Of a stretch of 64,000 nt of DNA, positions 1 through 64,000 are shown one piece after another; the stretch's first letter is position 1; the number at the start of each line of letters is the position of its first letter. Source of the stretch: Hyphomicrobium sp. (lineage in GTDB: Bacteria > Pseudomonadota > Alphaproteobacteria > Rhizobiales > Hyphomicrobiaceae); contig NZ_JAIETU010000013.1 in assembly GCF_019744875.1 (NCBI RefSeq), positions 62,001 through 126,000 of the forward strand, written 5' to 3'. The position numbers and the translations under genes were made by a program. Under the pieces are notes generated by a model, which saw only the letters and a program-made list of their open reading frames with translations, was not told where the DNA came from and made no database searches.

Positions 1-308
1 GGTTTGCGAGGGGTGCGACAAGCTGGATCAGGCCCCGTCTGCCGGCCGCACAAACTCTGGGCACACGTTACCCAATTTTAAGTCACGCGTGGTCATCGGC
101 TGCCCGCGATTTGAGCGGCGCATGATGAGTTTATCATCATTATTCTCTCAACGTTGCCAGAGGGAAACACCCTGAAAGTGAGCATCGCCCACGAGTGTCA
201 TAATCCTTGTCCGGGCGGCCTCGATCGGGCCTCTATGGTCCCAATACACGCCGAAAAGCGTGGGGCGATTGAGACTTCGAGTGTGGGAATTTTGGGGGTT
301 ACAGGTAG
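1..308. other. Intergenic region upstream of the first porin
   Basis: No convincing coding region is visible in the left 308 bases, though a gene cut by the window edge cannot be excluded. The segment should hold the promoter of the porin that follows. A perfect 7-bp inverted repeat (ATGATGA, 5-nt spacer, TCATCAT) lies at 122-140 in a locally AT-rich patch and could be an operator or chance. No clear ribosomal or tRNA structure is present. Confidence 0.4.
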
Positions 309-1043
309 ATGTCGATGAAATCACAAATGACGAAAACGGTCGGCGCTGCAGCCGTCGCGCTTTTGGCGCTGTCGGGCGCCGCCTCCGCAGAGGATCGCCA
401 GTTCGGTTGGTCGGTCAACGTCGGCGGCACGAGCGACTACATCTTCCGCGGCGTTTCGCAGACGGACGGCGATCCCGCCTTCCAGGCCGGCGTCGACTTC
501 ACGTACGGCATTCTCTATGCCGGCATCTGGGGCTCGAACACCGACGACGCGTTCACGAACTCGTCTGCGGAAATCGACTTCTACGCTGGCGTGAAGCCGG
601 TTCTCGGCCCCGTCACCTTCGACTTCGGCATCCTCTACTACTACTACCCCGGTGACGACTTCGACGTCGCCGACTACGTGGAAGGCAAGGCAGGCGCGAG
701 CATCTCGCCGGTCAAGAACCTCTCGCTGGCCGCCAACCTCTATTACACCGACGAAGGCACGTTCAACACGGGCAAGATCTTCACCTACGAAGGCAACGCC
801 GCTTACACGCTGCCGTCGGTCGGCATCTTCACCCCGACCGTCAGCGGCCTCCTCGGTCACTCCGAGTATGACGATTTCAGCGCGCTGTCCTACACTTACT
901 GGAACGCCGGCATCTCGCTGGCGGTCGAGAAGTTCACCTTCGACTTCCGCTACTGGGACACTGACATCGACATCATCAGTGCCTCTGGCGAGAACCTTTC
1001 GGACGAGCGTTTCGTGTTCACCGCCAAGCTGGCCCTGCCGTAG
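309..1043 (+). CDS. TorF-family putative porin (copy 1)
   Basis: This 244-residue protein is predicted to be a small outer-membrane beta-barrel of the TorF / TIGR02001 family. A Sec signal peptide is clear: basic N-terminus, hydrophobic core and a cleavage site after ASA near residue 27. The mature part starts with a family-like pattern (SVNVGGTSDYIFRGVSQTDG) and consists of alternating aromatic and polar strands, ending in hydrophobic residues suited to barrel assembly (TAKLALP). It is followed by its own terminator and a paralogue in tandem, so it probably forms a monocistronic unit. The start could also be the ATG two codons downstream (315). The transported solute is unknown. Confidence 0.88.
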   Translation: MSMKSQMTKTVGAAAVALLALSGAASAEDRQFGWSVNVGGTSDYIFRGVSQTDGDPAFQAGVDFTYGILYAGIWGSNTDDAFTNSSAEIDFYAGVKPVLGPVTFDFGILYYYYPGDDFDVADYVEGKAGASISPVKNLSLAANLYYTDEGTFNTGKIFTYEGNAAYTLPSVGIFTPTVSGLLGHSEYDDFSALSYTYWNAGISLAVEKFTFDFRYWDTDIDIISASGENLSDERFVFTAKLALP

Positions 1044-1071
1044 TCGGCCGCCGGCTTCGCATACGACCTAC

Positions 1072-1100
1072 AACGGGGCCGCGATTGGCCCCGTTTCTTT
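1072..1100 (+). terminator. Rho-independent terminator after porin 1
   Basis: A 9-bp perfect GC-rich stem (AACGGGGCC at 1072-1080, GGCCCCGTT at 1087-1095) with a 6-nt loop is followed by a T-rich tail (TTCTTT). It starts 28 nt after the porin stop codon and should separate the two porin genes transcriptionally. Confidence 0.85.
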
Positions 1101-1293
1101 CTAGACGGAAACTCGCGGCTCTCGGTAATCGTCACACGCCTGACAGTGCGTGGCCATCTCGCCACAAGCCCCGCAAAAGCTGGGGTTCGGAAGGCAAAAC
1201 CGCTTGTTTCCTCACCGTGAACGCGTTCTCCTAAAACTACAGCATTCTGCTTGGCCATGATTCTTTCGTGGCGTCTTGATTGGGGGATTATCC

Positions 1294-2022
1294 ATGCTTG
1301 GCCTGCAACGCACGGCACGTGCTATCGCAGCAGGCGCCGCGGCGCTCTTCTGTCTCACTGCCCCAGTACTTGCCGAGGATCGCGAGTTCTCGTGGTCGGT
1401 CACCGGCACCGGCACCAGCGACTACATCTTCCGCGGCATCTCGCTGTCGGATGAACGGCCTGTGTTCCAGGCCTCGGTCGATGGCTCGTACGGCATCCTG
1501 TACTTCGGTGCATGGGGCTCGATCCTGAACGAACAGGCAGGCGACCCTGTCGAAATCGACTTCTACACGGGCATCAAGCCTGTGCTCGGCCCGGTCACCT
1601 TTGACTTCGGCGTCGTGTACTACACCTACTTCTGGGCCGATGAGCCCAGCGACCTGGACTACTACGAGTTGAAGGCTGGGTTCACCTACGAACCGGTCAA
1701 GAACCTGACCGTCAAGCCCTTCTTCTGGTGGGTTCCCGACCAGGCGAACGCTCCTCAGCAGTGGGCCATCGAAGGCACGGTGGCTTATGCGCTCCCGCAG
1801 GTTGGCATCTTCACCCCGACCGTCAGCGGCCTCGTCGGTTATCAGGATGCTGATACCAACAACGGCTTCTACTTCGGCGACGACTCGTACACCTACTGGA
1901 ATGCCGGCCTGGCACTCGGTGTCGAGAAGTTCACCTTCGACTTCCGTTACTGGGATACGACGCTCGACACCGGCCTTGCCGACGAGCGCTTCGTGTTCAC
2001 GGCATCGATCACGCTGCCCTAA
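1294..2022 (+). CDS. TorF-family putative porin (copy 2)
   Basis: This 242-residue paralogue of the preceding porin is a predicted outer-membrane barrel protein. The ATG at 1294 is preferred over an in-frame TTG at 1276 because it has a GGGGGA ribosome-binding stretch about 8 nt upstream and gives a clean signal peptide cleaved after VLA near residue 27. The mature N-terminus (TSDYIFRGISLSDE) and the C-terminal segment (EKFTFDFRYWDT, then DERFVFTA) match copy 1 closely, while the middle differs. The pair looks like a tandem duplication that has diverged. The substrate is unknown. Confidence 0.87.
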   Translation: MLGLQRTARAIAAGAAALFCLTAPVLAEDREFSWSVTGTGTSDYIFRGISLSDERPVFQASVDGSYGILYFGAWGSILNEQAGDPVEIDFYTGIKPVLGPVTFDFGVVYYTYFWADEPSDLDYYELKAGFTYEPVKNLTVKPFFWWVPDQANAPQQWAIEGTVAYALPQVGIFTPTVSGLVGYQDADTNNGFYFGDDSYTYWNAGLALGVEKFTFDFRYWDTTLDTGLADERFVFTASITLP

Positions 2023-2045
2023 TCTCGCAGCAGTCGAACGTTTCA

Positions 2046-2078
2046 GAACGGGGCCCTTCGCGGGCCCCGTTCGCGTTT
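2046..2078 (+). terminator. Rho-independent terminator after porin 2
   Basis: An 11-bp perfect stem (GAACGGGGCCC at 2046-2056, GGGCCCCGTTC at 2062-2072) with a 5-nt loop is followed by a weak T tail (GCGTTT). It lies 23 nt after the stop codon and resembles the copy-1 terminator (ACGGGGCC core), consistent with duplication of gene plus terminator. Confidence 0.85.
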
Positions 2079-2562
2079 CAGAGCACGGACAACGGTTTGG
2101 TCGCCCGCCAGCTCCGCGGATCACGCCTCGCAATTTGCGGGTTTTCCGAAGTTCGAATCGCCGCATCCGGCGAGTTCCGCCTTCACGATCCTGTCACGCG
2201 CACTCGCTAGCTTGCGCGCATTGAATCGACTGATCCTCTCGCTGAATTTCCCCGCGCCGGGCGACCCCCGTGATCGCGCGAGTGAGAGGGACAGGAAGCG
2301 GATGCGCATCGCCCTCGTAGCTCATCCGTTTTGCGGCCGTCACGCAGACCGGTCGGTCACGCGGCGGAAAAGGACAGGCCAGCCTCGCTCGTCGTTCGGC
2401 TCCCCGCTGCCGGAGCGAGAGCAGGCTGGCCTCGTTTGCTTCAGGCTCCGGCGGCAACCCCGCCGTGAGCGCGCCGGATTTCCCCAGATCTTATGGGGCG
2501 GCGCTTGATCACCACCCGGCGCGCGCCCTAAAAAATGACTGGGCGCAAACTGGGCGGATGCC
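2079..2562. other. Long intergenic gap with a strong inverted repeat
   Basis: No supported protein gene lies here. The notable element is a long hairpin at 2376-2432: outer arms AGGCCAGCCT (2376-2385) and AGGCTGGCCT (2423-2432) are perfect complements, and inner CGCTC and GAGCG segments extend the pairing. A short T-containing tail (CGTTT) follows on the plus strand. It could be the 3' end of an unannotated small RNA or a stray terminator. The rest appears featureless. Confidence 0.45.
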
Positions 2563-3321
2563 GTGATTCTCTTCATTGCAGTCATGGTGGCTCTGACGAT
2601 CGCGTTTGCCGCGAGCGTGCTCGCGCCGCGGCTTTCGGAGCGGCGCATCGCCTTCGAACGCAGCCCCGATCACCCGGCAGCGTTCGGCTACAAGATGGCC
2701 TGGCTCGCCGTCCGCAGCCGCGACACGGCCGCCGTCATCGAAGAGCTCGGCCTCCTGTCCGCGCAGCCGTGCAACTGGCGCTCAGGCATCGGCTCCGTCT
2801 ATGACAACCGCCTGGGCAACGACCACATCTTCGTATCGCCGCCCGTCAACGGCTGGACATTCGTCGTCGGTCTCGCACTGCCCTATCCGGTCGGCCGTAC
2901 CTTCGTGGACAAATGCACGCCGCTGCTTGAAAGGCTGGGCCGGCGCTTCGTCGAGGTGCAGTACTTCTTCGCCTACCCGCCGATCGACCTGTTCGCCTGG
3001 GCGCGTTTGCTGGAAGGCCGCGTGGTGCGCGCCTTCGCCATTACGGACACCGGGATCGTCTGGAACAAGGGCCGCACGACGAAGGAAGAGCGCGCGCTCG
3101 GCCTCAAGCTGTTTGATTTCCGCGGCATCAAGGGACGCAAAGGCGACGCGGGCGGCGAGATCATTCTTTACCCGACCGAGGAGCACGTACTCCATCTCGC
3201 GCAACGCTGGAGCCTCGACCCGACCGAGCTCGAGGACATCGATATGGCGGGCCATGGCTTGGGCTACATCGCGCTTGCCCCGCCCACCTGGCGCGCCGAG
3301 CGCATGCGCAAAGCCGGCTGA
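2563..3321 (+). CDS. Hypothetical protein with N-terminal membrane anchor
   Basis: A 252-residue protein of unrecognised function. The first 20 or so residues are hydrophobic (ILFIAVMVALTIAFAASVLA) and look like a signal anchor. The rest appears globular, with Trp/Phe-rich stretches such as VNGWTFVVGLALPYP and VEVQYFFAYPPIDLFAW. The start used is a GTG; an in-frame ATG at 2584 is an alternative. Codon use and length support a real gene, but no catalytic motif is recognised. It follows a long gap, so it probably has its own promoter. Confidence 0.7.
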   Translation: MILFIAVMVALTIAFAASVLAPRLSERRIAFERSPDHPAAFGYKMAWLAVRSRDTAAVIEELGLLSAQPCNWRSGIGSVYDNRLGNDHIFVSPPVNGWTFVVGLALPYPVGRTFVDKCTPLLERLGRRFVEVQYFFAYPPIDLFAWARLLEGRVVRAFAITDTGIVWNKGRTTKEERALGLKLFDFRGIKGRKGDAGGEIILYPTEEHVLHLAQRWSLDPTELEDIDMAGHGLGYIALAPPTWRAERMRKAG

Positions 3322-3340
3322 TTGGCGCCAATCCGGAAAA

Positions 3341-3826
3341 CTAGGCCGCTTGCCGTTCCCGGCCGTCCGTCGCCGCTGCGCGCCCGGCAAGGTCGAGCGT
3401 GAAAACCTGCGCCGAGTGCGTGGCCCAGCCTCCGCCGCAACGCCGCGCGGGCGCAACGGGCAAACGTCCGGGCGAATAGCGCTTGAGAACGCGCGGCACA
3501 GGCTTCGGGATCGGCTTGCCAGCCGCCGCAGCCCGGCGGCTCCGCCGGCCTTTGAGCGAGCAACGCACGTTCTGCGTCGCAACCGAGCGCAGGCGCGCAG
3601 CGAGCGCGAACGTCTTCAGTGTGGCTGCGAAATCCAAGACCGGAGCAAGCGAGGCCGCAGCAAGCGACACCGGCGCCGGCACGGCCGCCACCCGCGGCAT
3701 GAACAACGAAGGCAGATCGCCCACCGCTTTCGGCATCGGCGCATGGGTCTGCGCGGCCTGAAAGGCCGTCCTAACCCATTGAAAAAGCCGCGCCAGCAAA
3801 CCCGGCCGCTGCACCCCGAAAGGCAT
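3341..3826 (-). CDS. Hypothetical basic, Ala/Pro-rich protein
   Basis: A 161-residue reading frame convergent with the preceding gene. The ATG at 3826 has a GGAG about 6 nt upstream, which is why this start is chosen over an in-frame GTG at 3847. The product is rich in Ala, Arg and Pro with no clear domain. The N-terminal part (LLARLFQWVRTAF) could form an amphipathic helix. Low complexity in GC-rich DNA means a spurious frame is possible; the ribosome-binding site is the main support. Confidence 0.45.
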   Translation of the reverse strand: MPFGVQRPGLLARLFQWVRTAFQAAQTHAPMPKAVGDLPSLFMPRVAAVPAPVSLAAASLAPVLDFAATLKTFALAARLRSVATQNVRCSLKGRRSRRAAAAGKPIPKPVPRVLKRYSPGRLPVAPARRCGGGWATHSAQVFTLDLAGRAAATDGRERQAA

Positions 3827-3957
3827 CTCGATCTCCAAGACGTCCACAGACTATCTCAGATCGAGCATTACATCGGGAGGGTTAATCAATGCATAATTGA
3901 TGGTTTAAGTTGAGCAGGTTACGTAAGTCGCATGACGTTTCATAAGAGGAAACCACC

Positions 3958-4341
3958 TCAAGCCGCGGACTGTCCCGCGATCTCCGCCATCTGCTGGGCG
4001 ATCATGTGGTCCAGGAAGCCATCGAACGGCACCGTGAAGGCGGTAAGGCCTTTGGGGTCGGTGCTCCACGCTTCGAGCTTCTCGCCAAAGCTGGCCGGAA
4101 GATCGGCCGTCCCTTCGAGCGCCACGACGCTGGCATGGAAGGCCGCGTCGGTCATGGGCAAGAAGGGAATGGTCATGGGCTCGAAATGCCCGTCCGCGTG
4201 ACGCCGTGGCGCATTCGTAACAGCGGCGCAGACGATGTTTCGATCGCCGTCGAACGACGCGATCGCGCCAATCAACAGCCTGGACGCCTCGAAGCCCTCA
4301 GGCGCGCGATAGGTCCAGCACTGTCCGGCAGCGAATTGCAT
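3958..4341 (-). CDS. Conserved hypothetical small protein
   Basis: A 127-residue, balanced, soluble-looking protein beginning MQFAAGQCWTYRAPEGFEAS. A GAGG ribosome-binding site precedes the ATG. The N-terminal half reads like a small beta-rich fold (RLLIGAIASFDG, IVCAAVTNAP) and the C-terminal half is helical (DHMIAQQMAEIAG). There are no membrane segments. I do not recognise a named family or function. It is read away from the gap that follows and is probably monocistronic. Confidence 0.72.
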   Translation of the reverse strand: MQFAAGQCWTYRAPEGFEASRLLIGAIASFDGDRNIVCAAVTNAPRRHADGHFEPMTIPFLPMTDAAFHASVVALEGTADLPASFGEKLEAWSTDPKGLTAFTVPFDGFLDHMIAQQMAEIAGQSAA

Positions 4342-4560
4342 GGCACAACCTCACTCAAGAAAACGAGAACCGGCTCAGGTGCTTGAGCCCGCATATGAGC
4401 CAAAGATCGCGGGCTCTACCCCCCCATCGCGTCATCATTCGGGCAACCGTGCGCCCAAAGTTATCGCGCTGTCTGAACGCGACGCGCGAGCCCGTTGTAT
4501 CTCAACGCGCACTGCCTCAACGTCACACCAGCGGCAAAAATACAGCAGCCCAACCCGGCA

Positions 4561-5043
4561 CTAACGGCCGTGTCCGCCGAGGCGATCCTCACGCCCGTCG
4601 GTCGCATCCATGGGCAATGCAGCGCCGGTTTCTCCGCACGCAATTGCGGAAGTCGTCCCCGTCCGCCGGTCGAGCACGAGCGACGTGCAGGCAGCCGCAA
4701 TCGGGCTCACGCTCTCCTGTGCGTCCGCCATGCGCACGAGCTGTGGCTGAGCGCGCCCGGCGTGATGATCGACGCTGGCCGCCGTACCGCCCGCCAGCAC
4801 GACGTCGGCAACGAAGCCCCAGAAACCGATGAAGTGCCAGAAGACCGCGCCGACGACGAACCCGGCGACGCTCCAGCCGAGGCCCCCGATGCCATCCATC
4901 ATCTCAACCAGCGAGCCCTTGGAGCGGCGTTCGGGCCGGCCATAGGCCGCCACGAGCTTTTTGATCCCGCGCGCACGTGGGCTATCCGCGGCGGAAGCCG
5001 CAGGCGGTGTCATGAGAGGCGTGAGGGCGCGTTCGTTCTGCAT
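4561..5043 (-). CDS. Hypothetical membrane protein
   Basis: About 160 residues from the ATG at 5043; in-frame upstream starts (ATG 5121, TTG 5145) would lengthen it to 186 or 194 and add a hydrophobic segment. The central part has one long or two short transmembrane stretches (WSVAGFVVGAVFWHFIGFWG, then FVADVVLAGGTA) after a basic, Ser/Arg-rich segment. The pattern loosely recalls small ATP-synthase-associated membrane proteins, but no ATP synthase genes are nearby and I do not assign it. The C-terminal third is polar. Confidence 0.5.
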   Translation of the reverse strand: MQNERALTPLMTPPAASAADSPRARGIKKLVAAYGRPERRSKGSLVEMMDGIGGLGWSVAGFVVGAVFWHFIGFWGFVADVVLAGGTAASVDHHAGRAQPQLVRMADAQESVSPIAAACTSLVLDRRTGTTSAIACGETGAALPMDATDGREDRLGGHGR

Positions 5044-5148
5044 GGATCCAGCCAGCACAGCGATGACAAACGCAGAACGACTCGAAGTCTGCGGGCAGGA
5101 CGCGTTTGCGGCAAGCGGCATTGCGGCAACGCCTGGACGCCCCAAAAG

Positions 5149-5157
5149 TTATCCACA
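5149..5157 (+). promoter_or_regulatory. Perfect DnaA-box consensus
   Basis: The sequence TTATCCACA, the consensus DnaA box, occurs once, directly beside the 88-bp tandem repeat. A single 9-mer like this is expected about once by chance in a window this size, so functional significance is unproven. Confidence 0.3.
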
Positions 5158-5187
5158 GTGCCCCAGCACGCAATGAAATGGCCATCG

Positions 5188-5355
5188 GGAGCAACGCGAC
5201 CCGGCGCGAGTGCGCCGCCCCCGCGGAGCGCCAGCGCGCCCCAGCGCGCGAACAGGCGCGTGAGCGAACTAACCAGGAGCAACGCGACCCGGCGCAAGTG
5301 CGCCGCCCCCGCGGAGCGCCAGCGCGCCCCAGCGCGCGAACAGGTGCGTGAGCGA
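5188..5355. repeat. 88-bp GC-rich tandem duplication
   Basis: Two head-to-tail copies (about 5188-5275 and 5276-5355) share nearly every base over roughly 80 positions, with only about three visible differences (for example CGCGAG versus CGCAAG, and CAGGCG versus CAGGTG). Each copy begins GGAGCAACGCGACCCGGCGC and contains self-complementary GCGC blocks. The array sits between the 3' end of the RNase T2 gene and a hypothetical gene. It is not part of a convincing coding frame. Confidence 0.85.
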
Positions 5356-5362
5356 AAAAGTG

Positions 5363-6151
5363 CTACCTCACGGGCGGAACGTGCATGCGCGAGCTGCGGC
5401 AGAGCTGGCGCTGGTCTTCGTTCGGCCCGCACGAGCGCGGCGAACCCGTTTTCGAAAAACAGATGCGCACTTCACGAAACCGCGTGCCGGGGCCGCGGCA
5501 GGCGACACCGAACATGTCCGGGCGAAGGTTCGGATTGGCCTCCACGAACGCGCGCACGACGTCCGCCGGGCTCATATATTGCTCCGCAGGCGGGTCGCGG
5601 AACCGCTGCGGGATCGTCACGCTGTCGAAGATCCGCCGCGCTGTTTGGTAGTAGACCTCAGGCGTGAGCCCCGAGCAGGTGCCATGCTTGCGGTACTCGT
5701 GGATGATGAGCCGCTTGCTCGGCATGACGTCGAACATGTCGTCGATGACGTTTTGCGACACGTATGGCCGGGTGCGCGTCGGGCACTCCTCAGGATAGCC
5801 GCGCTCGTACTGCGGCCACAGGCCGTGCAGGATGAAAGCGTAGCGGCGTCCGCCGCGCGGCGCGCACTGGCTCTCGTCGTCCTGGCCCTCGGGCGAGTCG
5901 CAATGCGTGGGGCTCCACGACAGCACGAGCGAATAGTAGTCGAAGTTTCCGGCCTCGTTGTCGCGCGCGTGCGACGAGGCGCTCGCGGGCCGGGCGTCGT
6001 TGCCCTGCCGCTCGGACGAGGCGGGAGACGACGGCTCCCTCGACGACGGCGCATCGCGGCCACCGCCACCCTGATCGAAATAGATCAGCGCCAGCGCGAC
6101 GACGGCGAGCACCGCAATGGCGGGCCACGAGAGGTTGGGCGGCGTGCGCAT
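5363..6151 (-). CDS. Ribonuclease T2 family protein
   Basis: A 262-residue secreted or membrane-anchored endoribonuclease that should cleave RNA through 2',3'-cyclic phosphate intermediates. Both catalytic segments are present: CAS I with FILHGLWPQY and CAS II with IHEYRKHGTCSG, supplying the catalytic histidines. The N-terminus (NLSWPAIAVLAVVALALIYF) is a signal anchor, followed by a Ser/Arg/Asp-rich linker of about 50 residues. Its ATG lies 2 nt after the stop of the upstream M20 peptidase, so the two are probably co-transcribed. A role in nutrient RNA scavenging in the periplasm is inferred. Confidence 0.9.
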   Translation of the reverse strand: MRTPPNLSWPAIAVLAVVALALIYFDQGGGGRDAPSSREPSSPASSERQGNDARPASASSHARDNEAGNFDYYSLVLSWSPTHCDSPEGQDDESQCAPRGGRRYAFILHGLWPQYERGYPEECPTRTRPYVSQNVIDDMFDVMPSKRLIIHEYRKHGTCSGLTPEVYYQTARRIFDSVTIPQRFRDPPAEQYMSPADVVRAFVEANPNLRPDMFGVACRGPGTRFREVRICFSKTGSPRSCGPNEDQRQLCRSSRMHVPPVR

Positions 6152-6153
6152 CG

Positions 6154-7557
6154 TTACGCCGCCCGCCGTGCCAGCGCGTCGAGAATGCGCACCCAGCTCC
6201 GCGCGCCCTTCTTGAAGCTCTTGAGGTTGTACTTCTCATTCGGCGAATGAATCTTGTCGTCCTCCACGCCGAAACCGATCAGCAGGCTATCCATGCCCAG
6301 CGCCGACTTGAACGAGGTCACGATGGGGATCGACGCGCCGCATCCCATCAGCACCGGGGCCACCCCCCACTCGGCGCCAAGCGCGGCGGCCGCCGCCTGC
6401 ATGGAGGGCGACGTGGTGTCGAATCCGATCGCCGCGCTGCCATGCCCGCCGATGAACTCCGCGTCACAGTCGGCCGGCAGATTGTCCGTCACGAACGCGC
6501 GCACCGACGCCAGCACATGCTCCGGGTCTTGCCCCGGCACGAGCCGGCAGGTGATCTTCACGGACGCCTGCGCCGGAATGACCGTCTTCGATCCCGCGCC
6601 CTGATAGCCGCCCGTGATGCCGTTGAATTCGAGCGTCGGCCGCGACCAGAGCTGCTCGATCAGCGACCGGGACGCCTCACCCGCGGGCTGCGAAAGCCCG
6701 ACCGGCTGGAGCAGGTGCTTGGCTTCGAGCCCCAGCGCCTGCCACTGCTTGAGCTGCGCCTTGGTCGGCACGATCACGCCGTCGTAGAAGCCCGGAATCG
6801 CAACCCGCCCCTTGGCGTCGTGCATGCGGCCGATGACTGAGGCGAGCGCCCGGATCGGGTTCATCGCCGGCCCGCCGTAAAGCCCCGAATGCAGATCGCG
6901 CGAGGGCCCCTTGACGATCACCTCGATGCCCGCGAGCCCGCGCAGCATGGTGGTGATGGCGGGCGTATCCTTGTCCCATTGCCCGGTGTCGCACACGAGC
7001 ACGAGATCGGCGGTGACTTCCTTGCCACTTTTCTTGAGGAACGCCGGGAGCGAGGCCGAGCCGCACTCCTCCTCGCCTTCGATCATCACCGAAACCGCGA
7101 TCGGCAGCTCTCCGGCAACCTCCTTCCAGGCGCGCACCGCCTCGAAGAACGTCATCAACTGGCCTTTGTTGTCCTCGGCGCCACGCGCGACGATGATCTT
7201 GCCGTTGGTCTTGTCGGTCGCGATGCGCGGCTCGAAAGGCGGCTTCGTCCACAGATCGAGCGGATCCGGCGGCTGCACGTCGTAATGACCGTAAAAGAGA
7301 ACGTGCGGGGTGCCTTTGGCGACCTTGGCGCGATCGTGCCCGACGACGATCGGATGGCCGGACGTCGCGCGTACCGAGGCGGGAATGCCGATATCGTTGA
7401 GTTGCTGCGCGCACCATTCGGCAGCCTGACGGCAACTGCCCTTGTAGGCCGGATCGGTCGAAATGCTTTCGATCCGCAGCAGCTCGAACAGGCGTTCCAG
7501 GCCCGCGTCGAAATTACGGTCGAGCCGTTCGAGAACTTTCGGCACATGGTCGGTCAT
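6154..7557 (-). CDS. M20 family dipeptidase / peptidase
   Basis: A 467-residue cytosolic di-zinc peptidase of the M20 (ArgE/DapE/ACY1/CPG2) superfamily. The metal-binding block [15 protein letters not shown], the second metal block [10 protein letters not shown], and the catalytic glutamate block [10 protein letters not shown] are all visible in order. A dimerisation domain follows (roughly residues 200-350). Length and motif spacing match CNDP-like dipeptidases rather than DapE or ArgE (about 380 residues). It is the first gene of a two-gene unit with the RNase T2 gene, suggesting peptide and nucleotide salvage. Confidence 0.88.
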
Positions 7558-7686
7558 GGGAACCCTGTAAGCAGCGGCGAAAAGGCGTCAACGCGAGTGT
7601 TGGCTGATAACCGGGCCTATGCCACAGTTCCCCCCCGGCAACAATCCGGCATAGAGCACGTTCGTCAAGCCACGGCAGGAGACCTC

Positions 7687-10398
7687 ATGGCATTGGGCCA
7701 GCCATCCCGCGATGCGACACCCAAATGGGTCTACTACTTCGCGGCAGGCGACTCCGAAGGGCGCGCCGACATGTCGGATCTGCTCGGCGGCAAGGGAGCC
7801 AACCTGGCTGAGATGGCCAATCTTGGGCTGCCCGTTCCGCCGGGCTTCACCATCACCACGGAAGTCTGCGGGCTCTACTACAGAAACCAGCGCGCCCTGC
7901 CGGACGGCCTCGTGCCCCAGGTCGAGCAGGCGCTGGAGCGCATCGGCAAGGAGACGGGCTTTTCCTTCGGCGATGAGAACAACCCGCTGCTGGTTGCCGT
8001 GCGCTCGGGCGGGCGCGCCTCGATGCCCGGCATGATGGACACGATCCTCAACCTCGGCCTCAACGACAAAACCGTGCAGGGCCTCGCCCGCAATTCGAAC
8101 GACGAGCGCTTCGCCTACGACAGCTATCGCCGCTTCATCCAGATGTACGGCGACGTGGTGCTCGGCGTCGATCACGCGGTGTTTGAGGACATCCTCGACA
8201 ACTTCAAGAACCTGAACGGCTTCTCGTTCGACACCGAGCTCGGCGCCGGCGAATGGCGCGAGGTGATCGCGCTCTACAAGGCCGCCATCGAAGACTCGGG
8301 CAGCGCGCCCTTTCCGCAGGACACGAATGCGCAGCTTTGGGGCGCCATCGGCGCCGTCTTCGGCTCCTGGCAGAACAACCGCGCCGTCACCTATCGGCGC
8401 CTGCATGCGATTCCGGATTCCTGGGGCACCGCCGTCAACGTGCAGGCGATGGTGTTCGGCAACATGGGCGACACGTCCGCAACCGGCGTCGCCTTCACGC
8501 GCAACCCCTCGACGGGCGCCAACGAGATCTACGGCGAGTATCTGATCAATGCGCAGGGCGAGGACGTCGTCGCCGGCATCCGCACGCCGCACACGCTGAC
8601 GATCAAGGCCCGCACCGAGGCCGAAGATCCCAATCCCTCGCTCGAAGAGCAGCTTCCGCAGGCCTTCAAGGAGCTGAAGCAGATTTTCGCCGCTCTCGAG
8701 GCCCGCTACCGCGACATGCAGGACATCGAGTTCACGATCCAGAACGGCAAGGTCTGGATGCTGCAGACGCGCTCCGGCAAACGCACGGCCGAGGCGGCCG
8801 TCAAGATCGCGGTCGACCTCGCGGCCGCAGGCGTCATCGGGCGCGATGAGGCCGTGCTCCGCGTCGATCCGTCGAGCTTCACGCAGCTCCTGCATCCCAC
8901 CATCGATCCCTCCGCCGAGATGGACCTGCTGACCTCCGGCCTGCCCGCCTCTCCCGGTGCGGCCTCGGGCGAGATCGTGTTTTCGTCCGACGAAGCCGAG
9001 CGGCAACGGCAGCAGGGCCGCGCCGTCATCCTCGTGCGGACGGAAACGAGCCCCGAGGACATCCACGGCATGCACGCCGCAGCCGGCATTCTGACCGCAC
9101 GCGGCGGCATGACGAGCCACGCCGCCGTCGTCGCGCGCGGCATGGGCGTGCCGTGCGTATCCGGCGCAGGCGCCATCCGCATCAACGAGCAGGCGGCAAC
9201 GCTGAGCGTCGGAAAGCGCGTGCTGAAGGCGGGCGACATCGTCACCATCGACGGGGCCACGGGGCGCGTCTACGTCGGCGAGGTGCCCATGCGCCAGCCG
9301 CAGCTCTCCGGTGATTTCGCGAGCTTGATCGGCTGGGCAGATGCGGCCGGCGGCCTTGCCGTGCGCGCCAACGCCGATACGCCGAAGGATGCACGCCAGG
9401 CCAGAACTTTCGGCGCCCAGGGCATCGGCCTCTGCCGCACGGAGCACATGTTCTTCGACGCTGAGCGCATCCTGGCCATGCGCGAGATGATCTGCGCGAC
9501 GAACGAAGCCGGACGCAAATCAGCGCTCGCGCGCATCCTTCCCGTGCAACGCGCCGACTTCGTCGAGCTGTTCGAAATTATGGGCGAGCTGCCCGTCACC
9601 ATTCGCCTGCTCGATCCGCCCCTGCACGAGTTCCTGCCGCGCCACGAGCGGGAGTTGGAAGCCGTCGCGGCACAGCTCAAGATGCCGCTCGACAAGCTCA
9701 AGGCCCGCGTCGACGAGCTCTCTGAGTTCAATCCCATGCTGGGCCTGCGCGGCTCCCGCCTCGCCATCCGCTATCCGGAAATCACCGAGATGCAGGCGCG
9801 CGCCATCTTCGAAGCCGCCATCGAGGCCGGCAAGCGCCTGGACGTGACGGTCGAGCCGGAGATCATGATCCCGCTCATCGCCTATCGGCGCGAGTACGAC
9901 ATCCTCGCCGGCGTCATTCGCAATACCGCCGATACGATCGAGAAAGAGGCGGGCATCAAGCTTGCCTACAAGCTCGGCACCATGATCGAGCTGCCGCGCG
10001 CCTGCCTGCGGGCGGGCGATCTCGCCGACGGCGCGGATGGAGCGGACTTCTTCTCCTTCGGCACCAACGACATGACGCAGACTGCCCTCGGCCTCAGCCG
10101 CGACGACGCCGCACCGATCCTCTCCGCCTACGCCACGCAGGGCATCTACGATGCCGATCCGTTCGCATCCATCGATCAGGAGGGTGTGGGCGAGCTCGTG
10201 CGCATCGGCGTCGAGCGCGGCCGGGAAAAAAAGCCGGAGATCAAGATCGGCATCTGCGGCGAGCACGGCGGTGATCCGGATTCCATCACCTTTTTCCACT
10301 CGGCAGGCTTCGACTACGTATCGTGCTCGCCGTTCCGCGTGCCGGTCGCGCGGCTCGCCGCAGCGCAGGCTGCCATCCGCACCAAGCTCAAAGCCTAG
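7687..10398 (+). CDS. ppdK: Pyruvate, phosphate dikinase
   Basis: A 903-residue enzyme interconverting pyruvate, ATP and Pi with PEP, AMP and PPi. The order is an N-terminal ATP-grasp nucleotide-binding domain (GGKGANLAEM near residue 35), the central phosphohistidine domain with GGMTSHAAVVARGMG (catalytic His near 478), and the C-terminal PEP/pyruvate TIM barrel with SFGTNDMTQ and the catalytic Cys in GICGEHGGDP. The start is the ATG at 7687 because it has an AGGAG about 7 nt upstream and family-like residues begin just after it; the open frame further upstream overlaps the opposite-strand peptidase and is rejected. It likely feeds gluconeogenesis or anaplerosis. Confidence 0.95.
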   Translation: MALGQPSRDATPKWVYYFAAGDSEGRADMSDLLGGKGANLAEMANLGLPVPPGFTITTEVCGLYYRNQRALPDGLVPQVEQALERIGKETGFSFGDENNPLLVAVRSGGRASMPGMMDTILNLGLNDKTVQGLARNSNDERFAYDSYRRFIQMYGDVVLGVDHAVFEDILDNFKNLNGFSFDTELGAGEWREVIALYKAAIEDSGSAPFPQDTNAQLWGAIGAVFGSWQNNRAVTYRRLHAIPDSWGTAVNVQAMVFGNMGDTSATGVAFTRNPSTGANEIYGEYLINAQGEDVVAGIRTPHTLTIKARTEAEDPNPSLEEQLPQAFKELKQIFAALEARYRDMQDIEFTIQNGKVWMLQTRSGKRTAEAAVKIAVDLAAAGVIGRDEAVLRVDPSSFTQLLHPTIDPSAEMDLLTSGLPASPGAASGEIVFSSDEAERQRQQGRAVILVRTETSPEDIHGMHAAAGILTARGGMTSHAAVVARGMGVPCVSGAGAIRINEQAATLSVGKRVLKAGDIVTIDGATGRVYVGEVPMRQPQLSGDFASLIGWADAAGGLAVRANADTPKDARQARTFGAQGIGLCRTEHMFFDAERILAMREMICATNEAGRKSALARILPVQRADFVELFEIMGELPVTIRLLDPPLHEFLPRHERELEAVAAQLKMPLDKLKARVDELSEFNPMLGLRGSRLAIRYPEITEMQARAIFEAAIEAGKRLDVTVEPEIMIPLIAYRREYDILAGVIRNTADTIEKEAGIKLAYKLGTMIELPRACLRAGDLADGADGADFFSFGTNDMTQTALGLSRDDAAPILSAYATQGIYDADPFASIDQEGVGELVRIGVERGREKKPEIKIGICGEHGGDPDSITFFHSAGFDYVSCSPFRVPVARLAAAQAAIRTKLKA

Positions 10399-10454
10399 CG
10401 CCTAGCGCTCAATGCGATGCGCCGGACGCACACTCGGACGTCTTCGTGCGGAGA

Positions 10455-10688
10455 CTACAGCGTGAGATCGCGCTGTTCGATGCGGTCGAGCTCATCGAGG
10501 CTCGGACGGCGCGGGCGCACGCCCACCTTCTTCGGCATCAGCGCGAGCCAGAGGATCAGCGGCGGAAACAGAAAGCACCACGCCATCCAGAACGAATAGT
10601 CGCGGTTCTTCCAGCCAGCGAGGAAGCCAGCCAGAGCCGCCGCGACGATCGCAGCCAAACCCCAAATGACGATCACCGCCGGCATCAT
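10455..10688 (-). CDS. Small two-helix membrane protein
   Basis: A 77-residue protein with two predicted transmembrane helices (VIVIWGLAAIVAAALAGFLA and FWMAWCFLFPPLILWLALM) and a charged C-terminal tail (SLDELDRIEQRD). A GGAGG sequence 8 nt before the double ATG supports translation. It is convergent with ppdK. The C-terminal tail keeps to the cytosol if the first helix inserts N-out. Function unknown. Confidence 0.7.
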   Translation of the reverse strand: MMPAVIVIWGLAAIVAAALAGFLAGWKNRDYSFWMAWCFLFPPLILWLALMPKKVGVRPRRPSLDELDRIEQRDLTL

Positions 10689-10807
10689 TGCGTAGTCCTC
10701 CCGTGAGCTTCGAGCCGAAGCCGCAGCGACACATGGGCAAAAACTGAGGCAAAATCAAGTACGGCCGCCTGCGGATCCCGCGATCCTGAGCGCGCGGTTA
10801 ACGCGCC

Positions 10808-11689
10808 TCATCCGGCCTGCGGCGTAAAATCCAAGCCGAGGTCGAGGATTGGCGCCGAGTGTGTCAGTGCGCCAATCGAAATGAGATCGACACCGCTCTC
10901 GGCAATGGCGCGCACCGTGTCGAGGGAAACCCCGCCGGAGGCTTCCGTGATCGCGCGCCCGTCGACGAGCGCCACGGCCTCGCGCAGCATCGGCGGCTCC
11001 ATGTTGTCGAGCAGCACCGCATCGACCGGATGCTGCAACGCTTCGGCAAGCTCGTCGAGGCTCGTCACCTCGATCTCGATCTTGACCATGTGGCCCGCAT
11101 GCGCGCGCGCGGCTGCAAGCGCGGGCGCAATCCCGCCCGCCGCGACGATGTGATTGTCCTTGATGAGGATCGCATCGTAGAGGCCCGAGCGATGGTTCTG
11201 CCCGCCACCACAGCGCACGGCATACTTCTCGAACGCGCGGAGCCCGGGCGTCGTCTTGCGTGTATCCACGATGCGCGCGCGTGTGCCCGCGACGAGATCC
11301 ACGTAGCGCCGCGTGAGCGTGGCGATCCCGCTCATATGGGACAGGAAATTGAGCGCCACGCGCTCGCCCGTCAGCAACGCGTGCGCCGATCCTGCGACGC
11401 GCGCCGCAACGCTGCCTGCCGCAACGCGCGCGCCGTCTCTCACCAGCGGTTCGAACACGACCGAAGGATCGAGCGCGTGAAACGCAGCCTCCGCAACCGC
11501 GAGCCCGGAGATCACGCCCGCACGCCGCGCGCCGAACGTCGCCGTCGACATGGTGCCGCGAGGCACGGTCGCATCGGTTGTGAGATCGCCCCGCACGCCG
11601 AGATCCTCGGCCAGAGCCTGCTCGATGGCGCGTGCGATTAGCACGCGCGGAAGCTCGAAGTCGGCCGTGCTCACAGGCGTCGTACTCAC
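10808..11689 (-). CDS. nadC: Nicotinate-nucleotide diphosphorylase (carboxylating)
   Basis: A 293-residue quinolinate phosphoribosyltransferase converting quinolinate and PRPP to nicotinate mononucleotide, the third step of de novo NAD synthesis. Family landmarks are visible: an N-terminal [11 protein letters not shown], the central KTTPGLR followed by [21 protein letters not shown]-type residues, and a C-terminal barrel. I place the start at the GTG at 11689, which overlaps the nadB stop codon by 4 nt (GTGA) and has GGAG about 9 nt upstream. A longer in-frame ATG start at 11743 would overlap nadB by 58 nt and adds non-conserved residues. Last gene of the nadABC unit. Confidence 0.94.
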
Positions 11690-13359
11690 AGGCAAAGCTC
11701 CGCGATGGCCGCAGCGCCACCCACCCTCTTGCCGCGCGTGCAAATCGCACGAATGTCGGCGAGCGTCACGACGCTGCGCCGCGCCAGAGCGGCCACCGGA
11801 TCCGGGAAGTCCGAGCGGAAATGCGCGCCCCGGCTCTCGGTGCGGACCAGTGCCGAGCCCGCGATCACTTCACCCGCCAGCGCCATGTTGGCGACCAGCA
11901 TGTCGTCACCCGCTTCGGCCGCGATCTCGCGCAGGATGGCGAGCGCCTTTTCGAGACCCGGCCCGGAGCGCACGACGCCGACATGCTCACTCATAGTCCG
12001 CCGCAGCACGGCGATGAGCTGGGCACGGCGCACTTCGTCCAGCGGCCGGTCGGGCGCGGCGCGGTAGGTCTTGGCAATCGGATGCGCAATCGACGGCGCA
12101 ACGAGGCGGCGAATGTCGTCGGCTACGCGCGCACCGAGCACGGTCGCTTCGAGCAGCGAGTTCGACGCAAGCCGGTTGGCCCCGTGCAGTCCGGTGGACG
12201 CAACCTCACCCACGGCCCACAGCCCTTCGAGAGAGGTTCGGCCGTGAAGGTCGGTCGCGATGCCACCCATGTGATAGTGCGCGGCAGGCGCCACCGGAAT
12301 GAGCTGCGTGACCGGATCGATCCCGGCAGCGACGCAATGGCCGTAGACGGTCGGGAAGGCCGTCGGAAACTCTGCGCCGATCGAATCCCGGCAATCGAGG
12401 AATGCACCGCGGCCAGCGGCAATCTCGGCGAACACACCGCGCGCCACCACATCGCGCTGCGCGAGATCTCCGGCCGGATCAAGCCGCAGCATGAACCGCT
12501 CGCCGGCACGGTTGACGAGCTTGGCGCCCTCGCCCCGCAAGGCTTCCGACGCCAGCGGCGCCGGATCGATATCCGCGTCGATGGCGGTGGGATGAAACTG
12601 AACGAACTCCGCGTCCGCGATGGCCGCACCGGCCCGCGCAGCAAACGCAATCGCCTCGCCGCGCGCATACATCGGGTTCGTCGTCACGGAATAGAGCGCG
12701 CCCGCGCCGCCCGTCGCAACGACGACCGCACTCGCCGGCATGAAATCGAACGTGCCCGTGCCCTGCGCTTCCGTCCGCACCAGGCGAACGCCCGTGACGC
12801 GGCCGCCGTCTCCAGATCCCGCGTTGAGAATGAGATCGGTCGCCTCGTAGCCTTCGAGAATGCGGATCGAGGGAGCCGCGCGCGCAGCAGCAATGAGAGC
12901 GTGCATGATCGCAGCGCCCGCGCGATCACCGGAAACGCGCACGACGCGCGCACGCGAATGCGCAGCCTCGCGCGACAATGCGAAATGTCCGGCGAGGTCG
13001 CGATCGAACGGCACGCCATACCGCAAAAGATCGGCGATGCGTGCGGGCGCTTCACTGGCGACCACTTCGGCCACGTGCGCGTCGACGATGCCGCCGCCCG
13101 CCGCGATGGTGTCGGCCGCATGGCTCTCCGGAGTATCGCCTTCACCGACAGCCGCCGCGATCCCGCCCTGTGCCCAGACGCTCGAAGCGCCCTGGCCGAG
13201 CGGAGCCGCCGCCACCACCGTCACCGGCAGCGGTGCAAGCCGGAGCGCCGTGAAAAGCCCCGCGAGCCCCGCCCCGATGACAACGATATCGCCACGGTCG
13301 AGCGGAAGACCTGGGTCGGCAAATCCTTGCGGGGCGCGGCGGTTGCGATCGAAGTCCAT
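11686..13359 (-). CDS. nadB: L-aspartate oxidase
   Basis: A 557-residue flavoprotein oxidising L-aspartate to iminoaspartate, the substrate of NadA. The FAD-binding Rossmann motif ([14 protein letters not shown]) begins near residue 25, followed by [14 protein letters not shown], the active-site block HYHMGGI, and a C-terminal helical domain. The ATG at 13359 is chosen for its GGAGG about 6 nt upstream; further upstream frame is derived from a repeat-like spacer. It lies 88 nt after nadA and overlaps nadC by 4 nt, so all three genes should be one operon. Confidence 0.95.
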
Positions 13360-13373
13360 GGCGGACCTCCAGC

Positions 13374-13410
13374 AATGCTTCCGAAAAAATGGGCTTCCGA
13401 GAAAGTCCGG
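13374..13410 (-). repeat. Degenerate rhizobial-type intergenic repeat
   Basis: The nadA-nadB spacer contains GCTTCCGAAAAAATGGGCTT and flanking bases that resemble the sequence at 52948-52973 (GCTTCCGGAAAAGTGGGAAC). On the minus strand this reads as a CCCA(C/T)TTTTCGGAAGC-type element, a form common between genes in Hyphomicrobiales. Both copies lie 15-30 nt upstream of a minus-strand start codon. Confidence 0.5.
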
Positions 13411-13447
13411 CGAAGGCGCGGGCTGAGGGCCCGCGCCGCTGTTGTCG

Positions 13448-14551
13448 TCAGGCCGAGGCTTCAACCATCCGTTCCACCGCGCGCCGCGCGCGGGCGGCGA
13501 CGGCCGGATCCACGGTCACTTCGTAGCGCATGTGCAGCAGCGCTTCGTAGATCTTCTCGAGGCTGATGCGCTTCATGTGCGGGCACAGGTTGCAGGGGCG
13601 CACGAACTCGACGTCCGGCGTCTCCGCAGCCACGTTCGAGGCCATCGAGCACTCAGTCACGAGCACCACTTTCGCCGGGCGCTTGGTCTTGACCCAGTCG
13701 ATCATGGCCGCCGTCGAACCGGTGAAGTCGGCGGCCCGGATCACGTCCGGCGGGCACTCCGGGTGCGCGATGATCTTGAGGCCGGGCTCGGCCGCGCGCA
13801 TCGCTTCCATCTCTTCGCCCGTGAAGCGCTCATGCACCTCGCACGAGCCGTTCCAGGTGATGATCTCGACGTCGGTCTTCGTCTGCACGTACTTGGCGAG
13901 ATACTGGTCCGGAATGAGCAGCACGCGCGGCGCACCGAGGCTCTCGACGATCTTCACCGCATTCGACGACGTGCAGGTGATATCGCACTCCGCCTTCACG
14001 GCCGCGCTGGTGTTGACATAGGTGACGACCGGCACGCCGGGATAGGCCGCGCGCAAGGCCCGCACGTCTTCCGGCGTGATCGACGACGCCAGCGAGCAAC
14101 CGGCCAGCGGATCCGGGATCAGCACCGTCTTGTCGGGATTGAGCAGCTTCGACGTCTCCGCCATGAAGTGCACGCCGGCCTGCACGATGACGTCGGCCTC
14201 CGTGCGCCCTGCCTCCTTGGCGAGCTGCAGGCTGTCGCCGCGGATGTCGCCCACGCAATGGAAGATCTCGGGCGTCATGTAGTTGTGCGCCAGGATGACG
14301 GCGTTGCGGCGCACCTTGAGGTCGTTGATCGCCTTGATGAGAGGTGCGTACTGCACCCACTCCATCGGCGTCACGACGTGCTTCACGCGCTCGTACAGGG
14401 GCTCCATCTCGCGCTTGAGCGCGGGCGTGAAGGCCAGGGGCGGCGTTACGGCATTCGAGCGCGCGCGAGGCACCGCGCACGTGGCGTTGTCCGTCGAAGC
14501 GGCCGACGGAGCCGCGGAGCTGACAGTCGAATGGGCCAAATCAAGCGCCAT
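13448..14551 (-). CDS. nadA: Quinolinate synthase A
   Basis: A 367-residue [4Fe-4S] enzyme condensing iminoaspartate with dihydroxyacetone phosphate to quinolinate. Cluster and substrate residues occur in family context: [44 protein letters not shown] and [12 protein letters not shown]. The ATG at 14551 is chosen because GGAGG lies about 7 nt upstream; an in-frame ATG at 14572 lies inside the candidate operator. It is the first gene of nadABC and is probably controlled by the NadQ homologue upstream through the two inverted repeats in the 225-nt leader. Confidence 0.95.
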
Positions 14552-14569
14552 TTGGACCTCCAAGTTGAT

Positions 14570-14592
14570 CATATACTCACGCCGAGCATATG
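14570..14592. promoter_or_regulatory. Candidate NadQ operator, proximal to nadA
   Basis: An imperfect inverted repeat: CATATACTC, 5-nt spacer, GAGCATATG, with one mismatch between arms. The core ATACTC-N5-GAGCAT matches the distal site 73 bases away in both half-sites and spacer length. It ends 19 nt before the nadA start codon, where binding would block transcription or early elongation. Assignment to NadQ is inference from position and repetition. Confidence 0.7.
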
Positions 14593-14664
14593 AGGGACCT
14601 GAAAAATACCGGCCAACCTAGCCAGTACTCGATACGCTCCCCGAAACCCGAAGGTTCCGTAATT

Positions 14665-14681
14665 ATGCTCGGATCGAGCAT
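14665..14681. promoter_or_regulatory. Candidate NadQ operator, distal
   Basis: A perfect inverted repeat ATGCTC-N5-GAGCAT (inner bases extend it to ATGCTCG, GAT, CGAGCAT). It shares half-sites and 5-nt spacing with the site at 14570-14592. Two copies of the same operator-like palindrome between a regulator gene and its expected target operon is strong circumstantial evidence for a regulated promoter here. Confidence 0.7.
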
Positions 14682-14745
14682 TGAGCGCTAAAAACGAATC
14701 TAATGGACCGACGGCTTATTTGCTAGGCCATTGCTCCAATTTTTT

Positions 14746-14774
14746 GCGTACGCCTACGGACAGTAGGCGTACGC
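14746..14774. other. Perfect 12-bp inverted repeat at the 3' end of nadQ
   Basis: GCGTACGCCTAC (14746-14757) and GTAGGCGTACGC (14763-14774) are exact complements separated by 5 nt, ending 2 nt before the nadQ stop codon. On the minus strand the hairpin is followed by an A run rather than U, so it is not a classical intrinsic terminator for nadQ. It may stabilise the 3' end, attenuate read-through into nadA, or bind a protein. Confidence 0.65.
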
Positions 14775-14776
14775 GC

Positions 14777-15838
14777 TCAACTACGGATCGCCTTGACGCG
14801 CACACCGGGAGCAGGCCGCTCCAGCACCACTTCGCGGCGGAACCGGAACAGCTTCGCGGGCCGGCCACCGGTCTGGGTCTTCACGTCGCCGGTCGGCTCC
14901 ACAAGCCCCGCGCTCTCAACGAGGCGGCGGAAGTTCTGCTTGTGAAGATGCGGCCCGAGAATTGCCTCGACGGTTTTTTGCAGCTCGAACAGGGTGAAGT
15001 CGTCCGGCATCAATTCGAAGATCACCGGGCGATACTTGATCTTGGCGCGCACGCGGCCGATGGCGGTCGCGAGAATGCGCCGGTGATCGAACTGCATGGA
15101 AACGCCGAGGCGCGGCAACGCACCCGTCCAGGCCGAGGACGCTTCGCGCCCATCACGTCGCGCTTCGTCGACGAGGCCCGCTTCGTAAAGCAGCTCGAAA
15201 CGATCGAGAACTTTCTCTTCGTCCCACGTGCCGCCGTCGATGCCGAAGCAGATGCGAATACGATCCTCGCGCGGCACGGGCCGCACCGGCGCCGAGCGAA
15301 GCGCAGGACGCTGCGCCCAATCCCTGAGCCGCGGCTCGATCTCGGCTGCGAGAATTTCGGGACGGCCCTTGCGCCAGTCTTCCCACGGGAAATACTGATA
15401 CCAGCTGCGCCACGCGCCATGCTGCAGATCGCGCGCATGCCCCGTTTCGGTGAGCGCCAGATAGCCGATCGAAACGACATGCAGCGATTGATCGCCAGGC
15501 TCCGCATGCCGGCCGCGATCTCCGAACGTGTAGAGCTGCTCGACATAACCGAGCCCGAGGCCGGTCTGCTCCGCGACCCAAGATCTCAAACCGCTTTCGA
15601 GCGTGCGATGCGCAATCGGAGAGAACGGACCGAACGGCAGCATGTCGCCTTGGCCGGTCGCGCCTTCCGCTTCGCGGATCACGAGTGCAACGGGTTCGTC
15701 GTCGATCACCGCAACGATAGCTGCGTTGAGACCGATCTCGACACCGGCCGCATCGCTGCGCGGAGCCGGTTCTTGAATTTCATCTGCGTCGAGTTCCTGT
15801 GTCCGAAACCGTCGCTTGATGTTTGCTTCAGGGTTCAT
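14777..15838 (-). CDS. nadQ: NadQ-type NUDIX/winged-helix transcriptional regulator
   Basis: A 353-residue protein with a NUDIX-like N-terminal domain (roughly residues 25-190; GLNAAIVAVIDDEPVALVIRE, then a long family-specific stretch with WYQYFPWEDWRKGRPEILA) and a C-terminal winged-helix region (ELMPDDFTLFELQKTVEAIL, then HKQNFRRLVES and GRPAKLFRFRREV). This matches the alphaproteobacterial NadQ/COG4111 regulators, relatives of NrtR, known to repress nadABC. A canonical NUDIX catalytic box is not obvious, suggesting ligand sensing rather than hydrolysis. The ATG at 15838 has AGGAG about 9 nt upstream. The gene lies directly upstream of nadA in the same direction. Confidence 0.82.
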   Translation of the reverse strand: MNPEANIKRRFRTQELDADEIQEPAPRSDAAGVEIGLNAAIVAVIDDEPVALVIREAEGATGQGDMLPFGPFSPIAHRTLESGLRSWVAEQTGLGLGYVEQLYTFGDRGRHAEPGDQSLHVVSIGYLALTETGHARDLQHGAWRSWYQYFPWEDWRKGRPEILAAEIEPRLRDWAQRPALRSAPVRPVPREDRIRICFGIDGGTWDEEKVLDRFELLYEAGLVDEARRDGREASSAWTGALPRLGVSMQFDHRRILATAIGRVRAKIKYRPVIFELMPDDFTLFELQKTVEAILGPHLHKQNFRRLVESAGLVEPTGDVKTQTGGRPAKLFRFRREVVLERPAPGVRVKAIRS

Positions 15839-15962
15839 GGCACCAGCTCCTAAACTGCCGCTACCTGCCGATCGTGGCGATTTTCCGAACCAAGAGAAGC
15901 AAGATATTCTTCGCACGGGAGGGAATAAAATCAATGCGCTAGCTCGGCCTTGCGAGCGCGCC

Positions 15963-16601
15963 TCAAGCAGAACGCTTGAGGATCCCAAAACGTTCGAGAA
16001 ATAGGCGCTGAGAGTCCAGAGCTGGCATCGCGACAAGATTAAGTAAGCGTTGAGACAGCTCGAAACTGACCTGTGGCGGAGCACCAAAAAATTCGAGCGC
16101 TTCGTCCTCGGCGAAGCCCGCGAGGCGGCTCGCCTCGTAGTACGCAGCGATTCGATCCGCGTGCTTGATGCCGGCCGCGACGTCCTCCGGCAGCGCCGTT
16201 GGCAGCCCGAAACGGACATGGATCGCTTCGAGCAGACGCAGCTCGAAGGCCTTGTAATCGAGCCCGATCGCCGTTTTGAACGGGCTGATGAGGTCGCCGA
16301 TCACATACTCGGCCGCATCGTGCAGCAGCGCTGCAAGCCGCCATTCGAGCGCCCACTCAGGGTTGAGCTCGGCGGCGAGGTCCTCGACCAGCACCACATG
16401 CTGCGCGACGGAAAACGCGTGCGGACCGAGCGTCTGCCCGTTCCATCTTGCGACACGCGCAAGCCCGTGCGCGATGTCGTCGATCTCCACGTCCGCCGGA
16501 TCGGGATCGAGAAGATTGAGACGGCGCCCCGAGAGCATGCGCTGCCAGGCGCGCGGCTTGGCAACGTGGGGCGAGGCGGCGTCAGGCTTGGCGATGCTCA
16601 T
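15963..16601 (-). CDS. HD-domain phosphohydrolase (YfbR-like)
   Basis: A 212-residue metal-dependent phosphohydrolase of the HD superfamily (COG1896). Metal-binding residues appear as HAFSVAQHVV and LAALLHDAAEYVIGDLISPFK. Members of this group include 5'-deoxynucleotidases, but the exact substrate here is not established. The start at ATG 16601 lies 7 nt after the tag stop codon and has GAGG upstream. It is the last gene of a run with the amidohydrolase fusion, ygfZ and tag, an arrangement (ygfZ, tag, HD) common in Hyphomicrobiales. Confidence 0.85.
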   Translation of the reverse strand: MSIAKPDAASPHVAKPRAWQRMLSGRRLNLLDPDPADVEIDDIAHGLARVARWNGQTLGPHAFSVAQHVVLVEDLAAELNPEWALEWRLAALLHDAAEYVIGDLISPFKTAIGLDYKAFELRLLEAIHVRFGLPTALPEDVAAGIKHADRIAAYYEASRLAGFAEDEALEFFGAPPQVSFELSQRLLNLVAMPALDSQRLFLERFGILKRSA

Positions 16602-16608
16602 GCCCGCC

Positions 16609-17226
16609 TCACTTCGTCGGCACGACAAACGCGCGCTGTAGCTTCGCGCACGCCGCGTGTCGCGGACAGCTCGTCAAGTGATCGTTCACCATGCCCGTCG
16701 ATTGCATGAACGCATAAACCGTCGTCGGTCCGACGAAGCGGAAGCCCTCGCGCTTGAGCGCCTTCGACAGACGCTTCGAGACCTCGGTCGAGGGCGGCAC
16801 ATCCTTGAAGGCGGCGCGACTGACGGGCGACGGCTTGCCACCCGCCTCCTGCCAGAGGAACGACGCGAGAGACTGGCGCTTCGTAAGCTTGAGAAACGCC
16901 TTGGCGTTGTCGATGGTCGCCTCGATCTTCATCCTGTTGCGCACGATCCCCGCGTCCGCCATCAGCCGCGCAACGTCCTTCTCGCCGAAGCGGGCGATGC
17001 GCGCCGCGTCGAAATCATGAAAGGCGCGGCGAAACGCATCCCGCTTCTTCAGGATCGTGATCCACGACAAGCCGGCCTGGAAGCCTTCGAGCACCAGTTT
17101 CTCGAACAGCCGCCGGTCGTCGGCGTGCGGCACGCCCCATTCTTCGTCGTGATAGGTCGCATAGACCGGATCTTCGATCCCAAACCAGGGGCACCGCTGC
17201 CCGGCGGGCGGCTCAGGCGGTTTCAT
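16609..17226 (-). CDS. tag: DNA-3-methyladenine glycosylase I
   Basis: A 205-residue base-excision repair enzyme removing 3-methyladenine from alkylated DNA. Landmarks are CPWFGIEDPVYATYHDEEWG near the N-terminus, the helix-hairpin-helix region EGFQAGLSWITILKKRDAF, and the C-terminal zinc ligands in MVNDHLTSCPRHAAC. ATG 17226 is preferred to an upstream in-frame start (17244) because AAGG lies about 7 nt before it; it overlaps the ygfZ end by 14 nt, implying translational coupling. Confidence 0.94.
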   Translation of the reverse strand: MKPPEPPAGQRCPWFGIEDPVYATYHDEEWGVPHADDRRLFEKLVLEGFQAGLSWITILKKRDAFRRAFHDFDAARIARFGEKDVARLMADAGIVRNRMKIEATIDNAKAFLKLTKRQSLASFLWQEAGGKPSPVSRAAFKDVPPSTEVSKRLSKALKREGFRFVGPTTVYAFMQSTGMVNDHLTSCPRHAACAKLQRAFVVPTK

Positions 17227-18097
17227 GCGAAACCTTGATCGCAAATGTCGCGAAGGCCGGCACTGAAACGGTGAGCGGAATGCCGTCTACCGTGACCGGC
17301 TTGCCGTCCCGCTGCGCCTCTGCCACGCGGTCGATACGCAGAAGCGCAAGCCCCCGCGCGCCTGCAACGGACCCGAGGCGGCCAATCTCCGCCTCCCCGA
17401 TCGTAATCGGAACCGGCCCGGCCGGAAGAGGCACGCCCGCAGACACGGCGACAACGCGCTTGCGCACGACGGTGCGGTGCTGCATCCGCGACACCACCTC
17501 CTGCCCCACGAAGCATCCCTTGGTGAACGACACGCCGTGCAGCTGATCGAGCAGCGCCTCGTGCGGAAACGTGTCGCCGAAAACGAAATCCTTGCCGCCT
17601 TCGGGAACACCGAGCGCGATCCGATGGGCGTGATAGGCCTCCGCCGGAACACGCGCGCCAAACTGTTCGCCGATCTCAGCCGGGCTCGGCAGGATGAGCC
17701 GCACACCGAGCGCGGAAAGCCGCGGATCGGCAAACGCGATCGCACCCGCTGGCTCGGCCAATGGAACAGAGGCATCGCCACCGATCTCGGCCGCGATCAC
17801 GTAGTCACCCGACACATCGCGAATGGAGACGTCGGCGCGCAGCTTGTACATCGAGAGCCGCTTGGCGAGGTCGCCCGCTCGCTCGCGCGCCGTCTCGAGC
17901 AGATACCCTTCGCCCGCGCGCACGACGAAGAAGTCGAACAGGATCTTGCCCTGCGGTGACAGCAGCCCCGCATAGATGGCCGGCGCCGTATCCAGCACCG
18001 CCATCTCGTTGGTGATGAGCCCTCCGAGCAGCTTTTCGGCATCGGGGCCGGTCACCGACACCGCTCCGCGATCCTCCAGGATCGAAAGCTCGCTCAT
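17213..18097 (-). CDS. ygfZ: Folate-binding protein YgfZ (GcvT-like)
   Basis: A 294-residue member of the YgfZ/IBA57 family, folate-dependent factors that help assemble or repair Fe-S clusters. The diagnostic C-terminal motif KGCFVGQEVVSRM is intact, with the conserved cysteine. The N-terminal half carries the GcvT-like fold (VTGPDAEKLLGGLITNEM). The ATG at 18097 has GAGG about 9 nt upstream. It is flanked by the amidohydrolase fusion (45-nt gap) and tag (14-nt overlap). An Fe-S maturation factor near NadA, an Fe-S enzyme, is suggestive but may be coincidence. Confidence 0.93.
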   Translation of the reverse strand: MSELSILEDRGAVSVTGPDAEKLLGGLITNEMAVLDTAPAIYAGLLSPQGKILFDFFVVRAGEGYLLETARERAGDLAKRLSMYKLRADVSIRDVSGDYVIAAEIGGDASVPLAEPAGAIAFADPRLSALGVRLILPSPAEIGEQFGARVPAEAYHAHRIALGVPEGGKDFVFGDTFPHEALLDQLHGVSFTKGCFVGQEVVSRMQHRTVVRKRVVAVSAGVPLPAGPVPITIGEAEIGRLGSVAGARGLALLRIDRVAEAQRDGKPVTVDGIPLTVSVPAFATFAIKVSHETA

Positions 18098-18142
18098 GGT
18101 TCTCGCCTCACGCGCTTCACGCAACGAACCGAAGGATGAACG

Positions 18143-19669
18143 TCAGCGGCGGCGCCCGCCGCTGGCCGCGCGCTTCTTTGCCGGTTCCTTTTCCGCGGCG
18201 TTCGGCGCGTCTGCCGCTGCCGCGCGCGGCTCGGCGGCCTTGCCTGCCTTCAGCGGCACCGGCTTCTGGCACGCCCACTCCGCCACCGCGTCGATGTCGT
18301 AGAAGCGGCAGGATTCCATCAGCATCCGCGCTTCCGTCCACATGTCGCCGTCCACCATCGGCATGAACAGGTCATGCACGTTGTCGACGCCGAGATAGGT
18401 GCGCACGCCGGCCTCGCGCAGCTTGACGAACGGCGCGATGGAGTTGTGCAGCGGCGCCGTCATGGGCAACTGCTTCATGCTGAGCGCCGCCGACGGGCAG
18501 ATGATGATGCCCATGTCCGCCTCGCGCACCTTTTCGATGATGCGGTCCTGCTCGCGATCTTCCTTCGCCGCGAGCGAAATGGCGTGCACGCCGAACACGC
18601 GCCCCTGCATGCCGTGCTCGATGGTCTTCTCGGCCAGCAGCTCCGTCTCGTTTTCGAGCGGATTGTTCTCCTGGTCGATGTGGACGTCCACCGGCTTGCC
18701 GAGCTTCTTGGCGAGGGTCAGGATGACGTCGAGATGCTTCTCGGGCTTCGGCCGGTCGCGCGACGGCAGACCGCCACAGTAGTCGGCGAGTTCGCAGGCT
18801 TCCGCGTATTGCGCAAACGAAGCCGGGTCGAGCACGCCTTGCAGCGGCTGCACGCCGATCTCGAACCGGATGCGATCCGCATAGCGCTTCTTCACTTCGA
18901 GCGCCGCCTTGATCGGCAGCAATCCAACGGTGCTGTCGGCGTCCACCATCGTCCGGCAGTACGTCGCACCCTGCTGGATCATGGTCTCGAGGCCGCGGCT
19001 GATGCGCTCCACGAGATCGTCGTGCGTGTAGTTTTCCTTGAGGTAGCGATAGAGCTCCCACTTCTTCTGCATGTCGACCTGGCTCAAGCGCAGGTTCTCG
19101 TGCGTGATGAGGTAGGCCTTGTCGAAATGCGCGTGGTGGTTGGCAAGGCCGCCGTGGCGCTCCGCGGCCTGCAGGAAGCGCAGCCGCAGGTTCCACGGCT
19201 CACTGTCGTCCGCCAGCCTGTAGCGATACGTGCCCCGCTCGGCATCGATGATGATCTGTTCGAGCGTCGCGATGCCGACGTCGGCGTCGGTGATCAGCGG
19301 AATGCCGTTCTCGATCGACAGCTTGCGGATCAGGCGCGCGTCCGATCCTTCGTCGTAGTCCTCGTCGCCCGTCAGCACGTTGATGACGAGATCGAACCGG
19401 TTGGCCTTGAGGAACGAGAGAATGTTGGGCGCCCGCCCGTCGGTGATCTTGTGAATCTCGGTGCTGGAGATCCCGTGTTCCTTGAAGAAGCGATAGGTGC
19501 CGGGCGTGGCGTACAGCTCGACGTCGAGCGTGAGGACGCGCCTGATCGCCGGCAGCATCCGCTTCTTGTCTTCGGGGCGTCCCGCGCTGATCAAGAGGCT
19601 CTTGCGGCGCTGGTGTCCGAGGAGCTTCAGGTTGAATGCCAGAAGCTCGAGTGAGATTGCGTTGCTCAT
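18143..19669 (-). CDS. MGS-like domain fused to cytosine-deaminase-like amidohydrolase
   Basis: A 508-residue fusion. Residues about 20-150 resemble the methylglyoxal-synthase-like fold found at the C-terminus of carbamoyl-phosphate synthetase and in PurH: ELYATPGTYRFFKEHGI, then FDLVINVLTG and NGIPLITDADVGIATLEQI. Residues about 170-470 form an amidohydrolase TIM barrel with metal ligands in HHAHFDK (near 177-183), VHIDQ (near 328), VFGVHAI and GVDNVHDLF (near 426-434), a pattern close to CodA-type cytosine deaminases. The C-terminus is Ala/Lys/Arg rich. ATG 19669 has AGGA upstream. Substrate unknown; allosteric control by a nucleotide through the MGS-like domain is a plausible inference. 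It heads the ygfZ-tag-HD run. Confidence 0.8.
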   Translation of the reverse strand: MSNAISLELLAFNLKLLGHQRRKSLLISAGRPEDKKRMLPAIRRVLTLDVELYATPGTYRFFKEHGISSTEIHKITDGRAPNILSFLKANRFDLVINVLTGDEDYDEGSDARLIRKLSIENGIPLITDADVGIATLEQIIIDAERGTYRYRLADDSEPWNLRLRFLQAAERHGGLANHHAHFDKAYLITHENLRLSQVDMQKKWELYRYLKENYTHDDLVERISRGLETMIQQGATYCRTMVDADSTVGLLPIKAALEVKKRYADRIRFEIGVQPLQGVLDPASFAQYAEACELADYCGGLPSRDRPKPEKHLDVILTLAKKLGKPVDVHIDQENNPLENETELLAEKTIEHGMQGRVFGVHAISLAAKEDREQDRIIEKVREADMGIIICPSAALSMKQLPMTAPLHNSIAPFVKLREAGVRTYLGVDNVHDLFMPMVDGDMWTEARMLMESCRFYDIDAVAEWACQKPVPLKAGKAAEPRAAAADAPNAAEKEPAKKRAASGGRRR

Positions 19670-19940
19670 TGGTCCTGACCTCGTTGTTCGATAAGCGCTG
19701 GCTTGCGCGCGTCTTAACCCCGCGGCTCGCGCGAGGTGGTCAGAATCGCACCTTATTGCAGTCGGCAGCAGCGCACCACCGGTTATCACCGGCCGTCCAC
19801 CGCCGCGCGCCGAAAACGCCCGCGGCCAGGAGGCCCGTCACCGGAACTCAAGCGCACTCTTTGGTCGGCGCGCGCAGGTTTGTCCAGCGCGCGCAGGCCA
19901 TCATCTCACCCGGCCCCCAGGGGTCCGGATCGGATCGGGA

Positions 19941-20792
19941 TCAGATCCCTTGGTCGGCCGGTTCGGCGGGCGGCGGCACGGCGTTGGCGGGCGGCGACGG
20001 CTGGGCTTGAGCAGCCGGCGGGGCATCCCCGTTTGCGGCCGGCGGCGCGGCCTGCTGCGGTGCTGCCTGATCGGGCGCCTGGGGAGCAGCCGGCGCCTTG
20101 ACGGTGTGCGGCGGCCCTACGATGCCGGACTTCGGCAGGCTGCGCATGACGTAAACCGCCGTGCCCGCGTTCACGAGCCCGGCCAGATGCACGACCTGCT
20201 CGTTATGCATACGGAAGCAGCCCGAAGACGACGCCGAGCCGATCGACTTCGCGTCGTTCGTGCCGTGGATGCGGTAGAGGGTGTTGCCGAGGTAGATCGC
20301 CTTCGCCCCGAGCGGATTGCGCACGCCGCCCGTCATGCGCACCGGCAGCGACGGCTTGCGCTGGCGCATTTCGGCGGGCGGGATCCAATCCGGCCAGTCG
20401 ACGATCTTCGAGACGCGCTCGACGCCGGTCCAGGCAAAGCCCTGCTTGCCCACGGCGATGGGGTAGACGTACGCGCTGCCAGACGACAGCGTGTAGTAGA
20501 GCCGACGCCCGGCCGTATCGATGACGATCGTCCCGGGCGAAAACGTATTCCGGAACGACGTCGTCTGAGGAGTGCGCGGCGAGATCGAGGGGCGTCCGCC
20601 GCCCTGCTCGAGTTCCGCACCCGGCTTCATCAGAGCGGGCGTGGCGCCCAGGAACGACGGTCCCTTGCGGCTACGCTCCGGCGGCTCGCCCCAGCTTCCG
20701 AACTGGCTGAGGCTCTGCGCCGAGGCAGGCGCTGCGGAGAACAATGCGGCGCCAAGACCCATGGCCACCGCGAAACGCTTGGAAAGCAACAT
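19941..20792 (-). CDS. L,D-transpeptidase (YkuD domain)
   Basis: A 283-residue exported enzyme predicted to form 3-3 peptidoglycan cross-links or attach proteins to peptidoglycan. A signal peptide is cleaved after ASA near residue 25. The YkuD catalytic block is IHGTNDAKSIGSASSSGCFR, with His and Cys in the usual positions. The C-terminal 55 residues are a Pro/Ala/Gln-rich low-complexity tail that may span the periplasm or wall. The ATG at 20792 has GAGG upstream. It appears to be transcribed alone. Confidence 0.92.
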   Translation of the reverse strand: MLLSKRFAVAMGLGAALFSAAPASAQSLSQFGSWGEPPERSRKGPSFLGATPALMKPGAELEQGGGRPSISPRTPQTTSFRNTFSPGTIVIDTAGRRLYYTLSSGSAYVYPIAVGKQGFAWTGVERVSKIVDWPDWIPPAEMRQRKPSLPVRMTGGVRNPLGAKAIYLGNTLYRIHGTNDAKSIGSASSSGCFRMHNEQVVHLAGLVNAGTAVYVMRSLPKSGIVGPPHTVKAPAAPQAPDQAAPQQAAPPAANGDAPPAAQAQPSPPANAVPPPAEPADQGI

Positions 20793-20998
20793 ATCAACCT
20801 CGAGACTGATAAGACTTGGCCGGCCCAAGCCGCATTGGCGCGGCAGACCTCAACATGGGGTGACTATAGCCAGCCTTCCAGCGCCCTGCACCCCTCGACC
20901 GGAATGTATTGATACCGAACGGTATTATTAGATAGCCCGCAAGCCGCGTCACGTGGACGCGATCCTCGTGAGGACGCGCCCTGCTGCCGACCCACCCG

Positions 20999-21697
20999 CT
21001 ACCGATATGTGCGGAACGTGTGCCACGTCCCGTCCGCACCGATGGCGATCCGCCACCAGGTCCATTTCTTCGCTTTGATCATCGCGCGCGCATCCGCCAC
21101 CGGCATGATCCGGTACAGCTCCACCTCTTCCGCAGGCGTCAGGCTGTCGAGCGGCAGCTCCGCGAGGTACGGCCACACGTAGACGAGCGTGTTCTCGGGA
21201 TCGCGGCCGATCGCGAGCCGCGCCGGCGGCAGCGACAGGATGTTGCCGAGCACCGCCAGCACCTCCCGGCCCTGCCCGTCGGCCGACGTGGCCTTCCAGT
21301 GCGCAACCGGATCGGAGCCCGCATCCTTGCCGAAATCCGGCTTGATCTCGTTCCACTCGATCGCACGCGTCAGCTCCCCCACATCGCCCGCATGAACGGC
21401 CGCGAGGATCTGCTCGCGCATATCCTCCACGTTCGGCGGCAAGGCACCGCGATACGCGCGCTCCTTAGGGGCTGGAGAAGTGGGAGCCGGAGACTTGGCC
21501 GCCGGAGAGGTGGGAAGCTGAGAGGTGGGCGCCTGAGGCTTGGCGGGCTGCTGCGCCTGCGCGGCGGCGGCGTTTTCCCCGGCGGCCGCTTCCGTCGGGA
21601 GGCAATGACAATGGACAACCAAGAGGCTGGCCAGTACCAATGTAACAACATCGTATCTGTATGTCGCGACGTGCGGATGAGAACGCATCGGGGGCAT
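20999..21697 (-). CDS. Hypothetical exported protein with Pro-rich linker
   Basis: A 232-residue protein. An N-terminal hydrophobic segment (VVTLVLASLLVVHCHCLP) acts as a signal peptide or anchor, followed by a Pro/Ala/Ser-rich linker of about 45 residues and a globular C-terminal domain (NVEDMREQILAAVHAGDVGE onward) ending with WWRIAIGADGTWHTFRTYR. An AAGG sequence precedes ATG 21697; a second ATG lies three codons on. The C-terminal domain looks conserved in character but I do not recognise its family. It is divergent from the LysE gene, sharing a short promoter region. Confidence 0.7.
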   Translation of the reverse strand: MPPMRSHPHVATYRYDVVTLVLASLLVVHCHCLPTEAAAGENAAAAQAQQPAKPQAPTSQLPTSPAAKSPAPTSPAPKERAYRGALPPNVEDMREQILAAVHAGDVGELTRAIEWNEIKPDFGKDAGSDPVAHWKATSADGQGREVLAVLGNILSLPPARLAIGRDPENTLVYVWPYLAELPLDSLTPAEEVELYRIMPVADARAMIKAKKWTWWRIAIGADGTWHTFRTYR

Positions 21698-21886
21698 CTG
21701 CCTTCTGGATCGGGGGCGTTGCGTCGATCGGCTGCAGGAGCGCCGCATCCCATCAACCCCGCGCAGGATCAACGTCTGTTCGTGGATCTGAGGAACTCTC
21801 TTTGCCTGCATCGACCTGACAAATCCAGGTCCCAGTCGAGGTGAAATGCCGGAAGTCGAAAATGCGCAGTCGCCGCGGTGGCGCGC

Positions 21887-22546
21887 ATGCAGTTGATCCC
21901 CAACCTGCTGATCATCCCCGTCGGCATCGTGATCGGGGTGCTCGTCGCGGCCCCGGTCGGCCCCGTCAATGTCCTGTGTATTCAGCGCGCGATTGAACGC
22001 GGGTTCTGGGGCGGCATGGCGGCCGGCATCGGCGCCATGCTGGGCGATGGACTGATCGCCCTTTTCGCGAGCCTCGGCGTCGGCGCCATTTCGGGCGCCA
22101 TCGAATATCACCGCCAGTCGATCCAGATCGTGGGTGGGCTCGCGCTGATCGCGTTCGGCATCAAGCTGTATGTCTCCCCGCCCGGTCTCGCCGCCGTGCG
22201 CACGGAAGCTGAAGGCGTGACGTCGCTGCGCGACTATGCGTGGGACATTCCGAAAACGTTCTTCCTCACAATCACGAACCCCGGCGCGGTGCTGGGCCTG
22301 TTCGCGATCTTCGGCGGCATCAGCTCGTTCGTCGAGGTGCACAGCTACGTCGACGCGCTGACCATGGTGGCGTCGATCATGGGCGGAAGCTTCATGTGGT
22401 GGCTGGGGCTGTCGCACCTGATTGGCCGGCTGCGCCACAAGTTCAGCCCGGCCCACCTCGTCTATACGAACCGCGTGGCGGGGTTCCTGCTGTGCGTGTT
22501 CGGCGCCCTGCTGATCGGCGAGGAGCTTTGGAACCGGTGGTCCTGA
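21887..22546 (+). CDS. LysE family translocator
   Basis: A polytopic inner-membrane exporter of about 219 residues from the LysE/RhtB superfamily, which exports amino acids or related small molecules. The hallmark first helix with GVLVAAPVGPVNVLCIQRAI is present, followed by helices at GGMAAGIGAMLGDGLIALFA, the central and C-terminal segments, and ITNPGAVLGLFAIFGGIS. The start may be the ATG at 21887 or an in-frame GTG at 21878; neither has a strong ribosome-binding site. The substrate cannot be inferred, and no LysG-type regulator is adjacent. Confidence 0.87.
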   Translation: MQLIPNLLIIPVGIVIGVLVAAPVGPVNVLCIQRAIERGFWGGMAAGIGAMLGDGLIALFASLGVGAISGAIEYHRQSIQIVGGLALIAFGIKLYVSPPGLAAVRTEAEGVTSLRDYAWDIPKTFFLTITNPGAVLGLFAIFGGISSFVEVHSYVDALTMVASIMGGSFMWWLGLSHLIGRLRHKFSPAHLVYTNRVAGFLLCVFGALLIGEELWNRWS

Positions 22547-22555
22547 GAGGACGCC

Positions 22556-22573
22556 CGCGAGCGACTGCTCGCG
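22556..22573. terminator. Short stem-loop between convergent genes
   Basis: A 7-bp perfect stem CGCGAGC/GCTCGCG with a GACT loop sits exactly between the LysE stop and the end of the next minus-strand gene. It has no U run, so terminator function is tentative. Confidence 0.4.
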
Positions 22574-22575
22574 AG

Positions 22576-22824
22576 CTACTGAATGTTGCGATCGAGCGTG
22601 AACTCGCCGAGATCGATGCGCCGTTCCAGCCCACCTGCGAGCTTCTTCACGGCATCCTCTCCATAGAGAGACACGAGATCGGTCAGCGCGGTGAACAACG
22701 CCGCATAGGCCATTTGTTCCGGCGCAACGCCGCTCTCGGTGCCTTCATCCCAGGCTGCGAGAATGAGGCTCAGCGCGCGAAAGCTGAGGTCTTCAGAGTT
22801 GTTGGTCTCAAATTGCGTTGCCAT
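22576..22824 (-). CDS. Small conserved hypothetical protein
   Basis: An 82-residue acidic, helical, soluble protein (start MATQFETNNSEDLSFRALSL). AGGA about 6 nt upstream of ATG 22824 supports the start. It contains a helix-rich centre (MAYAALFTALTDLVSLYGED) and a charged C-terminus. No family is recognised. It is convergent with the LysE gene. Confidence 0.68.
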   Translation of the reverse strand: MATQFETNNSEDLSFRALSLILAAWDEGTESGVAPEQMAYAALFTALTDLVSLYGEDAVKKLAGGLERRIDLGEFTLDRNIQ

Positions 22825-23015
22825 CACGGTCCTTCCCCCAGGAAGCGAAAATCATGAAATGAGCCTGGCCACCCCTGACCTCAGACTCCCCACCTTCGAA
22901 AGTACACCTATCACGCGCGATACGCGCGGCCAGACTCTCCGGCAATTCACAGTAAACTACCCGCTTACCCTATGCGTCCCCGGAGCCCTCTTCCAGTCGG
23001 CACCGGCAAAACCGG

Positions 23016-23447
23016 TTAGCGTGCAGTCTGCACGAGACCGTCTCCGATCTGAATTCCCTCCGCCAGAAATCTCTCGATCGAGGATTGCGCCGTCGGCGTG
23101 CACGTAACGTAAGTGCGCCTGTAGCTGCGATATCCTTGATTGAAGCTGCGTGTGAGACGCGCCCGCCGCAAAGCGGTGCCTCCCTCGGTGTCGATGAGCT
23201 CCTTCATCCTGTCGCGCCAGAGCTGGCCGTCGTTCGCACTGCAGAGCTCGCGCAGATAGTGGACAGCCCCGAGCAGCTCGGCAAGCCGCATGAGCTTGTC
23301 GTCGTACGGTTTCGAATCTTCGAGTGCCCCCGGAGCCGCAATCGCAGCACCCGAGCCCAGGCGCGCATCGAGCGCCGCGGCTGCCAGCGCGATCAGCGCC
23401 GCTCCCGCCAGCGTCGCGCCGCGCGCGCGTATTTTCAAACCAATCAC
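23016..23447 (-). CDS. TIGR02301 family exported protein
   Basis: A 143-residue protein of a family restricted largely to Alphaproteobacteria and of unknown function. A signal peptide-like N-terminus is followed by the typical helical segment LAELLGAVHYLRELC and GQLWRDRMKELID, then FNQGYRSYRRTY. Start choice: GTG 23447 has GGAGG about 9 nt upstream; the longer in-frame extension begins without a binding site. Family members often have two conserved cysteines, and two are seen here (RELCSAN and VTCTP). Confidence 0.85.
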   Translation of the reverse strand: MIGLKIRARGATLAGAALIALAAAALDARLGSGAAIAAPGALEDSKPYDDKLMRLAELLGAVHYLRELCSANDGQLWRDRMKELIDTEGGTALRRARLTRSFNQGYRSYRRTYVTCTPTAQSSIERFLAEGIQIGDGLVQTAR

Positions 23448-23765
23448 CAAGGCATCCCTCCGGCTCACCGCACGTTTATCGCAGATTCTGACGCCACGAG
23501 GGCACAACCCGGCGCGCCAAAGGCCCGGCCGGGCGAAAACGGCCGCCCGAAGTTTACCACGTTCGCGGTCGGCGCACCTCGCCCCTCGCCCGTTTGTCCG
23601 GAAGACGCTATGGTTTGGGCACGTAGGAACCCGGTGAAACGGTTAACGGGGCGGTTCGCCTTTTGCCGGGACTTGCGAAGCTAGGGGGCCCAGATTTAAG
23701 GGCAACGGGGGCGGAGGCGTTTCACCGCCCTCGAAGGTGTGTCACGGTGGGTGGGAGTTGCGTGA
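23448..23765. other. Divergent intergenic region
   Basis: About 318 nt separate the TIGR02301 gene (minus) from the Clp-N-like gene (plus). Both promoters should be here. I see no strong inverted repeat or RNA structure and no supported gene. Confidence 0.4.
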
Positions 23766-25553
23766 ATGGGTTATCGAGGCGACGATTTGGACCTGCGGAT
23801 TCCACAGGCCAATCCGGGAGAGATCGCCCTCACCCCGAGCGATCCGTTTTTGGCCGCGGCGCGTCCGCGTCCCACACTGCAATCCAGCCGCGGCGCGCCG
23901 ATCTGGGTCGATGAGATCGTCCTCGATTGCTGCAACCACGCCTTCGATGTCGCCGCCGCCCACCGCGCGAACGAAGTCCGCATCGAGCACCTGATCTACG
24001 CCCTGACCCGCATCGAGGAAGCAGCCGAAGCGCTCGAAGCGCGCGGCGTGCGCGTCGCCGCCCTTCGCCGTGAGGCCGCCAACGCCATCGCAACCGACTT
24101 CCCATCCAGCGGCGGCAACGGAAAAACGGTGCCGCGTCGCGGTGAAGCGTTCGAGGAGGCGCTGCGAATTGCAGCCTCCCACGCCTATCGCCGCCAGGCA
24201 CCCGTCGCCGTGAGCGATGTCGTCTACGCCCTGTTCGATGCCGGCATCGACTTCCCAGGCCTGTTCCGGCTGTTGCCCGCGAACGGCCCGCGCGCCAGCG
24301 TGGCCCAAGATGCATCCCTCAACGCCGAAGCCGTGCGCGAGCGCATCCGCTCCGCCGCCGCAGCGCCCGATCCTATCCTGCGTGCACCCGATCCGGTTCT
24401 GCGCGCGCCCGAACTCACGGGCCTGTCGACAGTGCAGATGACGACCCAGCAAACCCGCCTCGACGCCATTGAGCAGTCGATGCGCACGCTCACGATCGAA
24501 CTCGCCAACGAAAGAAAACTCATATCGGGAGTGCTGCAAGACCTGCAGCGTGAACTCATGGCCCAACGCGAAGATACCCAGCGCCTCGGCAGCCTCACGC
24601 CGGACAAGATCCAGAATGTCTTCGGAGACAGGCTGCAAAGCCTCGAGCAGGCGTTCCTCACCTCACGCAACACCAACGGGGGCGAACCGGGCGCGATCCT
24701 GGAGCGCATCGGCCTCCTCGAACGCGCGATCCAGTCGGAGATCTCCGTCACGCGCGCCGCGGTCGAAGAGTTCTCCGCCCACGAGGTGGATCTCGGCCCC
24801 CTCATGCAGCGTGTCGAGGTCATCGAGATCGCGATTGCCAACGAGCGCGAGCGGGCAACCGCCGGCGAACGGCGCCTCGCGGACTCCATCGAGACGGTCC
24901 GCGCCATCGTCGACGCCCAGCCGGACGACATCGCAGCCCTCCTCTCGCCGCCGCTGACCGAGCGCTTCGACGCCGACGCCGAAACCCGCGACGCCAATCA
25001 TGCCGCCGCGACCGAGAGCTTTGCCGAAGCCCATCGCCGCCTGGTGGCCATCGAAGAGGCCCTCCAAGCGCACGCCACCCGCGCCGAGACCGCCGAGACG
25101 CGCGCCTCTGAAAATCACGCCGGCATCACCGATCTGCTGGAGCGCCTGGCGGACGCCGTCGCCCAGAACGCGGCCAACGCCCAGGAGGCCATGGCTAAAC
25201 TGACGGAGAACCTCACGCAGGATCTCTCGGAGCTGCACGACGGCCTGACCAAGGTGAACGCGAACCAGCACACGCTTGCGACCACGCTCGACACGCAGGG
25301 CCAGGACGCTGCCGTGGCCGTCGCCGGCATCATGGGCCGCATCCAGAGCCTGGAAACCGCCGCCGCCAAGCCGGTCGAGATGCTGACCGCGCTCTCCGGC
25401 ACCGTCGACAAGATGCACAAGGTGACGGTCGAGCGGTACTACCGCCGCAACCGCTTCTGGTACTGGCTGTTCGGCACCGACGACTGGCTGGCCGCGAGCT
25501 GGCCTTCGCAGTCGGCCCGCATCGCCGAGGAACTGCGCAACATCAAGCACTGA
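23766..25553 (+). CDS. Clp-N-like domain fused to long coiled coil
   Basis: A 595-residue protein. Residues about 45-180 resemble the ClpA/ClpC N-terminal double repeat: VDEIVLDCCNHAFDVAAAHR, IEHLIYALTRIEEAAEAL, GVRVAALRREAANAI, then FEEALRIAASHAYRR and VSDVVYALFD. No Walker A or B or other AAA+ residues follow. Instead, after a short Pro-rich repeat (DPILRAPDPVLRAPE), residues about 220-560 are heptad-rich coiled coil, and the C-terminus is aromatic (RNRFWYWLFGTDDWLAASW), possibly membrane-associated. It may be a structural or adaptor protein that borrows the Clp substrate/adaptor-binding fold. Transcribed alone. Confidence 0.75.
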   Translation: MGYRGDDLDLRIPQANPGEIALTPSDPFLAAARPRPTLQSSRGAPIWVDEIVLDCCNHAFDVAAAHRANEVRIEHLIYALTRIEEAAEALEARGVRVAALRREAANAIATDFPSSGGNGKTVPRRGEAFEEALRIAASHAYRRQAPVAVSDVVYALFDAGIDFPGLFRLLPANGPRASVAQDASLNAEAVRERIRSAAAAPDPILRAPDPVLRAPELTGLSTVQMTTQQTRLDAIEQSMRTLTIELANERKLISGVLQDLQRELMAQREDTQRLGSLTPDKIQNVFGDRLQSLEQAFLTSRNTNGGEPGAILERIGLLERAIQSEISVTRAAVEEFSAHEVDLGPLMQRVEVIEIAIANERERATAGERRLADSIETVRAIVDAQPDDIAALLSPPLTERFDADAETRDANHAAATESFAEAHRRLVAIEEALQAHATRAETAETRASENHAGITDLLERLADAVAQNAANAQEAMAKLTENLTQDLSELHDGLTKVNANQHTLATTLDTQGQDAAVAVAGIMGRIQSLETAAAKPVEMLTALSGTVDKMHKVTVERYYRRNRFWYWLFGTDDWLAASWPSQSARIAEELRNIKH

Positions 25554-25574
25554 AGCCACGCGCGGAGCGGCACC

Positions 25575-26033
25575 CTACGACTGCCCGCGCTTCGCCCTCT
25601 GCACGGCCAGCTCCAGCGCTTCCAGGAAGCGCGAGCGATCCTGGCGCGTGAACGAGGCGTTGAACCCGCGGCTTTCGCCCGTCTCACGTAGGTGCTGCGA
25701 CAGATCCCGCATGGCCAGCGCCATCCCGATGCTCGCGTCCGTGAAGGGCTTCCCCGTCGGACCCAGAGCCTGCGCCCCAGCCTTGAGGCAGCGCGAGGCA
25801 AGCGGAATATCCGCCGTCACAGCGATGTCGCCCTTCCCGATCCGCTCCGCGATCCAATCGTCGGCCGCATCCGCCCCCTCCTCCACGACCACGCGCTTCA
25901 CGCGCAGGCCCTCGGGCAGCCGCATCCAGGAATTGGACACATAGAAAATCTCGAGGCCGTGCCGGTCGGCGACCTTGAGCGCCTCTTCCTTCACAGGGCA
26001 CGCATCCGCATCGACGTAGATCACCCCAGCCAT
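25575..26033 (-). CDS. YaiI/YqxD family protein (DUF188)
   Basis: A 152-residue protein of the UPF0178/DUF188 family, related to PIN-like nuclease folds. The diagnostic N-terminus IYVDADACPVKEEALKVAD is present, followed by VVVEEGADAADDWIAERI and DIAVTADIPLASRCLKAGA, with conserved acidic residues consistent with a metal site. Biochemical function is not established for the family. It is divergent from the TetR gene with a short spacer. Confidence 0.93.
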   Translation of the reverse strand: MAGVIYVDADACPVKEEALKVADRHGLEIFYVSNSWMRLPEGLRVKRVVVEEGADAADDWIAERIGKGDIAVTADIPLASRCLKAGAQALGPTGKPFTDASIGMALAMRDLSQHLRETGESRGFNASFTRQDRSRFLEALELAVQRAKRGQS

Positions 26034-26097
26034 CCGCTACTCCCCCACTGCCCACTTGCCCACTGCCTGCTGCCCGCAAATAGGCTACAACCCACCC

Positions 26098-26733
26098 ATG
26101 ACATGGCACAAAGACCGCGGTCCCGGCGAGCGCCGCGGCTATCATCACGGCAACCTGCGCGAGGCCCTTGTCGAGGCCGCGCTGACCCTCATCCGCGAGA
26201 AAGGCCCCGCCGGCTTCACGTTCGCCGAGGCGGCCCGCGCCGCCGGCGTCTCCCCCGCCGCGCCTTATCGCCACTACCGCGACCGCGACGCCCTGATTGC
26301 CGATGTCGCCCGCCGCGGCTTCGAAGCCTTCGCGGCAACGCTTGCGGCCGCCTGGAACGAGGGACGCCCCACCGCGCGCGAAGCGTTCAATCGCGTCGGC
26401 GCCGCCTATCTCGCCTTCGCAGGCAAGGAGCCGGCCTACTTCGCCGCCATGTTCGAATCCGGCCTGTCGCTCGCCGACCATCCGGATGTGCGCGCCGAGG
26501 GAGATCGCGCGTTCGCCATCCTGCGCGAGGCCTGCGAGGCGGTCATCGCGACCCTGCCGGCCGATCGCCGCCCGCCGCCGCTTATGATGGCGCTGCACAT
26601 CTGGTCACTGTCGCACGGCACAGCCGCGCTGTTCGCGCGCGGCGACAGCTCGCGCCGGCCCATTCCAATGTCGCCGGAAGAGCTTCTTGAAGCCGCCGTG
26701 CTGATCTACCTCGACGGCCTCGGCGGCCGGTAG
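26098..26733 (+). CDS. TetR/AcrR family transcriptional regulator
   Basis: A 211-residue dimeric repressor type. The N-terminal helix-turn-helix is clear: GNLREALVEAALTLIREKG, FTFAEAARAAGVSPAAPYRH and YRDRDALIADVARRGF. The C-terminal ligand domain (residues about 85-205) resembles the WHG/TetR_C_33 group. ATG 26098 is preferred over an upstream start because the conserved HTH begins soon after it. The divergent neighbour is DUF188, so the target may be that gene, itself or a distant locus. Confidence 0.9.
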   Translation: MTWHKDRGPGERRGYHHGNLREALVEAALTLIREKGPAGFTFAEAARAAGVSPAAPYRHYRDRDALIADVARRGFEAFAATLAAAWNEGRPTAREAFNRVGAAYLAFAGKEPAYFAAMFESGLSLADHPDVRAEGDRAFAILREACEAVIATLPADRRPPPLMMALHIWSLSHGTAALFARGDSSRRPIPMSPEELLEAAVLIYLDGLGGR

Positions 26734-26748
26734 GCGCACCCCACTTTT

Positions 26749-26869
26749 GTCATCCTCGGCTTTATGCCGAGGATCCATCGGTCAGCGGGAGCGAAAGGAA
26801 GGGGATGCGCACAACATCTCCATCTCCCACGCAGAGAAACGCATCCCAGGCACGGGGCCTGGGATGACA
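26749..26869. repeat. Composite palindromic intergenic repeat
   Basis: An approximately 120-bp element bounded by TGTCATCC and GGATGACA. It holds two 9-bp perfect hairpins: ATCCTCGGC/GCCGAGGAT (26752-26774) and ATCCCAGGC/GCCTGGGAT (26843-26865). Related hairpins occur near 50.6 kb. It fills the space between the convergent TetR and aspS genes and may also act as a terminator. Confidence 0.8.
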
Positions 26870-26902
26870 GTCGGTGTCAAGCGCATCAGCGCTCGTGCAA
26901 AG

Positions 26903-28744
26903 CTACTTCTTCTCCGGCGCGACGACGCGGATCGAAAGCTCGCGCAATTGCTTCGGCGAGACGTCGCTCGGAGCCCCCATGAGCAGGTCGTTCGCCTGCT
27001 GGTTCATCGGGAACAGCGCCACGTCACGCACGGTCTTGGTGCCCGTGAGCAGCATCACCATGCGCTCGATGCCAGCCGCCATGCCGCCATGCGGCGGCGC
27101 GCCGTACTGGAACGCGCGATAGAGACCGCCGAACCGCTCCTCGACATCCGCGCGGCTGAGCCCCGTGATCTCGAACGCCTTCACCATCGTCTCCGGCACG
27201 TGGTTACGCACCGAGCCCGAAGCGATCTCATAGCCGTTGCAGACGATATCGTACTGGTTCGCCTTGAGCCCGAGCAGCGCATCGCGCCCTTCGGCCTCCG
27301 CAGCGGTCAACGCCTCCGCTCCGCCCTTCGGCATCGAGAACGGGTTGTGCGAGAAGTCGATCTTCTTCTCGTCCTCGTTCCACTCGTAGAACGGGAAGTC
27401 CACGATCCACGCGAACGCGAAGCGGCCCTCGTCGACGAGCTTGAGCTCGCGGCCGATCTCATCGCGCGCAAGCCCCGCGAACTTGTAGAACTTGGCCGGA
27501 TCGCCCGCCGTGAAGAAGCACGCATCGCCCGTCTTGAGCCCCATCTGGGCCTGGATCGCCGCAGCGCGCTCGCCGCCCACGTTTTTCGCAACAGGACCGG
27601 CACCCGCCGCACCCTCTTCCTCACGCCAGAAGATGTAGCCGAGGCCCGGCTGGCCTTCCTTCTGCGCCCAACCGTTCATGCGGTCGCAGAACGCGCGGCT
27701 TCCGCCGCCCGGCGCGGGGATGGCCCACACGCGAACCTTGGGATCGCGCTCGATCATGCCCGCGAACACCTTGAAGCCCGAGCCGCGGAAATGCTCGGTC
27801 ACATCCGCCATTTCGATCGGGTTGCGCAGGTCCGGCTTGTCGGAGCCGTACTTTGAGATGGCCGTATCGTAGGGAATGCGCTGCCAGTCGCGGTCCACGC
27901 GCTTGCCGTCGGCGAACTCTTCGTAGACCGACGTGAGCACCGGCTCCATCGTCTGGAAGATGTCTTCCTGCTCGACGAAGCTCATCTCGACGTCGAGCTG
28001 GTAGAACTCGCCGGGCAGGCGGTCGGCTCGCGGATCCTCGTCGCGGAAGCACGGCGCGATCTGGAAGTAGCGGTCGAAACCGGACACCATCAGAAGCTGC
28101 TTGTACTGCTGCGGCGCCTGCGGGAGCGCGTAGAACTTGCCGGCATGGATGCGCGACGGCACGAGGAAGTCGCGCGCGCCTTCAGGCGACGAGGCCGTCA
28201 GGATCGGCGTCGGAAACTCGTTGAAGCCCGCTTCATGCATGCGCCGCCGGATCGAAGACGTGATCGCCAACCGCTTCATGATGATGCCGTGCAGCGTCTC
28301 GCGCCGCAGATCCAGGAAGCGATAGGTGAGCCGCAAGTCTTCCGGATAGTCGGGCTCACCGAACACGGGGACCGGCAGCTCCTTGGCTTCCGACAGCACC
28401 TCGATCTCGGTCGCGTAGACCTCGATCTCGCCGGTCGGCAGCTCGGCGTTGGTCGTGCCGTCGGGGCGCTGGCGCACCGCGCCGTCGATCCGCACAACCC
28501 ACTCGGAGCGCAGCTTTTCGGCCGTCTTGAAGGCGGCGCTGTCGGGATCGGCCACCACCTGCGTGAGGCCATAGTGATCGCGCAGGTCGATGAACAGCAC
28601 GCCGCCGTGGTCGCGCACGCGGTGCACCCAGCCCGAAAGCCGTGCCGTAGTCCCGATATCCGTGGCCCGCAACGCGCCGCACGTATGCGACCGGTACCGA
28701 TGCAGCTGAGCGCCGCCAACTGCCGAAGTCTTTGCGTTCGCCAT
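26903..28744 (-). CDS. aspS: Aspartyl-tRNA synthetase
   Basis: A 613-residue class IIb synthetase. The N-terminal OB-fold anticodon-binding domain ([20 protein letters not shown]) is followed by the catalytic core with motif 2 ([16 protein letters not shown]) and motif 3 ([16 protein letters not shown]), plus the bacterial GAD insertion domain. Alphaproteobacterial enzymes of this type may also charge tRNA-Asn where asparaginyl synthetase is absent; this cannot be judged here. ATG 28744 precedes the conserved N-terminus (HRYRSHTCG); upstream frame extension is unsupported. Confidence 0.96.
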
Positions 28745-28922
28745 AGCCCCGCAACCCGCCTGATCTTTGCCTTTTTGAGAAGGCGGACAAGCGCATGAAT
28801 AGGCCCCCAAAGTCAAGACTTGGGGGGCTCTGGCCCCACCGGCGAGGGCCTGCTTCCGGCCGGGCACGCATTTTGGCCCCGAGGCGCCTCAGCGCCGCCC
28901 CGGAGCACCTACTGCCTGCTAC

Positions 28923-29465
28923 CTAGAGCATCACGACCAGCACCACCCAGAGGGCAAGCGACGCCGCAAACAGCCCCGTGCTGACCTTCAAATTCCACGA
29001 CGACTGACGGAATTCCCGTTCCAGCGCGCCGAGCTCGGTCAGCCTACGGCTGACCGCTTCAAAATCCCGAAACGCGTGATAGTCGCCTTTCGAATTTCCA
29101 TCGACGGCATCAACGCGCGTTTTCAAATAATCGAATCTGCGGCTCAAATCGTCAAGCTTCGCGGCGCGCAATTTATGCTCACGTTCGAGAAATTCAGAAA
29201 ACCGATAGCTGCGCACGGAATCGTCCCGCAATTCCGCGATATCGCTTTTTACGAGTTGCAGCTCCCGGCCGAGGGATTTCATCTCGATGAGCATCTGGTC
29301 GAGCTTGATCGCCGTATCGGCGACGAACGCATCGCGCGCGATAAGCTGCACCGAGGGCCCGGGCCTCGCCGGCTCAAGCGCGTGCCGTTCCACAAGATAG
29401 TTGTGTAACGGCGGTAACCGGCTGCCTTTCGGGGCTTTCGGTTTCTGCCTCGTGATCTCCAGCAC
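28923..29465 (-). CDS. Coiled-coil protein with C-terminal membrane anchor
   Basis: A 180-residue protein of unknown function. Residues about 45-150 are strongly helical and heptad-like (IKLDQMLIEMKSLGRELQLV, LEREHKLRAAKLDDLSRRF). The last 25 residues form one transmembrane helix (STGLFAASLALWVVLVVML), giving a tail-anchored topology. The start is a GTG with GGGAG about 8 nt upstream. It lies upstream of aspS but is separated by 178 nt. Confidence 0.68.
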   Translation of the reverse strand: MLEITRQKPKAPKGSRLPPLHNYLVERHALEPARPGPSVQLIARDAFVADTAIKLDQMLIEMKSLGRELQLVKSDIAELRDDSVRSYRFSEFLEREHKLRAAKLDDLSRRFDYLKTRVDAVDGNSKGDYHAFRDFEAVSRRLTELGALEREFRQSSWNLKVSTGLFAASLALWVVLVVML

Positions 29466-30098
29466 GCCGAACTCCCAACGCGGCCGCCCGGATCGAAAGG
29501 GCTGGCCGAAGAGACCAATAGAGCCATTCCGGCAGCGGACCGCCGGTCACGAAACAAGACGCTTTTTCCACGCGAATGGAAAGCTATCGAGACCGTTCGA
29601 AGTTGAGAATGAGTTTCAGGCACCGGTCGCAATTGAGCGACGGGCATGACCCGGAAACGACACCCGCTGAATTCGCACGCACGATCAACCACGCCCTGCA
29701 CTTTTTATACAACGTCGGGCATTTTCTGACTAGATGTCGCACCGAAAGAAATTACGATTTCACGCGAATTAATTTCGCGCTTCGGCGGACCTTAGCCCCG
29801 CCCGGCCGAAGCACCTCTGCGTGCGCGGGATCCTCTGCCGCCTCGCCGAGCATCCGGCGCGAAGCGCGCGGCCCTGCGCAAGAGCCGCCGAGAAGACGTG
29901 GCGAGACATCGCTCCCCGCCCCGAACCAAATCCCAGCCCCATCGAATCCGGCCGCCGAGTCTCCTGCGCCAACCCGAGCCCGGCGCACCCGACCACGGCC
30001 GGGGCAAGCCCCGTTTCCGGCCTATTTCCACGCCCCACGGCCGATCTGACAGGGGGGACTAGCGATCTCCCCCCCGGCATGCGTATAAACGACCCGCA
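29466..30098. other. Large divergent intergenic region
   Basis: About 630 nt without a supported gene separate the tail-anchored protein (minus) and rnd (plus). Part of it (about 29,560-29,780) is visibly richer in A and T than its surroundings. A palindrome CGCGAA-TTAAT-TTCGCG lies at 29763-29779 and may be an operator. I see no clear RNA gene. Confidence 0.4.
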
Positions 30099-31256
30099 AT
30101 GCGCGTCATTACCACCACATCGGCCCTCACCGAGATCTGCTCCCGACTTGCCGAAGGCGAATTCGTCGCCGTCGACACGGAGTTCATGCGTGAGCAAACA
30201 TTCTGGCCCGACCTCTGCCTGATCCAGCTCGCGGGTCCGGGCGAGGAGGCTATTGTCGATCCGATGGCGCCGGGCATCGACCTCAAGCCGTTTTACGAGC
30301 TGATGGCCGACACGCGGGTGGTCAAGGTCTTCCACGCCGCCCGCCAGGACGTCGAAATCGTCTTCTGCGAGGCGGGCCTGATCCCCACGCCGATCTTCGA
30401 CACCCAGATCGCAGCCATGGTTTGCGGCTTCGGCGAAAGCGTGAGCTACGTCAATCTGGTCAAGAAAATCACCGGGCGCGACCTCGACAAAAGCTCCCGC
30501 TTCACTGACTGGAGCCGCCGGCCGCTCACCGAAAAGCAGCTCGTCTATGCTCTGGGCGACGTCACCCATCTCCGCGACATCTACATCGCGCTGAAAGCCG
30601 AGCTCGAGAGCACGGGCCGCGCGTCTTGGCTGGACGAAGAGATGGCCGACCTGACGGCTCCTTCGACTTACGAGAGCCACCCCGAGAACGCCTGGCAGCG
30701 CCTCAAGATGCGCGTCAAGAACCGCAAGGCCCTGGCCGTTCTCATCGAGCTGGCCGCCTGGCGCGAACGCCTCGCCCAGGCGCAGGACGTGCCGCGGGGG
30801 CGCATCCTGCGCGACGAGGCTCTCTACGACATCGCCAACCAGCTTCCGACTTCCGTCGAGAAGCTCTCCGAGCTCAGAACCTTGAGCGACGGCTTTGCCC
30901 GCTCCCAGCGCGCGCGCGACATCATCGACGCGGTGGCGCGCGGCCTCGAACGCGATCCGAAGACGCTGCCGCCGCTGACCCACAGCCAGCCGATGTCGGC
31001 AGAGGCCACGGCCACGATCGAACTGCTGAAAGTGCTGCTCAAGGCCGCTGCCGCGCGCAATCGCGTAGCGCCTCGCCTGATCGCCGATTCCGAGGATCTC
31101 GAGCGCATCGCCAGCGAAGCCGAGCCCGACGTGGCGGCCATGAAAGGCTGGCGGCGTCAACTGTTCGGCGACGACGCCCTCAAGCTGAAACGCGGCGAGC
31201 TGGCGCTGACGCTGTCGAAAGGCGAAGTCCTCGCCATCAGCTCCAGCAAAGGCTGA
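30099..31256 (+). CDS. rnd: Ribonuclease D
   Basis: A 385-residue 3'-5' exoribonuclease acting on tRNA precursors. The DEDDy exonuclease residues are visible: VAVDTEFMREQTFWP (Exo I), VKVFHAARQDVEIVF (Exo II) and YALGDVTHLRDIY (Exo III with the Tyr). An HRDC domain follows at about residues 205-290, with C-terminal helices beyond. Length matches bacterial RNase D. It is convergent with the DnaJ-like gene. Confidence 0.95.
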   Translation: MRVITTTSALTEICSRLAEGEFVAVDTEFMREQTFWPDLCLIQLAGPGEEAIVDPMAPGIDLKPFYELMADTRVVKVFHAARQDVEIVFCEAGLIPTPIFDTQIAAMVCGFGESVSYVNLVKKITGRDLDKSSRFTDWSRRPLTEKQLVYALGDVTHLRDIYIALKAELESTGRASWLDEEMADLTAPSTYESHPENAWQRLKMRVKNRKALAVLIELAAWRERLAQAQDVPRGRILRDEALYDIANQLPTSVEKLSELRTLSDGFARSQRARDIIDAVARGLERDPKTLPPLTHSQPMSAEATATIELLKVLLKAAAARNRVAPRLIADSEDLERIASEAEPDVAAMKGWRRQLFGDDALKLKRGELALTLSKGEVLAISSSKG

Positions 31257-31346
31257 GTTTCAGCAGCGGCAGCGTGCGCACGACCGCCGACGGTCTCACT
31301 GCCGACTGCCTTACCGCCTCACTCCCCCGGCTGCCCGCTAACCAAC

Positions 31347-32246
31347 CTACTTCCTCGGGTCATACCGGTGCTTCTGGCGCCACTCGGAAAGAAAGTACGA
31401 CAGCCCCTCGTCGATGGTGTCCGGCAACACGATCCGCACCGTCACAAGCTCATCGCCCGTCGCGCCCGTCGTCGCATTGCGCACGCCCTTGCCCTTGAGC
31501 CGCAGCACCTGGCCAGAACTCGTGCCTTTCGGGATCGTGAGCTGAACGCGCCCGCCTGCGGTCGGAACCTCGACCTTGCCCCCCAGCACCGCTTCGTCGA
31601 GCGTGATCGGCAGATCCAGCAGGATGTCGTCACCCTCACGCCGGAAATCGCGGTGTGGGCGGACGTGAATTTCGACGAGCGCATCGCCCGTCTCGCCTCC
31701 GGCGATCCCCGGCTCGCCGCGCCCCCTGAGGCGCAGAACCTGTCCGTCCGTCACGCCTTCCGGCACATTGAGATCGAGCACACCCGCATCCGGCAGCGTC
31801 ACGCGCTTCTTCGCGCCCTGCACCGCCTCAAGAAAATCGACATCGAGCGTATAGCGCACGTCGCGTCCCCGGGTGGCGAAGTTGCCGCCGCGCGCCCCCG
31901 CCCGGCCGCCGCCCGAAAAGAGATCCGAGAACACGTCGCCGAAATCCTCGAAAATCGGCCCGCCCCGGCCGCGTGCCCCGGCGCCGCCGGCCGCTCCCTG
32001 CGGCCGCCAAGTCTGCCGGCGCGGCTCGCCCGTGGCATCGATCTCTCCGGTATCGAACTGGCGCCGCCGCTCCGGGTCGCCGAGAATTTCGTGCGCCGCC
32101 GTCACCTTCTTGAAGCGTTCCTCCGCCGTCTTGGCGGGATTGACGTCCGGATGCAGCTCCTTGACGAGCTTCAGGTACGCCTTCCTGATCTGATCGTCCG
32201 TCGCGCCGTGCGGCACTCCCAGAACGGTATACGGGTCGTCAGCCAT
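31347..32246 (-). CDS. DnaJ-like co-chaperone (CbpA type)
   Basis: A 299-residue J-domain protein. The N-terminal J domain (DPYTVLGVPHGATDDQIRKA) includes the HPD motif in KELHPDVNPAK, which stimulates DnaK ATPase. A Gly/Arg-rich linker (about residues 75-125) leads to a C-terminal peptide-binding region (DVRYTLDVDFLEAVQGAKKR and later LDEAVLGGKVEVPT). The cysteine-rich zinc finger of DnaJ is absent, placing it with class B/CbpA proteins. The usual DnaK partner is not in the window. Confidence 0.93.
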   Translation of the reverse strand: MADDPYTVLGVPHGATDDQIRKAYLKLVKELHPDVNPAKTAEERFKKVTAAHEILGDPERRRQFDTGEIDATGEPRRQTWRPQGAAGGAGARGRGGPIFEDFGDVFSDLFSGGGRAGARGGNFATRGRDVRYTLDVDFLEAVQGAKKRVTLPDAGVLDLNVPEGVTDGQVLRLRGRGEPGIAGGETGDALVEIHVRPHRDFRREGDDILLDLPITLDEAVLGGKVEVPTAGGRVQLTIPKGTSSGQVLRLKGKGVRNATTGATGDELVTVRIVLPDTIDEGLSYFLSEWRQKHRYDPRK

Positions 32247-32383
32247 GTCCGGCGAGCATCCTAGGCGTCAAGATCGATCCATTCGGCCGCGCAACGCGGC
32301 CACCCTGCGCCGCACGACGCAGATTGATACGAAATCTCGCCCCGGCGAGACCAGCGCAAAATGAGACCGCGCGCGCCTCGCGC

Positions 32384-33922
32384 TTACTTTGCGATGCGGA
32401 TTTCCGGCTCGCGCGACAGCAAAGCGGCCAGCACCCCGAATCGGCGGCGCAGCCGCTCCCCATCCAGCGCCGCATAGCTTTTGGGCAGCGTCAGGACGAG
32501 CGTCGTGCCTTCATGCGAAAGCTGCGTCTCGTCAATAACCCCGGGCATGCCAATTGAGAGCATATGTGCCGTCCGCACCGCCGCGCCGATGATGCGCGCG
32601 CGCTTCTGCGCCCGCTTGCTGATCGCGGCCCGGAGCCGTGTCGACAGTGCATCGATCGAAGCACCCTCGTCGGATCCCACGTGCCGATGATAGACGGCAA
32701 GCGCCAGGAAGATGCGGCCCGGGTGATCGATGCCGGAAAGCCCCGCATGCGCGATCACGTTGAGGCTCTGCTCGCCGCGATAATCGGGGTGCGCGCGCCA
32801 GCCGATGTCCGAGAGCAGGCAGGCCGCGTACCGCAACCGGCGCTCTTCAGGCGTTTCCTTGGGGCCGTCGCCTTCGAAAAGCGCGTCCGTCCAGACGCAG
32901 AGCTCATGAGCGTGCACCACCGAGCGCGAGCGCAGGCGCGCGTAGTCTTCGCAGAAGCAGAGCAGCGGATCCTTCGCCTGCTCGTGGCGCGTCATGAGGC
33001 TGTAAAGCAGCCCCTCGCGGATGCCGTAAACCGACAGCACGACCTCGGAAGGCGCCATCGCTTCGAGCAGCCGCTCGAGCACGAGCGCGCCGAACGGCAC
33101 GACTTCGCGCCGCGCACGCGCCACTTCCTCCATGCCCGGCATCGTCGCCAGCTTCTTGTGCCGGCGGATGAACTGGCAGAATTCGATCATCTCTCGCGTC
33201 GAAACGGCGTAGCCCTGCATGACGCGGAGCGGATAGTTGAGTTGCACCATGTGCAGCTTGGCGAGCGCCCGCCACGTGCCGCCGACGGCGAAGAACGGAC
33301 GGCCGCGCCCGCTCATCAGCCATTCGGTTTTCGCGATCGCCTCATCGACGATGGGCAATGCGCGCTCGATCTTGTTGCCGGTCTGATCGATCAGCCGAAG
33401 CCCGCCGAGCGGCAACGTGGATGCGTTGGAGATCGTCGCCGGATTGATGTCGATCAGCTCGAGGCTGCCGCCGCCGAGATCGCCGGCCGTACCGTTGGCC
33501 TCCCAGAAGCCCATCCGAATGCCGCACGCGGCAAGCTCTGCTTCCTTTTCGCCGGAGAGCACTTCGATGCGCGTTCCCGCAGCCCGCTCGGCGCGCTGGA
33601 TGAAGCTGCGCCCGTCCTCGGCCTCGCGCACGGCCGCCGTCGCCAGCACGCGCAGGTTCTTCACCTTGAGGATGCGCGCGATGACGCGAAAGCGGCTCAG
33701 CGCTTCAAGCGCTCGCTCGACGCTTTCGTCTCCGAGCCGTCCCGTCGATACGATCGCCTTGCCGAGACCGCAGAGTACTTTTTCATTGAAGATCGGAAGG
33801 GCGGCGCGCACCGCTCCTTCGTATACGACAAGGCGCACCGAGTTCGACCCGATGTCGATCACACCGAGCGGTTCAAGCTCCGTCGCCTTTCCCCGCCCGC
33901 CGAACACCTGCGTCAAGCTCAC
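32384..33922 (-). CDS. ppx: Ppx/GppA family phosphatase (exopolyphosphatase)
   Basis: A 512-residue ASKHA-fold enzyme that should hydrolyse polyphosphate or pppGpp. The phosphate-binding motifs are GVIDIGSNSVRLVVYEG near the N-terminus and GDLGGGSLELIDI near residue 145. The C-terminal half carries the HD-like helical domain (SDIGWRAHPDYRGEQ). The start is uncertain: GTG 33922 or the TTG one codon earlier both lie just behind a weak GGCGGA. It lies 117 nt downstream of ppk, forming the usual ppk-ppx pair in which one enzyme makes polyphosphate and the other degrades it. Confidence 0.92.
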   Translation of the reverse strand: MSLTQVFGGRGKATELEPLGVIDIGSNSVRLVVYEGAVRAALPIFNEKVLCGLGKAIVSTGRLGDESVERALEALSRFRVIARILKVKNLRVLATAAVREAEDGRSFIQRAERAAGTRIEVLSGEKEAELAACGIRMGFWEANGTAGDLGGGSLELIDINPATISNASTLPLGGLRLIDQTGNKIERALPIVDEAIAKTEWLMSGRGRPFFAVGGTWRALAKLHMVQLNYPLRVMQGYAVSTREMIEFCQFIRRHKKLATMPGMEEVARARREVVPFGALVLERLLEAMAPSEVVLSVYGIREGLLYSLMTRHEQAKDPLLCFCEDYARLRSRSVVHAHELCVWTDALFEGDGPKETPEERRLRYAACLLSDIGWRAHPDYRGEQSLNVIAHAGLSGIDHPGRIFLALAVYHRHVGSDEGASIDALSTRLRAAISKRAQKRARIIGAAVRTAHMLSIGMPGVIDETQLSHEGTTLVLTLPKSYAALDGERLRRRFGVLAALLSREPEIRIAK

Positions 33923-34039
33923 CAATTCCGCCCAGACTCGTGCTTGTTGCCAAAGGAGAAATGCGTCGAGACATCCGGGCGCATGCAGTCCCCGGCCAAC
34001 GCACGATGGTCACCTGATAGGGGGTCACACGCACACGGT

Positions 34040-36238
34040 CTAGTCTTTTTGCATGAAATCGAAGCGCGGCGGAAAATGATCCTTAAGCGACTGTCCGCGC
34101 CCGGAAAGCGAAGGATTTGTCATAAAATACTTGTGTGCGTTGAAGGGCGCTTCGCCTTCCGCCGGTACGATTCGCGACGATGAACCGTCTCCCTTGATTT
34201 CCCAGCTTTGCTGGTTGTCCTTGAGATTGGCCACCATGATCTGGTCGAGCACCTGCTCGTGCACCGTCGGGTTCTTTATCGGCGTCATCGCCTCGACGCG
34301 CCGGTCGAGATTGCGCGGCATCATATCCGCCGAGCTGATGTAGACGGCCGCTGTGGGTGACGGCAGCCCTTCGCCTTGTCCGAAGCAGTAGATGCGCGCG
34401 TGCTCGAGGAAGCGTCCGATGATGCTCTTGACGCGAATGTTCTCGGACAGCCCCGGAATGCCCGGCCGCAGGCAGCAGACGCCGCGCACGACGAGATCGA
34501 TCTCGACGCCCGCCTGGCTGGCCTCGTAGAGCGCATCGATGATCTGCGCATCGACGAGCGAGTTCATCTTCATCCAGATCGCGCCGGGACGTCCCGCCTT
34601 CACGTGCTCGATCTCGCGACGGATGTGATCCAGGATCCGGTGGCGGATGCCGCGCGGACTGGCCGCCATGTTCTCGAGCTCAGAAGGCTCTCCGTATCCC
34701 GTGACGAAGTTGAGGATGCGCGTCGCGTCCCGCGCGATCCCCGAGTCCGTCGTAAAGAGCGACAGGTCCGTGTAGATGCGCGCTGTTTGCGAGTGATAGT
34801 TGCCCGTGCCGATATGGCAGTAGGTCACGAGTTCCGAGTTCTCGCGCCGCACGATCTGCCCAAGCTTGGCGTGGGTCTTCAGCTCGATGAACCCGTACAC
34901 GACGTGCACGCCGGCCTTTTCGAGGTCGCGCGCCCAGCGAATGTTGGCGGCCTCGTCGAAACGCGCCTTCAGCTCGACAACGGCCGTGACCGACTTGCCC
35001 GCTTCCACCGCTTCCTTGAGAGCCTGCACGATGGGGCTGTCGTTGCTGGTGCGATAGAGCGTCCACTTGATGGCCATCACGTTCGGATCGGCCACCGCCT
35101 GCCGCAGGAACTGCACCACCACGTCGAAGCTCTCGTACGGATGGTGGACGAGAATGTCCTTCTTGCTGATGGCCGCGAAGCAGTCGCCGTTGAATTCGCG
35201 AATGCGCTCCGGAAAGCGCGGATTGTAAACCTTGAAGATCAGGTCGGGCCGGTTGGAGACGATCAACTGCGAGGTATCGGAAAGCCCGAGCAGGCCCTCC
35301 TTGATGAACACGGATTCCTCGCCGACCTCCAACTCGTCGATGACGAACTTTTTCAGCCTGTCGGGCATTTTCGCGTCGAGTTCGAGTCGGATCACATGTC
35401 CGCGGCGGCGCCGCTTGAGCAGCGTCTCGAACGACCGCACCAGGTCCTCGGCTTCTTCCTGCAGCTCCACGTCGCTGTCGCGCAACACGCGGAACGCGCC
35501 CTGGCTGTTGACGTCGAAGCCCGGAAACAGCTCCGAGATGAACATGCCGATCAGCGCCTCGATCCGGATGAAGCGGATGCGCTCTTCTGTGCTGTCTTCC
35601 GCGCGCAACCGAATGAAGCGTTCGAGCTGGCCCGGGATCGGAATGAGACCGCTCATCGACTTCGCATCGCTCTTGCGCTGCATCCACACGGCCATCGTCA
35701 GGCCGAGGTTGGGGATGAACGGGAACGGATGCGCGGGGTCCACGGCGATCGGTGTGAGGATCGGAAACACGTGCGACATGAACAGGCGTTCGAGCCAGAC
35801 CTTCTCGGTGCTGGTGAGATCTGCCGGCTCGACGATGGCGATCCCCGCCGCGGCCATGTCCCGCTTTACTTCGATCCAGCAGGCCTGCTTGTCGGCCACC
35901 AGCCGCGCCGCGAAGCGGTTGACCTCAGCGAGCTGCTGCGACGGCGTCAGGCCGTCCTGCGTCAGCGTCGTCACGCCGGCCGCGATCTGGCCGTAGATGC
36001 CGGCCGCGCGCACCATGTAGAATTCGTCGAGGTTGGACGCCGAGATGGAGAGAAACCGCAGTCGCTCGAGCACCGGATGGTTCTTGTTCTGCGCCTCTTC
36101 CAGAACGCGGCGGTTGAACTGCAACCAGGACAGCTCGCGATTATAGAACCGGGCCGGACCCTCGGGCACCTCAGGCGCGGGCGTGGGCGCAGGCGCGCGA
36201 CGTTCGGATCCCTTGGTCTTCGATCTCGTCGAGGTCAT
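34040..36238 (-). CDS. ppk1: Polyphosphate kinase 1
   Basis: A 732-residue enzyme polymerising the terminal phosphate of ATP to polyphosphate. The N-terminal domain ([20 protein letters not shown]) binds ATP; the two phospholipase-D-like C-terminal domains carry histidine regions [17 protein letters not shown] and [20 protein letters not shown], including the autophosphorylated His. ATG 36238 has AGGAAA upstream. It precedes ppx and follows hdaA by 90 nt in the same direction. Confidence 0.96.
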
Positions 36239-36328
36239 GGCGATGTTTCCTGCAGCGTCCGGTTCAATCGACCGGGATGAGGCGTGCGTTGTGCGACAGT
36301 ATGATGACAGCGAAACAGCTTGCCGGGG

Positions 36329-37045
36329 CTATTCGTCACGCTCCTCCGGCTCTTCATCGGGGCGGTCGGCGGCGAGGGCCGCCGCGGCGATGGCGCGTGT
36401 CACTTTTCGTTGGGCCGCGAGCGAAAGCCGGTCGCAATGCGCCACGACTCTTAGGATCGCATCCATCGAGCGCTCCATGTGGAGCGCGAGGTAGCTGACG
36501 ATATGCGGCTCTACCATGAGCTGCCGGTCGGAGAACAATTTCACGAGCACGGATCGGATCAGAGATTCGTCGGGCGAGGAAATCTGCACGGGCGACGTGG
36601 CCCTGAGCCGCGACCGCAGATCCGGCAGCGTGATCGCGATGTCTCCGGGCGCCGCGCGCGATGTCATGAGCAGCGCGCCGGATTTTTCGCGCGCGAGATT
36701 GAGAAGGTGAAACAGGATCTGCTCGTCGCTCACGCCGCGATCGATATCCTCCACCACGAGCGTGGGCGTGACTTCGAAACCGCGCACGACACCCTCTTCG
36801 AGCGCACGCGCAGCCACGACCGCCGCGCCGGAACGGCGGCGCCACACGTTCGCGAGATGGCTCTTGCCCGAACCCGCAGGGCCGACGACGACCTGTGACG
36901 GTTGCGGCCAGTGCGGCCAGGCGTCCACAAGGTCTACGGCAGCCGCGTTCGAGCGGCTGACGAGAAAATCCTCCGCCTCCTGCGCCTGCCGGTGCGGCAA
37001 CGCCAGCACGAGTTGCTCCGGCGTCTCTTTGGCTCGAAGCGTCAT
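36329..37045 (-). CDS. hdaA: DnaA regulatory inactivator HdaA
   Basis: A 238-residue DnaA-related AAA+ protein that, with the sliding clamp, promotes ATP hydrolysis on DnaA to prevent over-initiation. The N-terminus contains a clamp-binding-like segment (EQLVLALPH), then Walker A VGPAGSGKSHLANVW and Walker B-like PTLVVEDIDRG. The DNA-binding domain IV of DnaA is absent. Its ATG overlaps the stop of the upstream AI-2E transporter gene by 4 nt (ATGA), a gene order conserved in Hyphomicrobiales. Confidence 0.93.
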   Translation of the reverse strand: MTLRAKETPEQLVLALPHRQAQEAEDFLVSRSNAAAVDLVDAWPHWPQPSQVVVGPAGSGKSHLANVWRRRSGAAVVAARALEEGVVRGFEVTPTLVVEDIDRGVSDEQILFHLLNLAREKSGALLMTSRAAPGDIAITLPDLRSRLRATSPVQISSPDESLIRSVLVKLFSDRQLMVEPHIVSYLALHMERSMDAILRVVAHCDRLSLAAQRKVTRAIAAAALAADRPDEEPEERDE

Positions 37046-38145
37046 GGTCCCGCCTCGCTGGTCAGAGGCTCGCTGGTCAGAGGATCGGGCGCGCCTTGGT
37101 AGACGGAGCTCTTGAGATAGACGTCGATTGCGAACCGGATCAGCACGCCGAGCGCGGCCGCGAGCGGCACGGCGATTAACGTGCCGACGAAGCCGAACAG
37201 ATAGCTGAAGACGAACAGCGCAAAGATCAGCCAGACCGGATGCAGCCCGATCTTCGAGCCAACGATGGTCGGGCCGAGAAAGCCCGCATCGAGCGCCTGC
37301 GCCGCGATGAAAACACCAACCACCAGCAGGATCGGCACCATGTCCGGCCAGAACTGCACCACGGCCACCGTCGTGGCCGTGAGAAAGCCGATCAGCCATC
37401 CCACGATCGGCACGAACGCAAGCGCACCCGTCACGAGCCCGATCAGCAGGCCGTAGTTCAGGCCGATCGCGCTGAGCGCGATGGCATAAAACGCGCCGAG
37501 GATCAGACACACTGTGCCCTGCCCGCGCACGAACGCCGCCACGGCATCGTTCATGTCGGAAGCGAGCGCGCGCACGGAGGACGCGTGTCCCCGGGGCAGC
37601 CAGCCATCGATCTTGTGCAGCATGGGATGCCAATCAATCAGCAGATAGAAAACAACGAGCGGCGTCACGAGCAGCAAGGCCAGAAAATTGACGATCGCGA
37701 GGCTGCGGCTCCAGATCGATGTCGCAGCCCAGCCCGCAAGGCTCGCCCAGTTCTCCGACAGCGCATCCGTCGCCCGGCCGATCTGCGTATCGAGACCGGC
37801 GAACCCGGGCCCGAACCGCGCCCGCACCCACGCGTCGGCCCCCTCCCGAAGCCGCGCCACCTCGCCCGGCAGCGCCGCCGCGAGATCCTGCGCCTGCGCC
37901 AGGATGACGGGCACGATCAGGACCAGGCTGGCCACGGCGAGCACGACGAGCGACACGACGATGAGGAGCGAGGCAACGATACGATTCAATCCGAACTCGA
38001 CGAGCTTGTCGGCCAGCGGACTGAGAAAATAGGCGATGGCGATGCCCGCCACGAACGGCAGCAGGATATCCTTGAGCACCGCGATCGTGAGGATCAGCAG
38101 TGCGGCCGCCGTCATCCAGAACAGGACCTGCCGCTCCGCCCGCAT
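37042..38145 (-). CDS. AI-2E family transporter (PerM-like)
   Basis: A 367-residue polytopic membrane protein of the AI-2E/PerM family. About eight hydrophobic segments are visible, beginning with FWMTAAALLILTIAVL and ending with SYLFGFVGTLIAVPLAAALG, and the family segment DFLGPTIVG-like (LDAGFLGPTIVGSKIGLHPVW). Substrates vary or are unknown; some members are ion antiporters. ATG 38145 has GAGGGAACA upstream; an earlier in-frame start lacks support. It is translationally coupled to hdaA. Confidence 0.92.
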   Translation of the reverse strand: MRAERQVLFWMTAAALLILTIAVLKDILLPFVAGIAIAYFLSPLADKLVEFGLNRIVASLLIVVSLVVLAVASLVLIVPVILAQAQDLAAALPGEVARLREGADAWVRARFGPGFAGLDTQIGRATDALSENWASLAGWAATSIWSRSLAIVNFLALLLVTPLVVFYLLIDWHPMLHKIDGWLPRGHASSVRALASDMNDAVAAFVRGQGTVCLILGAFYAIALSAIGLNYGLLIGLVTGALAFVPIVGWLIGFLTATTVAVVQFWPDMVPILLVVGVFIAAQALDAGFLGPTIVGSKIGLHPVWLIFALFVFSYLFGFVGTLIAVPLAAALGVLIRFAIDVYLKSSVYQGAPDPLTSEPLTSEAGP

Positions 38146-38265
38146 TGTTCCCTCTATCTCCTTGATCCTCGCATGCGCAAGCGGCACGCCACGCGCGTTC
38201 ACACTACTCAGACATCCACACGGCTCCGGCAACTGCGACCGCCGCAGCGGCGAGCTGGCAGGACT

Positions 38266-38829
38266 TTAACCCGACATGTGGCGAAGCCAAGCCTGCAGAT
38301 ACGCATAGAGCGACGCGATGGTGAGCGCACCGGCCACCCACACGAGTCCGATCCTCAGCACTTCGAGACCGAGCCCGAACCCGTCGTCGGCCAGCACCAC
38401 GCCGGCGAGCACGATCTGCGCCACCGTGTTGGCCTTGCTGACAGCCAGCGGGCTGATGCGCACGGGCTTGTCGAGCAGCCACGAGAGCATGACGCCGACC
38501 ACGATCAGGATATCGCGCGAGACGACCGCGATCACGAGCCACGACGGCAACGCGCCGCGCACGCCGAGCGCGACGAAGATCGAGACGATCAGGAGCTTGT
38601 CGGCCAGCGGATCGAGATACGCGCCGAGCTCCGTCGAGAGACCGAACCGCTTGGCAATGAAGCCGTCGACAGCATCCGAGACGCCGGCCAGCACGAAGGC
38701 GAAGAACGCGAGTTGCGTCTGCCCTGAGACCAGCAGCCAGAACACGATGGGCACCAGGATCACCCGGCCCAAAGTGATGACGTTGGGAAGGTTCAGATAC
38801 CGTGGGCCCGAAACGCGAAAAACAACCAT
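38266..38829 (-). CDS. pgsA: CDP-alcohol phosphatidyltransferase (PgsA-like)
   Basis: A 187-residue integral membrane enzyme. The CDP-alcohol phosphotransferase signature is present in modified form: SDAVDGFIAKRFGLSTELGA followed by YLDPLADK, giving the D-x2-DG ... G-x3-D-x3-D metal and substrate site, with K in place of the usual A before R. Phosphatidylglycerophosphate synthase is the likeliest activity from size and N-terminus (NLPNVITLGRVILVPIVFWL). It precedes the AI-2E transporter in the same direction by about 120 nt. Confidence 0.88.
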   Translation of the reverse strand: MVVFRVSGPRYLNLPNVITLGRVILVPIVFWLLVSGQTQLAFFAFVLAGVSDAVDGFIAKRFGLSTELGAYLDPLADKLLIVSIFVALGVRGALPSWLVIAVVSRDILIVVGVMLSWLLDKPVRISPLAVSKANTVAQIVLAGVVLADDGFGLGLEVLRIGLVWVAGALTIASLYAYLQAWLRHMSG

Positions 38830-38962
38830 TCTCTACTCTTGCCCGACGTTTCTTCTTGGGGTCACCCGAACAATGTCACGTCGCGACCCCGTTGCGCTAG
38901 TCTATCGGGATTGGGTAGGGCGCCCGGGGCGGTCCCCGCCGGGCCGTTGACAGACGGCTGAA

Positions 38963-40114
38963 CTAATATCCCGAGCGCAGCGACCAGGCTTGGCCGCTGC
39001 CCGAGAGCGTGAGCCCCTGCCGCGCGAGAACCGCCGCCAGGCTGGTGCCGCCGCCCGGATAGCGCACCGAAACATCCGCTGAATTCGGCGAGACCGTGCC
39101 GATCCGCACGTCGTCGATGCCGGGGATTTCGAGGATCTGCCGGCGCATGTCGTCCCACTCTTCGAGGGTCGAGTACGCGACCGCCATCTGAATAATGCCG
39201 CCCGCCCCGCCACCGTCCTCGGTCTTGGCGACCTTCCACCGGCCTTCGAGCACGCCCTGCGTCACGACCGCCGCCAGCTCCATGGCATAGCCGGCGTCCC
39301 CGCCGTCGATGTGATAGCCGCGCCTCCAGGATACGAGACCCGCCGCATCGATGCCGGCCAGCGTGACGTTGAGCTGCTTGTTCGACTCATCGATTTCCGC
39401 GATGGCGAACATCACGAAATCGGCCTTGTATTCATTGGTCAGCACGCGCTCGGCGCGATCGTCGCCGGCCAGCGCGGCATTGATCGTGTCGTCCTGAATC
39501 GACGGCAGCAGCGCCTCGATACGCATCGGCGTCAGCGTGTTTTCGAGGTCGAGCACCTTCCACGACTTGGTCCACGTGTCGCCACCCGGGCGAAACCGCA
39601 CGCCGCCGCTCGGGTCGGACTGCGTCATCACGGGAATGAGCACGAGCTTCGGCGACTGCTCTTCGATGAACGGCACGCCCTCGCGCTTGAGAAGGTTGCG
39701 CACGGCATCGGCCTGGAACGAGAAATCGAGGCTGGCGATGTATTCGGTGCGCGAGTTGCTCTCCGAGCGGATGGCCACGCCGTCGACGAAGTTGCCGGCC
39801 TGCATGGACTTCAGCCGGTCGACCTGGGCGTAGGCCGTAACCGGCACGAGGCGCTTGAGCAGCGCCCCGAACGCGGCCTGCTGGCCGTCCGCATGCGCCT
39901 TCTCTTTTGCCGCAACCGCATCCTTGGCGGTCGCCTCCACAGGATAATTGGCGATCGTGTAGACCTTGTCGCGCGGGGCGGCGGAAAGCGGATGAGCGAG
40001 CGCCAGAGCGCCAGCCAAGGCGGCCGGAAGAGCCCGGGCAATCGGCGCGAGCCGGACGAATGGCGCGGGGCGGCAAATCGGCGTGTGACGTCTCAAAACC
40101 AGCCTCCAGGCCAT
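38963..40114 (-). CDS. DUF2066 domain-containing exported protein
   Basis: A 383-residue protein of the DUF2066 family. An N-terminal hydrophobic segment ending LAHPLSAA acts as a signal sequence. The body begins DKVYTIANYPVEATAKDAVA and includes RLVPVTAYAQVDRL and SLDFSFQADAVRNLLKREG, as in relatives. Function is unknown; related proteins are predicted periplasmic or outer-membrane-associated. The start at ATG 40114 lacks a strong ribosome-binding site and could be reconsidered. It is divergent from purM. Confidence 0.85.
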   Translation of the reverse strand: MAWRLVLRRHTPICRPAPFVRLAPIARALPAALAGALALAHPLSAAPRDKVYTIANYPVEATAKDAVAAKEKAHADGQQAAFGALLKRLVPVTAYAQVDRLKSMQAGNFVDGVAIRSESNSRTEYIASLDFSFQADAVRNLLKREGVPFIEEQSPKLVLIPVMTQSDPSGGVRFRPGGDTWTKSWKVLDLENTLTPMRIEALLPSIQDDTINAALAGDDRAERVLTNEYKADFVMFAIAEIDESNKQLNVTLAGIDAAGLVSWRRGYHIDGGDAGYAMELAAVVTQGVLEGRWKVAKTEDGGGAGGIIQMAVAYSTLEEWDDMRRQILEIPGIDDVRIGTVSPNSADVSVRYPGGGTSLAAVLARQGLTLSGSGQAWSLRSGY

Positions 40115-40280
40115 TGCGTATCCAGCCGCCGCGGAGGCCGTCGCGACCGCGACCGAAGCCCGCCGCAGAGCCCTTGTCCGTTGCCGTTGCCGCCATGAGC
40201 TGGTACGAGGCCATCTCCAGACGACATTCGGGCGAAAATAGGGATCAAACCCCGTGCGCCCGCGCTCATTTTGAGGACGT

Positions 40281-41414
40281 ATGAGCCAGCCAACGGACGG
40301 TTCCCCCGCACCGAGCATCACCTACCGCGAGTCGGGGGTAGACATAGACGCCGGCAACGCCCTCGTCGAGGCGATCAAGGGAATTGCGGGGTCCACCCGC
40401 CGCGCGGGAGCCGATGCGGACCTCGGCGGCTTCGGTGGCCTGTTCGATCTCAAGCGCGCCGGCTACCGCGATCCCATCCTGGTCGCCGCCAACGACGGCG
40501 TGGGCACCAAGCTCCGCATCGCCATCGACACCGGCCGCCATGCCACGATCGGCATCGACCTCGTCGCCATGTGCGTCAACGATCTCGTCGTCCAGGGCGC
40601 GGAACCTCTGTTCTTTCTCGACTATTTCGCCGTCGGCAAACTGGATGTCGCAACCGCGACGTCGGTCGTGGCCGGCATCGGCGAAGGCTGCCGTCAGGCG
40701 GGCTGTGCACTGATCGGCGGGGAAACCGCGGAAATGCCCGGACACTACAAGGGCGACGACTACGACCTTGCGGGCTTTGCCGTCGGCGCCGTCGAACGCG
40801 GCGAGATCCTTCCGCGACTGGACGTAGCGATTGGCGATCTGATTATCGGCCTGCCGTCGTCGGGCGTGCACTCCAACGGCTACTCCCTCGTACGTCGCCT
40901 CGCCGCCGAGGAAAAGCTCGGCTGGAACGACCCGGCGCCGTTTGCCCCGGGCGTCTCGCTGGCCGACGCCCTGCTCGAGCCGACCCGCATCTACGTGAAG
41001 CCCATCCTGCGCGCGCTGGAGGCGACCAGCGGCGCAGTCGACGGCCCGATCAAGGCGCTGGCTCACATCACCGGCGGCGGCCTCTCCGAGAACCTGCCGC
41101 GCGTGCTTCCGCCCACCGTTGCCGCCGCCATCGACCTGACGAGCTGGCGCGCGCCCGCCGTCTTCGGCTGGCTCGCGAAGGCCGGCCGCCTGCCCGACGC
41201 CGAGATGCTCCGCACGTTCAACTGCGGCATCGGAATGGTCATCGTCGTCGCGAAAGAGGGCGTCGAAAGCGTGATGGAACACCTCGCCGCAGCAGGCGAG
41301 CAGCCTGTCGTGATCGGCGAAGTCGTGCCGCCCACGGGCGAGAAGGGCTCGGCTAAGGGCAAGGGCGAAGCGTGGGCCGTCGCCTACGAAGGCGCGTTGA
41401 AATTCACCGGCTGA
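40281..41414 (+). CDS. purM: Phosphoribosylformylglycinamidine cyclo-ligase
   Basis: A 377-residue AIR synthetase catalysing the ATP-dependent ring closure of FGAM in purine synthesis. Landmarks are [17 protein letters not shown] at the N-terminus, [36 protein letters not shown], the [11 protein letters not shown] block and [19 protein letters not shown] 40281 has GAGG about 4 nt upstream. purN follows but is about 490 nt away, with a small opposite-strand gene between, which is unusual for this pair. Confidence 0.96.
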
Positions 41415-41434
41415 GCAACGGGCCCGCGGCCCAA

Positions 41435-41459
41435 CCGGCAGGGCGCGAGGCCCCGCCGG
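41435..41459 (+). terminator. Terminator-like stem-loop after purM
   Basis: A 10-bp stem with one mismatch (CCGGCAGGGC / GCCCCGCCGG) and a 5-nt loop lies 20 nt after the purM stop codon, between convergent genes. No T run follows, so the assignment is tentative. Confidence 0.4.
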
Positions 41460-41475
41460 CTAAGGCCGCGAAGCG

Positions 41476-41709
41476 CTATGCCACGACTTCGGCGATGTCG
41501 CTGATCTGCGCGGGATACGTCGGCCGGGTGTTGTCCTGGTTCCAGACGCCTTCCGCGTAACGCGTCCCCCCTTCACCCGTCACTTTGACGTCGGTGAAGC
41601 CTGCCGCTTGAAACTTGTTCGCAATCATCTCGTTGCTCGCGATGCGCTCGACGAAGCCCAAGGTGATGACCGACCTGTATCGTTTCCCCTTTTGGAGCGT
41701 GAAATCCAT
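41476..41709 (-). CDS. Small hypothetical protein between purM and purN
   Basis: A 77-residue soluble protein beginning MDFTLQKGKRYRSVITLGFV. AAGG lies upstream of ATG 41709 at good spacing, supporting this start over an in-frame upstream one at 41841. The middle (IANKFQAAGFTDVKVTGEGG) has the look of a small alpha/beta fold. No family is recognised. It runs opposite to both purine genes. Confidence 0.65.
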   Translation of the reverse strand: MDFTLQKGKRYRSVITLGFVERIASNEMIANKFQAAGFTDVKVTGEGGTRYAEGVWNQDNTRPTYPAQISDIAEVVA

Positions 41710-41901
41710 TTTCGTCCTTACGCCTCCACATGGCTCAATCCAGGAATGATGATATAGCACGATCCGGACGCTCAGTGCCCCCAATGAGCGCTCCCAGTTC
41801 ATGAGCGCACCGGGTTCATGGAGAAGCACACTGCAAGGCACCCAACCGGCCGGCCGTCATCTCGCCTGCCGCCTCCCGTCAACCTCGGCCAACTCTAGAA
41901 C

Positions 41902-42567
41902 ATGACCGCACCCGCAAAACCTCGCATCGCGATTTTCATCTCCGGCCGCGGCTCCAACATGCAGGCCCTCGTCGAGGCCGCCCGCGCGCCCGACTATCCG
42001 GCAGAGATCGCTCTCGTCATCGCCAATCGCCCCGATGCGCCGGGCCTTGCGTGGGCGAAGGCGCAGGGGCTGTCCGTGCTGGGCTTCGACCACAAGCATT
42101 ACGAGAGCCGGGAGCATTTCGAAGGACAGCTCCAGAGCGTGCTCGAACTGTCCCGCATCGACATCGTCGCCCTCGCGGGCTTCATGCGGCTGATGACGGC
42201 CGAGTTCGTCTCGCGCTGGTACGGGCGCATGATCAACATCCACCCCTCGCTGCTGCCCGTGCTCAAGGGCCTGAAAACCCACGAGCGCGCCCTCGAGGCC
42301 GGCGTGCGGATCACGGGTTGTACGGTCCATTTCGTCAGCGCAGAAATGGACGCGGGCCCGATCATCGGCCAGGCGGCCGTGCCGGTGCTGGCCTCGGACA
42401 CGCCCGAGACCCTCGCCGCCCGTGTTCTGGCCGCAGAGCACGTGCTCTATCCGCGCATGCTGGCCCTCGTGGCGCAAGGCAAAGTCCGCGTCGACGACAC
42501 CGCGGTCCGGTGGCAAGACACTGGTATTGCTGAGATTAACCAGTCGGCCATGCTGGTCTCGCCATAG
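41902..42567 (+). CDS. purN: Phosphoribosylglycinamide formyltransferase
   Basis: A 221-residue GAR transformylase transferring a formyl group from 10-formyl-THF. Motifs are RIAIFISGRGSNMQALVEA at the N-terminus, IVALAGFMRLMTAEFV, NIHPSLLPVLKGLKTHERAL with the catalytic Asn and His, and GCTVHFVSAEMDAGPIIGQA with the catalytic Asp. Length is normal. It acts two steps before PurM. Confidence 0.96.
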   Translation: MTAPAKPRIAIFISGRGSNMQALVEAARAPDYPAEIALVIANRPDAPGLAWAKAQGLSVLGFDHKHYESREHFEGQLQSVLELSRIDIVALAGFMRLMTAEFVSRWYGRMINIHPSLLPVLKGLKTHERALEAGVRITGCTVHFVSAEMDAGPIIGQAAVPVLASDTPETLAARVLAAEHVLYPRMLALVAQGKVRVDDTAVRWQDTGIAEINQSAMLVSP

Positions 42568-42954
42568 CCCGATTGCGCGGATACTGAACGCGGTCTGGAT
42601 GACGGACTGGTCTAGACCATTGGCCGAGCGCGATGCTGACGCATGGACAGTCTAAAACCGACGGACCTAGAGTGCTCTTGAACAGCGACATGCCGGACGA
42701 CAGGCCCCATGCGGCGTCAACTTTGCGTGCGGGTTCCCGTGGAAACATCCCTTGGCCCGCCACTATACTAGCGTATGCGTGAATTGAGGGCTGCCACCCC
42801 AGATTTCATTGCGCCCTGTCAAACCCTTGGGCGCAAAAAACCTTGAGAACGAACAATCCGCTCCGGCCTCCGTTCGAGGTCTACGGCGTTCGCTGATGAC
42901 AACCTTCGCTTGGGGCCTCAACGGCCCCACCGGATCGACCCGGAGAGAATTCGT
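42568..42954. other. Intergenic region upstream of the cytochrome P450
   Basis: About 390 nt with no supported gene. It should hold the P450 promoter. A perfect 12-bp palindrome TGGTCTAGACCA lies at 42608-42619, 41 nt after purN. It may be an operator. No terminator with a T run is evident after purN. Confidence 0.4.
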
Positions 42955-44319
42955 ATGACCGCAGAAACGACAGACGCACAGTCCGGCATGGGCCTCGGCG
43001 ACGAGAGCAGCATCTGGTTCAATCTTTCGCCGCTGCTGAAAGATCCCGAGAACCCGATGCGCCTGCTGATGCAGATGGCGGATCGCTACGGCCCTGTCAT
43101 TCCCGTCAACATGGCCAACCAGCGCGTCGTGCTGGTGACGGACCCGGAGTACTTCAAGCACATCCTCGTCACCAAGGTGGACAACTACGTCAAATACTTC
43201 GACGGCCTGAAGCCGATCTTCGGCAAGTCCATGATCACGCACGACGGCGCGCTCTGGCAGAAGATCCGCATGCCCCAGCAGCCGGCGTTCCACCCGGACG
43301 CCTTCGGCGACTACATCCCCTACTTCATCGACGCCATCAAATCGAAGATGGCCGCCTGGGGCGAGCTGGCCAAGACCGGCGAGACTTTCGAGATGGTCGA
43401 GCAGACCTGGACGCTCGCCGCCGACATGATCTGCAAGGCGCTGTTCGATCGCGACATGCCCTTCAATCCGCACTTCGTGTTCAAGTGCGTGAAGACCTAC
43501 ACCGACGTGTCGAACCACAAGGACATCCGCCTCAAGCGTCAGGCCGACGCGCTCTTCGAGGTCGGCGAGGAAGACACCGCCAAGGCCGTCGAAGCCTGGT
43601 GGAGCGTGCCACCCGCCGTGTTCGCCGCCGATCCGCGCGAGGAGCGCGAAAAAACGCTCCTCAAGATGATCGAGGCTGCGGTTGCAGATCCCGCAATTCC
43701 CGAGTTCGACCAGCAGCAGGCCATCGACGAGATCAAGCAGTACCTGTGGGCCGGCACCGAAACGACGGCGCTGACGCTCGCCTGGGCGCTCTATCTCACG
43801 TCGAAGCACCCGGAAGCCGCCGAGCGCATCCGCCGCGAGGGCGAAACCGTGTGCGGCGATCGCGAGCCGACGGCGGCCGACTACTCGGCACTGCAGTACA
43901 CGCGCTCCGTCATTCAGGAGACGATGCGTCTCTATCCCCCGGTCTGGAGCTTGATCCGCGTCGCAACCCAGGAAGACACCATCGCCGGCAAACAGATCCT
44001 GCCCGGCGACCGCATCGTGCTGTTCGGCTACGGCGCCCACCACAATCCGAAGTTCTGGAAAGACCCGGAAGCGTTCGTGCCCGAGCGCTGGATGGACAAG
44101 ACCCAGAAGCAGGTGAAGTACAGCTACATCCCCTTCGGCGCCGGCAAGCGCTCGTGCATCGGCGGCGCCATGAGCCAGGTGGAGAACACTCTCGCACTCT
44201 CGATCCTGCTGCGCCGCTTCCGTCCAGAGTACGTCGGGCTCGAGCCGCCGGGCATCAACGCCACCGTGACGCTGACGCCGCGCGGCGGCCTCTTGTTCCG
44301 CGTTCGCGAGCTGAGCTGA
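42955..44319 (+). CDS. Cytochrome P450
   Basis: A 454-residue soluble heme monooxygenase. The I-helix oxygen-activation motif AGTETTAL, the ExxR motif in QETMRLYPPVW, the PERW segment and the heme loop PFGAGKRSCIGG with the ligand Cys near residue 401 are all intact. There is no N-terminal membrane anchor. ATG 42955 has GGAGAG upstream. No ferredoxin or reductase gene is adjacent, so electron partners must be elsewhere. The sequence style (AGTETT, YPPVW) is closer to CYP4/CYP102-like bacterial enzymes than to P450cam; the substrate is unknown. Confidence 0.94.
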   Translation: MTAETTDAQSGMGLGDESSIWFNLSPLLKDPENPMRLLMQMADRYGPVIPVNMANQRVVLVTDPEYFKHILVTKVDNYVKYFDGLKPIFGKSMITHDGALWQKIRMPQQPAFHPDAFGDYIPYFIDAIKSKMAAWGELAKTGETFEMVEQTWTLAADMICKALFDRDMPFNPHFVFKCVKTYTDVSNHKDIRLKRQADALFEVGEEDTAKAVEAWWSVPPAVFAADPREEREKTLLKMIEAAVADPAIPEFDQQQAIDEIKQYLWAGTETTALTLAWALYLTSKHPEAAERIRREGETVCGDREPTAADYSALQYTRSVIQETMRLYPPVWSLIRVATQEDTIAGKQILPGDRIVLFGYGAHHNPKFWKDPEAFVPERWMDKTQKQVKYSYIPFGAGKRSCIGGAMSQVENTLALSILLRRFRPEYVGLEPPGINATVTLTPRGGLLFRVRELS

Positions 44320-44342
44320 TCCTCAGTCAAACAAACGGCAAA

Positions 44343-44370
44343 AAAACGGGTCCCGAACGGGACCCGTTTT
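44343..44370. terminator. Bidirectional terminator between P450 and ndk
   Basis: A 12-bp perfect stem (AAAACGGGTCCC / GGGACCCGTTTT) with a 4-nt loop. The arms supply a T run on either strand, so it can end both the P450 (plus) and ndk (minus) transcripts. Confidence 0.9.
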
Positions 44371-44401
44371 CGTATCTCGATGCGGTCGCTGAAACGCGAC
44401 T

Positions 44402-44824
44402 TTAGCCGACGATTTCTTCCGGCTTGAAGAAGAGCGCGATTTCGCGCGCGGCCGATGCAGCGCCGTCCGAACCATGCACGGAGTTCTCACCCTTCGAGAG
44501 AGCGAACAGCTTGCGGATCGTGCCGTCGGCCGCCTGGGCCGGATCGGTCGCGCCCATGACTTCGCGATACTTGGCGATGGCGTTGTCGCCTTCGAGTACC
44601 TGGATCACGACGGGCTCGGAGGTCATGAACGACACCAGTTCGCCGAAGAAGGGGCGTTCCTTGTGCTCTGCGTAGAATTCCTGCGCCTGAGCCAGCGCGA
44701 GCTTGACGCGCTTCTGGCCGACGATACGCAAGCCCGCCTTCTCGATCACGGCATTGATTTCGCCGGTGAGGTTGCGCTTGGTCGCGTCCGGTTTGATGAT
44801 CGAGAAAGTCCGCTCGTTTGCCAT
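44402..44824 (-). CDS. ndk: Nucleoside diphosphate kinase
   Basis: A 140-residue enzyme transferring the gamma phosphate between nucleoside triphosphates and diphosphates. The N-terminus [20 protein letters not shown] and the active-site motif [12 protein letters not shown] with the phosphorylated His are intact. Length is standard. It is monocistronic and ends at the shared bidirectional terminator. Confidence 0.97.
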
Positions 44825-45176
44825 TGGCTTTCGCAGTCTCCGTGTTCTTTCGAATTTTGCTTCTATCGCGGCGGTTTATAGGAAAACTGCGCAGCCATTA
44901 GGACGTGGCGGCTTAACGCAGGCGCATACCGCGTCCCTATAGCCGCTGAAAATGCCCTGTAAAAGCCTGGATTCAATGTCTGATCAGGCTTTGGCTGCGC
45001 AGATCGCACAGACTATCCCTCCTGTCTATGACGAACGTTTAAGGGGAACGGACCGTCAGGGCCTGCATGTGGGTAGCAGCGACATCGAAATGGGACTTCG
45101 GACGGGGCATGGCCGCCGCCACCGGCAGGGCGCTAAGGACTTGCCCTGCCGTTTGGACTTCATGGTATGAGCAGGC
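44825..45176. other. Divergent intergenic region
   Basis: About 350 nt between ndk (minus) and the GYF_2 gene (plus). Short open frames occur but none has convincing codon use or a binding site. I see no strong hairpin or RNA feature. Confidence 0.4.
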
Positions 45177-46775
45177 ATGAGCGGAACAGACACGAACTTT
45201 CAATGGTTCATCGCGCGGGACGGCCGGCAGCACGGCCCAGTCTCGGACGTCGAGATTCGCAAGCTCGTTGAACTCGCTCACCTGAAACCGACCGACCTCG
45301 TCTGGCGGCAGGGCTTCTCCGACTGGCGCACGGCGGCATCTGTTTTTCCGATCCCCGAAGCGCAGGCAGCACCCGCGGCCCCGGCGCAGGCACCAAACCC
45401 TCAATCGCCCTCCCCGTCAGGTGCGGCACAGGCGCCCGTCTCCACCCAGGCTCCGGCCGGTCAGTCCCCATCCTCGGCATTTCAGGTTCCCGGCCCCCAA
45501 TCGACGGGCCCCGGATCAGGCCCCGGCCCGGGTTCTATGCAAGGCCTGAGCGCCGCGCACGGATCGAGCTTTGGATCCGCCCCGGGGCAGCCCTCCGGAC
45601 CCGCGGCCTCACAACCCTATTCCCCGTTCGGCCAGCCCGGCCCCGGACGAGCGCCCGGGCCTGACCCGTTGGCGACACGCCCGCTGGGCAATCCCATGCC
45701 GGGCAGCGGCCCCTATCCCGCCGGCGCCCCCGGCCCAGGAGGACCTGGGCAAGGAGGACCTGGACCGGGAGGACTGGGAGGCCCAGGACCAGGGCCCGGC
45801 CCGGCCGGCTCGCCCCGCATCACCACCGATATGCGCCGCCCCGACAAGTCGGCACAGTCCCGCGCCAAAGCAGCCCCGCGCAAAGGCCGCCGCATGGCGC
45901 TGGTCGCGACCGGCCTCATCGGCATGACGGCCGCGGGCGCCTGGCTGAGCAGCCAGTACAAGGACCAGATTATCGCTTACGTCCACGCACCCGGCAGCGA
46001 CACGGCTGACGGCGAAAAATCTGCGGACGGCTCCACCGCCACGGCCACTGCCGGCGTGATGGCCGACGCCACCAAGCCGTCGGAAACGGCGGCGACCCCG
46101 GTCGCGAACGTTGTGCCGGACGTCGGCCAGATGGACGCAAAACTGCAGGCCCGCCGCATGTGGGTTGCGATCAAGCAGCAGTTTCCGGACCGCTATCAGG
46201 AAATCGTGACCCAGTCGGCGCGCCTGACCGCCGAGCAGAAGCCGCAGCCGGAAATCACCGCGTATCTCATCGGCGAGATCGTGAAGATCCGCCGCGAGAA
46301 CGCGCAGCATGCCTTGGCCGCGCCGACGGCGCGCCACAAGGAGCTCGCGGCGGCATTCCTTGCCAACCTTCAGGAACTTTCTCGCGAAGGCGGCGACGGC
46401 TGTTACGAGTTCATCTCGCGCGGCGAAAACAGTGCCGCCATTCTTTCGCGCATCGACGACGCCTCACGCAGCACCGAGATCGAAACGCAACTCGTGACCA
46501 TCGTCTCCGCAATCGTCGAGGGACGCGCGCAGCCCGCGACGCATCCCTCGCCCGTCAAGACCGACTACGACGTGCTGGCCGGCGAACTCGGCCGCCTCGG
46601 CTGGACGCAGGCCGACATGCGGCTCTTCGCCAATCCGAAGGAGCTCGCTAAGGCGCCGCGCGAACGGGTCTGCAGCATGTTGAAGGACTGGTTTACCGCG
46701 CACCTCGCGATCCAGGACCCCTCGACGCAGGAGCGTCTCCTGTTCGAAACGCTGAAGCCTGTCGTCTCGGGCTAG
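45177..46775 (+). CDS. GYF_2-domain membrane protein with Pro/Gly-rich linker
   Basis: A 532-residue protein. Residues about 8-60 form a GYF_2 (DUF4339) domain (FIARDGRQHGPVSDVEIRKL, then TDLVWRQGFSDWRTA), a fold associated with protein-protein contacts in membrane proteins. A Pro/Gly/Ser/Gln-rich linker of about 165 residues follows, then a basic patch and one transmembrane helix (MALVATGLIGMTAAGAWLSS near 239-258). The C-terminal part (about 300-530) is helical and probably extracytoplasmic. Function unknown. Confidence 0.8.
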   Translation: MSGTDTNFQWFIARDGRQHGPVSDVEIRKLVELAHLKPTDLVWRQGFSDWRTAASVFPIPEAQAAPAAPAQAPNPQSPSPSGAAQAPVSTQAPAGQSPSSAFQVPGPQSTGPGSGPGPGSMQGLSAAHGSSFGSAPGQPSGPAASQPYSPFGQPGPGRAPGPDPLATRPLGNPMPGSGPYPAGAPGPGGPGQGGPGPGGLGGPGPGPGPAGSPRITTDMRRPDKSAQSRAKAAPRKGRRMALVATGLIGMTAAGAWLSSQYKDQIIAYVHAPGSDTADGEKSADGSTATATAGVMADATKPSETAATPVANVVPDVGQMDAKLQARRMWVAIKQQFPDRYQEIVTQSARLTAEQKPQPEITAYLIGEIVKIRRENAQHALAAPTARHKELAAAFLANLQELSREGGDGCYEFISRGENSAAILSRIDDASRSTEIETQLVTIVSAIVEGRAQPATHPSPVKTDYDVLAGELGRLGWTQADMRLFANPKELAKAPRERVCSMLKDWFTAHLAIQDPSTQERLLFETLKPVVSG

Positions 46776-46785
46776 CGATGAACCA

Positions 46786-46807
46786 GCCCGCCCGTTTAAG
46801 GGCGGGC
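46786..46807. terminator. Stem-loop between convergent GYF_2 and sugE genes
   Basis: An 8-bp perfect stem GCCCGCCC/GGGCGGGC with a 6-nt loop lies between the two stop codons. No T run is present on either side, so function as a terminator is likely only by position. Confidence 0.5.
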
Positions 46808-46815
46808 CGCTCGGC

Positions 46816-47136
46816 TCAGGGCGCCGATCCGATCTTCATCAACACCAATCCGGTTGCGATGAGCACAATCGCCGCGATCCGCGTGACGCTCGCGGCCTCG
46901 CCGAGTATCACGACGCCCACCAGGAACGCGCCGATCGCGCCGATCCCCGTCCAGATGGGATAGGCCGTTCCGAGCGGAAGCGTCTTCATGGAAATTGCGA
47001 GCAGCACGAAGCTGCAGATCATCGTGGTGATCGTGAGCACGCTCGGCCAAAGCCGCGTGAACCCATCCGACTGCTTCATGGCGAGCGACCACACGACTTC
47101 AAGGAAACTTGCGGCGAGAAGCGCAATCCAGGCCAT
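46816..47136 (-). CDS. sugE: SMR-family guanidinium exporter (Gdx/SugE)
   Basis: A 106-residue four-helix small multidrug resistance protein. It has the conserved first-helix glutamate in LLAASFLEVVWSLAMKQSDG, followed by helices through TLPLGTAYPIWTGIGAIGAF and VILGEAASVTRIAAIVLIAT. It fits the Gdx subtype, which exports guanidinium in exchange for protons. ATG 47136 has GGAGGG about 8 nt upstream. A guanidine-II riboswitch lies in its leader, strongly supporting the substrate. Confidence 0.93.
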   Translation of the reverse strand: MAWIALLAASFLEVVWSLAMKQSDGFTRLWPSVLTITTMICSFVLLAISMKTLPLGTAYPIWTGIGAIGAFLVGVVILGEAASVTRIAAIVLIATGLVLMKIGSAP

Positions 47137-47159
47137 AGCTCGGCCCTCCCGTGAATAGA

Positions 47160-47206
47160 CCAGGCCGTCCCAGCGGAATTGTCGGTGGATGCGAGGTCGT
47201 CCCCGC
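47160..47206 (-). promoter_or_regulatory. Guanidine-II (mini-ykkC) riboswitch
   Basis: Read on the minus strand, two small hairpins with the diagnostic ACGR tetraloops occur in tandem: P1 GCGGGG-ACGA-CCUCGC (47191-47206) and P2 CUGGG-ACGG-CCUGG (47160-47173), joined by a 17-nt linker. Both have C following the loop. The ribosome-binding GGAGGG lies about 10 nt after P2, so guanidine binding should free it. Guanidine-II riboswitches are known upstream of SMR guanidinium exporters, which is the downstream gene here. Confidence 0.88.
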
Positions 47207-47374
47207 AAGGCAAAATCTAGAGAGCTGCGCCCCGCCTTTCAAGCCGCATTCAGAGCGGGACCTGGCGGCCTTTGGTCGCCACCTGCGGGCCGGCGTGACA
47301 AGGCGCTCGCGAGGCGGTATGCGCAGGGGAACAATCACAGTGCCCGATAGCGACCGGCAGTCCGAAACACATCG

Positions 47375-49276
47375 ATGTTGCATATCAACGAACTCACCTA
47401 CCGCATCGAAGGCAAGCCAATCCTCGAGGATGCGACCGCCGCCATCCCCGAAGGCCACAAGGTCGGCCTGGTCGGTCGCAACGGCGCGGGCAAATCGACC
47501 CTCTTGAAGCTCATCGCGGGCGATCTTCACCCCGACCTCGGCGGCATCACCCTGCCGCGCGGAGCGCGCATCGGGCGCATCGCCCAGGAAGCGCCCGGCG
47601 GCGACGACAGCCTCATCGACTGGGTGCTCTCGACCGACCTCGAACGCGCGAGCCTGCTCGCCGAAGCGGAAACCGCCACCGACCCGCATCGCATCGCCGA
47701 AATCCAGATCCGCCTGACGGACATCCACGCCCACGCCGCGCCCGCGCGCGCCGCGAGCATCCTTGCGGGCCTCGGTTTCGACGAAGAAGCCCAGCGCCGC
47801 CCCTGCGCGTCGTTCTCAGGCGGCTGGCGCATGCGCGTCGCCCTCGGCTCGGTTCTGTTCCTTGAGCCCGACATCCTGCTCTTGGACGAGCCCACGAACT
47901 ATCTCGATCTCGAAGGCACGCTGTGGCTCGAAAGCTATCTGAGGACGTATCCGCATACCGTGCTGCTGGTGAGCCACGACCGCGATCTCCTGAACCGCGC
48001 CGCCGCCGCCATCCTCCATCTCGACAAGGGCAAGCTCACGCTCTACGCGGGCGGCTACGACGACTTCGAGGAAACGCGCCGCGCGAGGCAGCGCCTCGAG
48101 CTCAAGCTCAAGAAGAAGCAGGACGACGAGCGCCGCCGCATCCAGGCCTTCATCGATCGCTTCAAGGCCAAGGCGACGAAGGCCAAGCAGGCCCAGTCGC
48201 GCGTCAAGGCGCTCGCCAAGATGCAGCCCATCGCGTCCCACGTCGAAGACCGCGTTGCCCCCATCGCGCTGCCGAGCCCGGAGAAGGCGCTCGCAAGCCC
48301 GCTCCTGCGTCTGGAAAAAGCCTCCGCCGGATACGACCCGGCGACGCCGATCCTCACCGGCCTCGACCTGCGCATCGATCAGGACGACCGCATCGCGCTG
48401 CTGGGCGCGAACGGCAACGGCAAATCGACCTTCGCCAAGCTGATCGGCGGCAAGCTGGCCCCGCTCACGGGGAATGTGTATGGCGCCAACCGCGTCACGG
48501 TCGGCTACTTCGCCCAGCACCAGCTCGACGAACTGAACCCGCTCGCAACCCCGTTCGACTACGTCGTCAAACTGATGCCCGAGGCAACCGAAGCGCAGCG
48601 CCGCACGAAGCTCGGCACCTGGGGCTTCGGCGCCGACAAGGCCGACACGAAATGCTCGAACCTGTCCGGCGGCGAGAAAGCGCGTCTGCTGTTGGCGCTG
48701 ACCGCGTTTCACGCCCCGCATCTTCTGATCCTCGACGAGCCGACCAACCATCTCGACGTCGACAGCCGCGAAGCGCTCATTCACGCCATCGCGGAATACG
48801 AGGGCGCGGTCATCCTGATCAGCCATGACCGCCATCTCGTCGAGGCGACGGCCGATCGCCTCTGGCTGGTCGCCGGCGGCACGGTGCGCTCCTACGACGG
48901 CGACATGGAAAGCTACCGCACGGAGCTGCTTCAGACGCGCGCGCCGAAGGCCGAGCGCCGCAGCACGGGCGATGCGAACACGGAAGCGCGCGCGAGCCGT
49001 GCCGATCAGCGCAAGGCGGCAGCCGACAGGCGCGCCGAACTCGCACCTCTCAAGAAGGCCATGCAGACCGCGGAGAAGGCAGTCGAGAAGCTTTCCGCCG
49101 AGCTAGCCAAGTTGGATGCGCAGCTCGCCGCACCCGATCTCTATGCGGATGCCGCAAAAGCAAGCCGCATCTCGCAGGAGCGCGGACAGACCGCAAAGCG
49201 CCTCGGCGAAGCGGAAGAAGCCTGGCTCGCCGCAACGGGCGCCTACGAAGACGCCGAACAGGACGTCACCGCCTGA
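47375..49276 (+). CDS. ABC-F family ATPase
   Basis: A 633-residue cytosolic protein with two ABC ATPase domains and no membrane segments. Walker A motifs are VGRNGAGKSTLLK and LGANGNGKSTFAK; signatures are FSGGWRMRVAL and LSGGEKARLLL; Walker B blocks are DILLLDEPTNYLD and LLILDEPTNHLD. The interdomain arm is highly charged (LKLKKKQDDERRRIQAFIDR), and a C-terminal coiled coil follows. This architecture is that of ABC-F translation factors such as YheS/Uup. Whether it acts in ribosome rescue or antibiotic protection is not known. Confidence 0.94.
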   Translation: MLHINELTYRIEGKPILEDATAAIPEGHKVGLVGRNGAGKSTLLKLIAGDLHPDLGGITLPRGARIGRIAQEAPGGDDSLIDWVLSTDLERASLLAEAETATDPHRIAEIQIRLTDIHAHAAPARAASILAGLGFDEEAQRRPCASFSGGWRMRVALGSVLFLEPDILLLDEPTNYLDLEGTLWLESYLRTYPHTVLLVSHDRDLLNRAAAAILHLDKGKLTLYAGGYDDFEETRRARQRLELKLKKKQDDERRRIQAFIDRFKAKATKAKQAQSRVKALAKMQPIASHVEDRVAPIALPSPEKALASPLLRLEKASAGYDPATPILTGLDLRIDQDDRIALLGANGNGKSTFAKLIGGKLAPLTGNVYGANRVTVGYFAQHQLDELNPLATPFDYVVKLMPEATEAQRRTKLGTWGFGADKADTKCSNLSGGEKARLLLALTAFHAPHLLILDEPTNHLDVDSREALIHAIAEYEGAVILISHDRHLVEATADRLWLVAGGTVRSYDGDMESYRTELLQTRAPKAERRSTGDANTEARASRADQRKAAADRRAELAPLKKAMQTAEKAVEKLSAELAKLDAQLAAPDLYADAAKASRISQERGQTAKRLGEAEEAWLAATGAYEDAEQDVTA

Positions 49277-49420
49277 CGGCCGCGCAAACCGCGCGACGCG
49301 TCCAATTTAAAGTCGGAACCCACCTCCGCTTCGCGCGTTTTCAACGCATGGAGACGTGCGGCGCCCACCGAGGCGCCGCGAGCGCTTGCGCCGTCTCCAC
49401 CGTCATAAGGAGGAAAGATC

Positions 49421-49825
49421 ATGATGCCCCGCAAAATCATGATGAAACGCGCCATCGCGCTGACGTCCGCGCTGACGCTCGGCGCTCTCGCCGCCCACGC
49501 CGAAAACACGATCAGCACCGATGGACTGAAGGCGTCGACGAGCGCGGTGTCCATCGGAACCGTTACGGCTGAAAAGGACGGTTATATCGTCGTCCACCGC
49601 ACGGATTTCACCGGCACGCTGCCGGGCGCGATCATCGGCCATGCGCCGATCAAGGCGGGCCAGAGCGCAGAGGTCTCCGTTCCTCTGAGCGTGCAGCCGG
49701 AGGCGGGTTCGAAGCTGATCGTCATGCTTCACGCAGAAGGCAACGGCGACACCACGTTCGACGCGGCCGACAAGCCCGTCACGGAGGGCCGCGGGCCCGT
49801 CCAGCAGATCGTGACCGTGCAGTAA
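49421..49825 (+). CDS. Small exported protein (DUF7282-like)
   Basis: A 134-residue secreted protein. The signal peptide is cleaved after AAHA near residue 27. The mature part is a beta-rich domain (SIGTVTAEKDGYIVVHRTDF, SAEVSVPLSVQPEAGSKLIV) resembling DUF7282-type domains. A strong AAGGAGG ribosome-binding site precedes ATG 49421, suggesting high expression. It has no obvious operon partners. Confidence 0.82.
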   Translation: MMPRKIMMKRAIALTSALTLGALAAHAENTISTDGLKASTSAVSIGTVTAEKDGYIVVHRTDFTGTLPGAIIGHAPIKAGQSAEVSVPLSVQPEAGSKLIVMLHAEGNGDTTFDAADKPVTEGRGPVQQIVTVQ

Positions 49826-49932
49826 AAAGTGGATCTCGGATCGCCGAAACCCAGCGGCGGATGCGGTCTCAAAATCCGCTTGATGTAACGCGGCTCGTTT
49901 TCGAACGGGTTGCCAGTCTCACGATCATGAGC

Positions 49933-49963
49933 AACCGGCGGTCCCCTCAAGGCCGCCGGTTTT
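49933..49963 (+). terminator. Rho-independent terminator
   Basis: A 9-bp perfect stem AACCGGCGG/CCGCCGGTT with an 11-nt loop, followed by TT. It lies 108 nt after the small exported protein gene. Confidence 0.75.
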
Positions 49964-50079
49964 CATGTTTGGCTTTTCGTGGTGTCTTGCGATGAGCTGA
50001 CGCCGCGTTGGCAGAGCGGCCCCGTCGAAGCACACAGGCAGTCGAAGCGCCGAGGCAATCGTCGGCGCGCGTGATGCGC

Positions 50080-50283
50080 TTAGTGGTGGATCAACTGGCT
50101 CAGAAGTTCGCGCGCGGTCTGCTCGGGCGGCGTCGAGTCTTCGGCCGGCACCTGTAGGCGCACCACGCCCTGCGGCGCCCAATAAATCACTGCCACCGAG
50201 TCTCCATCCGCGATGAAGGTGGCATCGTGATACTTGCCGTCTTTGGTGACGCTGAACGGCGTCGGCGCGCAGGCGCTGCTCAT
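50080..50283 (-). CDS. Small hypothetical protein
   Basis: A 67-residue soluble protein beginning MSSACAPTPFSVTKDGKYHD. A good AAGGAGA binding site lies upstream of ATG 50283. Composition is balanced, with a hydrophobic strand (DSVAVIYWAPQGVVRLQV) and a charged helix at the end. Function unknown. Confidence 0.7.
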   Translation of the reverse strand: MSSACAPTPFSVTKDGKYHDATFIADGDSVAVIYWAPQGVVRLQVPAEDSTPPEQTARELLSQLIHH

Positions 50284-50529
50284 GATCTTGTCTCCTTCAA
50301 CCCGGAGCCAGCATTGATTTTGGCCAACCTAGCGTGAATCGCACCACCTCCGCCCTACGTGCGATTACCTAGCCAATTTCGATCCATCCCCGCGGAATTT
50401 CTGACGAAATGTCGTTCGATGACGTCATGGCGCGCTTCCCAGACGACATAGCAGCCCTACCGCGTGCTGACGAAAGGAGAGACGATCCTCACGTCGCGCA
50501 TGGGCGTGCGAGCGCGCTGCTCAATACCT

Positions 50530-50676
50530 TTCATCCTAGGCCAGAGGCTGGGGGAGCGAGGTCACACACCACAACCGTCATCCCGGCGGAGGCCGGGATC
50601 CAGACACGCCACGGCTAGTCATCCGTACAGTGTGGAGCCTTCTCGACGTTGTCATCCTAGGCCTTGTGCCTAGGAT
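50530..50676. repeat. Cluster of palindromic intergenic repeats
   Basis: Within a 520-nt gap without a supported gene lie several related hairpins: a degenerate one near 50530-50552, ATCCCGGC/GCCGGGAT at 50580-50599, and ATCCTAGGC/GCCTAGGAT at 50654-50676. They share the (T)CATCC...GGAT(CCA) form of the element at 26749-26869. The first copy places a VIPAEAGIQ-type peptide in one frame, a familiar signature of such repeats. A short frame starting at 50409 is probably repeat-derived. Confidence 0.75.
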
Positions 50677-50806
50677 CCATCGGCCCGTGCAGGAAAGCCC
50701 CACCGACAAGACGCGACGCTTCACCAACCGCTGAAGCCCGGATGAGCAGGCGGTTCGGCGACTGCCTTGCAACGCAACCGGAATGGCAGCGGAGCAAACG
50801 GCAGCG

Positions 50807-52930
50807 TCAGCCCGCGATCTTCGAGAAATCCGCAACCGTAAGCGTCGCGGCGCGGATCTCCGACAGCAGCTTGAGACGGTTGTCGCGCAGCGCCGGATCC
50901 GGCGCGTTGACGGTGACCTTTTCGAAGAACGCATCCACTGGCGCGCGCAGCTCCGCGAGCGCATTCATGGCGCCCTTGAAGTTCTCGACGTTGAGCGCCG
51001 CAACCGTGTCCTGCTTGACGCCCTCGATCGCCGCCGCCAGCGCCAACTCCTCGTTCTCGCGGAGCAGCTTCAGATCGTAGCCGCCGGCATAGCTGGTCTT
51101 GTCCTTCTTCTCCTCGATGGCGAGGATGTTCGACGCGCGCTTCACGCCCGCGAGCAGGTTCGCGCCGTCATCGGTTTTCAGGAACTCACCCAGCGCCTCG
51201 ACGCGCCGCACGATCAACGCGAGATCATCCTGCCCGCCGAGCGAGAACACGGCGTCGATCAGATCATGCCGCGCGCCCTTGTCCTTGAGATAGACCTTCA
51301 ACCGGTCCGCGAAAAACGACAGCAAGTCGGCCGCGACGCCATTCCCTCCCCCCTTCTGGGGGAGGGTTAGGGTGGGGGGGAACCCCGGACGCTTGGCGTC
51401 GGCGCCATCACCGAGATGATCGCGAATGACCTTCACCAGCGGCACCCTCAGATCATTCTCGATCACGATCCGGATCACACCCAGCGCCGCACGCCGCAAC
51501 TGATACGGATCGCCCGATCCCGTCGGCTTCTCGTCAATCGCCCAGAAGCCCACCAGCGTGTCGAGTTTATCCGCCAGCGCGACAGCAATGGCCACCGCAT
51601 CGCCCTCGTCTTCCTTCGGCACGATGTCCGTCGGGCCCTTGGGCTTGTAGTGCAGCTCGATGGCGCGCGCGATCTCGGGCTTCGCGCCCGCATGCTCGGC
51701 GTAGTAGCGCCCCATCAAACCCTGCAGTTCGGGGAACTCGCCGACCATGCCGGACACGAGATCGGCTTTCGACAGCTCGGCTGCACGCCGCGCATCCTGC
51801 GGGTCAGCATCCACCGCGCCCGCGATCTGAAACGCCAGCTCCTTGATGCGCTCCACACGCTCGGCCTGCGTGCCGAGCTTCTCGTGGAACGTGATCCCTC
51901 GAAGCGAAATCGCCATCTCGTCGAGCGGACGTTTGAGGTCCTGCTCCCAGAAGAACTTCGCATCGCTCAGGCGCGCGCGGATCACCTTCTCGTTGCCGGA
52001 GACGATCTGCGCGCCCCCGTCCGTCGCCGTCAGGTTCGAAACCAGGATGAAACGGTTGGCGAGCTTCTTTGTCGCCGGATCGCGCAGCGCAAAGCACTTC
52101 TGATGCATCTTCATTGACGTCATCAGACACTCGGCCGGCACGTCGAGAAAGCTCTCGTCGAACGACCCCATCAGCACGACCGGCCATTCGGTGAGGCCCG
52201 CGTTCTCGGCCAGCAGCGCCTCGTCCTCGATCAGTTCGAGCTTGGCCTTGTCCGCCAGCGCCGCCGCCTGCTCCTTGATCTCCTCCGCCCGCTCGTCGGC
52301 GTTGAGCATCACCGCATGGCCGGCGAGCTTTTCCGCGTAATCCTCGAAGCCCGTGACCTCGAACAGCACGTTGCCGTGGAAGCGATGTCCGCGCGTGGCG
52401 TTGCCCGCCGTCACGCCCGCGACCTCCAGCGGCACGACCGCGCCGTCGATGAGGCACACGATCGACTTGAGCGGCCGGATCCACTGGAACGTGTCCGATC
52501 CCCAGCGCATGGACTTCGGCCACGGAAATTTCGCCAGCACGCCCGCCACGACATCGGCCACGATGGCTGTCGCGGCCCGGCCCGGCTTCTCGATCCGCGC
52601 GATGTAATAGTCGCCCTTCTTCTCGTCGTGGACGATCTCAGCGTCCGACAGCGAGGCCAGCCCCGCCGACTTGAGAAACCCGGCCACCGCCTGCTCGGGC
52701 GCGCCCACGCGCGGACCCTTGCGCTCTTCGGAGACAGCGGGCGAACCCTCCGGCACATCCTCGACGGCGAGCGTCAGCCGGCGCGGCGTCGCGAAGCTGT
52801 GCGCGTCTCCGATTGCGAGACCGGCAGCCCGCAGGCCTTCGGTGACAAGACGCTTGAGGTCCTCCGCGGCGCGCGCCTGCATGCGCGACGGAATCTCTTC
52901 GGAAAAGAGCTCAAGCAACAGTTCGGCCAT
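50807..52930 (-). CDS. glyS: Glycyl-tRNA synthetase beta subunit
   Basis: A 707-residue beta subunit of the tetrameric bacterial GlyRS, providing tRNA-binding and anticodon recognition. The N-terminus [19 protein letters not shown] is characteristic, and the core ([20 protein letters not shown]) is conserved. A short insertion at about residues 514-531 ([15 protein letters not shown]) interrupts otherwise conserved sequence and is encoded by a palindromic repeat. ATG 52930 has GAGG about 9 nt upstream. It follows glyQ and the small membrane protein gene in the same direction. Confidence 0.95.
51341..51386. repeat. Palindromic repeat inserted in frame in glyS
   Basis: A 9-bp perfect hairpin CCCTCCCCC/GGGGGAGGG with a 5-nt loop, followed by TTAGGGTGGGGGG. 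This form is a common palindromic element between genes in Alphaproteobacteria; here it lies within glyS without disrupting the reading frame. It encodes [12 protein letters not shown] on the minus strand. Confidence 0.85.
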
Positions 52931-52947
52931 GGGTCGGTGCCTCGTAG

Positions 52948-52973
52948 AGTGCTTCCGGAAAAGTGGGAACCGG
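52948..52973 (-). repeat. Rhizobial-type intergenic repeat upstream of glyS
   Basis: GTGCTTCCGGAAAAGTGGGA and the next bases match, on the minus strand, the widespread CCGGTTCCCACTTTTCCGGAAGCA element of Hyphomicrobiales in shortened form. It lies 17 nt before the glyS start. A degenerate relative is upstream of nadB. Confidence 0.65.
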
Positions 52974-53141
52974 TAATGGCGGAGCCATGCCAGCAACAGT
53001 GTCCGATAGGAAGCACGACAAAAAAGGTGGGGTCTTCAGCGATCAATCGAAATCCGAAAGCCCCGGATGGCGTTTCGTCGAGTGTGAGACATACGAGCCT
53101 GCCCGCCCACCGGCAACCCGCCACAAGGCCCCGCGAGACAT

Positions 53142-53177
53142 AAAAAAACCGGGGGCACGCTGGTCGCATGCCCCCGG
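53142..53177 (-). terminator. Rho-independent terminator for the Pro/Ala/Glu-rich gene
   Basis: On the minus strand a 9-bp stem (CCGGGGGCA with TGCCCCCGG on the plus strand, 11-nt loop) is followed by seven T residues. It lies about 25 nt after the stop of the Pro/Ala/Glu-rich membrane protein gene, separating glyQ and that gene from glyS. Confidence 0.85.
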
Positions 53178-53201
53178 GTTCTGACGGAAAGATTGCCGTG
53201 C

Positions 53202-53627
53202 TTACGGTGCCGGAGCGGGCGCAGGCTCGGTCGCCGGCGCTTCGGGTGCCGCGGGCGTCTCCGGAGCAGGCGCGGGTGCGGCTTCGGGAGCCGGAGCGGG
53301 CGCAGCCTCAGGCGCGGCGGGAGCGGCTTCCGGAGCAGCGGGCGCGGCCTCGGGTGCGGGAGCAGGCTCAGGTGCGGCGGCCGGCGTCGGCTCGGGCGCA
53401 GGTGCCGGGGCAGCCGCGGGGGTCGCCTCCGGAGGCGGCGTGCCGATGTATCCGATCGCCTGCTTGCCGACATCGTCGACCGTGCCGGTGCTGGTGAGAT
53501 AGCCGAGCCCGACCACCAGCGCTGCAAAGAACATCCAGAACACGGCCCGGTGTCGGGCCAGCAGAATGCCGCCGATCAAGAGCGCCGGTACACCGATCGC
53601 AAGGATCCCAATCACTGTCTCGTTCAC
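53202..53627 (-). CDS. Membrane protein with Pro/Ala/Glu-rich tail
   Basis: A 141-residue protein with two N-terminal hydrophobic helices ([20 protein letters not shown] and [19 protein letters not shown]) and an approximately 80-residue tail made almost only of Pro, Ala and Glu. GTG 53627 is chosen: it overlaps the glyQ stop by 4 nt (GTGA) and has GGAGG about 6 nt upstream. The coupling to glyQ is structural; a functional link to tRNA charging is not evident. The tail resembles spacer regions that cross the periplasm. Confidence 0.75.
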
Positions 53628-54577
53628 GAACGTCCTCCCTCGGATGCGAGCCACGCGGCGCAGCAGGCCTTGGCCAGCTCACGCACACGGAGAATATATC
53701 CCTGCCGCTCCGTAACAGAAATTACGCCTCTTGCATCGAGCAGATTGAACACATGAGAGGCTTTTATGCACTGGTCGTAGGCGGGCAACACCAAGAGATG
53801 CTTTTCGCCATTTGCGCCCTTGGAAAGCAGCGATTTGCATTCGTTCTCGGCATCTCGGAAGTGCTGCAGCAGCAGCGCCGTATCGGCATGCTCGAAATTG
53901 AACCGCGAATACTCTTGTTCCGCCTGCAGAAAAACGTCGCCGTACGTCAATTTGCGATCGTCAGTGCGGCCGTTGAAGTTGAGATCGAACACGCGGTCGA
54001 CGCCCTGCACGTACATGGCGAGGCGCTCGAGACCGTAGGTAATTTCCCCCGCCACCGGGTTGCAGTCAAAACCGCCGACCTGCTGGAAGTAGGTGAACTG
54101 CGTCACCTCCATGCCGTTGCACCAGACTTCCCAGCCGAGCCCCCAGGCGCCGAGTGTCGGGCTCTCCCAGTCGTCTTCCACGAATCGGATGTCGTTGACC
54201 TTGGTGTCGATGCCGATCGCGTCCAGGCTCGCCAGATAGAGGTCGAGGATGTTCTCGGGCGACGGCTTCATGATCACCTGGAACTGGTAGTAGTGCTGAA
54301 GCCGGTTCGGGTTCTCGCCATAGCGCCCGTCCTTGGGTCGCCGCGACGGCTGCACGTAGCACGCGCTCCAGGGCTTCGGCCCGAGCGAGCGCAGCGTGGT
54401 TGCCGGATGGAACGTACCCGCGCCGACCTCCATGTCGTAGGGCTGCAGCACGACGCAACCCTGCGCGCCCCAGAACTGCTGCAGCGTCAGAATGAGGTCC
54501 TGGAAGCTTTCCTTCGGCCGCAACGGAGGCGCAGCGGAGGATTTGGCCTCGGCCGGTCGGGATGCTGTTTTTGCCAT
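53624..54577 (-). CDS. glyQ: Glycyl-tRNA synthetase alpha subunit
   Basis: A 317-residue catalytic subunit of class II GlyRS. Conserved blocks are [60 protein letters not shown] and [19 protein letters not shown]. Pairing with glyS is required for activity. An N-terminal extension of about 20 residues (Ala/Ser/Lys rich) precedes the conserved start. It is followed with a 4-nt overlap by the Pro/Ala/Glu-rich membrane protein gene. Confidence 0.96.
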
Positions 54578-54734
54578 TGCGGATATGCCGGAATTTTGGG
54601 GGTTGAGCCGCGCACTATACGCATTCGCGCTCCCCTGTCACGGGCTCGACGCTACCGGCCGGCTCTCGGGCCGTGCCCCCCTGCAAAAGGCGGAAAAAAG
54701 AGAGACGCAAGTGCTGCCTGGCGGCGGGGAAAAG

Positions 54735-54941
54735 CTACTTCACCCGCGGGCGGTACACACCTGACTGAGGATCGAGGTCGAGCGCACCGAGATCCTTCGG
54801 GGCGGCGCCGGGCGCGCTTCTCATGGACGACGGCTTCATGGACGCCGGATCGGCCGTCGCGTTCTGCACGAGGCGCGAGACCCATTTGAAACCGGCATAG
54901 AGCCCGGCACCGGCGATCACCAGGGCGAACACATGCGGCAT
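54735..54941 (-). CDS. Small membrane-anchored hypothetical protein
   Basis: A 68-residue protein with one N-terminal helix (VFALVIAGAGLYAGFKWVSR) and a polar tail (ADPASMKPSSMRSAPG, ending GVYRPRVK). GAGGAGG lies about 11 nt upstream of ATG 54941. It follows the S49 peptidase gene by 48 nt and is probably co-transcribed. Function unknown. Confidence 0.7.
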   Translation of the reverse strand: MPHVFALVIAGAGLYAGFKWVSRLVQNATADPASMKPSSMRSAPGAAPKDLGALDLDPQSGVYRPRVK

Positions 54942-54989
54942 GGCGTGTTAGACCTCCTCACGAACCGGACGGCGAAACGAAGCGCGCGC

Positions 54990-55826
54990 TCATAGCCCGA
55001 AGCGCGACCACAGGGCGCGGATCTCGATAGCCGACACCAGATCGTCGGCGAAAGCAAGACCAGCGGATTCGGAACCGCCGAACACCGACGGCAGCTTGCG
55101 CAGCCGCGAGGCGAGCCAACCCCGTTCCACCGGCACGACGCGCAGCCGCACGTTCTCGCCATGCACCTCGCGCATCTTGGTGCGCACGTCAGAAATGCCG
55201 TCGATGAGCCCGAGTTCCAAAGCGTCCGACGCCGACCAGAACGCGCCCGAAAAGAGCTCCGTGTTCGGTCCCTTGAGCCGCCCCACCCGGCGATCCTTGA
55301 CGACGCCGATGAACACATCGTGCACGTTGCGCTGAATGGACTTCAGGCGCTCGATGTCGTCGGGCTTTTCAGGCTGGAACGGATCGAGCGATCCCTTGTG
55401 CGTGCCCGCCGTATAGACGCGGCGCGTAATGCCGAGCTTTTCGATCGCGCGGTCGAGACCGAAGCTCGCCGAAATCACGCCGATCGATCCGATGATGGAC
55501 GACGGATCAGCATAGATCTCATCGCCCGCGACCGCGAGATAGTAGCCGCCCGACGCCGCCACATCCTCGCAAAACACATAGATTCTCTTGCCCTTTTCCT
55601 CGGCGAGCTGGCGCATCCGCTTGAACAGCAGGCTCGACTGCACCGGACTGCCGCCGGGCGAATTGATGACCACGGCTACCGACTCCGCGCGCGACATCGA
55701 GAACGCCCGTTCGATCGGTCCCGCCAGCGCCGCAAGGCTCAGCCCCGGCCGCAGCGGCGAGGCCATGCCGATCGCCCCTGACAACCTCAGCACGGGCACG
55801 ACCGGGCCCCGGTTGAACCAGCTCAT
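54990..55826 (-). CDS. S49 family peptidase (SppA-like)
   Basis: A 278-residue single-domain Ser-Lys peptidase. The catalytic serine lies in VAASGGYYLAVAGDEIYAD, and the general-base lysine in YTAGTHKGSLDPFQPEK, with spacing like Bacillus SppA. The conserved PGGSP segment (VVINSPGGSPVQSS) is present. No signal peptide or anchor is seen at ATG 55826, which has AAGGAG upstream, so it may act in the cytoplasm or at the membrane face. Its relatives clear signal peptides or membrane fragments. Confidence 0.9.
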   Translation of the reverse strand: MSWFNRGPVVPVLRLSGAIGMASPLRPGLSLAALAGPIERAFSMSRAESVAVVINSPGGSPVQSSLLFKRMRQLAEEKGKRIYVFCEDVAASGGYYLAVAGDEIYADPSSIIGSIGVISASFGLDRAIEKLGITRRVYTAGTHKGSLDPFQPEKPDDIERLKSIQRNVHDVFIGVVKDRRVGRLKGPNTELFSGAFWSASDALELGLIDGISDVRTKMREVHGENVRLRVVPVERGWLASRLRKLPSVFGGSESAGLAFADDLVSAIEIRALWSRFGL

Positions 55827-55867
55827 AAAGTGTCTCCTTTCCGAGGTCGCAAAATTGGGTCGAACGA

Positions 55868-56671
55868 TCATGACGAGGCTCCCGCGGCCACTTCGGCGAG
55901 GGGCGGCGCGAAGGCCGCGTCGAGTGCAAGCCCGCGACGGAGAACGCCGTCCGCGCCGGGCGTGGCGCATTTCTCCGCGTCGTGCATCACCAGCCCCGCC
56001 TCGATCCGGAACGGCGCGCGAGACCCCTTGATGCCGCGCACGATCACTCTGTGGGCCGCTTCCCCAATTTGGGAATGAAGGGGCCGGACCGAAAGTGCGC
56101 CAAAACGGCCTTCGAGACTGCCGAGCAGCGCCGGCAACGCGTCCGCCTTGTGGATCACGATCGCCTCCCCTCCCGGCCGCGCCATGCGCGCCATGAACCG
56201 CGCCCAGTCGGCGAGCCCGGCTTCCGGCATGGCGTGCGCGGCGGCCTTGAGGCGATGGCGCGCGGCCGTGCCGGCGCCCTCGGAATGAAACGGCGGATTG
56301 GCGATCACATGGTCGAAATGCTCATGCCGAACCCCGAGCGCCACGAGCGCATCCCGGCTGATCCGTCCGACGTCGGCTTCAATCACGGTCACGCGGTCTT
56401 CGAGGCCGTTGCGCTGAATGTTCTGGCGCGCCAGCGCGACCAGCTCCGCTTCCCGCTCGATCAGCACCACGCGAGCGCCAAGGCACCTCCGTGCGACACA
56501 AAGGCCCGCCGTCCCGACCCCCGCGCCGACGTCCAGCACCCGTATCGGCTTCTCCCCGCAGCTCCCCACCGCCGCAGCCAGGAACACCGCATCGAGCCCC
56601 GCGCGATACCCTTGAAGCGGCTGGTAGATTCTGAGCCCGCCGCCAAGAAAGGCGTCGTCGCTGACGGACAT
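55868..56671 (-). CDS. tRNA1(Val) N6-adenine methyltransferase-like protein
   Basis: A 267-residue SAM-dependent methyltransferase of the TrmN6/YfiC group. Motif I is VLDVGAGVGTAGLCVARR and the N6-adenine catalytic motif is VIANPPFHSEG. The N-terminus DDAFLGGGLRIYQPLQGYRA is family-like. ATG 56671 with GAGG upstream is preferred; ATG 56695 is an alternative without a binding site. It lies 41 nt before the S49 peptidase gene and probably shares its transcript. Confidence 0.85.
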   Translation of the reverse strand: MSVSDDAFLGGGLRIYQPLQGYRAGLDAVFLAAAVGSCGEKPIRVLDVGAGVGTAGLCVARRCLGARVVLIEREAELVALARQNIQRNGLEDRVTVIEADVGRISRDALVALGVRHEHFDHVIANPPFHSEGAGTAARHRLKAAAHAMPEAGLADWARFMARMARPGGEAIVIHKADALPALLGSLEGRFGALSVRPLHSQIGEAAHRVIVRGIKGSRAPFRIEAGLVMHDAEKCATPGADGVLRRGLALDAAFAPPLAEVAAGASS

Positions 56672-56782
56672 ATGCAAGGCCTCGTGACAACTCATTTTTC
56701 GATGCACCCACGCCAAACACTAGCTATGGTGCGGGGGACATTAGACCCCAAGAAACGTCCGCAACAAACCAAGGAATTTGCC

Positions 56783-57796
56783 GTGGGAGTAGTCGTCCCC
56801 CTGGATGAGGCGCGCGAGCCGAAAGGCCTCGCACCGCTGTTCGAGATCGTCGACGAGGACATGAAGGCGATCAATCGCATCATCCTCGACAAGGCCGTAT
56901 CGGAAGTCGAGCTCATCCCCAAGCTGACCCACCACCTGGTCAATTCCGGCGGCAAACGTCTCCGCCCGATGCTGGCCATCGCATCCTCCAAGCTGTGCGG
57001 CTACGACGGCCCGAAGCATGTGCCCACGGCGGCCGCCATCGAGTTCATGCACACGGCCACCCTTCTGCATGACGACGTCGTGGACGAAAGCGACACCCGG
57101 CGCGGCAGAAAAACGGCGCGCCTGATCTGGGGCAACCAGACCACTGTTCTCGTCGGCGACTTCCTGCTCGGCCAGGCCTTCCGGATGCTCGTCGAGGTCG
57201 GATCGCTGCCGGTGCTGCGCATTCTGTCGAACGCGGCCGCGACCATCGCCGAGGGCGAGGTCATGCAGCTTGCCGCCGCCAAGAACACGGCGACGACCGA
57301 AGACGCCTATCTCGAAATCATCGATGCGAAGACCGCCGCTCTCTTCGCGGCGGCAGCCGAAGTCGGCGGCGCCATCGCCGAGCGCCCTGCCGACGAGCAA
57401 GCCGCCCTGCGCTCCTACGGCCGCAACCTCGGCCTTGCGTTCCAGCTTGTCGACGACGCCCTCGACTACTCCGGCGACAGCACGAGCCTGGGCAAATCCG
57501 TCGGCGACGACTTCCGCGAGGGCAAGATTACGCTGCCCGTCATTCTCTCGTTCCGGCGCGGCACCAGCCGGGACCGCGAATTCTGGAATCGCACCATCGT
57601 CAGCGGCGAGCTGGGTGACGGCGACCTCGAGCACGCGATCGGCCTGATGCGCCAGCACAAGACGATAGACTCGACGCTCGAGCGGGCGCGCTCCTACGGC
57701 GCTATCGCCCACGACGCGCTGGAGATCTTCCCGCCGAGCCGCGAGAAGAGCGCCATGCAGGACGTGATCGGGTTCTGCATCTCGCGCGCGCACTGA
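56783..57796 (+). CDS. ispB: Polyprenyl diphosphate synthase (octaprenyl type)
   Basis: A 337-residue trans-prenyltransferase elongating FPP or GPP with IPP to make the quinone side chain. Both Asp-rich motifs are present: LLHDDVVDESDTRRG (FARM) and FQLVDDALDYSG (SARM), with GGKRLRP at the IPP site. The GTG at 56783 is preferred for its AAGGAA about 7 nt upstream; ATG 56726 would add 19 residues. The ubiquinone-10 or -8 chain length cannot be set from sequence alone. It is convergent with ispE. Confidence 0.92.
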   Translation: MGVVVPLDEAREPKGLAPLFEIVDEDMKAINRIILDKAVSEVELIPKLTHHLVNSGGKRLRPMLAIASSKLCGYDGPKHVPTAAAIEFMHTATLLHDDVVDESDTRRGRKTARLIWGNQTTVLVGDFLLGQAFRMLVEVGSLPVLRILSNAAATIAEGEVMQLAAAKNTATTEDAYLEIIDAKTAALFAAAAEVGGAIAERPADEQAALRSYGRNLGLAFQLVDDALDYSGDSTSLGKSVGDDFREGKITLPVILSFRRGTSRDREFWNRTIVSGELGDGDLEHAIGLMRQHKTIDSTLERARSYGAIAHDALEIFPPSREKSAMQDVIGFCISRAH

Positions 57797-57857
57797 GCGG
57801 CACCGCTCGAGGATGAGCGGCACGGCCAGTGAGCTTGAATGACTCGCGGACTTGAGA

Positions 57858-58733
57858 TCAGCCGAACGTCACCGCCGCGATCCACCAATCGGGATGGGCT
57901 GCGGCAAGGCTCTGGCGCACGCGATGCGCCTCCGCGGCGTCACCCACGATACCGAAGCATGTCGGCCCGGCGCCCGATAGCGCCGCGTACCTGACGCCCG
58001 CCTGGTCCGTCAAAGCGGAGAGAACCTGGCGGATCTCCGGCACGACCCCTGCGGCAGGCGCCTCCAGATCATTGCCGGTTGCGCGCATGAAGTCGAGCAA
58101 CGCAGCCCTGTCCGCAAACGCAGGCGCCGCTTGAGGCAACGACCCGGGCGGCACCGGCCCGGCGCCCAGCGCACGAAACACGCGCGCCGTCTTGTCTCCC
58201 GGCACCGGCGCGAGCGGATTGACGAGCACGGCCGAGAGCGGCGCCAGCCCACCCGGAAGGTCGGCGAGGTCATGCCCGACGCCCGTCATCCAGACCGGTC
58301 GCGAGCCGAGGCACACCGGCACGTCAGCTCCCACGCGCGCCGCGATCGCAGGCCAATAGACCGCGGCGGCCGCCTCGGGACTGGCGCGCCGAATAGCTCG
58401 GATCAGCGCCGCGGCATCCGCAGACCCGCCGCCGAGCCCGGCAGCTACCGGCAGAGTCTTTTCGAGATGGACGCGCCCGAGCGCAACACCCGGCGCATGC
58501 GCGGCGAGCAGGTCGAACACCGCATCGAGCGTCGTCGTATTCGCCGAGAGCGCGGACGCAAACGGGCCCGAGACGACGATCTCGCGCGGCAGTCCCGGCT
58601 CGAATGTAAGCGTATCGCCGATGCTCGCGAACGTCGTCAGGCTGGCGAGGCGATGATATCCGTCCGCCTGTCGTCCCTCGACGCGCAGCGTGAGATTGAC
58701 CTTCGCGGGCGCAAATTCACGGATGGAGGACAT
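57858..58733 (-). CDS. ispE: 4-diphosphocytidyl-2-C-methyl-D-erythritol kinase
   Basis: A 291-residue GHMP kinase of the MEP isoprenoid pathway. The N-terminal FAPAKVNLTLRV, the ATP loop PVAAGLGGGSADAAALIRAI and the C-terminal SGAGPTCFGI are all typical. The ATG at 58733 gives the family N-terminus; no strong ribosome-binding site is seen. Its neighbours ispB and the TPR gene suggest an isoprenoid grouping with the prenyl synthase, though on the opposite strand. Confidence 0.95.
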   Translation of the reverse strand: MSSIREFAPAKVNLTLRVEGRQADGYHRLASLTTFASIGDTLTFEPGLPREIVVSGPFASALSANTTTLDAVFDLLAAHAPGVALGRVHLEKTLPVAAGLGGGSADAAALIRAIRRASPEAAAAVYWPAIAARVGADVPVCLGSRPVWMTGVGHDLADLPGGLAPLSAVLVNPLAPVPGDKTARVFRALGAGPVPPGSLPQAAPAFADRAALLDFMRATGNDLEAPAAGVVPEIRQVLSALTDQAGVRYAALSGAGPTCFGIVGDAAEAHRVRQSLAAAHPDWWIAAVTFG

Positions 58734-58870
58734 GGATGGAGGACACGGGCCCAGTTCGTACGTCAAGTTCGCGCGCCGTACCCGGCACATCGTATCCGGC
58801 ACGCTGCCTTGCGCGAAAAAGACGGCGAGCCGCTAGCGCCTGAAGGAAAGTGAGCGTCCAGGGCGGACGC

Positions 58871-61009
58871 TTACTTCTGGTTGGATTCGCCCGCCTTCGC
58901 CGCCTGCTTGCCGTTGCCGTCTGCGGTCGGAAGCGCTGCCGACAAGCCGGACTCGAGCTTCTTCTTGATCTTGTCCTCGTCCTCGGGCGCCGGCTTCAGC
59001 GTCAGCGCCTGATCCCACTGGTACTTCGCTTCCCGCTCACGGCCCACACGCCACAGCGCATCGCCCAGGTGATCGTTGAGCACGGGATCGTTGGGCTCGA
59101 GCTCGACGGCGCGTTCGAGATAGCGCACGGCATCGTCGAAGTTGCCTTGCATGTAGTGCGCCCAGCCAAGGCTGTCGACGATGTAGCCGTCCTCTGGCTT
59201 CAGCGCGACGGCCTTCTCGATCAGCGACATGCCTTCCTTGAGATTGCGACCCTGGTCGATCCACGAATAGCCGAGATAGTTGAGGATCAGCGGCTGGTCA
59301 GGATAGAGCGTCAGCGCCTTCTCGAGATCGGCCTCCGCAGCAGACCAGTTCTTCAGCCGCTCGTAGCTCGTCCCGCGCGCATAGTAGTAGACCCAGTGGC
59401 GGCGCTCGGGCTTCGGCACCAGCGCGAGCGCTTGATCGTAGTGCGGCACGGCTTCCGCGTAGAGCTTGCGGGCGCGCAGGATGTTGCCGAGCGCGTCCAG
59501 AATTTCGAGCTTGTCGCTCACCGTGAGCGGCATGCGCGCCTCGACCTCGGCGGCCGCCGCATGGGCGACAGGAGCAGGCGCCGCGCCGCCGCCGGCCGCA
59601 ATAGCGCGAATGGTTGCCGGGCCCGCCACACCGTCGGCGCGCATCTTGTTCTTCTTCTGGAACGCCATCACGGCGCTCCGCGTGCCGACGCCGAAGCGGC
59701 CGTCGCTGGTCGGGACGTCGTAGCCGAGCGACTTGAGCGCCGACTGCAGCTTCTGCACGCCGTCGCCCTTGTCGCCGAGACGAAGCACGTCGTCGCCGTC
59801 AGCCAGCTCGCCGAGCTCGGACGCCGGGTTAGGCGCCGCGGCCTTCTGTTCGGCAGCCTTCGGCGCAACGGGCGGAGCGGCCTTCCCATCGGTATCGAGT
59901 AGGCGAGACAGCGTCTGCCGCGCCTCGTCGACCTTGTCGAGCGAGTTGAGATTGAACGCCTTGCGGATTTCCACCGCCGTCGTCAGCGGGCTCGTTACCG
60001 GAATCCGCTCGTAGGTCTTGATGGCATCAGCGTACTGCTTGTTGCCTTCATAGGCGCTGGCCAGCGCCGCGAGCGCGAACTGGTGCTCGGGCTCCACGTA
60101 CAGCGCCATCTGCATGTAGAGAACGCCGACGCCCACGGCGCCTTCGCCGATCAGGGCTTCGCCGAGACCGTAGAACACCTCGGCCATGCCCTCGGACGCC
60201 GTCGTGACGATCGGCTTCAGCGTCGCGCCGGATTCGATCGCCGCGCGCAGGCTCCTCAGCAGCGGGTGTCCGTCTCCCTGCGATTTGGCGATGTGCGCAT
60301 CGATGATCGACAGCGCCTTCTTGCGGTCTCCGGCAATTGCCGCATGGCGGGCAAAGGCAAGCGCGGTGCGAAGCGTCCGGCCATCCTGGCCATAGACGAG
60401 ATCGTAGGATGCGCGCGCCTCTTTGTGCTTGCCCGCGATGTCGGAGATCAGCGCGCGATGGTAGCGCAGGAAGAACTGCGCCCATTCCGCCTGCTTGGGC
60501 AGGTTGAGGCTGGCGAGCGCTTCCGACATTTCATTGTGCGAGACGTGCACCCAGGCGATCGCGAGCGCGCTGGTCAGCTCGCCAATCGGGCCGGACCCGG
60601 CCGATTTGAAGTGCGCCTCGGAATCCTTCCAGTCGTTGGCCTTGAAGTCCCGCAGCGCCAGCGCGAGCTGCGCCATGCGGTGCTGCTTCTGCACGCCGGC
60701 GAGATCTTCCGCCAGCTTGAAGGCCCGCGGCCAGTCTCCGCGCGCGGCTTCAATCTGGAAAGCCTGCTCGAGCAGCAGCTCGTTCGAGGGATCGTGGATC
60801 AGGGCGTTGCGGTAGAAGTCCGCCGCTTCCTCGGAATCGTTCTGGGCCCGCGCGAAACGCCCGGCGAGATAGCTGCCGACCAGAGAGCGCGTTCCCTCGA
60901 AAGCCTCGCCTGGTTCAGCCGTCTCGCCGCGGGAAAGACCCGGCGCGCCGATCAATCCGAGCGCGACAAGCGGAGCGAAGATGGCAAACCGGCCACGGCG
61001 AATACTCAT
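58871..61009 (-). CDS. TPR protein with embedded peptidoglycan-binding domain
   Basis: A 712-residue exported protein. A signal peptide of about 28 residues is followed by TPR-like helical repeats (about 40-360; ADFYRNALIHDPSNELLLEQ), a linker, a PG_binding_1 domain near 406-468 (LGDKGDGVQKLQSALKSLGY, RFGVGTRSAVMAFQKKNKMR), and a second TPR array (about 490-670; LILNYLGYSWIDQGRNLKEG). ATG 61009 has GAGG upstream. Its place in the envelope is likely, and the TPR arrays suggest a scaffold. Position between ispE and ETF-QO gives no further clue. Confidence 0.85.
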   Translation of the reverse strand: MSIRRGRFAIFAPLVALGLIGAPGLSRGETAEPGEAFEGTRSLVGSYLAGRFARAQNDSEEAADFYRNALIHDPSNELLLEQAFQIEAARGDWPRAFKLAEDLAGVQKQHRMAQLALALRDFKANDWKDSEAHFKSAGSGPIGELTSALAIAWVHVSHNEMSEALASLNLPKQAEWAQFFLRYHRALISDIAGKHKEARASYDLVYGQDGRTLRTALAFARHAAIAGDRKKALSIIDAHIAKSQGDGHPLLRSLRAAIESGATLKPIVTTASEGMAEVFYGLGEALIGEGAVGVGVLYMQMALYVEPEHQFALAALASAYEGNKQYADAIKTYERIPVTSPLTTAVEIRKAFNLNSLDKVDEARQTLSRLLDTDGKAAPPVAPKAAEQKAAAPNPASELGELADGDDVLRLGDKGDGVQKLQSALKSLGYDVPTSDGRFGVGTRSAVMAFQKKNKMRADGVAGPATIRAIAAGGGAAPAPVAHAAAAEVEARMPLTVSDKLEILDALGNILRARKLYAEAVPHYDQALALVPKPERRHWVYYYARGTSYERLKNWSAAEADLEKALTLYPDQPLILNYLGYSWIDQGRNLKEGMSLIEKAVALKPEDGYIVDSLGWAHYMQGNFDDAVRYLERAVELEPNDPVLNDHLGDALWRVGREREAKYQWDQALTLKPAPEDEDKIKKKLESGLSAALPTADGNGKQAAKAGESNQK

Positions 61010-61146
61010 TCCCTGATCCTCTCCGGGCTTACCGCAAGAACGAGCGGTCAGAGTAGCAAACCTTTCGACCGGTTGGCCACTCCGCTTCACCACTGATCCG
61101 AAGCTAAATTTCGCCATCGGTTCGTGCGGCGTGAGGGACCAGATAC

Positions 61147-62829
61147 CTACATCTCGGCGTAATTCGGTCCACCCCCACCTTCAGGGCAGACCCAGGTGAT
61201 GTTTTCGCTCGGGTCCTTGATGTCGCAGGTTTTACAGTGAACGCAATTTTGCGCGTTGATCTGAAAACGGGCGCCGCCCGCCTCGTCGCGCACCACTTCA
61301 TAGACGCCCGCAGGGCAATAGCGCTGCGCGGGCTCGGCATACTGAGGCAGATTGACCTCGATCGGAATGGCCGGATCGGTCAGCTTGAGGTGGACCGGCT
61401 GATCCTCCTCATGGTTGGTGGCCGAGAAAGAAACGTTGGTCAATTTGTCGAACGTGAGCACGCCGTCCGGTTTGGCGTAGGCGATGGGGGTCGCGTTCCG
61501 GGCCTTCCGGAGGGACTTGGCGTCGCTCTTGCCATGCCCGAGCGTGCCGAGCGGCGACCAGCCGAAAAGAATCGTCCGGAGCCACATGTCGATCCCGCCG
61601 AGCCCGACGCCGGCCACTGTGCCGAATCGCGACCAGAGAGGCTTCACGTTCCGCACGCGCTTGAGATCGGTCGCGATCGGTCCGGCCCGGACGGCTGTTT
61701 CATAGCCTTCGAGCACATCGTAGGCGCGCCCGGCCGCCAGCGCCTCGACGGCCGCCTCCGCCGCATGAATGCCCGACAGCACCGCATTGTGGCTGCCCTT
61801 GATGCGCGGCAAGTTCATGAAGCCCGCGCTGCACCCGAGCAGCGCGCCGCCCGGGAAGGCGAGCTTGGGGATCGATTGCCACCCGCCTTCCGTCAGAGCG
61901 CGCGCGCCATAGGCGATGCGCCGCCCGCCCGCGAAGACCGACCGGATCGCCGGATGCGTCTTGAAGCGCTGGAACTCGTCGTAAGGCGAGAGATACGGGT
62001 TGTCGTAGTTGAGGTGGAGAACGAAGCCCACTGACACGAGGTTCTTGCCGTAGTGATAAAGGAAAGAGCCGCCGCCGGTCTTCAAGTCGAGCGGCCAGCC
62101 GAAGCTATGCTGCACGAGGCCCGGCCGATGCAGCTCGGGCGACACCTCCCAAAGCTCCTTGAGGCCGATGCCGTATTTCTGCGGCTCGGCGTTCCGCGCC
62201 AGGTCGAAACGCGAGATCAGCGTCTTGGCCAGCGAGCCGCGCGCGCCTTCCGCAATCAGCGTGTACTTTCCGCGCAGCTCCATGCCGCGCTGGAAGGTGT
62301 CCTTCGGCGTGCCGTCGCGCGCCACGCCCATGTCGCCCGTGGCGACGCCGACCACCGCGCCCTCCGCGTCGTAGAGCACTTCCGTAGCGGCGAACCCGGG
62401 ATAGACCTCGACGCCCAGCTCGGCCGCCTGCTCGCCGAGCCAGCGCACGACGAGGCCGAGGCTGCCGATGTAGTTGCCGTGGTTGTTCATGAGCGGCGGC
62501 ATCAGCATGTTCGGCAACTGCACGTCGCCCGCCGGGCCGAGCACGAGGAAGCGATCCTCGGTCACCTGCGTCGTGAGCGGAGCGCCGCGCTCGCGCCAAT
62601 CGGGAATGAGTGCGTTGAGGCCCACCGGATCGATCACGGCGCCGGACAGGATGTGCGCGCCGACCTCGCTGCCCTTCTCGAGCACAACGACCGAAATATC
62701 CTGCCCCGTCTCCACTGCGAGCTGCTTGATGCGGATCGCCGCCGACAGACCCGCAGGCCCCGCACCGACGATAACAACATCGAACTCCATGGCCTCCCGC
62801 TCGGGAAGGTCACTCTCTTCGCTCGCCAT
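61147..62829 (-). CDS. Electron transfer flavoprotein-ubiquinone oxidoreductase
   Basis: A 560-residue inner-membrane-associated enzyme moving electrons from ETF to ubiquinone. The FAD site VVIVGAGPAGLSAAIRIKQL lies at the N-terminus, the ubiquinone-binding region follows, and the C-terminal [4Fe-4S] ferredoxin-like segment has NCVHCKTCDIKDP and ITWVCPEGGGGPNY with the four cysteines. ATG 62829 is used; ATG 62790 has a close GGGAGG but poor spacing. ETF subunit genes are not in the window. Confidence 0.95.
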   Translation of the reverse strand: MASEESDLPEREAMEFDVVIVGAGPAGLSAAIRIKQLAVETGQDISVVVLEKGSEVGAHILSGAVIDPVGLNALIPDWRERGAPLTTQVTEDRFLVLGPAGDVQLPNMLMPPLMNNHGNYIGSLGLVVRWLGEQAAELGVEVYPGFAATEVLYDAEGAVVGVATGDMGVARDGTPKDTFQRGMELRGKYTLIAEGARGSLAKTLISRFDLARNAEPQKYGIGLKELWEVSPELHRPGLVQHSFGWPLDLKTGGGSFLYHYGKNLVSVGFVLHLNYDNPYLSPYDEFQRFKTHPAIRSVFAGGRRIAYGARALTEGGWQSIPKLAFPGGALLGCSAGFMNLPRIKGSHNAVLSGIHAAEAAVEALAAGRAYDVLEGYETAVRAGPIATDLKRVRNVKPLWSRFGTVAGVGLGGIDMWLRTILFGWSPLGTLGHGKSDAKSLRKARNATPIAYAKPDGVLTFDKLTNVSFSATNHEEDQPVHLKLTDPAIPIEVNLPQYAEPAQRYCPAGVYEVVRDEAGGARFQINAQNCVHCKTCDIKDPSENITWVCPEGGGGPNYAEM

Positions 62830-62963
62830 TCGGTATTGTCCCTAGTTTAGGTGGTCGCCCATAATCCGATTTGGTCCCAAATGCCGGAGGCGTCAAGCTT
62901 TGCGGGCCCACCTGCGTCGCCGGGGACGTGCAATCGGAGCGCCGGGCCGGTAAAGTGCGCCGC

Positions 62964-63929
62964 ATGCAATCCGAAATCGACATGCGCGGGATGGCCGCCC
63001 TCCTCGACTGGTACCGGGAGATGGGCGTCGATACGTCCGTCGCCGCCGAACCGACGAATTGGCTGGAGAGGGGCGAGACCGCACCCGGAAGCGACTATAA
63101 GCTTCCTCAGCCCCAGCCCGATCTGGAACGGGACCCCGCTCGGGTAGAGGCCCGCGCGGATGGGCGTGCAGACCTGCGCGAGCGTCCCCCCACACCCTCG
63201 GCCCCGCGCCCCACGGCGCGTGACGGCGGCGACCGGCAGCCGCCGGGGCAAGCCCCCGCACGCAGCCAGCCGCCTCCCGCCATGGCCCCGCCGCGACCCG
63301 CGTTTGCGGCGACCCCACCGGACGCCGCCGGATTGGCTGCCCGCACCGTCGCCCGCGACGCCCGCACGCTCGACGAGCTTGAAGCAGCCCTCCGCGCCTT
63401 CGACGGCTGCGGCCTCAAGGCCACGGCAAAATCGCTCTGTTTCTACCGCGGCGCCCCCAAGGCCCGGCTGATGATCGTCGGCGAAGCTCCGGGGCGCGAA
63501 GAGGACCTTGAAGGCCGGCCGTTCGTCGGCCGCGCCGGTCAGCTTCTCGACAAGATGCTGGCCGCCATCGATCTCAAGGAGCAGGACGTCCACATCACCA
63601 ACGTCGTCTACTGGCGCCCGCCCGGCAACCGCACGCCCACACCGCAGGAAAGCCAGGTGTGCCGCCCGTTCCTGGAACGCCAGATGGAGCTGGTCGGCGC
63701 CGACGTCATGTTGCTGCTGGGCGGCGCGGCGGCGAAACAGGTGCTGGGCACGGACGACGGCATCATGCGCATCCGCGGCAAATGGCGGGACGTCCCGAGC
63801 GGTGGACGCACGATCAAGACGATGGCCACGCTGCACCCCGCCTACCTGTTGCGCACTCCGGCCGCGAAACGCCACGCCTGGCGCGATCTGCTCGCCATCC
63901 AGGCCGCCCTTCTCGCTCCCCCGACTTGA
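62964..63929 (+). CDS. Uracil-DNA glycosylase (family 4/5-like)
   Basis: A 321-residue DNA repair enzyme of the UDG superfamily. Motif A is VGEAPGREEDLEGRPFVGRA and the C-terminal motif is TLHPAYLLRTP; the middle block NVVYWRPPGNRTPTPQE is typical. Cys residues in DGCGLKATAKSLC and QVCRPFLE are candidates for a [4Fe-4S] cluster, though not all four ligands of family 4 are clear. The N-terminal 110 residues are a Pro/Ala/Arg-rich extension. ATG 62964 precedes the family-like MRGMAALLDWYREMG. It diverges from ETF-QO. Confidence 0.9.
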   Translation: MQSEIDMRGMAALLDWYREMGVDTSVAAEPTNWLERGETAPGSDYKLPQPQPDLERDPARVEARADGRADLRERPPTPSAPRPTARDGGDRQPPGQAPARSQPPPAMAPPRPAFAATPPDAAGLAARTVARDARTLDELEAALRAFDGCGLKATAKSLCFYRGAPKARLMIVGEAPGREEDLEGRPFVGRAGQLLDKMLAAIDLKEQDVHITNVVYWRPPGNRTPTPQESQVCRPFLERQMELVGADVMLLLGGAAAKQVLGTDDGIMRIRGKWRDVPSGGRTIKTMATLHPAYLLRTPAAKRHAWRDLLAIQAALLAPPT

Positions 63930-63984
63930 CCCCAAGGCTTGACGCTCAAGACTTGACCCCACTCCCCTGCAGGACCTTGCCGCC

Positions 63985-64000
63985 ATGAGCCGCCTCGACG
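63985..64000 (+). CDS. Start of a further gene, cut by the window edge
   Basis: An ATG at 63985 with AGGACC about 9 nt upstream opens a frame (MSRLD) that runs off the window. It is 55 nt after the uracil-DNA glycosylase gene in the same direction. The first five residues are compatible with MoaB-like proteins, but this is too short to assign. Confidence 0.3.

Follow-up and report, generated by a model that had tools for sequence, protein, structure and literature searches.

Guanidine-II (mini-ykkC) riboswitches (Rfam RF01068) consist of two tandem short hairpins, P1 and P2, whose ACGR loops are each followed by C, and they adjoin the ribosome-binding sites of genes for guanidinium exporters or for enzymes that break guanidine down. 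Ligand binding by the class is cooperative and turns expression up. In the known structures (PMC5486947) guanidine lies against the G of ACG, between backbone phosphates at a tight turn, and stacks on the closing-pair G, and the two loops contact each other through pairing of their C and G. The linker between the hairpins ranges from 7 to 40 nt (PMC7544219), and in the E. coli switch a putative anti-Shine-Dalgarno has been placed within it (PMC9094411). The guanidine-III and guanidine-IV classes are described in the literature as sharing the ligand and having similar target genes, but their folds differ. Among the exporters, Gdx-Clo holds the guanidinyl group and its glutamate with residues E13, W16, S42, Y59 and W62, and W16 is conserved in Gdx proteins but is Gly or Ala in the Qac types (PMC7695847).

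The window analysed here is a 64-kb stretch of a 4.52-Mb Hyphomicrobium genome, and its minus strand reads at 47207-47160 as two tandem short hairpins upstream of an SMR gene. RF01068 matches at 47208-47160 with 34.4 bits against a cut-off of 32 (E 0.0038 for the whole window; 6.4e-5 in a one-family search of the whole genome), and this is the sole match in the window among 4227 Rfam families at curated thresholds, with none to guanidine-III or guanidine-IV. P1 (47190-47207, minus strand) has 7 bp, one of them G-U, and a loop ACGA (47200-47197) followed by C; the linker (47174-47189) is 16 nt long, within the published range, and is not predicted to form a hairpin of its own; and P2 (47160-47173) has five pairs, two of them G-U, with a loop ACGG (47168-47165), again followed by C. 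A Shine-Dalgarno sequence recognised by eye, GGGAGGG (47144-47150), lies 9 nt past P2, and the gene starts 23 nt downstream of P2. There is thus no essential difference from the described class, and as judged by its sequence the element is a real guanidine-II riboswitch of the ordinary kind, situated in front of a gene for a Gdx-type exporter. The earlier note had proposed such a switch in the SMR leader, with these two loops and a second hairpin about 10 nt before the ribosome-binding site, to be checked with the Rfam covariance model, and all of this is borne out; its interval of 47137-47210 does contain the real element (47160-47208), but extends to the last base of the leader, since the gene starts at 47136. 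A sigma-70-like promoter, TTGAAA-17-TAGATT (47214-47242, minus strand), with 9 of 12 matches where 0.1 such sites are expected in shuffles, is the only one found in 46700-47400; transcription would then start near the foot of P1 (about 47207), and the leader would be hardly longer than the switch itself.

The gene, gdx (46816-47136, minus strand, with an ATG start at 47136), encodes a 106-aa protein of the SMR family (PF00893, 98.7 bits against a cut-off of 23.7). Among solved structures, entries of the Gdx-Clo type come closest (98.8 and 98.7 bits), with EmrE at 58 bits; Gdx-Clo (PDB 6wk5) matches over its full length with the substrate-site residues kept, and its row in our alignment is 49% identical to the window protein. 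All of E13, W16, S42, Y59 and W62 are present and are invariant in a seven-row alignment that includes Gdx-Clo. The protein does not reach the NCBIfam SugE equivalog cut-off (113.9 against 126 bits), so that the Gdx-type label rests on these residues and on the nearest structure; by its own sequence it is of the Gdx (sugE) type and a predicted guanidinium exporter, and the view that the SMR protein would be generic but for its riboswitch is not upheld. The gene stands alone, the frame below (45177-46775) being convergent and the frame above (47375-49276), which by eye encodes an ABC-F type ATPase, divergent.

The leaders of related exporter genes depart from the consensus in P1. Seven other genomes of the same genus were searched, and six contain a close homologue of the exporter (51-65% identity), the best match in the seventh (G003) being at 39%. 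RF01068 finds none of these six leaders at E 0.001. All six nevertheless have a P2 with an ACGR loop and a P1 with an ACG-containing loop, the P1 loops being CCACGA in four, CCACGT in one and CACGA in one. The expectation that close relatives would keep both ACGR loops is thus satisfied for P2 in every case, but a plain ACGR tetraloop is present in P1 in none of the six, the ACG being set in an enlarged loop.

We extended the comparison to 121 distinct leaders of exporter homologues scoring at least 90 bits, a set fetched by protein similarity or RNA searches and not a random sample. Script labels assigned a P1 tetraloop to 44, a hexaloop to 39 and a pentaloop to 11, with six having P2 but no recognised P1 and 21 lacking P2; after correction by eye there are about 42 hexaloops (CMACGN) and about 10 pentaloops. 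The corrections concern L061 and L029, which are hexaloops by eye, L208, a bulged hexaloop that was missed, and L045 and L229, two of the six leaders without P1, which are tetraloops whose stems are short or mismatched; in L043 another hairpin was mistaken for P1 with no change of class, L179 can be read as a tetra- or pentaloop, and L213 and L216 are RF01068 matches labelled as lacking P2 by a distance rule. The enlarged P1 loops seen in the relatives include CCACGN, CAACGN, AACGN and CACGA. All named holders of hexaloops are Alphaproteobacteria, and pentaloops occur also in Stenotrophomonas, Massilia and Undibacterium. With kinship uncorrected, the P2 loop is ACGG in all 31 leaders whose hexaloop ends in U, and is ACGG in four and ACGA in four of the other eight hexaloop leaders. 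A single invention of the enlarged loop was considered and rejected, as the exporter tree requires 19 changes of the hexaloop label, at least five of them forced by well-supported branches; this tree is built from 106 columns for 121 rows, carries three wrong labels and leaves room for gene transfer. Three individual loci merit mention. In L264 (1501-1554) both loops of a gdx leader are enlarged, to TAACGA in P1 and AACGG in P2. The Massilia locus L033 contains tandem gdx copies (2039-2344 and 2501-2812), the second with an enlarged-loop switch and the first with a degenerate P2 loop. Lastly, the gdx protein of L012, a record titled Bacillus subtilis, groups with those of Stenotrophomonas, and its SRP RNA scores as in a Stenotrophomonas record; this is probably a mislabelled or contaminated assembly.

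Alignment of 37 hexaloop leaders shows two blocks, GAGG-CMACGN-CCTC and CCGGG-ACGR-CCCGG, that are almost invariant beside variable flanks. Standard pairs are present in all 333 cells of the paired columns, leaving little variation for a covariation test: four of the five P2 pairs never vary, around an ACGR loop, and neither do three of the four P1 pairs. The remaining P1 pair varies on both sides, which 105 of 500 shuffles also reach, and does so in two sequences, which two of 500 reach. The covariation score is likewise reached by two of 500 shuffles, and a shift of the partners by +3 columns raises it from 0.045 to 0.055 with only 51% of cells paired. Because these covariation results are weak, we argue for P1 from its invariance where the flanks vary and from target specificity, and we regard it as nearly certain that the enlarged-loop element is real and conserved. 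It agrees with the RF01068 consensus in the P2 ACGR tetraloop, in position and in target gene, but departs from it in the P1 loop and in score: at the Rfam cut-off the public model finds none of 20 enlarged-loop loci (18 hexaloop, two pentaloop), and with permissive settings (E up to 5) it gives 22-30 bits in seven of the 16 loci given.

Hexaloop forms usually carry a third hairpin between P1 and P2. Of 58 unique linkers, 56 have this hairpin beginning 0-2 nt after P1, and in 51 its end lies 7-8 nt from P2. The linker folding energy has a mean z of -1.37, with 54 linkers under 0 and 38 under -1; the corresponding mean is -0.43 among 44 leaders labelled as tetraloops, of which two were mislabelled or misread, and -0.52 among the 10 with a pentaloop. 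Perfect 6-bp linker arms are present in 30 of 57 real linkers, compared to a mean of 11.1 and at most 19 in 500 swaps of arms between leaders. A looser count, of linkers with a hairpin of at least 4 bp, does not discriminate (36 observed against 33.4 expected in 39 hexaloop leaders). Both the enlarged loop and the linker hairpin are absent from the window leader, whose score with a model of the enlarged-loop form (R1) is 11.2 bits.

The window copy is one of three guanidine-II copies in its genome. The second lies between ABC transporter genes, whose substrate-binding protein is named 'putative urea ABC transporter' by NCBIfam, and genes for UAAP1, UAAP2 and a 1208-aa carboxylase; NCBIfam names the last a urea carboxylase, and by eye an allophanate hydrolase-like gene follows. 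The UAAP proteins are, we presume, carboxyguanidine deiminases, and the UAAP1/UAAP2/urea-type carboxylase genes likely form a guanidine-breakdown operon. The statement that this organism meets guanidine gains support from the presence of a guanidine-II copy before that operon.

The third copy (G000:C1:845527-845568) is followed by two small reading frames of 35 and 95 aa (845593-845991), switch and frames together lying at L002 1501-1965. Relatives of the 95-aa protein occur in 15 of 102 genomes of the family, and in seven of 28 matched places they stand behind guanidine-II copies (also L155, L165, L197, L199, L205 and L207). The form of the switch is canonical in the window's genome, G055 and G062, the latter two copies falling just below the Rfam cut-off, and hexaloop in G056, G060 and G061, with the small gene also found behind gdx in G060. 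The protein matches no Pfam or NCBIfam family, a single weak Pfam row being below cut-off, and the gene is likely a new guanidine-related gene. Immediately upstream of the third copy are a formaldehyde-activating-enzyme-like gene and a hairpin resembling a terminator (L002 751-1500; both by eye); methylguanidine breakdown releases formaldehyde (PMC12508155), and this gene and the third-copy switch likely belong to separate transcripts.

Running R1 over whole genomes regardless of genes shows how the two forms are distributed. In the family it gives 13 matches in 12 of 102 genomes (12 hexaloop, one pentaloop), 10 of them directly before gdx and three before the small-gene family of the third copy. 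In the order there are 37 matches in 37 of 397 genomes; of the 30 examined as loci 27 are before gdx, one before the small gene and two before a PACE-type exporter. All 24 order matches of at least 43.5 bits are hexaloops (with a stem of 2 bp in L259); gdx follows 23 of them and the small gene one, and the weaker matches include ordinary tetraloops. In the class R1 matches five of 289 genomes and RF01068 28 of the same 289, such that the enlarged-loop form is class-wide the rarer one; four of these five R1 matches are followed by gdx or by a frame resembling it (one appears to be broken, and one match has a tetraloop), and the fifth is a tetraloop before a PACE-type gene. Conversely, among the first-fetched RF01068 loci of the family (26 of 56 matches) 20 are before UAAP1 and six before gdx, and the canonical form therefore serves gdx too. 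Four genomes (G004, G005, G006 and G007) each have a canonical form before UAAP1 and a hexaloop form before gdx, and no hexaloop match stands before UAAP1 among the examined family, order and class matches.

Two further observations arose from these searches. Guanidine-II-like tetraloop switches stand directly before PACE-type exporters in L212, L262 and L263 (1501 onward); the downstream protein of L262, the one scanned, matches PF05232 and NCBIfam PACE_transport, and a text search found no paper on PACE exporters with guanidine riboswitches. In addition, a canonical copy (L009, G007:C12:40935-40981) has a ribosome-binding-site sequence that by eye resembles those of some gdx leaders, and the region behind it matches none of the five query proteins, gdx included.

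How the window switch would act can be outlined from the known structures and from folding. We infer that guanidinium binds the ACGA loop of P1 and the ACGG loop of P2 and locks the two hairpins together through a kissing contact between the loops. The leader's predicted minimum-energy fold has P1 intact, P2 unformed and the ribosome-binding site masked: the P2 loop and 3' arm, CGGCCU (47167-47162), would pair in the ligand-free state with GGGCCG (47146-47141), which overlaps the Shine-Dalgarno sequence. Ligand-held P2 would free the site and the exporter would be made; this predicted masking makes a translational ON switch likely. As a whole, the leader does not fold better than its shuffles (z 0.05), so that the fold prediction by itself proves little, and we compared 100 leaders with a P2 by the complementarity of the P2 3' arm and the next bases to the ribosome-binding region. 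This averages 9.51 with a leader's own region and 8.02 with those of other leaders, the highest of 200 permutations being 8.47, in a test that leaves kinship uncorrected. By class the own and cross values are 11.24 against 8.99 for hexaloops, 10.67 against 9.38 for pentaloops, and 7.64 against 7.09 for tetraloops, the class of the window; the masking-helix signal is strong in enlarged-loop leaders and weak in the window's class. Because loop bases are left out of the test, the window's best helix in it is of another, weaker register than CGGCCU/GGGCCG. From the sequence, the fold match, the position, the exporter type and the arrangement conserved in relatives, we consider it highly probable that a canonical guanidine-II riboswitch precedes the lone gdx gene; it would likely act by a choice between P2 and the masking helix.

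The part of this reading most open to challenge is the platform, as the aptamer could be real and the anti-Shine-Dalgarno lie instead in the 3' arm of P1 or in the linker. The published E. coli model with its linker element offers a parallel, and the CCUC of the P1 arm (47195-47192; CCTC in the DNA, 5' to 3') is able to form 4 bp with GAGG in the ribosome-binding site. However, across 94 leaders the P1 arm is no more complementary to its own ribosome-binding region than to permuted partners (7.73 against 7.82), on which ground the P1 arm was rejected as anti-Shine-Dalgarno; by eye the window linker lacks an anti-Shine-Dalgarno run; and the predicted fold masks the site with P2, in the loop and 3' arm, and not with the P1 arm or the linker. 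A different platform is accordingly unlikely, albeit the least unlikely of the alternatives. It is appreciably less probable that the natural ligand is a substituted guanidine such as methylguanidine, although methyl- and aminoguanidine are ligands of the class as well (PMC5486947) and one switch of class II is reported not to discriminate guanidine from methylguanidine (PMC12508155); both loops in the window are canonical, and the genome carries a further copy before a UAAP/carboxylase operon, a kind tied in the literature to guanidine itself.

Two explanations dispense with a ligand altogether. Elements of this small and repetitive kind were once suggested to bind protein (PMC2864571), and the hairpins might be a protein-binding site or a plain structural leader; but guanidine binding is established for the class (PMC5486947) and the window loops fit its consensus, making this very improbable. 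That two hairpins arose by chance in GC-rich DNA draws some encouragement from a score just 2.4 bits over the Rfam cut-off, a doubt that is removed by the comparison with relatives rather than by the score alone: strand, distance and gene are all right, the 64 kb contain no second match, and homologues in many genera are preceded by the same arrangement. On the Rfam score and the comparison together we rejected chance, whose probability we take to be close to nil.

For the enlarged-loop form a somewhat different behaviour can be envisaged. The CMACGN loop has two extra bases separating the ACG from the closing G-C pair, and because they fall at the tight turn and the stacking base of the pocket, P1's own pocket may be lost or changed, with kissing to P2 retained; a hexaloop ending in U could add a third kissing pair, between this U and the A of the P2 loop. 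P1 would then be mainly a kissing partner, and the sensor, with one site and less cooperativity, would be tuned to the exporter in cells whose UAAP/carboxylase operon keeps the two-site canonical form. The idea of a one-site form is not without precedent, since variant hairpins in vertebrate RNAs have been speculated to partner a consensus hairpin and so form a single pocket (2025, PMC12335538). In searches of paper text, as distinct from figures such as that paper's updated consensus of 1977 bacterial sequences, we found no description of the enlarged-loop form, and no literature on guanidine-II with a hexaloop or on a guanidine riboswitch in Hyphomicrobium. We tentatively propose, with slightly more doubt than confidence, that in many Alphaproteobacteria, the window's genus among them, gdx is under a previously unreported three-hairpin guanidine-II form with one-site behaviour.

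For the organism, the window switch gives the SMR gene a substrate, and in this genome a single riboswitch class covers both the export of guanidine and an operon that likely breaks it down. For the riboswitch family, the enlarged-loop form is present in many alphaproteobacterial genera and was missed by the cut-off of the public model wherever tried. It breaks the two-fold symmetry that underlies the present binding model and so provides a natural experiment on the need for two ligand sites, and the four genomes that pair both forms, one on export and the other on the carboxylase operon, make differing thresholds directly testable.
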